Source: Acidobacteriota bacterium (GTDB lineage: Bacteria > Acidobacteriota > Terriglobia > Terriglobales > Acidobacteriaceae). Taken from it: a stretch of 37,648 nucleotides of DNA. Positions 1 to 37,648 of the stretch are shown in pieces. Below the pieces are notes generated by a model. It saw only the letters and a list, made by a program, of their open reading frames with translations, was not told the origin of the DNA and did not search any database. How positions within the stretch are numbered: the stretch's first letter is position 1; every line of letters begins with the position of its first letter. The stretch lies in contig JAGWNX010000032.1 in assembly GCA_028872955.1 (NCBI GenBank), forward strand, positions 1 to 37,648, read 5' to 3'. The position numbers were made by a program, and so were the translations under genes.

Positions 1-1
1 C

Positions 2-1081
2 GTTGCCTTGCCGTTGCCCTCTACCGCAGTGCCGTTGTTTGCCAACGCGGCAGGCCGCGGTTACTACAGGGTGGCCTACACCGCGCAGCAGAACGCTGCC
101 CTGGCAGCGGCGATCGGGCAACTGCTGCCTGCCGAGCGCATTTGCCTGGTTGGGGACCGCTGGGCGCTGCTCGCGACCCAAGCCGCGGTGCAGCCGCGCG
201 ACGCCACCGCCGACAGCGTAACGGACGTGCTGGAGCTACTGCTGGCGATGCGCAACGACCCCAGCCCGGAGGTGCTCGATACGGTAGCCAGCCGGCTGCG
301 CGCCATCGACGACCAGATCGTCAGCAGCCAGGATCGCGACCGCTACCATGCGGTGCTGCGTGCAGCCTTTCGCCCGGTCTTTGCGGCGCTCGGCCCGTCG
401 TCTCCGCGCGATCCGTTTGACCGGCAGATGCTGCGCACGCATCTGCTGGAGCTGCTGGGGGAGGCGCAGGATGCGGACGCGCTGGCCGAGGCGCAAACGG
501 TGGCTGCGCATGTGCTGGCACCGCGTCGGCGGGCGTACACCGGCGTCGATCCCATGTTTGCCGATGCAGCCGTGGCGCTGGCGGCTGAGCATGGCGACGC
601 CGCGCTGTATGACCGGATGCAGGCTCTGACGCAGGCGGTCGCAGACCCTGATCTGCAGTCGGACGCGCTACGTCTGCTGGCGCGCTTCCAGTCGCCGCTG
701 CTGGTCATCCGCACGCTGGACTATGCCGTGTCGGGGCAGGTGAAGAACCAGGATAGCTGGAGCCTGATTGCAGAGCTGCTGCGCAACCGTCAGACCTCGG
801 CGCTGGCATGGGAGTATGTGCAGCAGCACTGGCCGCAGGTCAAAGCCCAGTTGACGACCAACTCCGGCGGGCATATTGTTGCGGCCACCGGCGGGTTCTG
901 CACGCCGCAGCTGCGCGACGAGGTGGCAGACTTCTTTGCCAGCCACCCGGTGGAGGCGGCCGACCGCACGCTGGCGCTGACGCTGGAGAGCATCGACAGC
1001 TGCATTCGAGTGCGCGCAGTGCAGCAGCCGCAGCTGCATGCCTGGCTGCTTCTCCATGCGCCCTCTGGCCTGTCACAATAG
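2..1081 (+). CDS. M1 family aminopeptidase, C-terminal part (cut by window edge)
   Basis: The frame is open to the left edge, so only the C-terminal ~360 residues are visible; the first in-frame start-like codon (TTG at 8) is unlikely to be the real start. Near the left end the protein reads NAAGRGYYRVAY, which matches the beginning of the ERAP1-C-like helical domain of M1 zinc aminopeptidases (N-x-G-x-GYYRV-Y). It is followed by long alpha-helical repeats including AERICLVGDRWALL, where family members have an ER-x-x-L-x-x-D-x-W/F pattern. The catalytic GXMEN and HEXXH parts would lie upstream of the window. The role inferred is removal of N-terminal residues from peptides. It is followed after 6 bases by the MFS transporter, so the two are probably co-transcribed. 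Family call is firm; substrate and location cannot be judged from this part. Confidence 0.85.
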   Translation, partial: VALPLPSTAVPLFANAAGRGYYRVAYTAQQNAALAAAIGQLLPAERICLVGDRWALLATQAAVQPRDATADSVTDVLELLLAMRNDPSPEVLDTVASRLRAIDDQIVSSQDRDRYHAVLRAAFRPVFAALGPSSPRDPFDRQMLRTHLLELLGEAQDADALAEAQTVAAHVLAPRRRAYTGVDPMFADAAVALAAEHGDAALYDRMQALTQAVADPDLQSDALRLLARFQSPLLVIRTLDYAVSGQVKNQDSWSLIAELLRNRQTSALAWEYVQQHWPQVKAQLTTNSGGHIVAATGGFCTPQLRDEVADFFASHPVEAADRTLALTLESIDSCIRVRAVQQPQLHAWLLLHAPSGLSQ

Positions 1082-1087
1082 AGGGGC

Positions 1088-2332
1088 GTGAACGTCACCC
1101 TCAGAACTTCGTTGCGGCAGTGGATTCCCTGCGTCTCCATGCTGCTGCTGTCGCTGCTCAGCTACGCCGACCGCAGCGTGCTCTCGATTCTGAGCCCGAC
1201 GATTCTCGCCGACCTGCATCTGAATGTCATGCAGTATGGCTACGCGGTCTCTGCCTTCAGCCTGTGCTACATGGTGGCGAATCCTGTGTGGGGCCTGTGG
1301 ATAGATCGCCGTGGCGTGTGGACAATGGCGCTGCTTGCGGTGCTGGTGTGGTCGGTCGCCTCCGGCAGTCATGCGCTGATGACGGGTATGGTGAGCATGT
1401 GTGTGGCGCGTGCGGTGCTGGGGTTTGGCGAGGGAGCCACCTTTCCCTCAGGCCTGGCTACGGTGGCAGAGACGCTGCCGCCCGAGCACCGCTCCTTTGG
1501 TCTGGGGCTGGCCTATAGTGGCGGCTCGCTGGGTGCCACGCTCACTCCTTTGCTGATTACGCCAGTCGCGCTGCACTTCGGCTGGCGCGCCACGTTTCTG
1601 CTTACCTCGGCGATGGGTGGGCTGTGGATTCTGCTGTGGCTGGTGCTGCGCTCCACGGGCCTGTATGCGCGTCACCATGCCGCACTGCCACCGCAGCGCA
1701 CTGCAGACGGGCACAGGGCCTCGCGGTGGAATCGCAACCTGCTGGCCACGGTTGCGCTGTACGGACTGGGCGCTGCTCCGTTGGCCTTTGGCCTGTACGC
1801 CGCGCCGTTGTATCTGTCGCGAGTTCTGCATGTCTCCCAGGCTTCGCTCGGGCACCTGTTGTGGATTCCTCCGGCTGGCTGGGAGACGGGCTACCTGGTC
1901 TGGGGAAGGGTCGCCGACCTGCGCCGCCGACGCACCAGCAAGCGGCCCGCGGGCCTGTTTCTAGCCCTGGCACTGGCCAGCGTATTGATCGCAGCCGAGC
2001 CCCTGGCGGCGCGCATGCCGCATCCTGTGCTGGTGTCGATGTTGATCTTCTACCTGGAGATGTTCTTCGCCGGCGGCTTTGTGGTGCTGGTGCTGAGCGA
2101 TGGCATGCAGGCTCAGCCGGGGCAGAGCGCGGGCTTTCTGTCCGGCAGCGCCATCTCCAGCTGGGCGCTGGTCACGGCCCTGCTGACGCCATGGCTGGGC
2201 CATCTCTTCGATCAGCGGCGGTATGGGCTGGCCTTCTGGTGGACCGCGTTGCTGCCGCTGGTCGGCGTCGCCCTGTGGCAGGCTCTGGTGGTCAAGCGGC
2301 CGGTAGCTGCCCTGGTTGCAGCAGGCGACTGA
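1088..2332 (+). CDS. MFS transporter, ACS (anion:cation symporter)-like
   Basis: A 414-residue, very hydrophobic protein with about twelve likely membrane segments. The GTG start follows a GAGGGG Shine-Dalgarno by a few bases. After the second segment is WGLWIDRRGVW, the usual MFS motif A region (G-x-x-x-D-R-x-G). Further on, RAVLGFGEGATFPSG is typical of ACS-type transporters that carry organic anions such as hexuronates, galactonate or tartrate. A second-half loop rich in Arg and Lys (about residues 277-290, RRRRTSKR) would face the cytoplasm. It lies 6 bases after the aminopeptidase, so the pair may be co-transcribed. The substrate cannot be read from the sequence. Confidence 0.88.
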   Translation: MNVTLRTSLRQWIPCVSMLLLSLLSYADRSVLSILSPTILADLHLNVMQYGYAVSAFSLCYMVANPVWGLWIDRRGVWTMALLAVLVWSVASGSHALMTGMVSMCVARAVLGFGEGATFPSGLATVAETLPPEHRSFGLGLAYSGGSLGATLTPLLITPVALHFGWRATFLLTSAMGGLWILLWLVLRSTGLYARHHAALPPQRTADGHRASRWNRNLLATVALYGLGAAPLAFGLYAAPLYLSRVLHVSQASLGHLLWIPPAGWETGYLVWGRVADLRRRRTSKRPAGLFLALALASVLIAAEPLAARMPHPVLVSMLIFYLEMFFAGGFVVLVLSDGMQAQPGQSAGFLSGSAISSWALVTALLTPWLGHLFDQRRYGLAFWWTALLPLVGVALWQALVVKRPVAALVAAGD

Positions 2333-2458
2333 GTTGCGCCGCCCGGCGGAGGCGACCCCACGCGCCAACCCAAGCACTGGTGCCGGGCAGTGTCACTACA
2401 ACGAATTAGCCATGCCCAACTTCATGAGCAAGCCCTAATCTTTTGTCTGAGGACTCGT

Positions 2459-2641
2459 ATGCGCACGCTATCTCTTACTTCCTTTGCCCTCGCTCTTCTC
2501 TTCCTGGCCGCCCTTCCCCTGCATGCACAGAGCGGCTGTGTGAACTCACCGGAGAACCCCACGGCGATTCTCGCGGTGGTCGGCTCGGCAGGAGCGTTTC
2601 TCGCCTCGGCACGGGCGCGCATCAAGGCACGCCGGAAATAG
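2459..2641 (+). CDS. PExPT-CTERM mini-protein, predicted exosortase substrate
   Basis: A 60-residue protein. I chose the ATG at 2459 because a TGAGGA ribosome-binding site sits 5 bases upstream and a signal peptide begins there; the upstream in-frame extension has neither. Residues 1-23 form a signal peptide ending LPLHA, with likely cleavage before Q24. Then come C27, the motif PENPT (31-35), a hydrophobic stretch (36-49) and a basic tail ending RARIKARRK. This is the three-part layout of a PEP-CTERM-type sorting signal, in the PExPT variant I associate with exosortase J in Acidobacteria. The next gene, 61 bases on, is an exosortase, which strongly supports the substrate role. It is odd that only about 12 residues separate the signal peptide from the sorting motif. 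Function unknown. Confidence 0.8.
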   Translation: MRTLSLTSFALALLFLAALPLHAQSGCVNSPENPTAILAVVGSAGAFLASARARIKARRK

Positions 2642-2702
2642 GTCGGCAGGTACCCTCGCCGCCAATTCACCCCGGGTGCTCTCCCGGTAGAATCATCTTG
2701 TT

Positions 2703-4355
2703 ATGTCCACCTTTCCCGCGGCCGACGTGCATCCGGCGTATCACGGCCGCACAGGCCTGTTCGCGCCATCCCGGGTCGCGGCGGCGGCAGCGTGTCTCTC
2801 CATCCTGACTCTATGCTCCGTCTGGACCTCAGCGGTCGCGGTGTGGACCCTGTGGATGGGCGACCCGCTCAAGTCCATCGGGCTCTTTATTCCTCTGGTC
2901 AGTTTTGTGCTGGTGCTGCGCGCCTGGCGTGCGCAGGGCTGGCAGCTTGAGGGCTCGTGGTGGGGACTGGTGCTGCTGCTGGCAACCATTGCTACGGTGC
3001 GGCTGCGCGACCAGGCAGTGCTGGTGCTGGTGCTTACGCCGCACTGGTTCCTCTACTTTCCACCCCACTCGCTGGTAGCGGTCTGCTATGCGGCCAGCAT
3101 GGTGTTGCTGTTTGGCGGGGTTCGTCTGCTGCGCGCCGCATGGTTTCCGGTCGCGCTCATGTGGTTCGTCAATCCCGTACCCCACATCTTCAACCTCTAT
3201 GTCGATCTCCCGCTGCAGCGCGCCTCCGCGCATGTCGCCCGCGGCTTTGCCATGGCGCTGGGGCAGCCGCTGACGCATGACCAGTTGCGCCTGATGTTTA
3301 CGCCGGAGTTTGGCATGTTCATCGCCCCGGGCTGCAACGGAATCCGTGGCGCGATCACCATGGGGTTCATCGCGCTGATTGCGGGATACCTCTACCGCTT
3401 CCGGCTGCGGGCACACATCGCGGTGACGGTGGCGGCGGTTCTGCTGGGCTACGTCTTCAACCTGCTGCGCCTGTGCACTCTGGTGCTCTACTACCTGGTG
3501 GCACTGCATATTCCCTGGCTGCAGAGCCGAGCCGAGATGGGCGACTACATCATCGGCGCCATCCTGTTCCTGATCGCGACGTATCTGCTCTTCCAGGCGA
3601 TCCGCCGACTGAGCAGCGCGGGTGCCGGGCAGGCCGCTGAGCCAGAGGCCGTCGCGGATACATCCGTCTCCACGGCAGCCCTGCTGCGGGTGGGCGCGGT
3701 GGGCATCATCGGGCTAGCCAGTCTTGGAGTTCTGGCCCACACCCTGGTGCATAGCCGCGCCGTGGCGCAACTGGCGGCTCAGCGTGCCGAGCAGGCCTCG
3801 CTGGGAGAGTTCCCGCTGAACGTCGGTGGCTACCACCTGGTGCGCAACTGGAACGAGACCGTAGACACGGGAGCGCTGCTGTACCACTGGGCAGAGTATG
3901 CGCCGGCTGGTGACGGGCCGCACGTCTCGCTCGGCGTCTCGCCCTTCATGGGAGCGCACGATACGCTCATCTGCCACTCGGCCCGCGGCGAGGAGCCGCT
4001 GTGGCACGATCAGCTGAACCTCGTCTCTGCCGATCAGGCCAGCATCGTCTTCAGCGGGGCCTTCTTCAACAGCGGCGTCTCGCAGTATCTGGATGCAACC
4101 ACCGTCTGCAACACCGCCACCTGCGGGGAGTTTGCCAGCGACCATCTGCACTTCGGCTTTGTGTACAGCAAGGTGGATCCCGCAGCGCTCCTGCATCCTG
4201 ATCCGGTGCGTCCGATCCCGATTCTCATTCGCGCCGAGACGCTCGACACGCAGATGCTGCCGGATACGGCGCGTGCGCAGTTGACAGCCTCCGTGCGCGA
4301 CTTTGTTGCGTCTATCCACCTGCAGCAGCTTACCCAGACCTATCGCCATGCCTGA
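2703..4355 (+). CDS. xrtJ: Exosortase (exosortase J-like) with fused EpsI-type C-terminal domain
   Basis: A 550-residue membrane protease/transpeptidase-like protein predicted to process the C-terminal sorting signal of the PExPT-CTERM protein just upstream. Residues 1-300 carry multiple membrane segments. The exosortase signature is at 209-216 (PGCNGIRG, probable catalytic C211) and in NLLRL with R256; H269 in ALHIPW is a candidate third catalytic residue. After a last transmembrane segment near 325-348, the C-terminal ~200 residues look like EpsI: LGEFPLNVGGYHLVRNW at about 367-383, then a HDTLICHS region. EpsI is often a separate protein, so this is a fused form. A TAGAAT box 9 bases before the ATG and little Shine-Dalgarno leave the start signal uncertain. 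The family is firm; the exact subtype (XrtJ) is from memory of its neighbourhood and target motif. Confidence 0.85.
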   Translation: MSTFPAADVHPAYHGRTGLFAPSRVAAAAACLSILTLCSVWTSAVAVWTLWMGDPLKSIGLFIPLVSFVLVLRAWRAQGWQLEGSWWGLVLLLATIATVRLRDQAVLVLVLTPHWFLYFPPHSLVAVCYAASMVLLFGGVRLLRAAWFPVALMWFVNPVPHIFNLYVDLPLQRASAHVARGFAMALGQPLTHDQLRLMFTPEFGMFIAPGCNGIRGAITMGFIALIAGYLYRFRLRAHIAVTVAAVLLGYVFNLLRLCTLVLYYLVALHIPWLQSRAEMGDYIIGAILFLIATYLLFQAIRRLSSAGAGQAAEPEAVADTSVSTAALLRVGAVGIIGLASLGVLAHTLVHSRAVAQLAAQRAEQASLGEFPLNVGGYHLVRNWNETVDTGALLYHWAEYAPAGDGPHVSLGVSPFMGAHDTLICHSARGEEPLWHDQLNLVSADQASIVFSGAFFNSGVSQYLDATTVCNTATCGEFASDHLHFGFVYSKVDPAALLHPDPVRPIPILIRAETLDTQMLPDTARAQLTASVRDFVASIHLQQLTQTYRHA

Positions 4356-4385
4356 GGCGCGGCGAAGCGTCGGCTCCGGAGCCCT

Positions 4386-6263
4386 GTGAAGTTACTACGC
4401 CACACTCTTGCCGTTCTGGCCATCGCGGTACCCACGCTGGCGTTCGTCGCAGGCTGCGGCAGCGGCGGCAGCCTGACTGGCAGCAGCACCTCGACTGGCG
4501 GAGGAGGGACAGGCTCTGGCGGTGGCGGCACCACCGTCACCCTGGCAGCGTTCACGGGCAAGGTGCTGGCCGGGACGCAACCGGTTGTCGGTGCCAGCGT
4601 GCAGCTCTACGCAGCGGGAGTCGGTACGGCGGCTACAGCACTGCTGCCCGCCGCTGTAACCACCAGCAGCACGGGCGCGTTTGCCGTGCCGACCGGCTAC
4701 AGTTGCCCATCCAGCAGCAGCCAGCTCTATATCGTGGCCCGCGGCGGCAGCGTCGGCACGGGCAGTGCCAATGCAGCGATTGCCTTGCTCACCGTGGTGG
4801 GAGCGTGTGGGCAACTTAGCACCAGCTCCTCGTTTGTTGTGGATGAGGCAACCACTGCCGCTGCTGCCTGGGCGCTGGGGCAGTTCCTCACGCCGTCCGG
4901 TGGCATCGTTGCCAGCGCAACCAACAACACCGGCCTGGCCAATGCCGTTGCCACGTTCAACGCGCTGGTGAATGGAGCCACCGGCACCGCGCCGGGAGCC
5001 AGTCTGTCTGCAATCGCCACCTCGCCAGCGGCCCGGATTCACACCCTGGCTAACCTGTTGGATACCTGCGCGGCCGCCAGCGGTGGAGCCCCCACCTGCA
5101 CGCAACTGTTTGCCGGGGCGACAGCCGCAGGTGCCGCCGCACCAGCAGACACCCTGGCCGCGGCAGTCAGCCTGGTGCAGCATCCGGCGCTCAACGTCGC
5201 CACCCTGTTTGCGCAGGCAGCCACCAGCACCGCCTATGCACCCGCCCTGACCCAGGCCCCCGCGGACTGGACTCTATTTGTAACCTATACCGATCATGTG
5301 ATGAACTACCCGACCTCGCTGGGGATAGACAGCACGGGCAGCGTGTGGGTGGCCAGCTACTTCAACGCCGCGTCCAAGCTGACCCCCATCGGTTCGCCCG
5401 TCTTTCCGCACGGCATTACGGGCTACGGCCTCAGCGACTCCTATGGCCTGGCCATCGACCCGAGCGACAACGTCTGGATTACGAATCAGCCGCAAGGCAG
5501 CCTGCCGGGCAACTCCGTCACGGTGCTGAACTCCGCGGGGCAGAACATCTCGGGCAGCACAGGCTTCAACCAGGGTGGCCTGAACTACCCCGTCGGCATC
5601 GCAATCGATAGCAACGCTACGGCCTGGGTGGTGGACTATGGCAACGCCCACGTCACACTCTTCTCCGGCACCGGCGCACCCCTCTCGGGAAGTGCAGGGT
5701 ACACGGCACCAACCCTGGCGTTTCCGGTCGTCGTCGCGCTGGATGGCAATCATAATGGCTGGATTGGCGACCAGAACGACAGCTACATCACCCGCATCTC
5801 GGCAGACGGCAAAGCCAACCTGCCCGTTGCCTGCTGCCAGGGCCCTAACGGCATTGCCGTGGACCAGCGTGGCAACGTGTGGGTGGCAAACTACTTTGGA
5901 GACAGCCTGAGCCTGGTCGCAGGCGATGGCACGATCCGCGCCGCCGGTACCATCAACGCTGGCGGCACCATCCGGCATCCGCAGGGGTTGGCGATCGACG
6001 GAAACGGCAATGTATGGGTCGGCAACTTCCGCGCCGGATACCTTACGGAGCTGGCTGGCAGCGGTACGACCAATCCAGGACAGGCGATCTCTCCTGCTGC
6101 GGGCTGGGCACCGGACTCCAATCTCTTCGGAGCGTTCGCCCTTGCGATTGATGCGAGCGGTAACCTCTGGGTGAGCAACGCTTACGGCAACTCGGTGACC
6201 GAGTTTATCGGCCTGGCTGCCCCGGTTAAGACGCCGCTGCTGGGACTGCCGCAAGCACCCTGA
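4386..6263 (+). CDS. Lipoprotein with seven NHL/Vgb-type beta-propeller repeats
   Basis: A 625-residue probable outer-surface or periplasmic lipoprotein. The GTG start has GGAG four bases upstream. The signal peptide ends FVAGC, giving lipidated C24, followed by a Gly/Ser-rich flexible linker to about residue 50. Residues ~52-115 resemble a carboxypeptidase-regulatory/transthyretin-like beta domain (FTGKVLAGTQPVVGASVQLY). A middle Ala/Thr-rich region follows. From about 309 on there are seven repeats of the form G-hydrophobic-A-I-D-x-x-G-N-V-W-V: SLGIDSTGSVWVAS, GLAIDPSDNVWITN, GIAIDSNATAWVVD, VVALDGNHNGWIGD, GIAVDQRGNVWVAN, GLAIDGNGNVWVGN and ALAIDASGNLWVSN. This fits one complete seven-bladed propeller. 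It starts 30 bases after the exosortase gene, so co-expression is likely. No catalytic residues can be assigned; binding of a ligand or surface polymer is inference. Confidence 0.75.
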   Translation: MKLLRHTLAVLAIAVPTLAFVAGCGSGGSLTGSSTSTGGGGTGSGGGGTTVTLAAFTGKVLAGTQPVVGASVQLYAAGVGTAATALLPAAVTTSSTGAFAVPTGYSCPSSSSQLYIVARGGSVGTGSANAAIALLTVVGACGQLSTSSSFVVDEATTAAAAWALGQFLTPSGGIVASATNNTGLANAVATFNALVNGATGTAPGASLSAIATSPAARIHTLANLLDTCAAASGGAPTCTQLFAGATAAGAAAPADTLAAAVSLVQHPALNVATLFAQAATSTAYAPALTQAPADWTLFVTYTDHVMNYPTSLGIDSTGSVWVASYFNAASKLTPIGSPVFPHGITGYGLSDSYGLAIDPSDNVWITNQPQGSLPGNSVTVLNSAGQNISGSTGFNQGGLNYPVGIAIDSNATAWVVDYGNAHVTLFSGTGAPLSGSAGYTAPTLAFPVVVALDGNHNGWIGDQNDSYITRISADGKANLPVACCQGPNGIAVDQRGNVWVANYFGDSLSLVAGDGTIRAAGTINAGGTIRHPQGLAIDGNGNVWVGNFRAGYLTELAGSGTTNPGQAISPAAGWAPDSNLFGAFALAIDASGNLWVSNAYGNSVTEFIGLAAPVKTPLLGLPQAP

Positions 6264-6658
6264 TCTTCAGGCCTATTCCCTTGTAACAGCGACCGTTGCA
6301 CGTCGAATTCAGCCCACTTCATACCATCCATCGGGCCGGTCCCACCAGTCCATTGTATTTACGCAAACATGGGCGACCGCGAGCAGGGGAGAGCTCCCGG
6401 CTAGATGATCTTCAATAAGTAATTGAAATAAAACCTCTTAACTGTCACATTCTGCAGCCCTATTTACTTCGGGACCCGATGGAATTCACCTCAATTTCAC
6501 ACTTGACATCCACCATTTGGAAGGACGATGCTTTCTATCGGCGACAATGTGGTCTGACCTTATGCGGGTAAGACTGCGAGCCGGGAGGGATGCAAGCCAC
6601 CCTCTTCGCCCAAAAACAAGAACGATAGCTTCCGCTTTTCCACTTTCGAGGTCCATCG
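6264..6658 (+). other. Intergenic region with possible promoter and leader hairpin of the receptor gene
   Basis: This 395-base gap has no convincing gene on either strand and is AT-richer than its surroundings around 6410-6480. TTGACA at 6503-6508 is a perfect -35 hexamer, but the best -10 match, GATGCT at 6527-6532 (18-base spacing), is weak. TTGAAA at 6423-6428 is another -35-like site. Downstream, GCGA (6576-6579) and GAGGG (6585-6589) can pair with CCCTC (6600-6604) and TCGC (6606-6609) to form a hairpin in the presumed 5' leader, about 50 bases before the receptor start codon. A GAGGT Shine-Dalgarno precedes the ATG at 6659. Confidence 0.4.
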
Positions 6659-9600
6659 ATGACGAATTCGCTTTGCCCCACTCCAACCATGTCTCGCTCC
6701 AGCTGCGCCGTTCCTGCGGCAAGCTGGCTGCTTGGGATCTTTGCTGTGCTGCTGCTTGCGGTGCTGCCTGCTGGCGCACAGCTTGCCGGCAAGGGCGAGA
6801 TCACGGGCGTGGTTACCGATCCCACGGGCGCTGTGGTGCCCAATGCCACCATCACGGCCGTCTCCGCAACGCGCGTGACCAAGACGACGGTCACCAGCTC
6901 GGCCTCAGGGCAGTACATCATCTCGCCGCTGGATCCGGATATCTACACGGTTACGGTTACGGCCAGCGGCTTTGAGACCGTGCGTCAGGAGAACGTCCAC
7001 GTAAACGCGATGGAGGTGGCTGACGTTCCGGTGCAGTTGACGGTGGGCTCCAGCTCGCAGTCCGTCACCGTCAGCACGGCTCCTCCGGCGCTGGAGACGA
7101 CGAACGCCACGCTGGGATCGACGATGGAGAATGAGATGTACTCCGCGCTGCCGATTGAGATGGGAGCCTACGGCCAGGCGGACCAGCGCCGCGCCACAGA
7201 CTTTGCCTTCCTGATGCCGGGCGTGCAGGGCAACAATACGAACGGCAATGCCACGACGAACACCGGCATTGTCAACGGCTCCGGCAGCAAGGGTGCGGTC
7301 TCGGCGGTCTACATTGACGGCCTGCCGTTTGTGCGTGCGGGCGGCAACGGCGACCCGCGTTATGTGTGGACCGCCATCTCGGTCGATGCCGTGGACCAGT
7401 TCCAGGTGCAGACCAGCGGCTACTCGGCGATCTACGAGGGGCAGGGCATTCAGAACTACACGGTGAAGCAGGGCAGCCCGAGCTTCCACGGCTCGGTGTA
7501 CGAGTTCTTCCGCAACACGGCTCTGGATACCTGGGGCTTCTTCGGTGCCGTGCCCAACCCCATCACCGGCGTCGTCTCCAAGCCGATTGAGCGCAGCAAC
7601 GAGTACGGCATCAACCTGTCCGGTCCGCTGCTCCCGTTCACCAGCTGGAAGGACAAGGTCTACTTCTTTGGCAACTACAACGGCTTCCGCTACTCCAGCG
7701 CGACGCCGGTAGCCATCACTTTCCCAACGGCAGCACAGCAGGCGGGTGACTTCAGTGCGACGGGCATCAACATCTACGACCCCAGCACGCAGGCCAGCTG
7801 CACGGCAAACAGCACCAACGGTCCGTGCCGCTACCAGTATGGCTACGGCCCAGGTTCGGGCAGCGGCCCCGCAGGCAATCCAGTCAAGACCGGTGCGCCG
7901 ATCAATGTCATCCCGTCCAGCGAGTTTTCTACCATCGCGCTTAACCTGCAGAAGTTTCTGCCCAGCGGAATTGGCACGGCTCTGCAGAACAACTTCATCT
8001 CGCCGAACCCGACGGGCCTGACCAACTGGTCGACGACGAACCGCATCGACTACACCATCAACAGCAAGAACACGCTCACGTTAGTAGGTGCCGCGGGCCG
8101 TCAGGCCAGCTCGGTGCCGGTCGGCCAGACGACCTCAGGCCGCAACGTCGGTCCTATCCCGTACAACTTCGGCCAGGCCTACGCCCCCAAGACGGTGGTT
8201 GCCGTGGTGGAAGACACCTGGGTGCTCTCGCCCAGCATCGTCAACCAGTTCAAGTACGGCTATGCGCGGTACAACGGCCCGACGATCGACGCGGACCAGT
8301 TGCCGGCGTATGCGGCCTCCACGCTGGGCATCACGGGCATTCCCGCCGGTGCAGCGCAGCAGTCCTTCCCTATTGTCAGCTTCTCTGGCACGGATGCTCC
8401 CACGCAGTGGGCTGGCACTGGCCCGAACGTGACGCTGGCGGAGAACTACACGGCGCTGGATAACCTGCAGTGGACCAAGGGCAACCACAATGTAACGGTA
8501 GGCGGTCAGATCGCGTGGCTGTTGTACAACGTCATCAACGCGACGGGTGGCTCCACGCCGCTTGCGCTGGCCAACGGCGTGACGGAGACGGCGGCGATCA
8601 CGCCCTCCAGCAACAGTTCGCCCAAGTTTGCGGCTACCTCCGGCACAGGTCTGTCCTATGCCAGCTTCCTGGTCGGTCAGATCGACAAGACGAGCTTCAC
8701 GCAGTATCTGCAACAGGAGTTTGGTGCCCGCTTCCGCGCCATCTCGCCCTACGTGCAGGATAACTGGAAGGTGAACTCGCGCCTGACGCTGGACCTTGGC
8801 CTGCGCTGGGACTACTTCCCCACGGTCACCGAGGTACACAATGCGGGCAGCTTCTTCAACCCCACGCTGACGAATCCGGTGACCGGTCTGCCTGGTGCGC
8901 TGCAGTTTACGGGCTCCGGCACCAACACCTGCAACTGCGCCACCCCGGTGAACAACTGGTTCAAGAACTTTGGGCCGCGCATCGGACTTGCCTACCAGAT
9001 CGATCCTAAGTCGGTGATCCACGCCAGCTACGGTGTGATGTTTACGCATGGCAACGCGGTGGGTGGTGGTTCCACCAGTCTGGGCACGCTGGGCTACTCG
9101 GCGGCGCCGTCGTTCTCGGCAACGGGCAATTTGTTGAGCTCCGCGCCGTTTACGGGCACCAATGGAGCGATTCCCACGTACACGGCGGCCAGCGGCTCGG
9201 CCTCGGGCCCGGCGTACGGTACGGGCTATACCAATGTGTCCGGCTACACGGGCTCGCCCTCAGGCGTCGGCTATCCTGACCCCTACCTGGGCGGCCGTGC
9301 GCCAGAGTACATCAACTACAGCTTCGGTCTGCAGCATGAGTGGACTCCAGCGCTGACCTCGACCATCACCTACGTCGGCTCGCAGGGGCACTTCCTGCCG
9401 GCCGATGGCAGCAACGCACGCGGATTCTATGCCAACCAGCTGGATCCCAAGTACCTGTCGCTGGGTTCGAACCTGGCGTTGACCGGTTCGGCGCTGTCTG
9501 CCTATTGCGCAGCGAACTCGGGCGTCTGCCCGTCTTCGCTTAGCGTCTTCAACACGGGCCAGAGCCTGGCGACGCTGCTGAAGCCATTCCCCTTCCAATC

Positions 9601-10480
9601 TGTGAGCGACAGCTTTGGCTATGTCGCCAACGCCCACTACAACGCGCTGCAGGCCGTGCTTAGCCTGCGCGCCTCTCACGGCCTCACCTTCAATGCGAGC
9701 TACGTCTGGTCGCGTTCGATCGATGACGGCGGCACCTACCGGAGTGGCTATACGATTCCGGCGGCGTACAGCAACAACGGCAAGACCTGGGCACCGGATG
9801 CGATCGAGCGCACGGTCTCGACCTCGAACCAGCCGCAGCACGCGGTGGTGACAGGAGTCTGGGCACTGCCTCTGGGCTCGTCGGTGCTGGGCAACAACAG
9901 CGTGGAGCGTGCCATTCTGGGCGGCTTCAAGCTGTCGGAGACGTTCCAGGCGTTCTCGGGCTCGCCGCTGGCGATTACGGCCTCCTCCTGCCAGACCAAC
10001 CCGGCGCAGTCAACCTGCGAGCCGATGCTGAATCCGAACTTCAGCGGTCCGGCGCGCATCAACGGCAAGTGGGGTAAGGGCATCACAGCGGCCAACACGG
10101 GCGCTATCTCCTACATTGCGCCCAGCACGGGCACCTGCTCGACGACCGCGCCGACCGGCCCGTTCATCAACCCGGTGTCCATCTGCCTCAACTCGTCCTA
10201 CGCGCCGAGCTACACCTTCGGCAACTCGCCACGCACCGCACCGTACAACCTGTATGGCCCGGGCAACTACGACCTTGACCTCGCGCTGGTGCGCAGCATT
10301 CCGCTGCACCTGACCGAGGCGTCGAAGTTCGACTTCCGTGTCGAGTGGTACAACGTGACGAACCACACGTTCTTTGCTGTCGCCAGCACGGCGGTCGGCA
10401 ACGCGAGCTTTGGTCACGTCACGGCGAACAGCTCGGCTCCACGCAAGTCGATCCAGCTGTCGGGGCGTATCTCCTTCTAA
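6659..10480 (+). CDS. Oar-like TonB-dependent receptor with carboxypeptidase-regulatory domain
   Basis: A 1273-residue outer-membrane protein. The start at 6659 has a GAGGT site upstream; a second ATG at 6689 is also possible. A signal peptide ends near LPAGAQ (about residue 41). Residues ~45-125 are a carboxypeptidase-regulatory-like beta-sandwich (GEITGVVTDPTGAVVPNATI), which defines the Oar-like class abundant in Acidobacteria. Next is a plug-like region with VYIDGLPFV and an FQVQTSGYSAIYEGQG segment, then a long aromatic-rich beta-barrel in which blocks such as LDLGLRWDYFPT and LTFNASYVWSRS look like beta-strands. The C-terminus SGRISF ends in Phe, as expected for Bam-dependent barrel insertion. 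Such receptors are thought to import or bind large substrates, often glycans. A GH27 alpha-galactosidase lies convergently next door, hinting at galactosides, but this link is weak. Confidence 0.9.
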   Translation: MTNSLCPTPTMSRSSCAVPAASWLLGIFAVLLLAVLPAGAQLAGKGEITGVVTDPTGAVVPNATITAVSATRVTKTTVTSSASGQYIISPLDPDIYTVTVTASGFETVRQENVHVNAMEVADVPVQLTVGSSSQSVTVSTAPPALETTNATLGSTMENEMYSALPIEMGAYGQADQRRATDFAFLMPGVQGNNTNGNATTNTGIVNGSGSKGAVSAVYIDGLPFVRAGGNGDPRYVWTAISVDAVDQFQVQTSGYSAIYEGQGIQNYTVKQGSPSFHGSVYEFFRNTALDTWGFFGAVPNPITGVVSKPIERSNEYGINLSGPLLPFTSWKDKVYFFGNYNGFRYSSATPVAITFPTAAQQAGDFSATGINIYDPSTQASCTANSTNGPCRYQYGYGPGSGSGPAGNPVKTGAPINVIPSSEFSTIALNLQKFLPSGIGTALQNNFISPNPTGLTNWSTTNRIDYTINSKNTLTLVGAAGRQASSVPVGQTTSGRNVGPIPYNFGQAYAPKTVVAVVEDTWVLSPSIVNQFKYGYARYNGPTIDADQLPAYAASTLGITGIPAGAAQQSFPIVSFSGTDAPTQWAGTGPNVTLAENYTALDNLQWTKGNHNVTVGGQIAWLLYNVINATGGSTPLALANGVTETAAITPSSNSSPKFAATSGTGLSYASFLVGQIDKTSFTQYLQQEFGARFRAISPYVQDNWKVNSRLTLDLGLRWDYFPTVTEVHNAGSFFNPTLTNPVTGLPGALQFTGSGTNTCNCATPVNNWFKNFGPRIGLAYQIDPKSVIHASYGVMFTHGNAVGGGSTSLGTLGYSAAPSFSATGNLLSSAPFTGTNGAIPTYTAASGSASGPAYGTGYTNVSGYTGSPSGVGYPDPYLGGRAPEYINYSFGLQHEWTPALTSTITYVGSQGHFLPADGSNARGFYANQLDPKYLSLGSNLALTGSALSAYCAANSGVCPSSLSVFNTGQSLATLLKPFPFQSVSDSFGYVANAHYNALQAVLSLRASHGLTFNASYVWSRSIDDGGTYRSGYTIPAAYSNNGKTWAPDAIERTVSTSNQPQHAVVTGVWALPLGSSVLGNNSVERAILGGFKLSETFQAFSGSPLAITASSCQTNPAQSTCEPMLNPNFSGPARINGKWGKGITAANTGAISYIAPSTGTCSTTAPTGPFINPVSICLNSSYAPSYTFGNSPRTAPYNLYGPGNYDLDLALVRSIPLHLTEASKFDFRVEWYNVTNHTFFAVASTAVGNASFGHVTANSSAPRKSIQLSGRISF

Positions 10481-10494
10481 CGAACCATGCACCG

Positions 10495-10545
10495 CAAACA
10501 GAAATCCCCTGCCGGGCGAGGTGCCAGGCAGGGGATTTCTGTTTG
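10495..10545. terminator. Bidirectional hairpin terminator
   Basis: A perfect 19-bp inverted repeat: left arm 10495-10513, right arm 10527-10545, with a 13-base loop. The core reads ATCCCCTGCC / GGCAGGGGAT, flanked by A-rich CAAACAGAA on the left and TTCTGTTTG on the right, so either strand gives a T-rich 3' side. It lies 14 bases after the receptor stop and 39 bases beyond the alpha-galactosidase stop. It can therefore end transcription from both converging genes. Confidence 0.85.
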
Positions 10546-10584
10546 GTGCAGACAGCGCGATGCAGCCAGGTTGAGCTGGGACGA

Positions 10585-11784
10585 CTACGGCTCCACCTTG
10601 ACCATCACCATGCCGTGGCTCGGCACGGTAGCGGAGTAGCCACCCGTCTTCTGGCCCAGGTCCTTCATGGCCCACAGGTCGCGGACTGCGGCAGAGGTCT
10701 TGGCAGGGTATCCGATCTCCTGCCAGGTTGCCTCAATGGTGGCTGGCGCATCGCTGCGGTTGAGCAAAGCCACGGCACGACCGCCGTCGGCCAGCTCCTT
10801 CGACCACACCTCAAGCCCGTTCTGCTGCTTGACGCGGCGCGCCTGCTGTCCCAGGGTGTCCTGGTCCACGGCAATCACCTCTTTGTTCAGCAGAATCTCC
10901 TTGATGGCGGGGGTCATGTGCTCCAGGTCGTTGCCGGCCAATAGCGGGGCGGACAGCATGGCCCACATGCCAAAGTGCGCGCGATTCTCCTCCTGAGTCA
11001 TGCCTCCGTTGCCCACTTCAAGCATGTCGGGGTCGTTCCAGTGGCCGGGTCCGGCGTAGCTGTAGATGGGCGCGAGCTGGTCAAGAATCTGCACCACACC
11101 GTTGCCGCCCCACTGCTTCTTGCAGTCCCAGCAGTCCTGGATGTCTCCGGTTGACCGCCACATGTTGCCCACTGGGCCGGCCCACAGCCAGGGCTTGGTG
11201 GATCCCCACTCGCAGATGCTGAACAGGATCGGCCGGCCGGTCGCCTTCAGTGCCTCGCGCATCAGCGTGTAGGAGCTCTCGCTGCTCTGACCGGGCAGGG
11301 TATTGCACCAGTCTTCCTTCAGGTAGTCCACGCCCCAGTTGGCGTACTGCTGCGCGTCCTGGTACTCGTGGCCGATGCTGCCGGGGCGCTTGGCGCAGGT
11401 CATGGCTCCGGCGTCGGTGTAGATGCCGAACTTCAGGCCCTTGCTGTGCACGTAATCGGCAACCGCCTTGATGCCGGAGGGGAACTTGTCCTTATCGGCG
11501 ACGATGTTGCCCTGGGCGTCGCGGCTGGTCTGCCAGCAGTCGTCGATGACGATGTACTGGTAGCCTGCGTCCTTCATGCCGTTGGCGGCCATGGCGTCGG
11601 CCGCTGCACGCACCACCTGCTCGTTGACGCCTTTGCAGGCGAACTTGTTCCAGCTGTTCCAGCCCATGGGCGGGGTCAGGGCCACACCATTGTCCAGTGC
11701 GTGTGCGGGTGGTGTGAGTGCTGCCAGAGTTGCCAGGCAGAGTCCCATGAAAGCGATTACAAATCCACGCCCTCGAATCCTCAT
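10585..11784 (-). CDS. Secreted alpha-galactosidase, GH27 family
   Basis: A 399-residue enzyme predicted to hydrolyse terminal alpha-1,6-galactose from oligosaccharides or galactomannan. I chose the ATG at 11784 because GGAGG lies 7 bases upstream and a signal peptide starts there, ending PPAHA before L30; the frame stays open upstream into comEC, which is spurious. GH27 landmarks are TPPMGWNSWNKF (37-48), IVIDDCWQ (78-85), YLKEDWCN with nucleophile D158, WRSTGDIQD with acid/base D214, and GHWNDPDMLEVGN (247-259). A C-terminal beta-sandwich typical of the family covers about 305-399. It probably acts in the periplasm or outside the cell. A TATGAT box (11843-11848, - strand) may be its -10 element. 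It is a separate unit from comEC, 173 bases upstream. Confidence 0.93.
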   Translation of the reverse strand: MRIRGRGFVIAFMGLCLATLAALTPPAHALDNGVALTPPMGWNSWNKFACKGVNEQVVRAAADAMAANGMKDAGYQYIVIDDCWQTSRDAQGNIVADKDKFPSGIKAVADYVHSKGLKFGIYTDAGAMTCAKRPGSIGHEYQDAQQYANWGVDYLKEDWCNTLPGQSSESSYTLMREALKATGRPILFSICEWGSTKPWLWAGPVGNMWRSTGDIQDCWDCKKQWGGNGVVQILDQLAPIYSYAGPGHWNDPDMLEVGNGGMTQEENRAHFGMWAMLSAPLLAGNDLEHMTPAIKEILLNKEVIAVDQDTLGQQARRVKQQNGLEVWSKELADGGRAVALLNRSDAPATIEATWQEIGYPAKTSAAVRDLWAMKDLGQKTGGYSATVPSHGMVMVKVEP

Positions 11785-11957
11785 TCTTGCCTCCATCGTC
11801 TCGTTTCGGGTGTTGTCGTATGGCCTTTGCAGAGCCGCCAGCATCATACCGCAAGCTGGCCTGTACGGGCTGGGCTCAAGGGGAGCCATCCTGGGGCGAG
11901 CGCTCCTCCACAGGTGCTGCAACATGCTGGTGCGCCTCCGCGGCGCTTGCCTGAGCG

Positions 11958-14729
11958 CTACCAGAGCGCCCCGGCGCGACAGGTCTCCAGGCCGGGCTGC
12001 CACGTGGTCTCGCCACATCCCTGCGGCAACAGGGTCTGCAGGCTTCCGTCCTGACGCAGCAGAAAGGTGCTGACCCCGGTGACGTCGGTCCGCACCACCG
12101 AAGTGCCTCCGTCGTGCAGCCGCTCCAGCACCTCCATGCGCGGATGCCCGAAGCTGTTGCCGGCGCCGACCGAGATGACCGCCTGGCGCGGCTGTACGGC
12201 GCGATAAAAGGCGTCGGTGGTGGAGGTGGTACTGCCGTGGTGGCCCACCTTCAGCAAGGTGGCAGGCGCGATAACCCCGGCGGCCAGCATGGTGGCCTCG
12301 CTCGGAGCCTCGGCGTCGCCGGCCAACAGGGCAGAGGCGGCTCCGTAGTCCAGCCGCAGCACCACGGAGTCGTTGTTGCGTGGCTCACCGGGGTTGCTGT
12401 AGCTCGCCGCCGGAGCCAGCACGTGCAGCTGCACGCCATGCCATAGCTGGCTGTCGCCCGCGCGCACCTGTCGCACCACGATGCCGAGTTCACCCGCCTG
12501 CTGCAGCAGGCTGCGGAATGCGACTGAGTCCGGCTGGGTGCCTACCCACAGCTCGCGCGGCCGGAAGTTACGCAGCACGGCCGCCATGCCGCCCATGTGG
12601 TCGCTGTGGGCATGGCTCAGCACCACCAGGTCCAGCCGCCGGATCTGTCGCTGCCAAAGATAGGTGGAGACCACCTCTTCGCCCACATCAAAGCTGCGCT
12701 GCACGTCAGCGGTCTCGCGCACGCTGCCGACGGGGCCGCCGGAGTCGACCAGCAGCGCGTGTCCATCGGGCGCAACGGTCAGCAGGGAGTCGCCCTGGCC
12801 CACGTCAATCGCTGTGACCTCCATCGCCCCAGGCACCTGCCGAACAGGGCGTGGCCACAGCACCAGTGCGGCGACCGTGATCAGCACGGCCAGCGTGGGG
12901 GCCAGCCATCGTCTGCCGCGCCGCACGGTGAAGCACGCGACGGACCACGCGACCACCGCCAGCAGAGCAACCCACAGCGGCGGCGCGGGCAGGCGCAGAT
13001 CTCCGACGGTGGTGTGGCCCAGTCGATGCACCAGCAGCGTGACTCCGTGCAGGAGCAACGCCAGCAGCGCCGCTGGCACCGCAGCCAGCCACGCACTTAC
13101 CAGCGCCAGGCAAAACGTAACCACGCCCAGCGGAGCCAGGACCGCCACCAGCGGCACGCTCACCAGGTTGGCCGCAAGGGCGAACACCGTGGCGCGATGA
13201 AAGTACATGGCCATGGGCAGCACCATGGCGAGCTCGACCACTGTCCCCACCAGCACCAGCCCGCAGGTCCAGGTGGCGGCCTGCAACAGTAGCCCGGGCA
13301 TCCAGTGCAGTCGCACCCCTGCAGCGGCGGTAAGCGCCTCGCCCCACAGGCGCAGCATGACGCGCAGTTGTGCCAGGCGCGGCGCAAAGCCAACGTCCAG
13401 CGCGACCTGGCGCAGCCTGCGCGCGGCCCGGCCATAGGGTGCCACGGTCCACTCTGCCAGCGGAGCGGCTACACCGGCGATGGCGAGGACCGCGAGAAAG
13501 GTCATCTGAAAGCTGGACTCCCACAGGCTGCGCGGCGAACCCACTAGCACAGCCAGCAGTGCGACACCGACCCCCTGCAACGTGCTGCGTTCGCGCGAGA
13601 GTAGACGTGCTGCAAGGAAGATTGCGGTCATCCACACGGCGCGTTGTACCGGTGCTCCCATACCGGTGAGCACGGCGTATCCGGCGGCCACGACCAGCGT
13701 GAGCAACGTGGCCAGCCATGGCGGCAGCCGCAGCCTGCGCGCCAGCCAGAAGAGCATGCCAGCCACCAGTGCCACATGCAGGCCCGAGACAACGAACAGG
13801 TGAAAGGAGCCGGTGCGCTGGAAGTCCGTTTTGAGCGGCTGGGTGAGCGCCGTGCGATCCCCAAAGAGCATGGCTCGCAGCATGGCGGCGTCCGCATCAT
13901 GCAGTTGCAGCGGGAGGGGCAGCGCACGGTTGGCCGTAGAGTGGACAAGCGCCTGCACCCGTGCGCCGGCCCAGTTTTGTGCAGCGAGCAAGCGACAGCT
14001 CCACGTTGCGGTGGTGGTGCCAATGCGCTGCAGGCGCGACGCTGGGACACTTGCCTCGGCCGCAATTCCCTGAGTCAGCAAGTAGTCCGCATACTGCCAG
14101 GCACCGGGGTCGTGATATCTCTCCGGCTTGCGCAACCGCATCGGCATCTGCACGATGTCGCCGCAGTGCAGCTGGGGCAGCGCAGTGGAGCCGCCGCGAA
14201 GGCTGGCCTGCACACCGCCGCTGGCCGGAGTCATCCAGGCCAGGTCCGGCGTCACCACCTCAATCTGGTCGACGGCAACATCCACAGAGAGCCGCTCGTC
14301 TGGCTCGCGCTCCTGCAAAGCGGCAGGGTCAAAGTCCTTGCCGGTCGAGGCCGCAGGAGCGGCCGGCCGCACGCGGACAACGTGACCCCGTACCGTGCGG
14401 CTCAGGCCGTCGGCATATTGCAACAGGCCCTGCTGGGTTGGTGGTGCAGGCTGCAGCTGAGCGCTCCAGATGCCAGCCGCGATCCACAAGCCGGCGATTG
14501 GGACAAGCGCGACGCGTTGCGCGTAACGCATGGCCAACAGGGCCAGCAGCGCCAGCAGCAACGTTGCCGGGACGAGCAGCGCGAGTGGATGCCATGTGCG
14601 GCTGAGAGTGATGCCGAGCGCATACAACGCCGCCGCGGCCAGCAGTGGCGCACGCCGCAAGACCAGCGGCTCCACCTGCTTGCCCCGTGGCCAAAGCCGC
14701 GGATTCAAGCTCTTCCTGTCGGTCGTCAC
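11958..14729 (-). CDS. comEC: DNA internalization competence protein ComEC/Rec2
   Basis: A 923-residue inner-membrane channel protein for uptake of single-stranded DNA during natural transformation. The start is GTG. The N-terminal ~35-200 region has membrane segments and a DUF4131-like soluble beta domain. The central competence domain (about 270-600) contains FHLFVVSGLHVALVAGML and VQRAVWMTAIFLAARLLS, which are characteristic. The C-terminal domain (~640-900) is a metallo-beta-lactamase fold with DVGQGDSLL and LSHAHSDHMGG around residue 708, the proposed nuclease site. It is the last gene of the run starting at valS, 26 bases after the methyltransferase. I see no comEA or other competence gene in the window. 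No clear terminator follows; the gap to the alpha-galactosidase has only a short 5-bp hairpin without a T tract. Confidence 0.93.
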   Translation of the reverse strand: MTTDRKSLNPRLWPRGKQVEPLVLRRAPLLAAAALYALGITLSRTWHPLALLVPATLLLALLALLAMRYAQRVALVPIAGLWIAAGIWSAQLQPAPPTQQGLLQYADGLSRTVRGHVVRVRPAAPAASTGKDFDPAALQEREPDERLSVDVAVDQIEVVTPDLAWMTPASGGVQASLRGGSTALPQLHCGDIVQMPMRLRKPERYHDPGAWQYADYLLTQGIAAEASVPASRLQRIGTTTATWSCRLLAAQNWAGARVQALVHSTANRALPLPLQLHDADAAMLRAMLFGDRTALTQPLKTDFQRTGSFHLFVVSGLHVALVAGMLFWLARRLRLPPWLATLLTLVVAAGYAVLTGMGAPVQRAVWMTAIFLAARLLSRERSTLQGVGVALLAVLVGSPRSLWESSFQMTFLAVLAIAGVAAPLAEWTVAPYGRAARRLRQVALDVGFAPRLAQLRVMLRLWGEALTAAAGVRLHWMPGLLLQAATWTCGLVLVGTVVELAMVLPMAMYFHRATVFALAANLVSVPLVAVLAPLGVVTFCLALVSAWLAAVPAALLALLLHGVTLLVHRLGHTTVGDLRLPAPPLWVALLAVVAWSVACFTVRRGRRWLAPTLAVLITVAALVLWPRPVRQVPGAMEVTAIDVGQGDSLLTVAPDGHALLVDSGGPVGSVRETADVQRSFDVGEEVVSTYLWQRQIRRLDLVVLSHAHSDHMGGMAAVLRNFRPRELWVGTQPDSVAFRSLLQQAGELGIVVRQVRAGDSQLWHGVQLHVLAPAASYSNPGEPRNNDSVVLRLDYGAASALLAGDAEAPSEATMLAAGVIAPATLLKVGHHGSTTSTTDAFYRAVQPRQAVISVGAGNSFGHPRMEVLERLHDGGTSVVRTDVTGVSTFLLRQDGSLQTLLPQGCGETTWQPGLETCRAGALW

Positions 14730-14755
14730 TGCTCAACCTGCGGACCGCCTGCGAC

Positions 14756-16081
14756 CTATCTCCGCTCCAGTACCACCATCGACTCCTGGTGATAGGTCTG
14801 CGGAAACATGTCAATCAGGTGCAACTCCACCATGCTATACCCGGAGTCGCACAACTGCTTCACGTCCCGCGCCAGGGTGACCGGGTCGCAGGAGACGTAG
14901 ACGAGCTGCGACGTGCCCAGCCGGGCAAGCAGGCTACACACCTCCGCGCCCAGGCCAGCGCGGGGTGGGTCCATCACAATCAGCTCCGGGCGGTCACGCT
15001 GCAGCACGGCCCCGCGCAGGAACTCCTCCGTCGTGGCGTTCACGGTTCGAATCGCGGCTTTGCGAGCGCCCGCCGCCAGATCCCGGGCTGCGATCGGACT
15101 GCCTTCGACAGCCACAATCGTTGTGAACTGCTCGGCAAGCACGCGCGAAAACAGCCCGACTCCGGCGTACAGATCCCAGGCCAATGTGCCCGTTCGGCCC
15201 GCAGTTACCAGCCGTAGCATTGCAGGCAGCACGTACCGATTCACCTGGAAGAACCCACCGCGGCTCACCCAGTAGCTGCGATCCTCCACCTGGTAGTTCA
15301 GCCCGGAGGCTCCCCAGGCCGCCACGGGTTGCGTCTTCTCCCAACGGCGCGCGCTCTGGCCGCGTTGCGGCGGCAACTGCAGGACGCCTGCACCCTGCAA
15401 GCTCGGAAGCTCGCGCTGCAACTGCTGACAGAGCTCAGCAAAGCCGCGTGGTGGCGACTTGCGCACCAGCAGCGTCATCTGCAGACGGTCGCCCTCGGCA
15501 TTGGTAAACCACTCCACCTCTTCGCTGGCCGAAAGCCAGCGAGCGGCATTGGCATCCTGAGGGCCAAGTGCCAGCAGCGTCTGCATCGCCTGCCACAGGG
15601 ATGGTGCTGCAATGGGGCACTCCGTGATGGGCAGGGATTGCTCGCTGCCGCGACGCTTGTAGCCGGCACTCCAGGCAGAGTCCTTGTTCAGGATTTGTAA
15701 CCGAATGCGATTTCTGTAGCCCCAGGGCTCTGCCGAGTGCTGCGTGACGGGGGGCAGATCGGTCACGCCGACCTGAAGCAACATCTGCTGCAGGAGCTTC
15801 GTCTTGAGCTGGAGTTGCTCCTTGTAGCTTGCATGTTGCAGCTGGCATCCACCACAGGTGCCGAAGTGGGAGCAGCGCGGGGAGACGCGCTCCGGTGAGG
15901 CCTGTTCGACATGCAACAGCTCTGCTTCTGCTGCGCCGTCGCGCCTCCCAGGAGGCGACACGGTGACCACTTCGCCGGGCAGCGTGCCAGGCACCAGAAT
16001 GGGGGGAGCGGTCTCTGCCGCATCAACTTCGCGTCCCAGCCCGGCTCCACCGTAGACGAGACTTTGAATATGTAACTTCAT
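14756..16081 (-). CDS. rlmD: TrmA/RlmD-family RNA (uracil-5-)-methyltransferase
   Basis: A 441-residue SAM-dependent enzyme predicted to methylate C5 of a uridine in 23S rRNA (position 1939 or 747 in E. coli numbering) or possibly tRNA. An N-terminal TRAM-like segment (about 1-60) is followed by a [4Fe-4S] cysteine set: C70, C76, C79 and C153 (CSHFGTCGGC and TECP). The SAM-binding motif is WDLYAGVGLFSR. Then come MDPPRAGL and the catalytic YVSCDP, with nucleophile C398. Length and motif order are typical. Its ATG overlaps the stop of the upstream 234-residue gene by 4 bases (ATGA), implying translational coupling. The subfamily (RlmD, RlmCD or TrmA) cannot be settled by eye, so the symbol is tentative. 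Confidence 0.87.
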   Translation of the reverse strand: MKLHIQSLVYGGAGLGREVDAAETAPPILVPGTLPGEVVTVSPPGRRDGAAEAELLHVEQASPERVSPRCSHFGTCGGCQLQHASYKEQLQLKTKLLQQMLLQVGVTDLPPVTQHSAEPWGYRNRIRLQILNKDSAWSAGYKRRGSEQSLPITECPIAAPSLWQAMQTLLALGPQDANAARWLSASEEVEWFTNAEGDRLQMTLLVRKSPPRGFAELCQQLQRELPSLQGAGVLQLPPQRGQSARRWEKTQPVAAWGASGLNYQVEDRSYWVSRGGFFQVNRYVLPAMLRLVTAGRTGTLAWDLYAGVGLFSRVLAEQFTTIVAVEGSPIAARDLAAGARKAAIRTVNATTEEFLRGAVLQRDRPELIVMDPPRAGLGAEVCSLLARLGTSQLVYVSCDPVTLARDVKQLCDSGYSMVELHLIDMFPQTYHQESMVVLERR

Positions 16082-16782
16082 GCGTGACTCATGTAGAAGA
16101 GGCTCAGGCGGGGCAGGGTATTCGCCTCCATCAGTCGCTTCAGCAAAAACTGCTGCTGCACCTGCTTGATCTGCACCGCCTGCATCTTGCCGCGGTAGGG
16201 TGCCAGTTCTCGTGCTGCCTGCTCGCGTAGTGCCACCAGCTCCTCTTCTCGCGTCGCTGCCAGCAGCGCGCCCATCAGTTGCTCTTCCAGGACGGATAGT
16301 GTGCGGTCCAGATCCTCCAGGTTGCTTGTGGCCGTAAGGCTCTCCGCCAGCTCCCGCAATCGCTGTGTCGTCTGCTGGGCCACTGTCTGTGCCGCTGTCG
16401 GCAGGCTTGCGCGCAGGATAGTCTCCGCGTTCTGCTGCAAATAGCGCCGCACGCGTTCCTGTTCAAAGCCGCTCTCTTCTGTAGCTGCCGGTTTGGCTGC
16501 GCCCAGGGCGGCCTCACGGGCCTGCTCGGTGGCTTCCATGACACTCTGCGCGCACCATGCCAGCCCATTGACTTTGCGGGCTTTACTCTTCCCGCTCTGG
16601 CGCTGGGCGTCGTACTTATCAAAGGCAGTATCGATGCCGCGCAGCACACACTCCAGCGGCACGCCGGCCTCGCGCCACATCTCAATCAGGGCCCAATCGA
16701 GCGTCGACAGCATCAGCAGCGAGCCGCGTCGCTTCTGAAAGTGCTCCTCGATCTCAGTAAAGTAATTGAAGTAATTACGCAT
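16078..16782 (-). CDS. Conserved-looking unknown protein in the valS-comEC operon
   Basis: A 234-residue soluble protein that I do not recognise as a named family. The ATG has AGGAG 6 bases upstream, and both neighbours are tight: 11 bases after coaX and a 4-base overlap with the methyltransferase. The N-terminal part has a distinctive block, IEEHFQKRRGS (residues 11-21), then STLDWALIEMWREAGVPLEC and VLRGIDTAFDKY, which looks like a compact helical domain. The middle is a K/R-rich segment (RQSGKSKARKVN). Residues ~100-215 are rich in Ala, Glu, Gln and Leu and probably form long helices or coiled coil. There is no signal peptide, membrane segment or cysteine metal site. From memory, similar proteins occur next to coaX in other Acidobacteria, which suggests a lineage-specific role. 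Function unknown. Confidence 0.8.
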   Translation of the reverse strand: MRNYFNYFTEIEEHFQKRRGSLLMLSTLDWALIEMWREAGVPLECVLRGIDTAFDKYDAQRQSGKSKARKVNGLAWCAQSVMEATEQAREAALGAAKPAATEESGFEQERVRRYLQQNAETILRASLPTAAQTVAQQTTQRLRELAESLTATSNLEDLDRTLSVLEEQLMGALLAATREEELVALREQAARELAPYRGKMQAVQIKQVQQQFLLKRLMEANTLPRLSLFYMSHA

Positions 16783-16793
16783 GAGCGCTCCTG

Positions 16794-17600
16794 CTACGCG
16801 CCGCGACGTTTGTGACGATCCTGGTTACGTTCGTAGATCAGGCGCAGGCCAGTCAGGGTCAGCATGTCATCCACGGCGCCGATGTATTTGGAACCGCCGG
16901 AGATGAGCGGTGCCAGCCCGCCGGTGGCCACCGTCTTTGTTTCTGCTCCCAACTCGGCGATCATGCGCTCCAGAATGCCATCCACCAGGCCGATGTAGCC
17001 GTAGTAGAGGCCGATCTGAATGTTGTCGACCGTGCTGGTTCCGATCACCTTGTTGGGCCTCTTCACGTCGATGCGCGGCAGTCGCGCCGCCCGCGTGAAC
17101 AAGGCATCGGCCGAGATGCCCAGCCCCGGTGCAATCGCTCCGCCAAGAAACTCGCCCTTGCGTGAGACCACATCGAAGGTCGTGGCCGTGCCCATATCGA
17201 CGACGATGGTGGGGCCGCCAAACTTCTCAAACGCAGCGACGCAGTTCACGATGCGATCGGCTCCCACTTCGGAGGGGTTATCAGTCAGCACGGGCAGCCC
17301 GGTGCGCACGCCGGGCTCAATGAACAGTGGCTTCACGTGGAAGTACTGCTCACTCACCTGCCGCAGCATCGAGTCCAGCGGCGGCACCACCGACGAGATG
17401 GCGACGCCATCGACGGAGGAGATGTCCAGCCCGCGCAGCTGAAACATGTTGCGCAACATGACGCCAAACTCATCCGTCGTCTGTCGTGCCGGCGTGGTAA
17501 ATCGCCAGTTTGCCACCAGCTCTCGCCCGGCTGGCTCACCTGCCGGACGGTAGAGCCCCATGACAGTATTGCTGTTGCCTACATCGAGTGCCAGTAGCAT
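16794..17600 (-). CDS. coaX: Type III pantothenate kinase
   Basis: A 268-residue enzyme for the first committed step of coenzyme A synthesis, ATP-dependent phosphorylation of pantothenate. The N-terminus MLLALDVGNSNTVMGLY is the phosphate-binding DxGNS/T motif of the ASKHA fold. The middle carries GADRIVN and VDMGTATTFD, the substrate-binding and catalytic region of type III enzymes, then GAIAPGL. Length is normal (about 255-270). Its ATG directly follows the TAG stop of birA with zero intervening bases, so the two are very likely translationally coupled. Type III kinases are not inhibited by CoA, according to work on the family. No other pantothenate kinase is seen in the window. Confidence 0.96.
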   Translation of the reverse strand: MLLALDVGNSNTVMGLYRPAGEPAGRELVANWRFTTPARQTTDEFGVMLRNMFQLRGLDISSVDGVAISSVVPPLDSMLRQVSEQYFHVKPLFIEPGVRTGLPVLTDNPSEVGADRIVNCVAAFEKFGGPTIVVDMGTATTFDVVSRKGEFLGGAIAPGLGISADALFTRAARLPRIDVKRPNKVIGTSTVDNIQIGLYYGYIGLVDGILERMIAELGAETKTVATGGLAPLISGGSKYIGAVDDMLTLTGLRLIYERNQDRHKRRGA

Positions 17601-18434
17601 CTATGCCTTCCCGCCTCGTCGCTCTTCCATCTCGCGCACGCCGCCAGAGAGCACGGTGCGCACGGTTCCATCCTCGGTCCGCACGCGCAGAAAGCCTTGC
17701 GGGTCGAGTCCATCCGTCTGGCCAGTATAGCCGCCCATCTCGCTCACGCGAACCTGCTTGCCGTGCACCCAGCTGGAGGACGCCGCAAAGCGCTGCAGCA
17801 GCCCGGCCGACTCCGGCAGGCCATGCACCTCTCGCTCCAGGCGCTCAAACTCCTGTTGCAGCGCACGCAGCAGCGGTGGCAGCAGCAGCTCGCGCGAGAC
17901 TGGCTGCCCGCCAGCCAACCACAGCGAAGTTGCGCTCTCGGCGAGTTCGGCAGGGAAGCTGGTGTGATTCAGATTGATGCCGATGCCGACGACGGCGTAG
18001 CGCAGTGGTGTGGTGGCATCGGTGGCTGCGGCCGTCTCAACCAGTACGCCGCCGCACTTGCGACGGCCGACCAGCAGATCGTTTGGCCAGCGAATGTCGG
18101 TAGTCACGCCGAGAGTCTGCCTGATGGCGTGCTGTATGGCCAGGCCGGTGGCCAGCGCCAGCCACAGTGCGTTGCGCAGCGTGAGCTGTGGCCGCAGCAG
18201 CACACTGAGATAGAGACCATCGCCGGTTACAGAATGCCACGTATGGTTGCTGCGACCCCGCCCCGCGCTCTGTTCATCCGCCAGGTAGACGCAACCATCG
18301 GGTGCGCCTGCCTGCGCCTGCTGCAGAGCGTAGGTGTTGGTCGAGTCGATGCGCGCGAAGTGCTGCAGCTTGCCTGCAAAGCGCGTGCCCTGCAGGGCTG
18401 CCTCCACGGCTTCCAGGTCAAACGTAGCGGCCAC
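17601..18434 (-). CDS. birA: Biotin-[acetyl-CoA-carboxylase] ligase without DNA-binding domain
   Basis: A 277-residue enzyme that activates biotin to biotinyl-AMP and attaches it to the carrier protein of acetyl-CoA carboxylase. The start is GTG, and its GAGG ribosome site overlaps the nadC stop. There is no N-terminal winged helix, so it is a group I (monofunctional) ligase and probably not a repressor. Key motifs are IDSTNTYAL (29-37), SAGRGRSNHTW (56-66), corresponding to the GRGRxGR biotinyl-AMP loop but lacking the second GR, and IRWPNDLLV followed by KCGGVLVE. A small C-terminal SH3-like domain is at about 220-270. It sits between nadC and coaX, making a cofactor-synthesis trio. Confidence 0.94.
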   Translation of the reverse strand: MAATFDLEAVEAALQGTRFAGKLQHFARIDSTNTYALQQAQAGAPDGCVYLADEQSAGRGRSNHTWHSVTGDGLYLSVLLRPQLTLRNALWLALATGLAIQHAIRQTLGVTTDIRWPNDLLVGRRKCGGVLVETAAATDATTPLRYAVVGIGINLNHTSFPAELAESATSLWLAGGQPVSRELLLPPLLRALQQEFERLEREVHGLPESAGLLQRFAASSSWVHGKQVRVSEMGGYTGQTDGLDPQGFLRVRTEDGTVRTVLSGGVREMEERRGGKA

Positions 18435-18440
18435 GCTGCC

Positions 18441-19325
18441 TCAGTTCACCTCGGCGGTGATGCGCATCGCCAGGTCAGAGGCCACGGCAGAGTGCGTCAA
18501 CGCGCCGACCGAGATGTAGTCCACGCCCGTCAGAGCGTAGGAGCGCACGGTCTTCAGATTCATGTTGCCTGAGGCCTCAACCGGTACGCCGGGCAGGGCT
18601 GCGCGTATCTGCTTCACGGCCTTCCGCACCTGGGTCACCGTCATGTTATCCAGCAGGATGGACTCCGCTTTACCGGCAATCGCCTGGTCCAGCTCCTCTT
18701 GCGACCGCACCTCAACCTGCACAATCTGCCCGGCCTTGCGTCCTGCCATGGCATGCTCCAGCGCAGCGGGCAGGCCACCGCCCAGGGCAATGTGGTTGTT
18801 CTTGATCAGGATGCCGTCCTGCAGATCGAGCCGGTGGTTCTTGCCTCCACCACACACCACGGCGTACTTATCCAGCACGCGCAGTCCGGGGATCGTCTTG
18901 CGAGTGTCCAGGACGCGGGCACCCGTACCGGCAATGGCTTTGACGAATTCGTTGGTCAGCGTCGCAATGCCACACATGCGCTGCATCAGGTTCAGGATCA
19001 CGCGCTCGCAGCTGAGCAGTGCTGCCGCGTTGTGGCGAATGACGGCCAGCGGCTGGCCTTTCTTGACCCGCACACCGTCAAAGATCTCCGGATGGCTGAT
19101 GACCTCAAAGCGACCGACCGAGCCGCCGCCCATGCGCTCAAAGGCGTCCAGGATCACCGGCACGCAACCGACACCCGAGACTACGCAGGACTCCTTGGCC
19201 AGAATGGTGCCTGTCGCACGCAGTCTTGGGTCAATCGTCAGAGCCGTCGTGGTGTCCTTCGTGGCCTTGTCCTCGGCCAGCGCCGCTTCCAGAATGGTGC
19301 GAATCTTTTTGCTCTTCCAGTCCAT
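18441..19325 (-). CDS. nadC: Quinolinate phosphoribosyltransferase (decarboxylating)
   Basis: A 294-residue enzyme of de novo NAD synthesis that converts quinolinate and PRPP to nicotinate mononucleotide, CO2 and pyrophosphate. Recognisable blocks are AALAEDKATKDTTT at the N-terminus, CERVILNLMQRMCGIAT, LDTRKTIPGLRVLDKYAVVC, GGGKNHRLDLQDGILIKNNH and a C-terminal VEASGNMNL. The DTRKT and KNHR basic residues bind the substrate carboxylates and PRPP. It has the usual family length. It starts 33 bases after valS and ends 6 bases before birA. nadA and nadB are not in the window, so the pathway genes are split. Confidence 0.96.
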   Translation of the reverse strand: MDWKSKKIRTILEAALAEDKATKDTTTALTIDPRLRATGTILAKESCVVSGVGCVPVILDAFERMGGGSVGRFEVISHPEIFDGVRVKKGQPLAVIRHNAAALLSCERVILNLMQRMCGIATLTNEFVKAIAGTGARVLDTRKTIPGLRVLDKYAVVCGGGKNHRLDLQDGILIKNNHIALGGGLPAALEHAMAGRKAGQIVQVEVRSQEELDQAIAGKAESILLDNMTVTQVRKAVKQIRAALPGVPVEASGNMNLKTVRSYALTGVDYISVGALTHSAVASDLAMRITAEVN

Positions 19326-19358
19326 GCTTATTCCTGCACTTCCTTCTGTTCTCAGAGG

Positions 19359-22127
19359 TCAGAGGGTTGGCAGCGCGTCCATCGCCGCCCGAGTCTTGTC
19401 GTACAGCATCTTCGTCTCGGCAGACTGCTTGCGCAATCCCTCGATAATGTGAGCTGGCGCCTTGGCCATGAAGGCCTCGTTGCCCAGCTGCTTCTCTGCG
19501 GCAGCCAGACCCTTCTCCAGTTTGGCCAGCTCCTTGGTCAGCCGTTCCCGCTCGGCTGCAACGTCGATCTGCCGTTCGTAGACCACAGCGATGTCGAAAT
19601 GAGCGGTGCTGCGCGTACCTTCGCCGGTCAGAGCCGCGCTGGCATAGCTCACCTCGCTTACCCGGGCCAGGCGAGCCAGCAGCCCGGTGTTAGCCTGGGT
19701 CAGCGTCACTACGTCCTCTGCGCCGAAGATGCGCACCGGCACGGCTTCTTTCTCGGGGACGCCACTCTCTTTGCGTGCCGCGCGGATGGCGACGATCATC
19801 TGTTGCAACTGCTCCATCGCGGCCACGCTCGCCGGGTCGGCCGAGGCGTCGGCTGGCTGCGGATACCGCGTCAGTGCAATGGACTTCGCCGGTGCGGCCG
19901 GTGCGCCGCAGAGCGACCACAGCGCATGCCAAATCTCCTCGGTAATGAAGGGCATGAACGGGCTGAGCAGGCGCAGCGCAGCTTCCAGCACGGCCAGCAG
20001 CGTATGCAGCGCGCGGCCCGCGGCGGCCAGGTCGGCCCCCTCGCCAAACTCCAGCCGCAGCTTCACGATCTCGATGTACCAGTCGCACAGCTCGCCCCAG
20101 AAGAACTGATAGATCGCGTTGGCGGCCTCGTCGAAGCGGTAGTTGCCCAGCGCCTGCTCCACGGTACCGGCCGTCTGATGCAGTCGGGTCAGGATCCAGC
20201 GCGTCTCCAGCGGCTCATCCAGGCCAGCCTGCAGCGCCGCAGGCAGCGAGGCCAGGTGGATGGCAACTCCAGCCTCCTGCGCGCGCTGCGCCTGCATGAA
20301 GACGAAGCGCGCTGCGTTCCAGATCTTGTTGGCAAAGGCGCGGTAGCCGTCGGTGCGCTCTTCACTGAAGGCGATATCGGTACCGGGCGAGGCCATGCTG
20401 GCCAGCGTAAAGCGCACGGCGTCGGTGCCAAAGCGCTCGATCACGCTGATTGGGTCGATGACGTTGCCCTTGGTCTTGGACATCTTCTGCCGGTCGGCAT
20501 CCCGCACCAGGCCGTGGATATACACCTCGCGGAAGGGCACGGAGTCGGCCAGCGTGCGCGGCGAGCCATCGGCCATCGGCTCCTCCAGCATGAAGTGACA
20601 GCCGAGCATGATCATCCGTGCGACCCAGAAGAACAGAATGTCGAAGCCCGTCACCAGCAACTGCGTGGGATAGAGTCGGTCGCGATCAAGCGACTTCTCT
20701 GGCCAGCCGAAGACAGTGAAGGGCAACAGGCCGGAGGAGAACCAGGTGTCCAGCACATCGGTCTCCTGCGAGATGGCAGTGCTGCCGCAGGCTGCGCAGG
20801 CCGCAGGTGTCTCGCGTGCAACCGTCAGCTGGCCGCAGGCGCAGTGCCACGCCGGAATCCGGTGTCCCCACCAGAGCTGGCGCGAGATGCACCAGTCGTG
20901 GATGTTATGCATCCACTCGTCGTAGGTCTTGCGGTACTGGTCCGGCGTAAAGCGAATATGTCCTTCTTCGACCGCGCGAATGGCCTTCTCTGCGAGCGGC
21001 TCGATCTTGAGGAACCACTGCATGGAGAGCCGCGGCTCAATCACCACGCCGGTGCGTTGGCTGGTGCCAATGGAGAGCGTGTGATCCTTCACCTCCACCA
21101 GCAGGTCCAGCGCCTTCAGGTCCTCCAGAATACGTTCGCGGGCGGTGTAGCGCTCCAGGCCATGGTACGCAGAGCCCGGCAGGGCGACGTGCGCCGATTC
21201 GTCCAGGATGCTGAGGCTGGGCAACTGGTGGCGCTGGCCGATGCCGAAGTCGTTGGGATCGTGCGCCGGTGTCACCTTCACCGCACCGGTGCCAAACTCC
21301 GGCTTTGCCCAGTCGTCGGTGACGATCGGGATCTCGCGGTCTGGGCCACCGTGCACACCACTCAGCGGCAAACGCACGCGCTTGCCATGCAGGGCCGTGT
21401 AGCGCTCATCGGCAGGATTCACGCAGACGGCGGTATCGCCCAGCATGGTCTCTGGTCGCGTGGTGGCTACGATGATGGAGCCGCTGCCATCGGCCAGCGG
21501 ATAGCGGATGTGGTAGATCTTGCCGGCGCGCTCTTCATGCACCACCTCCAGGTCGCTCACAGCCGTCTTCGCGCTGGGGTCCCAGTTGACGATGTACGCT
21601 CCCCGGTAGATGAGCCCCTGCTCGTAGAGGCGGACAAAGGCCTCTTTGACGGCACGGCTCAGCCGCTCGTCCATGGTGAAGTACTCGCGGCTCCAGTCCA
21701 CGCTGGCGCCCAGGCGCTTCATCTGGTCCAGAATGGCGCCGCCGTACAGCTCCTTCCACTGCCACACGCGCTGTTCAAAGGCCACCCGGCCCAGGCTCTC
21801 GCGGCTGGTGCCCTCGCTGGCCAGCTGGCGCTCCACCATCATCTGGGTTGCGATACCGGCGTGGTCTGTGCCGGGCACCCAAACCGTCAGGTCGCCGCGC
21901 ATACGGTGCCAGCGGGTCAGGATGTCCATCTCCGTATGGTTGAGCATGTGGCCCATGTGCAGGCGGCCGGTCACGTTGGGCGGCGGCAGCAGCTCGGTAA
22001 AGCTGGCGGAGCTGGCGTGCGCGGCCGAGTCGGCAGCAACGTCAAACAGTCGCTCGCGGACCCAGGTGTCCGCCCAGCGTTCTTCAATCTCAGAGGGGTC
22101 GTAGGCTTTCGGCAGTTCGTGGCTCAT
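19359..22127 (-). CDS. valS: Valyl-tRNA synthetase
   Basis: A 922-residue class I synthetase that charges tRNA-Val. I placed the start at the ATG near 22127 (MSHELPKAYDPSEIEERW), which matches the usual N-terminus; the open frame continues to a TTG at 22205 but that stretch overlaps a terminator. Motifs: PPPNVTGRLHMGHML, with the HIGH-type signature HMGH at 57-60; the editing (CP1) domain at about 195-345; a zinc-binding CACG...CAACG insertion; KMSKTKGN near residue 550 (canonical KMSKS with T for S); and a C-terminal coiled coil (AERERLTKELAKLEKG). It heads a run of seven genes to comEC. The 80-base leader shows no T-box-like structure. An AAAGAG element serves as a weak ribosome site. Confidence 0.96.
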   Translation of the reverse strand: MSHELPKAYDPSEIEERWADTWVRERLFDVAADSAAHASSASFTELLPPPNVTGRLHMGHMLNHTEMDILTRWHRMRGDLTVWVPGTDHAGIATQMMVERQLASEGTSRESLGRVAFEQRVWQWKELYGGAILDQMKRLGASVDWSREYFTMDERLSRAVKEAFVRLYEQGLIYRGAYIVNWDPSAKTAVSDLEVVHEERAGKIYHIRYPLADGSGSIIVATTRPETMLGDTAVCVNPADERYTALHGKRVRLPLSGVHGGPDREIPIVTDDWAKPEFGTGAVKVTPAHDPNDFGIGQRHQLPSLSILDESAHVALPGSAYHGLERYTARERILEDLKALDLLVEVKDHTLSIGTSQRTGVVIEPRLSMQWFLKIEPLAEKAIRAVEEGHIRFTPDQYRKTYDEWMHNIHDWCISRQLWWGHRIPAWHCACGQLTVARETPAACAACGSTAISQETDVLDTWFSSGLLPFTVFGWPEKSLDRDRLYPTQLLVTGFDILFFWVARMIMLGCHFMLEEPMADGSPRTLADSVPFREVYIHGLVRDADRQKMSKTKGNVIDPISVIERFGTDAVRFTLASMASPGTDIAFSEERTDGYRAFANKIWNAARFVFMQAQRAQEAGVAIHLASLPAALQAGLDEPLETRWILTRLHQTAGTVEQALGNYRFDEAANAIYQFFWGELCDWYIEIVKLRLEFGEGADLAAAGRALHTLLAVLEAALRLLSPFMPFITEEIWHALWSLCGAPAAPAKSIALTRYPQPADASADPASVAAMEQLQQMIVAIRAARKESGVPEKEAVPVRIFGAEDVVTLTQANTGLLARLARVSEVSYASAALTGEGTRSTAHFDIAVVYERQIDVAAERERLTKELAKLEKGLAAAEKQLGNEAFMAKAPAHIIEGLRKQSAETKMLYDKTRAAMDALPTL

Positions 22128-22210
22128 GGAATTCTCTTTAAGGGTAGCATCGGCAGCGCGGGAAGCGTGACGGACGTGGTTGGGCGAGCGGGGCCTCTTT
22201 GGCAACAGAA

Positions 22211-22234
22211 AAGGTGCGGACGCATCCGCACCTT
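22211..22234 (-). terminator. Rho-independent terminator after the BamD-like gene
   Basis: A perfect 10-bp stem, AAGGTGCGGA at 22211-22220 and TCCGCACCTT at 22225-22234, with a 4-base loop. On the minus strand it is followed by a T-rich run (TTTTCTGTT when the end of the stem is included). It lies 23 bases beyond the BamD-like stop and just before valS, so it separates the two minus-strand transcription units. Confidence 0.82.
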
Positions 22235-22257
22235 CTCCGCTGGAAGTGGGCCCAGGG

Positions 22258-24018
22258 TTAGAACGGGTTCAGCTTGTCTAGCCCCTTCTTCTTCTTGTGC
22301 TTGCTGGAGCTCTCATCGCCCTTGTCAAACTCTGGCTTCGCCTTCTTGCCATCGGCAGCAGGAGTTTGTGCGGCGGGCTGCGTGCCGGGCTTGATGTCGT
22401 TGATCTGGTCAGGCGCAGCGGCAGGCTTCTCCACAGCCGGCAGCGGCGTTGCGTCCACCGGGCCAACGGCCTTCAGTCCGCCGTTGTCCGGCACGGCGGT
22501 CGTGTTCGCCCCGGGCGTCAACACCTCCACGCCCACCGAGTTCTGCCCGCCGGACGCATCCGCCGGCGCAGCCGTGGTCATGGTGCTGGTGTTGCCGGAG
22601 TCACCCGCGCCAGCAGCTGGAATCTCCTGCAGGGCAAGCGGTGCAGCCGGAGTCGCCGGCGCAGGCGTGCTGGTGGTGTCCGAAGCAGCGGGCGCCGCTG
22701 CTTCGCTTGTTGTGGCAGGTACCGGCTTGGCGTTGGGGTTCAACGCGTTGGTAAAGTCGGCAACAATCTGCTTGGTTACCTCAGGGGCAAAGGTGCTCTT
22801 CGGATCTGTCAGCGTCGGCTCACCAATGCGTGCCGCAGCCACAACGTCCGGGCGATGCAGGAAGAGCAGCGTGGCGCGGTCCTGAATGCGGTACTGGCGG
22901 CGGCTGTTCTCCAGCGCCGTGCTGGCCTCAATCTGCTCCTTGGTCGGGGCCGGGATGGGAACGCCAAGCTCTTCGAGGCGCTCGCGGGCATCCTCAACGT
23001 GGGGCGAGGCGGCGTGCTCCAGCACCACCTGCCGGTAGGCATCCGCGGCCTGGTCGTCGTAGGTCTTTTCCAGGCGCGCCTTGGCTGCTTCGGGCAGTTG
23101 CTTCAGCGCGCGCACGTACTTGGCCTCAGCCTCATACGCATCCCCCAGGCCAACCAGCACGTCGTCCAGGTGGCTGTAGAGCGGATAGCTGTCCACCACC
23201 GTCTTGTAGCGAGCAATAGTCGCCGGCCAGTTGTTGTGCGTGGAGTAGAAGGCGCCGATCTCGGCCTCGCGCGTGGCCATGACCTCCTGCACTTCGCGCA
23301 GGCGCTGCTTGGCATCCGGCACCAGCACGGAGTCCGGATAGTCCGTCAGCATGCGCCGGTACTCTTCTTCCGCGTGCTTGGCCTTGCTGTAGTCGCGGTC
23401 CGGCTTATCCATCTGGCGGAAGTAGATATCGCCGATGCGCATCTGGGCCTCAGCGGCCTCCGGCGCATTGGGGAAGAAGACGCGGAAGTCGGCGTACTCG
23501 CTCTCAGCCTGGGTCAGGGCAGCCGTGCCGCCCTCCTTGTACCAGCTGTCTGCAATGGCCAGCTTGGCCTGCATCTGGTACTGCGAGTCGGGGTAGGTGT
23601 TCAGCAGGGTCTGCAGGTCCAGACGCGCCACGTCAAAGTGGCCCTTCTTCATCGCGTCCTGTGCCTTATCGAAGAGCTGCTTATCTGGCAGCTTGGAGTC
23701 CAGGCCCTCCAGCGAGACGGTCTTGCGGGACTTCTTCTCCGCCTTCTTGGTGTCTCGGCTCTGCACGACCTTCGCCTTCTCGGCCTTGGCCTCATCCTGC
23801 TTGGCGACCTTGGCGTCCCGCTTCTCCTTCTTGCTCTGCTTTTCGCGCTTCTGCTGGCCCATGGTGGGCGCAGAGACGGTGCCGGACGCTACCGGTGCTG
23901 TTGGTGCATCCCCGGCTGCCTGGGCCCATGCCCCTGCAGACCCGGCCGCCAGTCCTGCTACCAGCGTCGCTGCCAGGGCAGCCGCCCTCAGATTCGGAAA
24001 GAAAGAACGCTCACTCAT
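22258..24018 (-). CDS. BamD/YfiO-like TPR protein, outer-membrane assembly
   Basis: A 586-residue exported protein. Residues 1-33 are a signal peptide ending GAWAQ. A very basic Lys/Glu/Arg-rich region (about 54-100) follows, then TPR-like repeats at ~110-340: LFDKAQDAMKKGHFDVARLD, TYPDSQYQMQAKLAIADSWY and MRIGDIYFRQMDKPDRDYSK. These match BamD, the periplasmic TPR lipoprotein of the BAM complex that inserts outer-membrane barrels. The C-terminal ~190 residues are Pro/Ala/Thr-rich and end in a lysine-rich tail (HKKKKGLDKLNPF). Unlike classical BamD there is no lipobox cysteine at the signal-peptide end, and the protein is more than twice the usual ~245 residues. A TAAAAT box at 24072-24077 could be a promoter element. 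A terminator follows. The BamD assignment is likely but not certain. Confidence 0.72.
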   Translation of the reverse strand: MSERSFFPNLRAAALAATLVAGLAAGSAGAWAQAAGDAPTAPVASGTVSAPTMGQQKREKQSKKEKRDAKVAKQDEAKAEKAKVVQSRDTKKAEKKSRKTVSLEGLDSKLPDKQLFDKAQDAMKKGHFDVARLDLQTLLNTYPDSQYQMQAKLAIADSWYKEGGTAALTQAESEYADFRVFFPNAPEAAEAQMRIGDIYFRQMDKPDRDYSKAKHAEEEYRRMLTDYPDSVLVPDAKQRLREVQEVMATREAEIGAFYSTHNNWPATIARYKTVVDSYPLYSHLDDVLVGLGDAYEAEAKYVRALKQLPEAAKARLEKTYDDQAADAYRQVVLEHAASPHVEDARERLEELGVPIPAPTKEQIEASTALENSRRQYRIQDRATLLFLHRPDVVAAARIGEPTLTDPKSTFAPEVTKQIVADFTNALNPNAKPVPATTSEAAAPAASDTTSTPAPATPAAPLALQEIPAAGAGDSGNTSTMTTAAPADASGGQNSVGVEVLTPGANTTAVPDNGGLKAVGPVDATPLPAVEKPAAAPDQINDIKPGTQPAAQTPAADGKKAKPEFDKGDESSSKHKKKKGLDKLNPF

Positions 24019-24157
24019 GAAAGCCCAGAACCTCGTTGCGGCTGCCGCGTCAGGCGACAGCGCTTCCTCTCATTTTACCTGTGTGGATCGTCCAGCGGCG
24101 GTGCGTCGGCGGCTTCTTTTTGTCCGCAGCGGCGGTCGCAGCGCTATGTCTCTGGGG

Positions 24158-24847
24158 CTACTCGGCTTCGGCGGCCAGCATCTCGGCCTCTGCCGCCCTG
24201 GCCAGGCGCAAAAACTCGGTGGCGTTTGCCTGGGTACGGCCGGGCTGAAAGATCGCCGAGCCCGCCACCAGCATGTCCGCGCCTGCCTTCACGACGGAGG
24301 CGACGGTGTCCTCGGCCACGCCGCCGTCCACCTCGATGCGGAAGTTCAACCCCATCTCGTGACGAATCTCGCGCAGGTAGGCAATCTTCTCCAGCGCAAG
24401 CGGCAGGAACTGCTGGCCGCCAAATCCCGGGTTCACACTCATGATCAGCACATGGTGCACCATCGGCAGCACCTCAATCAGCGAGTCCACCGGTGTGGCC
24501 GGGTTGAGGACGACGGCCGGCAGCACGTCATGCTGCGCGATCAGTTGCAGCGTCCGGTGCAGGTGGCGGCAGACCTCCTGATGGACGCTGATCATGTTGG
24601 CCCCGGCTGCGGCAAACGCCGGAATGTAGGCATCCGGGTTCTCGATCATCAGGTGGCAGTCCAGAGGGAGCTGCGTGGTTGGCCGAATGGCCTTGACCAC
24701 CGGCGGGCCGAAGGTGATGTTCGGCACAAAGTGGCCATCCATCACGTCCACATGCACCATCGTTCCGCCGCCACGCTCGGCGGCAGCAATCTCCTCGGCC
24801 AGATGGGCGAAGTCTGCTGCCAGGATCGAAAACGCAAGCTCAACCAT
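24158..24847 (-). CDS. rpe: Ribulose-phosphate 3-epimerase
   Basis: A 229-residue TIM-barrel enzyme that interconverts ribulose 5-phosphate and xylulose 5-phosphate in the pentose phosphate pathway. Signature blocks are FSILAADFAHL (N-terminal S-x-L-x-A-D), VDVMDGHFVPNITFGP with catalytic Asp and metal-binding His, LDCHLMIENPD, IMSVNPGFGGQQF, and IEVDGGV followed by ADMLVAGSAIF, the phosphate-binding loop. Normal length. It starts 21 bases after the UvrC-like gene. The start lacks a clear Shine-Dalgarno, and a TAGACT box ends 6 bases before the ATG. A 139-base gap without a gene separates it from the BamD-like gene. Confidence 0.95.
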   Translation of the reverse strand: MVELAFSILAADFAHLAEEIAAAERGGGTMVHVDVMDGHFVPNITFGPPVVKAIRPTTQLPLDCHLMIENPDAYIPAFAAAGANMISVHQEVCRHLHRTLQLIAQHDVLPAVVLNPATPVDSLIEVLPMVHHVLIMSVNPGFGGQQFLPLALEKIAYLREIRHEMGLNFRIEVDGGVAEDTVASVVKAGADMLVAGSAIFQPGRTQANATEFLRLARAAEAEMLAAEAE

Positions 24848-24868
24848 AGCTCAAGTCTACCAGCAGCA

Positions 24869-26191
24869 CTACACCGGGGACTGCGCCACGGGCGTGGTTT
24901 GCCCCTCTCCGTCTTGGGGCTCGGTCGCTGGCCTTCCGTTGCCCAGCGCCGCGCGCGCCGCAGCACGCAGCACGCGCCGCACCGGCCAGCCGCCGTCCGG
25001 CCGTGGCAGCACCACCTCGCCCGTCCGCTGCTTCTCTGGCCGGAAGTACCAGCGCCGCAGCAGCGCCAGGGCATCGCTGCGCTCGGCCAACTCCACAGGG
25101 CCATGGTGCGCCTGTTCCTGCAACCCGGCGAGCAGCGAGGTGGCCTTTGCCTCCGGGGTCTCATCGGCCAGGTCGCTACCCGGCTGGCCCGCAGCCTGCG
25201 CCTCGGGCACGGGTGCCAGCAGCAGCGGCTGGGCAAACAGGCTGCTGCCTGCCTCCGCCTGCTCCCGCACGGCTCGCACCCCCAGGGTGGAGAGCCGCGC
25301 CGGCCCCACCAGGCGACCCTGCTCCAACAGAAAGATCGCCGCTTCAGGTGCCTGCGCGTGGGCCGCTGCCTGCACCACCAGCGCGCGCACCCTGGTCAGC
25401 GGAGCCACCAACTCGTCCAGAGACGCGGCGGCTGCCTTCGTCTTCAGCCACTGTGCGTGCAAGGACGCGGCACGTTCGAACTCCATCGCCTCAGAGGCCG
25501 CCTCGCGCTCGCGCTCCAGTTGCTCCAGCAGGCTGGCTCCCCGCGACTCAAGAAACGCCAGCACCCTGGCGGACTCCTCCGCATAGCGTGTCGCAGTGCA
25601 GGCGGCTTTACAGGGCTCCAGACAACGCTTCATCTCGCCGTAGACGCAGCCGGGGTGCTCCGGGAAGGGGGCCAGCTCCTCGTGGCAGCGGCGCAGCAGG
25701 AACAGATCCAGCACAGCATCGCAGGCGCGTTCCGCGGCGGCGCGCGAGGGGAAGGGGCCGAAGCTCTCCTGCAGTCCGCGACGGCTGAGCCGGTTGGTGA
25801 CGTACAGGCGGGGGAAGGCGTTCTCCAGCGTCAGACGCAGGCAGTACGGCGTGCGCAGCTTCAGCCGGCGGCGAGCCTCTGCGGGGCCAAACACCGCCCG
25901 GGTGGCCTGATACAACAGCAGCCCGGCCTCAAACTCCGAGCCGACCACGGTGTAGCTGATCTGCACGACCTTATCGCGAAGATTCAGGCGCCGAGTCTGA
26001 CCTGCGGAGGGCTGCAGCAGGCGTCGCATGCGACGGCGCATGTCGGTGGTCTGGGTCAGGTAGGGCGCGTCTGTGGCGCGCGCGCCATACAAGGCAAACA
26101 CACCTGCAGCGGCGGGCACCGTGCGCAACAGCGCATCGGCCTCTTCCGGCCGAAAGGCTGTCGTTACGGCAAACTGGAAGTGCTCCGGCAC
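24869..26191 (-). CDS. UvrC-like protein lacking the RNase H nuclease domain
   Basis: A 440-residue relative of excinuclease subunit C. The N-terminus (about 27-60) aligns with the GIY-YIG nuclease: GVFALY, then PYLTQTTDMRRRMRRLL where UvrC has YVGKAxxLRxR. The conserved metal-binding Glu of the LLLE-type helix appears replaced (AGLLLYQ, Y94). C169, C182, C190 and C194 reproduce the spacing of the UvrC [4Fe-4S] ligands (13, 8, 4 here; 12, 8, 4 in E. coli). A UVR-like segment follows at ~225-250 (EREAASEAMEFERAASLHAQW). The second half has none of the endonuclease V/RNase H-like domain or tandem HhH of the ~600-residue UvrC. The GTG start has no Shine-Dalgarno; TACAAT ends 6 bases upstream. 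It is likely a paralogue with a changed role, not the repair UvrC. Confidence 0.75.
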   Translation of the reverse strand: MPEHFQFAVTTAFRPEEADALLRTVPAAAGVFALYGARATDAPYLTQTTDMRRRMRRLLQPSAGQTRRLNLRDKVVQISYTVVGSEFEAGLLLYQATRAVFGPAEARRRLKLRTPYCLRLTLENAFPRLYVTNRLSRRGLQESFGPFPSRAAAERACDAVLDLFLLRRCHEELAPFPEHPGCVYGEMKRCLEPCKAACTATRYAEESARVLAFLESRGASLLEQLEREREAASEAMEFERAASLHAQWLKTKAAAASLDELVAPLTRVRALVVQAAAHAQAPEAAIFLLEQGRLVGPARLSTLGVRAVREQAEAGSSLFAQPLLLAPVPEAQAAGQPGSDLADETPEAKATSLLAGLQEQAHHGPVELAERSDALALLRRWYFRPEKQRTGEVVLPRPDGGWPVRRVLRAAARAALGNGRPATEPQDGEGQTTPVAQSPV

Positions 26192-26217
26192 CGCTTGATT
26201 GTACTCAGTGGCCGGGG

Positions 26218-27612
26218 CTACTCGCCCGCGATGGTCATGCCGTCGATCCGCAGCGTGGGCGCGGCGCTGGAGCTGCGGAACTCCAGGTCGTTGCCGATGG
26301 CGGAGATGTTGCGGAACATCTCCTTCAGGTTGCCGGCGATGGTGATCTCCTCCACCGGGTAGGCCAGCTCACCGTTCTCAATCCACATGCCGCTCGCGCC
26401 CTGCGAGTAGTCGCCCGTCACCAGGTTGACTCCAAAGCCCATCACTTCGGTGACGTACAGGCCGCTGGGTACATCGTCCAGAATCTGCTGGGGCGTCTGC
26501 GTGCCGGGTTCCAGGTAGAAGTTGCCTGCGCCGGTGCCGGGGTTGCCGGCCAGCCCGCGCGAGGCGTTCCCCGTGCTGCGCATGCCCAGCTTGCGCGCGG
26601 TGTACGTGTTCAGCACGTAGTTGGTCAGCACGCCGCGCTCCACCAGCACGGTGCGCCGGGTGGGCAGGCCCTCGCCATCAAACGGCGATGTGCCAAAGCC
26701 CCCGGCACGTATGCCCTCGTGGTCAAAGACCAGCGTCCCGTCATCGATGACGGTGACGTTGGCTCCGGCGATCTGCTCGCCCAGCCGACCGGCCAGGAAC
26801 GAGGCGTTTCGGTAGACCGCGTCGCCCTCAGCGGCAGAGAAGATGTTGGCCACCAGCGAGCGCGCAATCACCGGTGCAAAGACAACCGGCGCCCGCTGGG
26901 TCTTTACCCGTCGCGCTCCGACACGACGCAGCGCGCGCCGTGCCGCCTCCTGGCCGATCGCCTCCGGCGACTCCAGCAGACGTGTGCTGCGCGCACTGGA
27001 GTGCCAGTAGCTGCGCTGCATGCCGCCGCTCTCATCCACCGCAATGGGCGAGGCATAAAAGCCGCAGTAGCTGCGCCGATACTCCCCGGCAAAGCCGCGC
27101 GAGTTCACCAGAATCTTGTGCGAGGTGGCGGTGTCATAGTGGCCGCCGCCGGAGTTCTGAATGCGCGTGTCGTAGGCCATGGCAGCAGCCTCGCAGCGCC
27201 TGGCAATCTCGATGCGGTCCGCCGGCGGCTGTTCCTTCACGTCCTCAAAGTACAGGTGCTGGTCAGCCGGGATCGCACCAAACTCATTCGCCTCCGGCAG
27301 CCCGGCGAAGGGGTCCTCGCTGGTGATGCGCGCCAGGTCGACCGCTCCGCTCACCAGCCGGGTCAGCCCCTCGGCCGACAGGTCAGAGGACGAGGTGCTG
27401 GCGACACGCTGGCCAAGGAAGACGCGCAGCCCAACCGCGCGCGAGCCGGACTCCTTGAGCGTCTCCACCTGGCCCAGGCGAACCATGGCAGAGAACTCCT
27501 CGCCCTCGTACACCACCGCCTCGGCGTCTGTGGCTCCAGCGCGCAGGGCCTGGGCCAGCACATCGTCTGCAATGGCGCGAAGGTCGTTCGTCCCTTTGGA
27601 AGCTGCGTTCAA
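26218..27612 (-). CDS. pmbA: TldE/PmbA-family protein of the TldD/E protease
   Basis: A 464-residue partner of TldD. TldD/E proteases remove leader or unfolded peptides, for instance from microcin B17 and CcdA in E. coli. The start is TTG with a strong GGGAGG site 7 bases upstream. N-terminal RAGATDAEAVVYEGEEFSA and VETLKESGSRAVGLRVFLGQ are the usual start of the family. Further on, VFAPVIARSLVANIFSAAEG occupies the position of the TldD metal helix but lacks the HExxxH residues, as expected for TldE. The C-terminal MGFGVNLVTGDYSQGASGMW and EITIAGNLKEMFRNI blocks are typical. It lies between the zinc-ribbon gene and the UvrC-like gene in the same operon as tldD. Confidence 0.93.
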   Translation of the reverse strand: MNAASKGTNDLRAIADDVLAQALRAGATDAEAVVYEGEEFSAMVRLGQVETLKESGSRAVGLRVFLGQRVASTSSSDLSAEGLTRLVSGAVDLARITSEDPFAGLPEANEFGAIPADQHLYFEDVKEQPPADRIEIARRCEAAAMAYDTRIQNSGGGHYDTATSHKILVNSRGFAGEYRRSYCGFYASPIAVDESGGMQRSYWHSSARSTRLLESPEAIGQEAARRALRRVGARRVKTQRAPVVFAPVIARSLVANIFSAAEGDAVYRNASFLAGRLGEQIAGANVTVIDDGTLVFDHEGIRAGGFGTSPFDGEGLPTRRTVLVERGVLTNYVLNTYTARKLGMRSTGNASRGLAGNPGTGAGNFYLEPGTQTPQQILDDVPSGLYVTEVMGFGVNLVTGDYSQGASGMWIENGELAYPVEEITIAGNLKEMFRNISAIGNDLEFRSSSAAPTLRIDGMTIAGE

Positions 27613-27645
27613 CGTCGTTCCTCCCGCAAAGGTTCTGCCGTTGGT

Positions 27646-27954
27646 CTAGCGAACCGGATTTGCCGACATGCGCGGCTGACGGCCGTCGGTTGCCTTCAAG
27701 AACGCGATGCCTGCCCTGCAGTACTCGGAGTCGATCTTGAGCTTGTGCTCCATGTGCGGCGGCGGTGCGTTTTCCATCTTCCGCCGAAACAACTTCAACG
27801 CGCCACCACAGTCCTTGCAGCGGAACTCCTTGTCTTCGTCAATCAGCGCGTCGGCAATCAGCTTGACCTTCCAGAAACGCTCGTAGCCACCACCCGCTCG
27901 CACTCTGCGGCGCTTCACCTCGCACTCGTAAAACCGTTCGCGCTCGACAGCCAT
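27646..27954 (-). CDS. Small zinc-ribbon protein between tldD and tldE
   Basis: A 102-residue basic protein with no signal peptide. GAGGAAA lies upstream of the ATG. C46 and C49 (RCKDCGG), H67/H70 (HMEH) and C79 (YCRAG) form a C-x2-C...H...C pattern. I know this pattern from the zinc-ribbon at the start of CoiA-like proteins and from small stand-alone proteins of unknown function; four ligands would hold one zinc. The N-terminal 45 residues are charged (VERERFYECEVKRRRVRAGG) and contain LIADALIDEDKEF. Its position between the two halves of a protease is notable and the three genes are probably one operon. It could be an adaptor, a substrate or an unrelated passenger. Confidence 0.72.
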   Translation of the reverse strand: MAVERERFYECEVKRRRVRAGGGYERFWKVKLIADALIDEDKEFRCKDCGGALKLFRRKMENAPPPHMEHKLKIDSEYCRAGIAFLKATDGRQPRMSANPVR

Positions 27955-28059
27955 GACGTTTCCTCATTTCTTCCGGTTGTGGTGCGTAAGTGTTTGCAGG
28001 ATGGGCCCCGCCGTGCGGCTGCATGGCAAGGGCGTGTCGCGCGTTGCCGCTCTAGCCCA

Positions 28060-29511
28060 TCAAGCGGAGTGCCCGGTGCCGCCTACCGTCATCTTGTCCA
28101 GCTTGATGGTGGGCATGCCAACGCCCACCGGCACGCTCTGCCCGGCCTTGCCGCAGGTGCCGATGCCTTCATCCAGAGCGAGATCGTTGCCAACCATGCT
28201 GACGTACTTCAGCGCCTCAGGCCCGTTCCCGATCAAAGTTGCGCCCTTGACCGGAGCCGTCACCTTGCCGTCTTCAATCAGGTACGCCTCACTGGCGGAG
28301 AAGACAAACTTGCCGTTGGTAATGTCCACCTGCCCGCCGCCAAAGTTCACCGCATACAGTCCGCGCTTAACGCTGCGGATGATGTCTTCCGGCATGTCGT
28401 CGCCGTTCAGCATGTAGGTGTTGGTCATGCGCGGCATGGGGATGTGGTGGTAGCTCTCGCGGCGTCCGCTGCCGGTGTTAGGCATGCCCATCAGGCGTGC
28501 GCTCAGCTTGTCTGAGAGGTAGCCTCGCAGAATGCCGTTCTCAATCAGTACGGTCTCCTGGGTCGGGTTGCCCTCATCATCCATGTTGATGGAACCGCGC
28601 CGGTTGGGCATCAGGCCGTTGTCCACCACCGTCACCTTGCTGCTGGCCACCTGCTGGCCAACCAGCCCGGCAAAGGCACTGGTCTTCTTGCGGTTGAAGT
28701 CTGCCTCCAGACCGTGGCCTACCGCCTCATGCAACAGCACGCCCGGCCAGCCCGGGCCCAGCACAACTTCCATCTCGCCGGCCGGTGCATCCATGGCGCC
28801 CAGTTGCAGCAGTGCCGTGCGTGCGGCCTCGCGCGCGTAGTGCTCCGGGCTCTTGTCGCCGGTAAAGAAGTCGAGCGTCACGCGTCCGCCACCGCCGCTG
28901 CTGCCGCGCGCTGTGCTGGTCGCATCCTTGGCGATCACAAAGACATTCAGCCGCGCCAGGGGCTGGGTGTCGCTGGCAAACGTCCCATCGCTGGCGGCCA
29001 CCAGAATGCGCCGCAGCTCATCGTTGAAGCCCGCGCGAACCTGCACGATGCGCGAGTCAAACGCACGCGCTGCGGCATCGGCCCGCTGAATCAGTTGCAG
29101 CTTGGCGGCGATCTCCGCGTCGCTGGCCGCGCCCGCAACCGGGTACAGCTCCCGCGCGGCCTCTGCCTGGCGAAACCCGCTCATCTGCTGCTTGGCTGGG
29201 CCACTGGCAATCAGGGCCGCAGTGCGTGCCGCGCGCAGCAGTCGCTCCTGGGAGAGATCGTCTGTGTAGGCGTAGCCGGTGCGCTCGCCAGAGACGACGC
29301 GAATGCCGCAGCCCACGCTGATGCCCTGGCTGGCAGTCTTGACCAGCGATTCATCCATGCCGAGCGAGGTGGAGGTGACGGACTCAAAGTAGAGGTCGGC
29401 GTAGTCGCCACCGGCCGAGAGCGCCTCGCCCAGGCAACGCTCCATCAGCCGCTCGGAGACCCCCAGCCTGTCGATGAAGTAGCGCTTATGGTCGCCTGTA
29501 TGGGTGGTCAT
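28060..29511 (-). CDS. tldD: Metalloprotease TldD
   Basis: A 483-residue catalytic subunit of the TldD/TldE protease. The zinc motif HEAVGHGLEAD begins at H261 (H261, E262, H266), and C453 in IGTCGKAGQSVPVGVG is the third zinc ligand known from E. coli TldD. YADLYFESVTSTSLGMDE near the N-terminus is the standard opening and IRVVSGERTGYAYTDDL follows. Family length is normal. There is no clear Shine-Dalgarno; a TAGAAT box ends 6 bases before the ATG, with TTGGCC 17 bases further up, so the mRNA may be leaderless. It heads the run tldD, zinc-ribbon, tldE, UvrC-like, rpe. Confidence 0.95.
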   Translation of the reverse strand: MTTHTGDHKRYFIDRLGVSERLMERCLGEALSAGGDYADLYFESVTSTSLGMDESLVKTASQGISVGCGIRVVSGERTGYAYTDDLSQERLLRAARTAALIASGPAKQQMSGFRQAEAARELYPVAGAASDAEIAAKLQLIQRADAAARAFDSRIVQVRAGFNDELRRILVAASDGTFASDTQPLARLNVFVIAKDATSTARGSSGGGGRVTLDFFTGDKSPEHYAREAARTALLQLGAMDAPAGEMEVVLGPGWPGVLLHEAVGHGLEADFNRKKTSAFAGLVGQQVASSKVTVVDNGLMPNRRGSINMDDEGNPTQETVLIENGILRGYLSDKLSARLMGMPNTGSGRRESYHHIPMPRMTNTYMLNGDDMPEDIIRSVKRGLYAVNFGGGQVDITNGKFVFSASEAYLIEDGKVTAPVKGATLIGNGPEALKYVSMVGNDLALDEGIGTCGKAGQSVPVGVGMPTIKLDKMTVGGTGHSA

Positions 29512-29517
29512 TCTCTG

Positions 29518-29546
29518 ATTCTAGGCTCTGACGGGCCAACGGCCAA
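29518..29546 (-). promoter_or_regulatory. Promoter of tldD, probably giving a leaderless mRNA
   Basis: On the minus strand TTGGCC (29546-29541) is followed after 17 bases by TAGAAT (29523-29518), five of six matches to the -10 consensus. The tldD ATG begins 6 bases later. Transcription would start at or next to the first codon. The site sits directly after the stop of the DUF1906 gene. Confidence 0.5.
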
Positions 29547-29558
29547 ACGGCAGAGGGC

Positions 29559-30407
29559 TCAACGGCCGTGCGAGGGGTCTTCGGTGCGGGCAACATTCAG
29601 GTCCAGATGCAGACCGGGCAGGTCGGGCGCATAGCAGTTGCCATCGGCGGCATAGGTCCGCGCACAGGCGGCGGTAAGCTGTGGCCGTCGCGGCGATTGC
29701 GCATACTGCCACACCTCGGCCTCGGGGGTGCCGCTGCGGGCCAGGGGCGGCGGCATCAGCCGGCATCCGTTGGAGGGCGGACAGGCATCCTGGTAGACCC
29801 ACAACTGCACAGGCGCGCGGAAGTAGCCATGCTGCATGCGCTCGCGGACGTCGGCCGCGGTCGAGATGTGCTGCCCGTGGCCCTCGCTCACCGGCTGCCC
29901 GCTCAGGTAGATGCCGGCGCGATAGCCGCCGCCGACCAGGCCGCTGACCCAACCGCGCAGGTACTCTGCCTGGTCGCTGGTCAGCCGGCCGCCCTCTTCC
30001 TGATCCACAAAGACGATCGTGCCGGTGGGGAAGTGCTCTTGCCGTGCGGCCACGGCGGCTGCCGCCCCGTCGCGCTGGCCGATGGCCACGGCTGTCAGCC
30101 GGGCTTGCCGGGCCGCTGCCTGAATCACGGCTTCGTCTTTGCCGTTGGCCAGCACCAGAAAGCCGAACCCGGCGCGCACCAGCGTCTCGCGCTTGCCCTG
30201 CCACGTGTTTACGGTCTCGCCCGGCGGCGGAGTCAGCCAATAGCCGGTAAAGGCAAAGTGCCGGTGCAAGGCTGGCAGGGCGGAGTCGCCCGGATAGCTG
30301 TTGCGGTCAAAGCCGGTAAACTCCGGGCTCTGCTGCGCCCCGGCAGTGGCAGCCAGCAGCAGCGCAAGCGCCGCACCCAGGCAAACTCGCAGACACGCGC
30401 GGCCCAT
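29559..30407 (-). CDS. Secreted DUF1906 (Rv2525c-like glycoside-hydrolase-like) protein
   Basis: A 282-residue exported protein. I chose the ATG at 30407 since it begins a signal peptide (MGRACLRVCLGAALALLLAA, cleaved after AGAQ); the frame runs open a further 31 codons upstream without a signal-like start. The mature part starts with FTGFDRNSYPGD, then FAFTGYWLT, GKRETLVRAGFGFLVLANG, GTIVFVDQEEGG with an acidic DQEEGG end to a beta-strand, and GGGYRAGIYLSG. This is a TIM-barrel pattern like the DUF1906/GH25-like superfamily. The exposed Asp/Glu in VDQEEGG is a candidate catalytic residue. The C-terminal VWQYAQSPRR and LHLDLNVA (strand ending in D) also fit. Cell-wall or glycan action is a guess. 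It is divergent from the DinB-like gene, with a 116-base gap. Confidence 0.7.
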   Translation of the reverse strand: MGRACLRVCLGAALALLLAATAGAQQSPEFTGFDRNSYPGDSALPALHRHFAFTGYWLTPPPGETVNTWQGKRETLVRAGFGFLVLANGKDEAVIQAAARQARLTAVAIGQRDGAAAAVAARQEHFPTGTIVFVDQEEGGRLTSDQAEYLRGWVSGLVGGGYRAGIYLSGQPVSEGHGQHISTAADVRERMQHGYFRAPVQLWVYQDACPPSNGCRLMPPPLARSGTPEAEVWQYAQSPRRPQLTAACARTYAADGNCYAPDLPGLHLDLNVARTEDPSHGR

Positions 30408-30523
30408 GGCCGGCTGTACCGTGACTGGTGCCGTGTCCGGCGATGACTTTCTTGACGGCAAGACCAATGCTCTCCTTCGCGCTGTGCTACCTTGGCACAT
30501 CAGAAGTCTAAAGGAACCACGGT

Positions 30524-31054
30524 ATGGCCTCTGTTGTAGATCCCCGGTATCCGGTAGGGAAGTTCACACGCCCTGAGCGCATCACGGAAGACGATATCCT
30601 CTCCGCTATCTCAACCCTTGCCGAGCTGCCCAGCGAGCTGCGCAACGCCGTCAAAGGCCTCTCCTACAACCAGTTGAACACGCCCTATCGCGAGGGCGGC
30701 TGGACCGTGAGGCAGCTTGTGCACCATATGGCAGACAGCCACATGAACGCCTTCATCCGCGTACGCCTGGCGCTCACGGAGGAGTGGCCGGTCATCAAGC
30801 CCTACAACGAGGCTGCCTGGGCGATGCTGCACGACTGCACCGGGCCGATCGAGTGGTCGCTGGAACTGATTGAGAGCCTGCACGCCCGTTGGGTGATGAT
30901 GCTGCAGTCGCTGCGTAGCGATCAGTGGTTGCGCGGATTTACGCATCCCGAGGGCGGGCGCCAGACCCTGCAGTTTGCCACCCTGCTGTATGCCTGGCAC
31001 TCCCGGCACCACATTGCTCACATCACGCAGCTCAGGGCCCAGCAACACTGGTAA
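30524..31054 (+). CDS. DinB/YfiT-family putative metal-dependent hydrolase or thiol transferase
   Basis: A 176-residue four-helix protein. An AAAGGA site precedes the ATG. Motifs: DPRYPVGKF at the N-terminus, GGWTVRQLVHHMADSHMNAF (59-78) and LLYAWHSRHHIAHI (154-167). H67, H159 and H163 correspond to the metal-binding triad of Bacillus YfiT. YfiT-like proteins include the bacillithiol S-transferase BstA, which conjugates a low-molecular-weight thiol to toxic compounds. Whether this organism makes bacillithiol cannot be seen here. The stop is 4 bases before the next gene, so the two form an operon. Confidence 0.9.
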   Translation: MASVVDPRYPVGKFTRPERITEDDILSAISTLAELPSELRNAVKGLSYNQLNTPYREGGWTVRQLVHHMADSHMNAFIRVRLALTEEWPVIKPYNEAAWAMLHDCTGPIEWSLELIESLHARWVMMLQSLRSDQWLRGFTHPEGGRQTLQFATLLYAWHSRHHIAHITQLRAQQHW

Positions 31055-31058
31055 TGGC

Positions 31059-32729
31059 ATGACTCCATCTCCTCCGCCCCGAGCAGCCTCCGCGGAACCC
31101 CCTCAAGAGCCAACGGCGATCGCCGCTGCCGTTGAGCGCTTCCTTGCCGAGTGCCCACGCGCGCAGCTGCAGGAGTCCGGCAAGGTGCTGGTGCGCCTGC
31201 AGGAGGCGCGCTTCACCGTCTCTGCCGAGCATGGCCGCTGCACGTTGCACGTCTGGTCTGCCCAGCTGAACCTGGTCCGCACCCTGACTGCGGCTGTGCC
31301 GCGGGGTGACACCCTGCGGCTGACGGCGCAACGCCTGGGCCACAGCCGCCCCAGCACGCTGCATCTGGCTCCAGAGCCTGCAGTCGGCCGCGCTCCTCGC
31401 CTGCGCACCAGCCGCGAGACGGCTCGTGCCCAGTATGTTGTCCAGCTGCAGCGGGTGCTGGCGCGTAGCTTTCCGGAGTGGCAGCCGGTCGCCTTCCGCA
31501 CGGCGATGGACCTGGAGAAGTCCTTTGGCCCGGCCTATGCGCGCGGCTCCATCGTTCGCGGTCAGCAGGCCTGGGCCGTCATCGGCATCAACCCGGAGGA
31601 GTCGCAGGCCAGTACCGATGGCATTCTGACCCTGGGCATCCTGTGGCTGCATCACTGCCGCAGCGCAGGCTCCGGCCGTTATGTGTACCAGGGGCTGCGA
31701 CTCATTCTGCCGCGCGGGTCGGCCACCCTCACCTTGTCGCGCCTGGGCTGGCTCAGCACTACGGCCGCGCAGTGGGAGCTGTACGAGCTGGACCCCGCCA
31801 CGGAAGAGCTGGAGCAGCGCGACCCCGCCGACCACGGCAACCTCATCACCCGGCTGATTCACCTGCCGGACGCGACGGCCGCGCGGGAGCGATTTGCCGC
31901 AGCCACCGCCCAGGTAATGGCCACCGTGCCTGCCGACGCACACCCTGCGGTGGAGCAGCGCCTGCGCTCCTCGGCCGAGCTGGCGTTTCTGCTGCACGGG
32001 CTGGAGTTCGCACGCATTCGCCTGGCTCCGGCGGGCCACTCGTTCGCCCTGATGCAACAGATCACGTTTGGCGACGGCGCCAGTGAGACCGAGCTGACGC
32101 CCTCCACCGCACCTCGTCTGGCGGCGCTGGTGGCCGGGCTGGTCACACGGCGCACGCCGCAGGGCAGCGCCCGCGATCTGCTCTTTCGGGCCCAGCCGGA
32201 GCGCTGGCTGGAGTCGCGCCTGCGCACTAGCCTGCCGGTCATCGATGGACGCCTGCTGGCCTCCCCGGTCTACAGCCAGGTGCCTGCCTTTGCCGCCTCG
32301 GACCGCGGCATGCTCGACCTGCTGGGGGTGGCCAACGATGGCCGCCTGGCCGTGGTGGAGCTGAAGGCCAGTGACGACCTGCACCTTGCCCTGCAAGGGC
32401 TGGACTACTGGATTCGCGTGCGCTGGCATCACCTGCACACGGCCGATGCCAGCCCGGCCTTCGGGCAGGGGGAGCTGCAGCGGCACGGCTACTTCCCCGG
32501 GATGCGTCTGGCACCCGAGGCCCCACGGCTCTACCTGGTCGCCCCCGCGCTGGAGGTGCACCCCGCCACGGAGACGGTGCTGCGCTACCTGTCGCCGGGC
32601 GTGGAGTGGTATCTGATTGCGCTTGACCAGCGCTGGCGCCGGGAGCTGAAGGTGGTGTGGCGGCGCTCCTCGGGGCCATCCGGCGCAGCCATCGGGCGCG
32701 GCCATCGGGATGGCCATCCGGAACGCTAG
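31059..32729 (+). CDS. PD-(D/E)XK-like nuclease domain protein of unknown role
   Basis: A 556-residue soluble protein. The ATG at 31059 begins 4 bases after the DinB-like stop; upstream in-frame codons lie inside that gene. Residues 1-370 are not recognised; IVRGQQAWAVIGINPEES near 165-182 and the SGRYVYQGLRLILP block look like an alpha/beta domain. The C-terminal part has RWLESRLR (382-389), VPAFAASDRGMLDLLGV with D420, LAVVELKASDD with E434 and K436, and LALQGLDYWIRV with Q446. This is the E...D...ExK...Q order of the PD-(D/E)XK nuclease fold. There is no methylase, helicase or mobile-element partner nearby. Its TAG stop shares a CTAG site with the convergent dusB stop. Could act in DNA repair or defence, or be inactive; unknown. 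Confidence 0.75.
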   Translation: MTPSPPPRAASAEPPQEPTAIAAAVERFLAECPRAQLQESGKVLVRLQEARFTVSAEHGRCTLHVWSAQLNLVRTLTAAVPRGDTLRLTAQRLGHSRPSTLHLAPEPAVGRAPRLRTSRETARAQYVVQLQRVLARSFPEWQPVAFRTAMDLEKSFGPAYARGSIVRGQQAWAVIGINPEESQASTDGILTLGILWLHHCRSAGSGRYVYQGLRLILPRGSATLTLSRLGWLSTTAAQWELYELDPATEELEQRDPADHGNLITRLIHLPDATAARERFAAATAQVMATVPADAHPAVEQRLRSSAELAFLLHGLEFARIRLAPAGHSFALMQQITFGDGASETELTPSTAPRLAALVAGLVTRRTPQGSARDLLFRAQPERWLESRLRTSLPVIDGRLLASPVYSQVPAFAASDRGMLDLLGVANDGRLAVVELKASDDLHLALQGLDYWIRVRWHHLHTADASPAFGQGELQRHGYFPGMRLAPEAPRLYLVAPALEVHPATETVLRYLSPGVEWYLIALDQRWRRELKVVWRRSSGPSGAAIGRGHRDGHPER

Positions 32730-34003
32730 TCGCAGTAAGCGCCTAGAGAGGTGAGCAGTGCGTCCGGCGTGTCCTCGGACTGCTGCGCGGGTGTCTCGGG
32801 TGCTTCGCCAGGGTCCGGCTGCGCGGCAAAGAAGGCCTCCACCGCGTCGAGCACTGCCGTGCCGCGCCGGGCCTCGAAGATCTGCTTGCGCAGCGCGCCC
32901 CCGCCTGGCACACCGTGGGTAAACCAGCTGGCAAACTGCTTCATCTTGCCCACGGCGTCGCGGTGGCGCTGCTCGCGGGCGATCTGGCCTGCGGCGACGA
33001 TAGCGGCTGCGCGGGCGGCCTCGGCCTGTTCTTCCAGGGCAATCTCGTCCACCAGCATCTGGAAGTAGGTGCGGATCATCCGGTAGCGATCTTCATTGCT
33101 GGGCACGTCGTAGTTGCCGGTCGCGGTGTACTGGGCAATCTGGCGGAAGATCCACGGATTGCTCGGCGCTGCGCGGCCGATCATGACGGCGTCGCAGCCG
33201 GTGCGGTCCACCATGGCGGCGGCGTCCTCCGGCGTGCGGATGTCGCCGTTGCCGATGACCGGAATTCGCACGGCATCCTTCACTGCGGCGATGTACTCCC
33301 ACCGGGCCTGTCCGGTGTAGCCGTCTTCGCGGGTGCGGGCGTGCAGTGCCACGGCGTTCAGGCCGCACTCCTCGGCCATTCTGGCCAGTTCGACGCACAC
33401 AATCTGCGCATCGTTCCAGCCCATGCGGAACTTGACCGTGAAGGGAATGGTGACGGCGGCACGAACCGCCTCAAAGATACGGCGGATCTGGGGCAGATCG
33501 CGCAGCAGGCCGGAGCCGCCGTTGCATGCGACGACGCGCTTGGCCGGGCAGCCCAGGTTCAGGTCTACCAGGTCAAAGCCGGCGTCCTGCACAATCCGTG
33601 CCGACTCGGCCAGGGTCTCCGGGTTGGAGCCAAACAGCTGCGCCGAGATCGGGTGCTCGTCGTCGTAGTAAGTCAGGTAGCGCTTGCGCTTGGTCTCGCG
33701 CATGCGGGCCAGGCCATCGGCGGAGGTGAACTCGGTCATGATGAGGCCGCAACCGGAGAGCTGGTTGCTCGTCTCCTGCGCCACGTCTGCCGTGGGGTTG
33801 GCCTCTGCGGTGAACAGGCTGGCGTTCTTGATAAAGCGGCGGAAGACGGTGTCCGTTACCCCGGCCATGGGAGCCAGCACCGTGGCCGGCGCAATACGCA
33901 CGCCGCCAACGGTGAACTCTGCAGGCACGCGGGTATGCGGTGGCATCGCGTGCTGCACCGGGTCGTCCCAACGCTTTTGTTCCAGGGTGTAACGCTTCTT
34001 CAT
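32726..34003 (-). CDS. dusB: tRNA-dihydrouridine synthase DusB-like
   Basis: A 425-residue FMN enzyme that reduces uridines in tRNA to dihydrouridine with NADPH. APMAGVTDTVFRR (44-56) opens the TIM barrel. LDLVDLNLGCPAK-type sequence (C152) is followed by GSGLLRD, FTVKFRMGW, ALHARTREDGYTG and VIGNGDIRTPEDA, then CDAVMIGRAAPSNPW. It is longer than the ~330-residue E. coli DusB, through an N-terminal addition and an insertion around residues 58-110 (FIKNASLFTAEANPTADVAQ and following). The C-terminal helical part ends with low-complexity sequence. It lies downstream of rpmE, beyond a terminator, so it is probably its own unit. It ends in the CTAG site shared with the convergent gene. Confidence 0.93.
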   Translation of the reverse strand: MKKRYTLEQKRWDDPVQHAMPPHTRVPAEFTVGGVRIAPATVLAPMAGVTDTVFRRFIKNASLFTAEANPTADVAQETSNQLSGCGLIMTEFTSADGLARMRETKRKRYLTYYDDEHPISAQLFGSNPETLAESARIVQDAGFDLVDLNLGCPAKRVVACNGGSGLLRDLPQIRRIFEAVRAAVTIPFTVKFRMGWNDAQIVCVELARMAEECGLNAVALHARTREDGYTGQARWEYIAAVKDAVRIPVIGNGDIRTPEDAAAMVDRTGCDAVMIGRAAPSNPWIFRQIAQYTATGNYDVPSNEDRYRMIRTYFQMLVDEIALEEQAEAARAAAIVAAGQIAREQRHRDAVGKMKQFASWFTHGVPGGGALRKQIFEARRGTAVLDAVEAFFAAQPDPGEAPETPAQQSEDTPDALLTSLGAYCD

Positions 34004-34019
34004 GGTGAGGCCTCAAGCA

Positions 34020-34048
34020 AAGAGCCTCCGCCCGGGGCGGAGGCTCTT
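34020..34048 (-). terminator. Terminator after rpmE
   Basis: A perfect inverted repeat: AGAGCCTCCGCC at 34021-34032 and GGCGGAGGCTCT at 34036-34047, with a 3-base loop; flanking A34020 and T34048 add one more pair. Read on the minus strand the stem is followed by TTTGCTT, a short T-rich stretch. It lies 26 bases past the rpmE stop and 16 bases before the dusB start. Confidence 0.75.
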
Positions 34049-34073
34049 GGTTGCATCTGCCAGCAGCGTCCGC

Positions 34074-34301
34074 TTACTTGGCTGCCTTGGCTGCTTCGGA
34101 CTGCGCGAACTTGCGGCGGAACCGCTCCACGCGGCCGGCCGTGTCGATCAGCTTCTGCTTACCCGTAAAGAACGGGTGGCAGGTGGCGCAGATTTCCAGC
34201 AGCATGTCGCCCTTGTGGGTGGAGCGCGTCGCAAAGTTGTTGCCGCAAGCGCACTTCACGGTAATCTCGCTGTACTGCGGGTGAATCCCTTCCTTCGGCA
34301 T
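34074..34301 (-). CDS. rpmE: 50S ribosomal protein L31, zinc-binding form
   Basis: A 75-residue large-subunit ribosomal protein. The start is at 34301 ([13 protein letters not shown]), the normal L31 N-terminus; upstream in-frame codons are leader. C17 and C19 (KCACGN) with C38 and C41 ([12 protein letters not shown]) form the zinc site, so this is the C+ type that cells can swap for a zinc-free version when zinc is scarce. The C-terminus [11 protein letters not shown] is typical, with an Ala/Lys tail. It is expressed alone, with a promoter about 155 bases upstream and a terminator downstream. Confidence 0.97.
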
Positions 34302-34424
34302 ATCCTGGAACCTTCTCTTCGTTTGATGTCCCGTCCAGCTCTTCGCCGACGGTTGTCTCCGGGCTTCGCGGATCGCTTGCAGCGGTGGATGCACGCCACA
34401 TCGAGGTACCTGTCACGCAGCCTG

Positions 34425-34450
34425 CTCATCCCGGTCGCCCGGGCGATGAG
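34425..34450 (-). promoter_or_regulatory. GNRA-capped hairpin in the rpmE 5' leader
   Basis: On the minus strand, CTCAT (34450-34446) pairs with ATGAG (34429-34425), and CCCGG with CCGGG, closed by a GCGA tetraloop of the GNRA type. A 2-base bulge (CG) sits on the 5' side. It falls about 5 bases after the predicted transcript start and ~120 bases before the rpmE ATG. L31 genes in several phyla have leaders bound by their own protein; whether this is one is inference. Confidence 0.45.
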
Positions 34451-34461
34451 ACGCTTTCCTC

Positions 34462-34490
34462 AGTGTAGCTTGGATTCCCACACCGGGCAA
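34462..34490 (-). promoter_or_regulatory. Likely rpmE promoter
   Basis: On the minus strand TTGCCC (34490-34485) and TACACT (34467-34462) are spaced by 17 bases, with four matches each to the -35 and -10 consensus. The start of transcription would be near 34455, leaving a leader of about 150 bases before rpmE. Confidence 0.4.
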
Positions 34491-34528
34491 TCGGATTCAT
34501 CTCCTGCCATACTGGTTCTCGAACCCTT

Positions 34529-35317
34529 ATGGAAGATCCCTGCCCCATCTGCGGTGGCTCCGGCCTCACCCTCGTCGAGCAGACTGGCCCCGATGGCCTG
34601 CCACAGCGGTTTGCCCGGCCCTGTGCCTGCCGCATCGAACGCCGTGCAGCCCGCATGCTGCAACAGGCACGCATTCCACGCCGCTACGAGCACTGCTCGC
34701 TGGATAGCTACGAGACCATGCACGCGACGGCGACCGACAGCCTGCGCCGTGCCCTGCGGATCGCCCGCAGATTTGCCAGCAGCTACCCGGTGGAGACAGC
34801 CGGCAAGGGACTGCTCTTGACCGGCTCCAGCGGACTGGGCAAGACGCACCTCGCCGTCAGCATCCTGAAGACCCTGATCGCCGAGCGCGGGGCAACGGGC
34901 GTCTTCTGGGAGCATAAAGAACTGCTCGACGAGTTGCGCTCCATCTACAGCCTGCGCACCGCCGGGGCAGAGAGTCGCCTGCTGAAGCACGTTACCACCT
35001 GCGACATCCTGGTGCTGGACGACCTGGGCGACATCACCCCCAGCGACTGGTCCTGGGATACAACCTCCTACATCCTCAACAGCCGGTACAACGAGAATCT
35101 CTCCACCATCATCACCACCAACCTCGACAACGAGCCTCGCCAGGTCTCCGCAGAGCCCTACGACCGCTTCGCTGAGGCGCGCCGCGCCGTCGCGCGCGAG
35201 ACCCTCGGCGACCGTATCGGGGAGCGCATGCGCTCGCGTCTGCAGGAGATGTGCGTGGTGGTGGAGGTGCAGGGTGAGGACTTCCGCCAGCACGTCAAAC
35301 GTGCCAGCTTTGCCTGA
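34529..35317 (+). CDS. DnaC/DnaI/IstB-like AAA+ ATPase with zinc finger (helicase-loader type)
   Basis: A 262-residue ATPase. The N-terminus has CPICGGSG (C5, C8) and PCAC (C32, C34), a likely four-cysteine zinc site like that of DnaI. The ATPase core has Walker A GSSGLGKTH (99-107), Walker B ILVLDDLG (160-167), and sensor-1 STIITTNL with N198; IGERMRSRL near 230 may carry the arginine finger. DnaC/DnaI proteins load the replicative helicase onto DNA; IstB-type relatives serve transposases. No transposase is adjacent, so a chromosomal helicase-loader role is more likely. There is no Shine-Dalgarno before the ATG; GGTTCTCGAACC, a short inverted repeat, lies just upstream. Divergent from rpmE. 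Confidence 0.88.
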   Translation: MEDPCPICGGSGLTLVEQTGPDGLPQRFARPCACRIERRAARMLQQARIPRRYEHCSLDSYETMHATATDSLRRALRIARRFASSYPVETAGKGLLLTGSSGLGKTHLAVSILKTLIAERGATGVFWEHKELLDELRSIYSLRTAGAESRLLKHVTTCDILVLDDLGDITPSDWSWDTTSYILNSRYNENLSTIITTNLDNEPRQVSAEPYDRFAEARRAVARETLGDRIGERMRSRLQEMCVVVEVQGEDFRQHVKRASFA

Positions 35318-35407
35318 ATCTGCCTGGGCCAGGCTGCCTTGCGTTGTGGTTAGGGCGGTGGGGGTTCGAGCGTCGTCAAGCCGGGATCGTAGATACGAAT
35401 CTGTCGG

Positions 35408-35566
35408 CTAGACCACGCTGGCCAGCAGGCACACCACAGCCGAAAGGGTGGCGATGATGTAGACCATATCCGCCGTGCGCTGGCGGCGGCACTCGGGGGC
35501 GCTACCCGAGAGGTCGTCGCAGCTGATCTTTGCGTGAGACGAGTGCATCGTGGGGAGTTGCGGCAT
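35408..35566 (-). CDS. Putative 52-residue single-span membrane protein
   Basis: The ATG at 35566 has a perfect AGGAGG (35581-35576) 9 bases upstream, the main reason to accept it. The protein begins MPQLPTMHSSHAKISCDDLS, has a polar middle (SGSAPECRRQRTAD) and ends in a hydrophobic segment, MVYIIATLSAVVCLLASVV, that reaches the C-terminus. This is a tail-anchored layout, with C16 and C26 in the soluble part. The frame stays open upstream to 35845 but that portion is rich in rare-looking composition and has no start signal as good. It is not recognised. It lies convergent to the DnaC-like gene. Confidence 0.45.
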   Translation of the reverse strand: MPQLPTMHSSHAKISCDDLSGSAPECRRQRTADMVYIIATLSAVVCLLASVV

Positions 35567-35908
35567 CGTCCTGGTCCTCCTGGCAGTGTTTGCTAGCAGT
35601 GCTTTTTGCGTAGAGAGCGGCTTTGGGCAGCGTGCATCCGGGGCAAGCAGTGGGGCGGTAGCGGTTACGACTGGGCCTGTGCGTGCGTCGCGTCTTGGGT
35701 AGTCGAGTCCCGGTGGTTGCACGTGGCTGGCGGGCTGATCTGCGGTCGAGCGAGTCTTTGTCTCTGTCCTGTTAACGGCATCGTCGCCGATTTGGTTCTG
35801 TGCGGATGTAAAAGATTTGCAAACTTTCAGGTTCCGCAGGCCCACAGGTAGCGATTCAGATGCCTGGGGTTCGGCAACGGTTCCGGGCTGGCGGTAAAAT
35901 CTGCGGGT
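35567..35908. other. 342-base region without a convincing gene
   Basis: Besides the ribosome-binding site of the small membrane protein, I see no gene, tRNA or strong hairpin here. The middle is G/T-rich on the plus strand. The right end carries TAAAAT at 35895-35900, 8 bases before the next ATG, a possible -10 box that would give a leaderless mRNA; no good -35 accompanies it. Confidence 0.4.
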
Positions 35909-36472
35909 ATGAGTGAGCAGCAGCCAATACCCGCGCCAGGTTCAGCTTCTAAGCCAGAGACCGAAACCCTCTTCCGCTCGCGCCAGCCGGAGCAGCCCTC
36001 CACCTCTCTGGCCGTGTGGGGAGTGGCCGGTGCGGTGGTGCTGGTGGTGGTGCTTGGGCTGGTTATGCTGGGGCGGCGGTCTTCGGGCCCGGCACTGAAT
36101 GTCATCCAGCCGCTGGCCGGCTACGCGGGCTCCCTGCCGCTCACGCAACTGGCCATGAGCGAGTCCACAAGCCTCTCCGGCGGCAAGTCCACCTATATCG
36201 ACGGGCACATTCAGAACACAGGCAGCCAGACCGTCAGCTCGGTCACGGTGCAGGCGATCTTCCGCAACGATGAGCAGATGCCGCCCCAGGTGGAGACGGT
36301 GCCGCTGATGCTGATCCGCACGCATGAGCCCTACATCGACACCCAAAGTGTGGCTGCCGCGCCCCTGAAGCCCGGCGATGACCGGGAGTTTCGGCTGATC
36401 TTCGAGAGTCTGCCGGGCAACTGGAATATGCAGATGCCGGAGATTCACATCGTCCAGGCTGCGACCAAGTAG
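35909..36472 (+). CDS. Membrane-anchored DUF2393/FxLYD-like protein
   Basis: A 187-residue protein with a short polar N-terminus (1-33, Pro/Glu-rich), one membrane span at about 35-55 (VWGVAGAVVLVVVLGLVML) and an exported beta-sandwich domain. In that domain STYIDGHIQNTGSQTVSSVT (about 94-113), then VQAIFRNDE and LKPGDDREFRLIFESLP, match the pattern of DUF2393/FxLYD-type domains: a strand with G-x-I-x-N-T-G, then ...V-x-V-x-A-x-F. They occur in envelope proteins of unknown function. It stands alone between an empty region and the OmpA-like gene, 209 bases away. Family call is moderate; function unknown. Confidence 0.7.
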   Translation: MSEQQPIPAPGSASKPETETLFRSRQPEQPSTSLAVWGVAGAVVLVVVLGLVMLGRRSSGPALNVIQPLAGYAGSLPLTQLAMSESTSLSGGKSTYIDGHIQNTGSQTVSSVTVQAIFRNDEQMPPQVETVPLMLIRTHEPYIDTQSVAAAPLKPGDDREFRLIFESLPGNWNMQMPEIHIVQAATK

Positions 36473-36605
36473 CTCGCACCACCGCGCAATAGTTACCGGC
36501 AAGCCAGAAGTTTTTACTGGTGCAGCCTGGCACTGGTGCCTGGGTGCCGTGCGGGGCGTTCTTTCTATCTCAAACAAAATAAAGGAAATACGGATTTTAT
36601 TTGGT

Positions 36606-36622
36606 TTGGCACGCGTCGTGCT
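36606..36622 (+). promoter_or_regulatory. Sigma-54 type (-24/-12) promoter of the OmpA-like gene
   Basis: TTGGCACG (36606-36613), four bases, then GTGCT (36618-36622) matches the RpoN consensus YTGGCACG-N4-TTGCW with one mismatch (G for the first T of TTGC). The invariant GG and GC are 10 bases apart as required. Start of transcription would be near 36633, about 49 bases before the ATG at 36682. An A/T-rich tract (36570-36606) precedes it. Confidence 0.55.
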
Positions 36623-36681
36623 CTAGTAACGGCGTGACGCACTGCACTTACGAACGAACAGTTCGCACAGGAGCTAAAAAC

Positions 36682-37554
36682 ATGACCATGAAGATCAAAA
36701 CCACACTCGGACTTTCCGCACTTCTTCTGAGCGGCGCCATGAGCGTCTCTACCTTGGCTCAGAGTGCACCTGCCAGCCAGCCCGCCGCCACTGCGGACTC
36801 GACTGCCTCCACCGCCGCCATGAATCCGGACGACAAGTCGACCTACGCGACCGGCAAGCCGCTGGAGATGCAGTCGAAGGAGGGCTTCTGGGGCAAGGTC
36901 AACCCGTTTGCGCGTAAGAAGTGGGTCGCGCGTCAGGTGAACCCGATCAAGGATCGAACCAACGAGCTGGACCAGTTGCAGGCCAAGAACGCCAACGACA
37001 TCAAGGATGTAGATTCGCGGGCCCAGGCCGGCATCAGCAAGGCGATGAACGCGGCCAGCCTGGCTGACCAGCACGCGCAGGACGCGGCCAACCGCGCGAA
37101 CTCCGCCAACACGCTGGCCAGCACCGCCAGCACCCGCACCGACGCGCTGAACTCCACGGTGACCAACCTGGACCAGTACCAGCAGGTGGCGGCCACTTCG
37201 CTCACCTTCCGCGCCGGTAGCACCGCGCTGCCGGCCAGCGCGAAGAGCGACCTGGACGGTCTGGCCACCAAGCTGGCCAACGAGAAGGGCTACATTGTCG
37301 AAGTGCAGGGCTTCAGCCGCTCCGGTGTGCAGGCCTCGCAGGCGATGGCGGACTCGGTGGTTCGCTACCTGGTCACCGAGCACCAGGTGCCGGTCTATCG
37401 CATCTATCGCACCGGCATGGGCAAGAACACCGGCGCGGATGCTGCGGACCTGAAGAACGGCGTGAAGGTCACGATTCTCCACAATAGCCTGGCGACGATG
37501 AGCCAGGCAGCCAGCGCCGCCCCTGTGGCGGCCACGGCACCGGCTGCGAACTAA
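36682..37554 (+). CDS. Periplasmic OmpA-like domain protein with coiled-coil region
   Basis: A 290-residue exported protein. AGGAG (36669-36673) lies 8 bases before the ATG. The signal peptide ends STLAQ. Residues ~60-85 (KEGFWGKVNPFARKKW) may pack on a membrane. Residues ~95-165 are Ala/Asn-rich with heptad-like spacing (ISKAMNAASLADQHAQDAAN), like Lpp-type coiled coils. The C-terminal domain (~172-270) follows OmpA order: SLTFRAGSTALPASAKSDLD, GYIVEVQGF, then a helix and VPVYRIYRTGMGKN. The peptidoglycan-binding TDxxG...NxxLSxxRA signature is replaced by SRSGVQASQAMADSVVRYL, lacking the Asp and Arg that contact diaminopimelate. So it is OmpA-like in fold, but cell-wall binding is doubtful. 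The Ala/Pro-rich tail is low complexity. Confidence 0.8.
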   Translation: MTMKIKTTLGLSALLLSGAMSVSTLAQSAPASQPAATADSTASTAAMNPDDKSTYATGKPLEMQSKEGFWGKVNPFARKKWVARQVNPIKDRTNELDQLQAKNANDIKDVDSRAQAGISKAMNAASLADQHAQDAANRANSANTLASTASTRTDALNSTVTNLDQYQQVAATSLTFRAGSTALPASAKSDLDGLATKLANEKGYIVEVQGFSRSGVQASQAMADSVVRYLVTEHQVPVYRIYRTGMGKNTGADAADLKNGVKVTILHNSLATMSQAASAAPVAATAPAAN

Positions 37555-37567
37555 CAGCCCTCCCCCA

Positions 37568-37593
37568 GGGCGGCACGGTTCGCCGCGCCGCCC
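37568..37593 (+). terminator. Possible terminator after the OmpA-like gene
   Basis: GGGCGGC (37568-37574) and GCCGCCC (37587-37593) form a 7-bp GC stem with a 12-base loop, 14 bases after the stop codon. Only a weak T stretch (AAGTTTG) follows, so the assignment is uncertain. Confidence 0.4.
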
Positions 37594-37648
37594 GCAAGTT
37601 TGCTGAGATGTTGGCTCAGACCGCACTCGCAAAGACCTCTCCTAACCA

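Follow-up and report, generated by a model that had tools for sequence, protein, structure and literature searches.

The locus described here raises the question of what an exosortase can be for when its apparent substrate is almost nothing but a sorting signal. In a window of 37,648 nucleotides from a member of the Acidobacteriota (the whole stretch of DNA that was analysed), the gene of a 60-residue protein is followed directly by that of an exosortase and then by that of a beta-propeller protein with a lipobox (Table 1). I will refer to the enzyme as XrtJ and to relatives of the 60-residue protein as targets, and will call a target linked if it lies within 2 kb of an XrtJ gene. Genomes (G), contigs (C) and loci (L) are named only where they must be told apart.

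Table 1 Features of the locus. Positions are those of the window.
Feature	Position	Strand	Basis
MFS transporter	1088-2332	+	
Likely ribosome-binding site GAGGA	2449-2453	+	Read from sequence; start ATG at 2459
PExPT-CTERM precursor, 60 aa (TIGR04200)	2459-2641	+	Family match, relatives
Predicted parts of the precursor: signal peptide (residues 1-23), exported part (24-35), membrane span and basic tail (36-60)			Limits by eye
Segment remaining after both predicted cuts, QSGCVNSPENPT (Q24-T35)	2528-2563	+	Sequence; Cys spacing; core pN/pS
C27 codon of the precursor	2537-2539	+	Sequence
Exosortase J (TIGR04199), 550 aa	2703-4355	+	Family match; PF09721 in 29/29 homologues
C211 codon of XrtJ, presumed nucleophile	3333-3335	+	31/31 aligned XrtJ
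R256 codon of XrtJ, presumed active-site Arg	3468-3470	+	31/31 aligned XrtJ
D281 codon of XrtJ, invariant Asp four residues before G285	3543-3545	+	31/31
XrtJ C-terminal domain, about residues 370-547, beta-rich in model	3810-4343	+	Structure prediction; matched by neither Pfam nor EpsI models
NHL beta-propeller protein with lipobox (VAGC, C24), 625 aa, proposed third component	4386-6263	+	PF01436, neighbourhoods, model
TonB-dependent-receptor-like outer-membrane protein	6659-10480	+	

The precursor and its relatives

The precursor reads MRTLSLTSFALALLFLAALPLHA - QSGCVNSPENPT - AILAVVGSAGAFLASARARIKARRK, with dashes at the predicted limits of its parts. A preliminary description of this DNA had recognized a 60-residue protein with a signal peptide, C27, PENPT at residues 31-35 and an adjoining exosortase, and sequence and family match agree with it. 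Judging by eye, signal peptidase I could cut between A23 and Q24, C27 and PENPT are followed by a hydrophobic stretch and a basic tail, and the model TIGR04200, "PExPT-CTERM protein" (model name targ_of_XrtJ), matches with an E-value of 4.1e-28 and 96.9 bits, as compared to a cut-off of 40. Since that model is 57 positions long, both the pairing and the tiny size were already catalogued, and the short form is the catalogued one. The same description put the exported product at 12 residues. The tiny size stands, but the figure counts everything from Q24 to T35, and with the cut predicted to lie in or near PExPT, 8-12 residues is safer.

I found no sign of a frameshift or truncation of a longer gene, an outcome that would have undone the earlier reading, and I reject this origin for the precursor: the reading frame runs into a stop 42 residues upstream of the ATG, nearly all homologues read are short, and the core is under purifying selection. 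It is also unlikely by sequence that C27 is a lipobox cysteine, given the Q at position -3 and a distance from the signal peptidase site that varies by up to seven residues among the clear cases.

The search for relatives took in 300 distinct genomes, 62 from the genus and 250 from the family with an overlap of 12, and yielded 80 target places, spread over 51 genomes, and 57 XrtJ places, spread over 49. The former number includes three places below the family cut-off (G421:C214, G411:C172 and one in G650); in the latter, matches of less than 80 bits were left out as other exosortases, and the sub-cut-off matches in G464, G444 and G556 were kept. Target matches occurred in 9 of the 79 genera in the family draw. 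From a draw of 396 genomes across the phylum, 16 were above the target cut-off, all in two genera.

What is fixed among the targets is the element C-x-x-(S/T)-P-E-x-P-T. The S/T of (S/T)PE is the third residue after the Cys in 76 of 77 targets read, near-identical sequences retained (75 were found by script, G494:C7 was included on visual inspection, and the one exception is in G444). These 77 are the 80 places less G555:C1:1004718, for which there was no locus, and two that were not parsed, the degenerate G411:C172 and G589:C34:15923, itself a normal short target. The length between the end of the signal peptide and the Cys varies, and the part before PT amounts to 10 residues in 52 of the 76 targets whose signal-peptide end could be set.

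The core is conserved, and the signal peptide, membrane span and tail are more variable. In a set of 76 sequences, with synonymous sites near saturation and the value for signal peptides inflated by ungapped comparison, pN/pS of the core GCxxSPExPT was 0.11 for 31 linked targets of the genus, 0.14 for 11 linked targets of the g6 type and 0.16 for 28 unlinked targets. The corresponding values for membrane span and basic tail were 0.22 and 0.40, 0.54 and 0.52, and 0.54 and 0.80. Paralogous targets within one genome have nearly the same core.

The preliminary description proposed to ask whether the short form is conserved and always adjacent to the exosortase. Conserved it is, and it goes with XrtJ, in that a target is present in 48 of the 49 genomes with XrtJ and lies within 2 kb of 50 of the 57 XrtJ places. 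Always adjacent it is not. Fifty of the 80 target places are linked (49 precede XrtJ on its own strand and one is divergent) and the other 30 are unlinked, with as many as six targets in a genome. Six of the seven XrtJ places without a near target are in genomes that have targets elsewhere, and the seventh (in G556) is a fragment of 158 residues. Three genomes have a target and no XrtJ: G411 (84% complete) and G426 and G511 (both 99-100% complete). At the locus in G426 (L130) the usual neighbours are present and both XrtJ and the NHL gene are missing. The multiple copies of the target had no place in the preliminary description, nor had the NHL lipoprotein as a recurrent third neighbour. Open reading frames annotated beside two unlinked targets (L112, 6468-7577, and L113) look like antisense artefacts.

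Larger substrates of the same enzyme were sought with a model of the tail alone, built from 38 of 50 non-redundant tails, at most 30 candidates being scored in each of the 250 genomes. There were 44 matches with an E-value of 1e-4 or better. The open frames of forty do not exceed 117 residues; those of another three, all in G589, have 180-241 residues, but the core there comes right after a signal peptide. Only one is clearly long, a 144-residue protein linked to XrtJ in G650 (L109), which has by my estimate (made by eye) about 85 further exported residues; it is the single XrtJ-linked homologue with a much longer mature region, which the preliminary description had named as evidence against its reading, and the rest are short. 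Another 46 matches listed at E-values of 0.0015-0.1, some of them in long frames, were taken to be chance or other sorting tails. With the exception of the G650 protein, no other XrtJ substrate was found among the strong tail-only matches in the 250 genomes, and larger substrates are accordingly disfavoured. To judge from these sequences, the recognisable substrates of acidobacterial XrtJ would nearly all be tiny and would leave some 10 residues with one Cys outside the cell.

The exosortase

The protein at 2703-4355 matches the model TIGR04199, "exosortase J", with 651 bits (cut-off 200). The assignment of C211 in the preliminary description is borne out, since both C211 and R256 are identical in all of the aligned XrtJ sequences (31/31). 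Cys, Arg and His are described as common to exosortases and archaeosortases (PMC4343526). The third of these is where XrtJ departs. In the segment after the region of the active-site Arg, eight of eight other exosortases from the same bacterial family read F-H-x-F-S-G-W, and XrtJ reads D-Y-x-x-G (D-H-x-x-G in a few). Among the invariant and near-invariant columns of 29 XrtJ sequences there is no His in the membrane part, and the sole conserved one, H419, is in the C-terminal domain. XrtJ is nonetheless filed as an exosortase by score.

The Asp of this segment, D281, is the same in 31/31 aligned sequences and in 64/64 parsed public loci, two sets that overlap. Four public loci were unparsed (L214, L247 and L251, which show D-Y by eye, and L217, which is cut short), and L264 gave no XrtJ match. 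D281 keeps the H-x3-G spacing and may replace the usual exosortase His, on an alignment that depends on its settings: under one of four settings it stands opposite the His in 31/31 sequences, the other three place other residues there, mostly Gln, and a separate alignment of XrtJ with other exosortases sets the His opposite a gap. Comparison of profiles confirmed the homology of XrtJ to exosortases, with an aligned part that ended before the His position. The critical residues of the archaeosortase ArtA are Cys173, Arg214 and Arg253 (PMC9263693); as the third is Arg in ArtA and His in others, the third position varies within the superfamily. The missing His raises the question of a changed catalytic group in the XrtJ subfamily.

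Residues of about 370-547 constitute a separate predicted domain, which the preliminary description took for a fused EpsI-like domain. That identity found no support. No EpsI model matches the window protein or its C-terminal part, Pfam (with PF11984 as its EpsI model) finds EpsI in 0 of 29 XrtJ, and the domain has neither a significant Foldseek match nor a sequence relative among solved structures. TIGR02914 is likewise a model of EpsI (PMC1569441).

The NHL lipoprotein and a possible role of the peptide

Open reading frames from 60 neighbourhoods, chosen around targets or XrtJ, were clustered, 818 in all. The top cluster is an NHL-repeat protein, at 31 loci (XrtJ itself is at 30 of the loci clustered), and the window's member of it is the protein at 4386-6263, matched by PF01436 at 3.8e-16. 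Its predicted structure (mean pLDDT 91) consists of a beta domain at the N-terminus, a helical part and a beta-propeller, and its best matches in the PDB are virginiamycin B lyase, NHL domains (including RNA-binding ones), designed propellers and the PknD extracellular domain. Of 37 homologues, 36 show a loose lipobox pattern close to the N-terminus. The 37 were trimmed at that pattern, so that the alignment of the lipobox Cys in 37/37 is partly by construction, and the 32 NHL sequences in which this Cys was then invariant likewise had their starts chosen by the pattern. Four other cysteines are invariant as well, and may simply pair with each other.

Within the genus, the NHL gene is downstream of XrtJ on the same strand in at least 28 of 34 places, with 138-802 bases between the matches. 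One of the six misses (G409) does have the gene directly downstream in its public locus, L217. The NHL gene also adjoins 15 of the 30 unlinked targets (counted by hand), in upstream, downstream and divergent orientations; the 15 without it include the copy on C70 in the window's own genome. For the genus, 9 of 19 unlinked targets are within 1 kb of an NHL gene, as compared to 0.2 expected (naive P about 8e-14, assuming random placement and ignoring ancestry). The median number of NHL genes per genome is 4 in the 34 carriers of targets and 1 in the 28 non-carriers (Mann-Whitney p 7e-8), and the copy numbers of target and NHL gene are correlated across the genus (Spearman 0.77; 0.70 among carriers; ancestry uncorrected), all of these statistics being inflated by the kinship of the genomes.

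When public genomes were scanned with the alignment of XrtJ, 69 loci were returned, from Granulicella, Edaphobacter, Bryocella, Terracidiphilus, Acidobacterium, their relatives, and metagenome-assembled genomes labelled proteobacterial. They overlap the 300-genome set, and their flanks extend up to 6 kb a side, often less. Within these flanks a target is present at 55 loci and an NHL gene at 34; 31 loci have the two together and 11 have neither. The 24 with a target and no NHL gene in the flanks (some of them short) are mainly of the g6 type. Many g6-type XrtJ loci have an Omp85/POTRA gene in place of a nearby NHL gene; this gene, downstream of XrtJ, was taken to be local neighbourhood. Two loci, L258 (labelled Deltaproteobacteria) and L259 (labelled Gammaproteobacteria), possess XrtJ, a tiny target (cut by the contig end after the core in L259) and NHL-type proteins; at each locus one or more of the latter carry an N-terminal GGRQPI motif. 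The XrtJ cores have identities of 49% and 46%, respectively, and both enzymes are without the C-terminal domain. That sequences so divergent should have the same trio suggests that the trio is a unit, allowing for the possibility that the contigs are mislabelled. At L261 (labelled Nevskia) there is an XrtJ enzyme and neither a target nor an NHL gene in the flanks examined.

The reading I favour, with a probability of roughly 0.35, is that of a dedicated envelope module of three parts, with the clipped Cys-peptide as an anchor or docking point for the NHL lipoprotein. In the first step, which by the signals it carries is very probable, the precursor would be exported and lose its signal peptide, giving a membrane-held Q(x)nGCxxSPExPT peptide. 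In the second, which analogy with the family makes likely, XrtJ would use C211 and R256 to cut at or near PExPT and remove the membrane tail, and the new C-terminus may be joined to a membrane or glycan partner, as has been proposed for exosortases generally. In the third, the peptide of about 10 residues with its one fixed Cys would be a point in the envelope where the neighbouring NHL lipoprotein is anchored or docked, whether by thiol chemistry or by the propeller binding the peptide. The association of the genes argues that the NHL protein is probably the functional partner, and on that association anchoring or docking can be offered only tentatively as the role of the peptide. Altogether, a separate tiny gene would supply the sorting signal, in place of a tail on the protein served. 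A stricter version has the signal act in trans, the clipped peptide being covalently joined to the NHL lipoprotein, through transfer by XrtJ or through the Cys, possibly by an exosortase with Asp for His; this I regard as a long shot.

Several observations weigh against the module. Among them are the 24 public loci that have a target and no NHL gene in their flanks, and the 15 unlinked targets with none beside them. The NHL family occurs, with at least one copy, in 20 of 28 target-free genomes of the genus, which weakens this reading, since the peptide is evidently not needed everywhere, and, with a lipobox already present in the NHL proteins, a second anchor is not obviously needed. None of the 37 clustered NHL proteins has a sorting tail (judged by eye). 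Their conserved C-terminus, which ends in Pro, was considered as a signal for XrtJ and rejected, as it is the same in NHL proteins from genomes free of XrtJ.

It is possible, if doubtful, that the product is instead a minimal lipopeptide or glycopeptide, attached by XrtJ to a lipid or polysaccharide so as to change the surface (for example by adding thiols to exopolysaccharide), with the NHL gene a co-regulated neighbour and no physical partner. Homologues of epsH are nearly always found among exopolysaccharide genes (PMC1569441), and some unlinked targets are in similar company. Of five with SPECPT, one adjoins a polysaccharide-export gene (L133), one a gene for a sugar-nucleotide-type transferase (L134), and two others look alike by clustering and layout (L132, L135); a target of the SPEAPT type adjoins a WecG-type glycosyltransferase (L128). 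The fifth SPECPT target, however, is next to an HNH protein (L116), and the recurrent neighbours of XrtJ that were annotated (NHL protein, M1 peptidase, TonB-dependent receptor, ComEC-like protein, tRNA methyltransferase and Omp85) include no polysaccharide genes.

The tiny protein might also be no substrate at all, but serve XrtJ, or the sorting of NHL lipoproteins, as a membrane subunit or activator, in which case the real substrate would be elsewhere. That little is strongly conserved beyond the recognition motif, and that seven of 57 XrtJ places have no target nearby, would fit such a role. I consider it unlikely, because the precursor has all three parts of a sorting signal, the core is the same in copies far from XrtJ, and the strong tail-only matches offered no other substrate.

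Could the clipped peptide be a signal, released or held at the surface, with the NHL propeller as its sensor or carrier? NHL propellers are binding folds (the structural matches include virginiamycin B lyase, RNA-binding NHL and PknD), and peptide and propeller rise together in copy number. The near identity of the core among paralogous peptides is not what one sees in sets of cognate signals and receptors, and it weakens the idea of a free signal; moreover, no gene for a signalling output is among the recurrent clusters annotated. I hold this decidedly improbable. That the pair is an ordinary one, made short by decay from a longer ancestor, for which the G650 protein would speak, is highly improbable and disfavoured, in view of the short form in nearly all cases read, across several genera, and the strong purifying selection on the core.

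Comparison with other sorting systems

A search of the literature found no paper on the pair of exosortase J and PExPT-CTERM protein, nor, judging by titles, did any on exosortases in Acidobacteria treat it. The pair itself is known, as TIGR04200 and TIGR04199; both window proteins are far above the curated cut-offs, and the target has the short form of the family. The literature search met with neither the NHL protein as a third partner, nor unlinked targets in several copies, nor the constant spacing of the Cys, and the names and lengths of the two families mention neither the NHL lipoprotein nor unlinked copies.

An exosortase is said to leave some new moiety at its cleavage site (PMC11980579). 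Since the substrates of XrtJ are almost pure signal, mass spectrometry could cover the whole of the small processed product and reveal directly the addition made by an exosortase, and the NHL lipoprotein suggests a function of the peptide that can be put to the test.

The system shares with PEP-CTERM and its exosortase (EpsH) the tripartite signal of motif, span and basic tail and an enzyme of PF09721. Genomes with the PEP-CTERM signal often have twenty or more targets (PMC3237569), whereas those of XrtJ are tiny and few, and the membrane part of XrtJ is without the conserved His. In MYXO-CTERM proteins, an invariant Cys in the motif precedes the membrane span and an Arg-rich tail, the cysteines are needed for cleavage, and lipidation has been proposed (PMC11980579). 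The motif Cys of PExPT-CTERM proteins is likewise fixed, in 76 of 77 read, but the myxosortase is of the CPBP protease family and has larger substrates, while XrtJ is of PF09721 and not CPBP. A published parallel to the proposed module is ScyF, an NHL-type protein served by an exosortase in that it is a proposed target of cyanoexosortase B (PMC12188702). By its NCBIfam name ScyF is an NHL-type PEP-CTERM protein, with the sorting tail in cis, unlike the 37 NHL proteins here. Finally, where GlyGly-CTERM and rhombosortase occur with a single target, the genes for enzyme and target tend to adjoin (near one another in 16 of 21 genomes; PMC3237569), much as XrtJ adjoins its target, although the enzyme there is unrelated and the targets are full proteins.

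The window's first gene and further exosortase-system genes in its genome

The gene whose C-terminal part opens the window has a predicted product whose ending is similar to the one seen in an M1-family peptidase encoded near the PExPT-CTERM gene in 11 related loci. The genome that supplied the window carries a second PExPT-CTERM gene, which is not adjoined by the gene for exosortase J (XrtJ); its upstream neighbour on the same strand encodes a glycoside hydrolase family 28 protein. The same genome also has a second exosortase (contig C100, locus L192), which at 212 bits lies barely above the exosortase A cut-off of 208.

Features at the window start and elsewhere in the same genome
Feature	Position	Remark
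C-terminal part of gene at window start	8-1081	ending likened to M1-family peptidase
Second PExPT-CTERM gene, own genome	G000:C70:33504-33659 (L002, L112)	62 bits

Variant forms of the PExPT-CTERM protein

Five loci (L116, L132-L135) encode a SPECPT subtype, in which the motif contains a second cysteine and the basic tail is short. Polysaccharide export or sugar-nucleotide genes adjoin the SPECPT genes of L133 and L134, and an HNH protein is the neighbour in L116. In genome G444 (L143), RRRR replaces the cysteine region (EARRRRSPENPT), and the adjoining gene encodes a short exosortase, which reaches 143 bits with the exosortase A profile and less, 83 bits, with that of exosortase J, both below the cut-offs. 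Genome G650 (L109/L144) has an XrtJ-linked homologue of 144 amino acids with a long exported part ending in CTPSPENGT, possibly an intermediate toward ordinary PEP-CTERM proteins.

Differences in partner genes and in record labels

Genome G426, rated 99% complete, retains the PExPT-CTERM gene amid its usual neighbours (L130), but a search of the genome found no XrtJ match and the neighbourhood of the locus contains no gene for the NHL-propeller lipoprotein. In genome G589 (L137) NHL genes form a tandem pair, each with a PExPT-CTERM gene of its own, and genome G195 has at least 35 NHL matches. XrtJ loci similar to those of Granulicella are present on four public contigs that bear the label Rhodanobacteraceae or Verrucomicrobia, with identities of 55-57% (L212, L214 and L237) and 36% (L255); these are probably mislabelled records.
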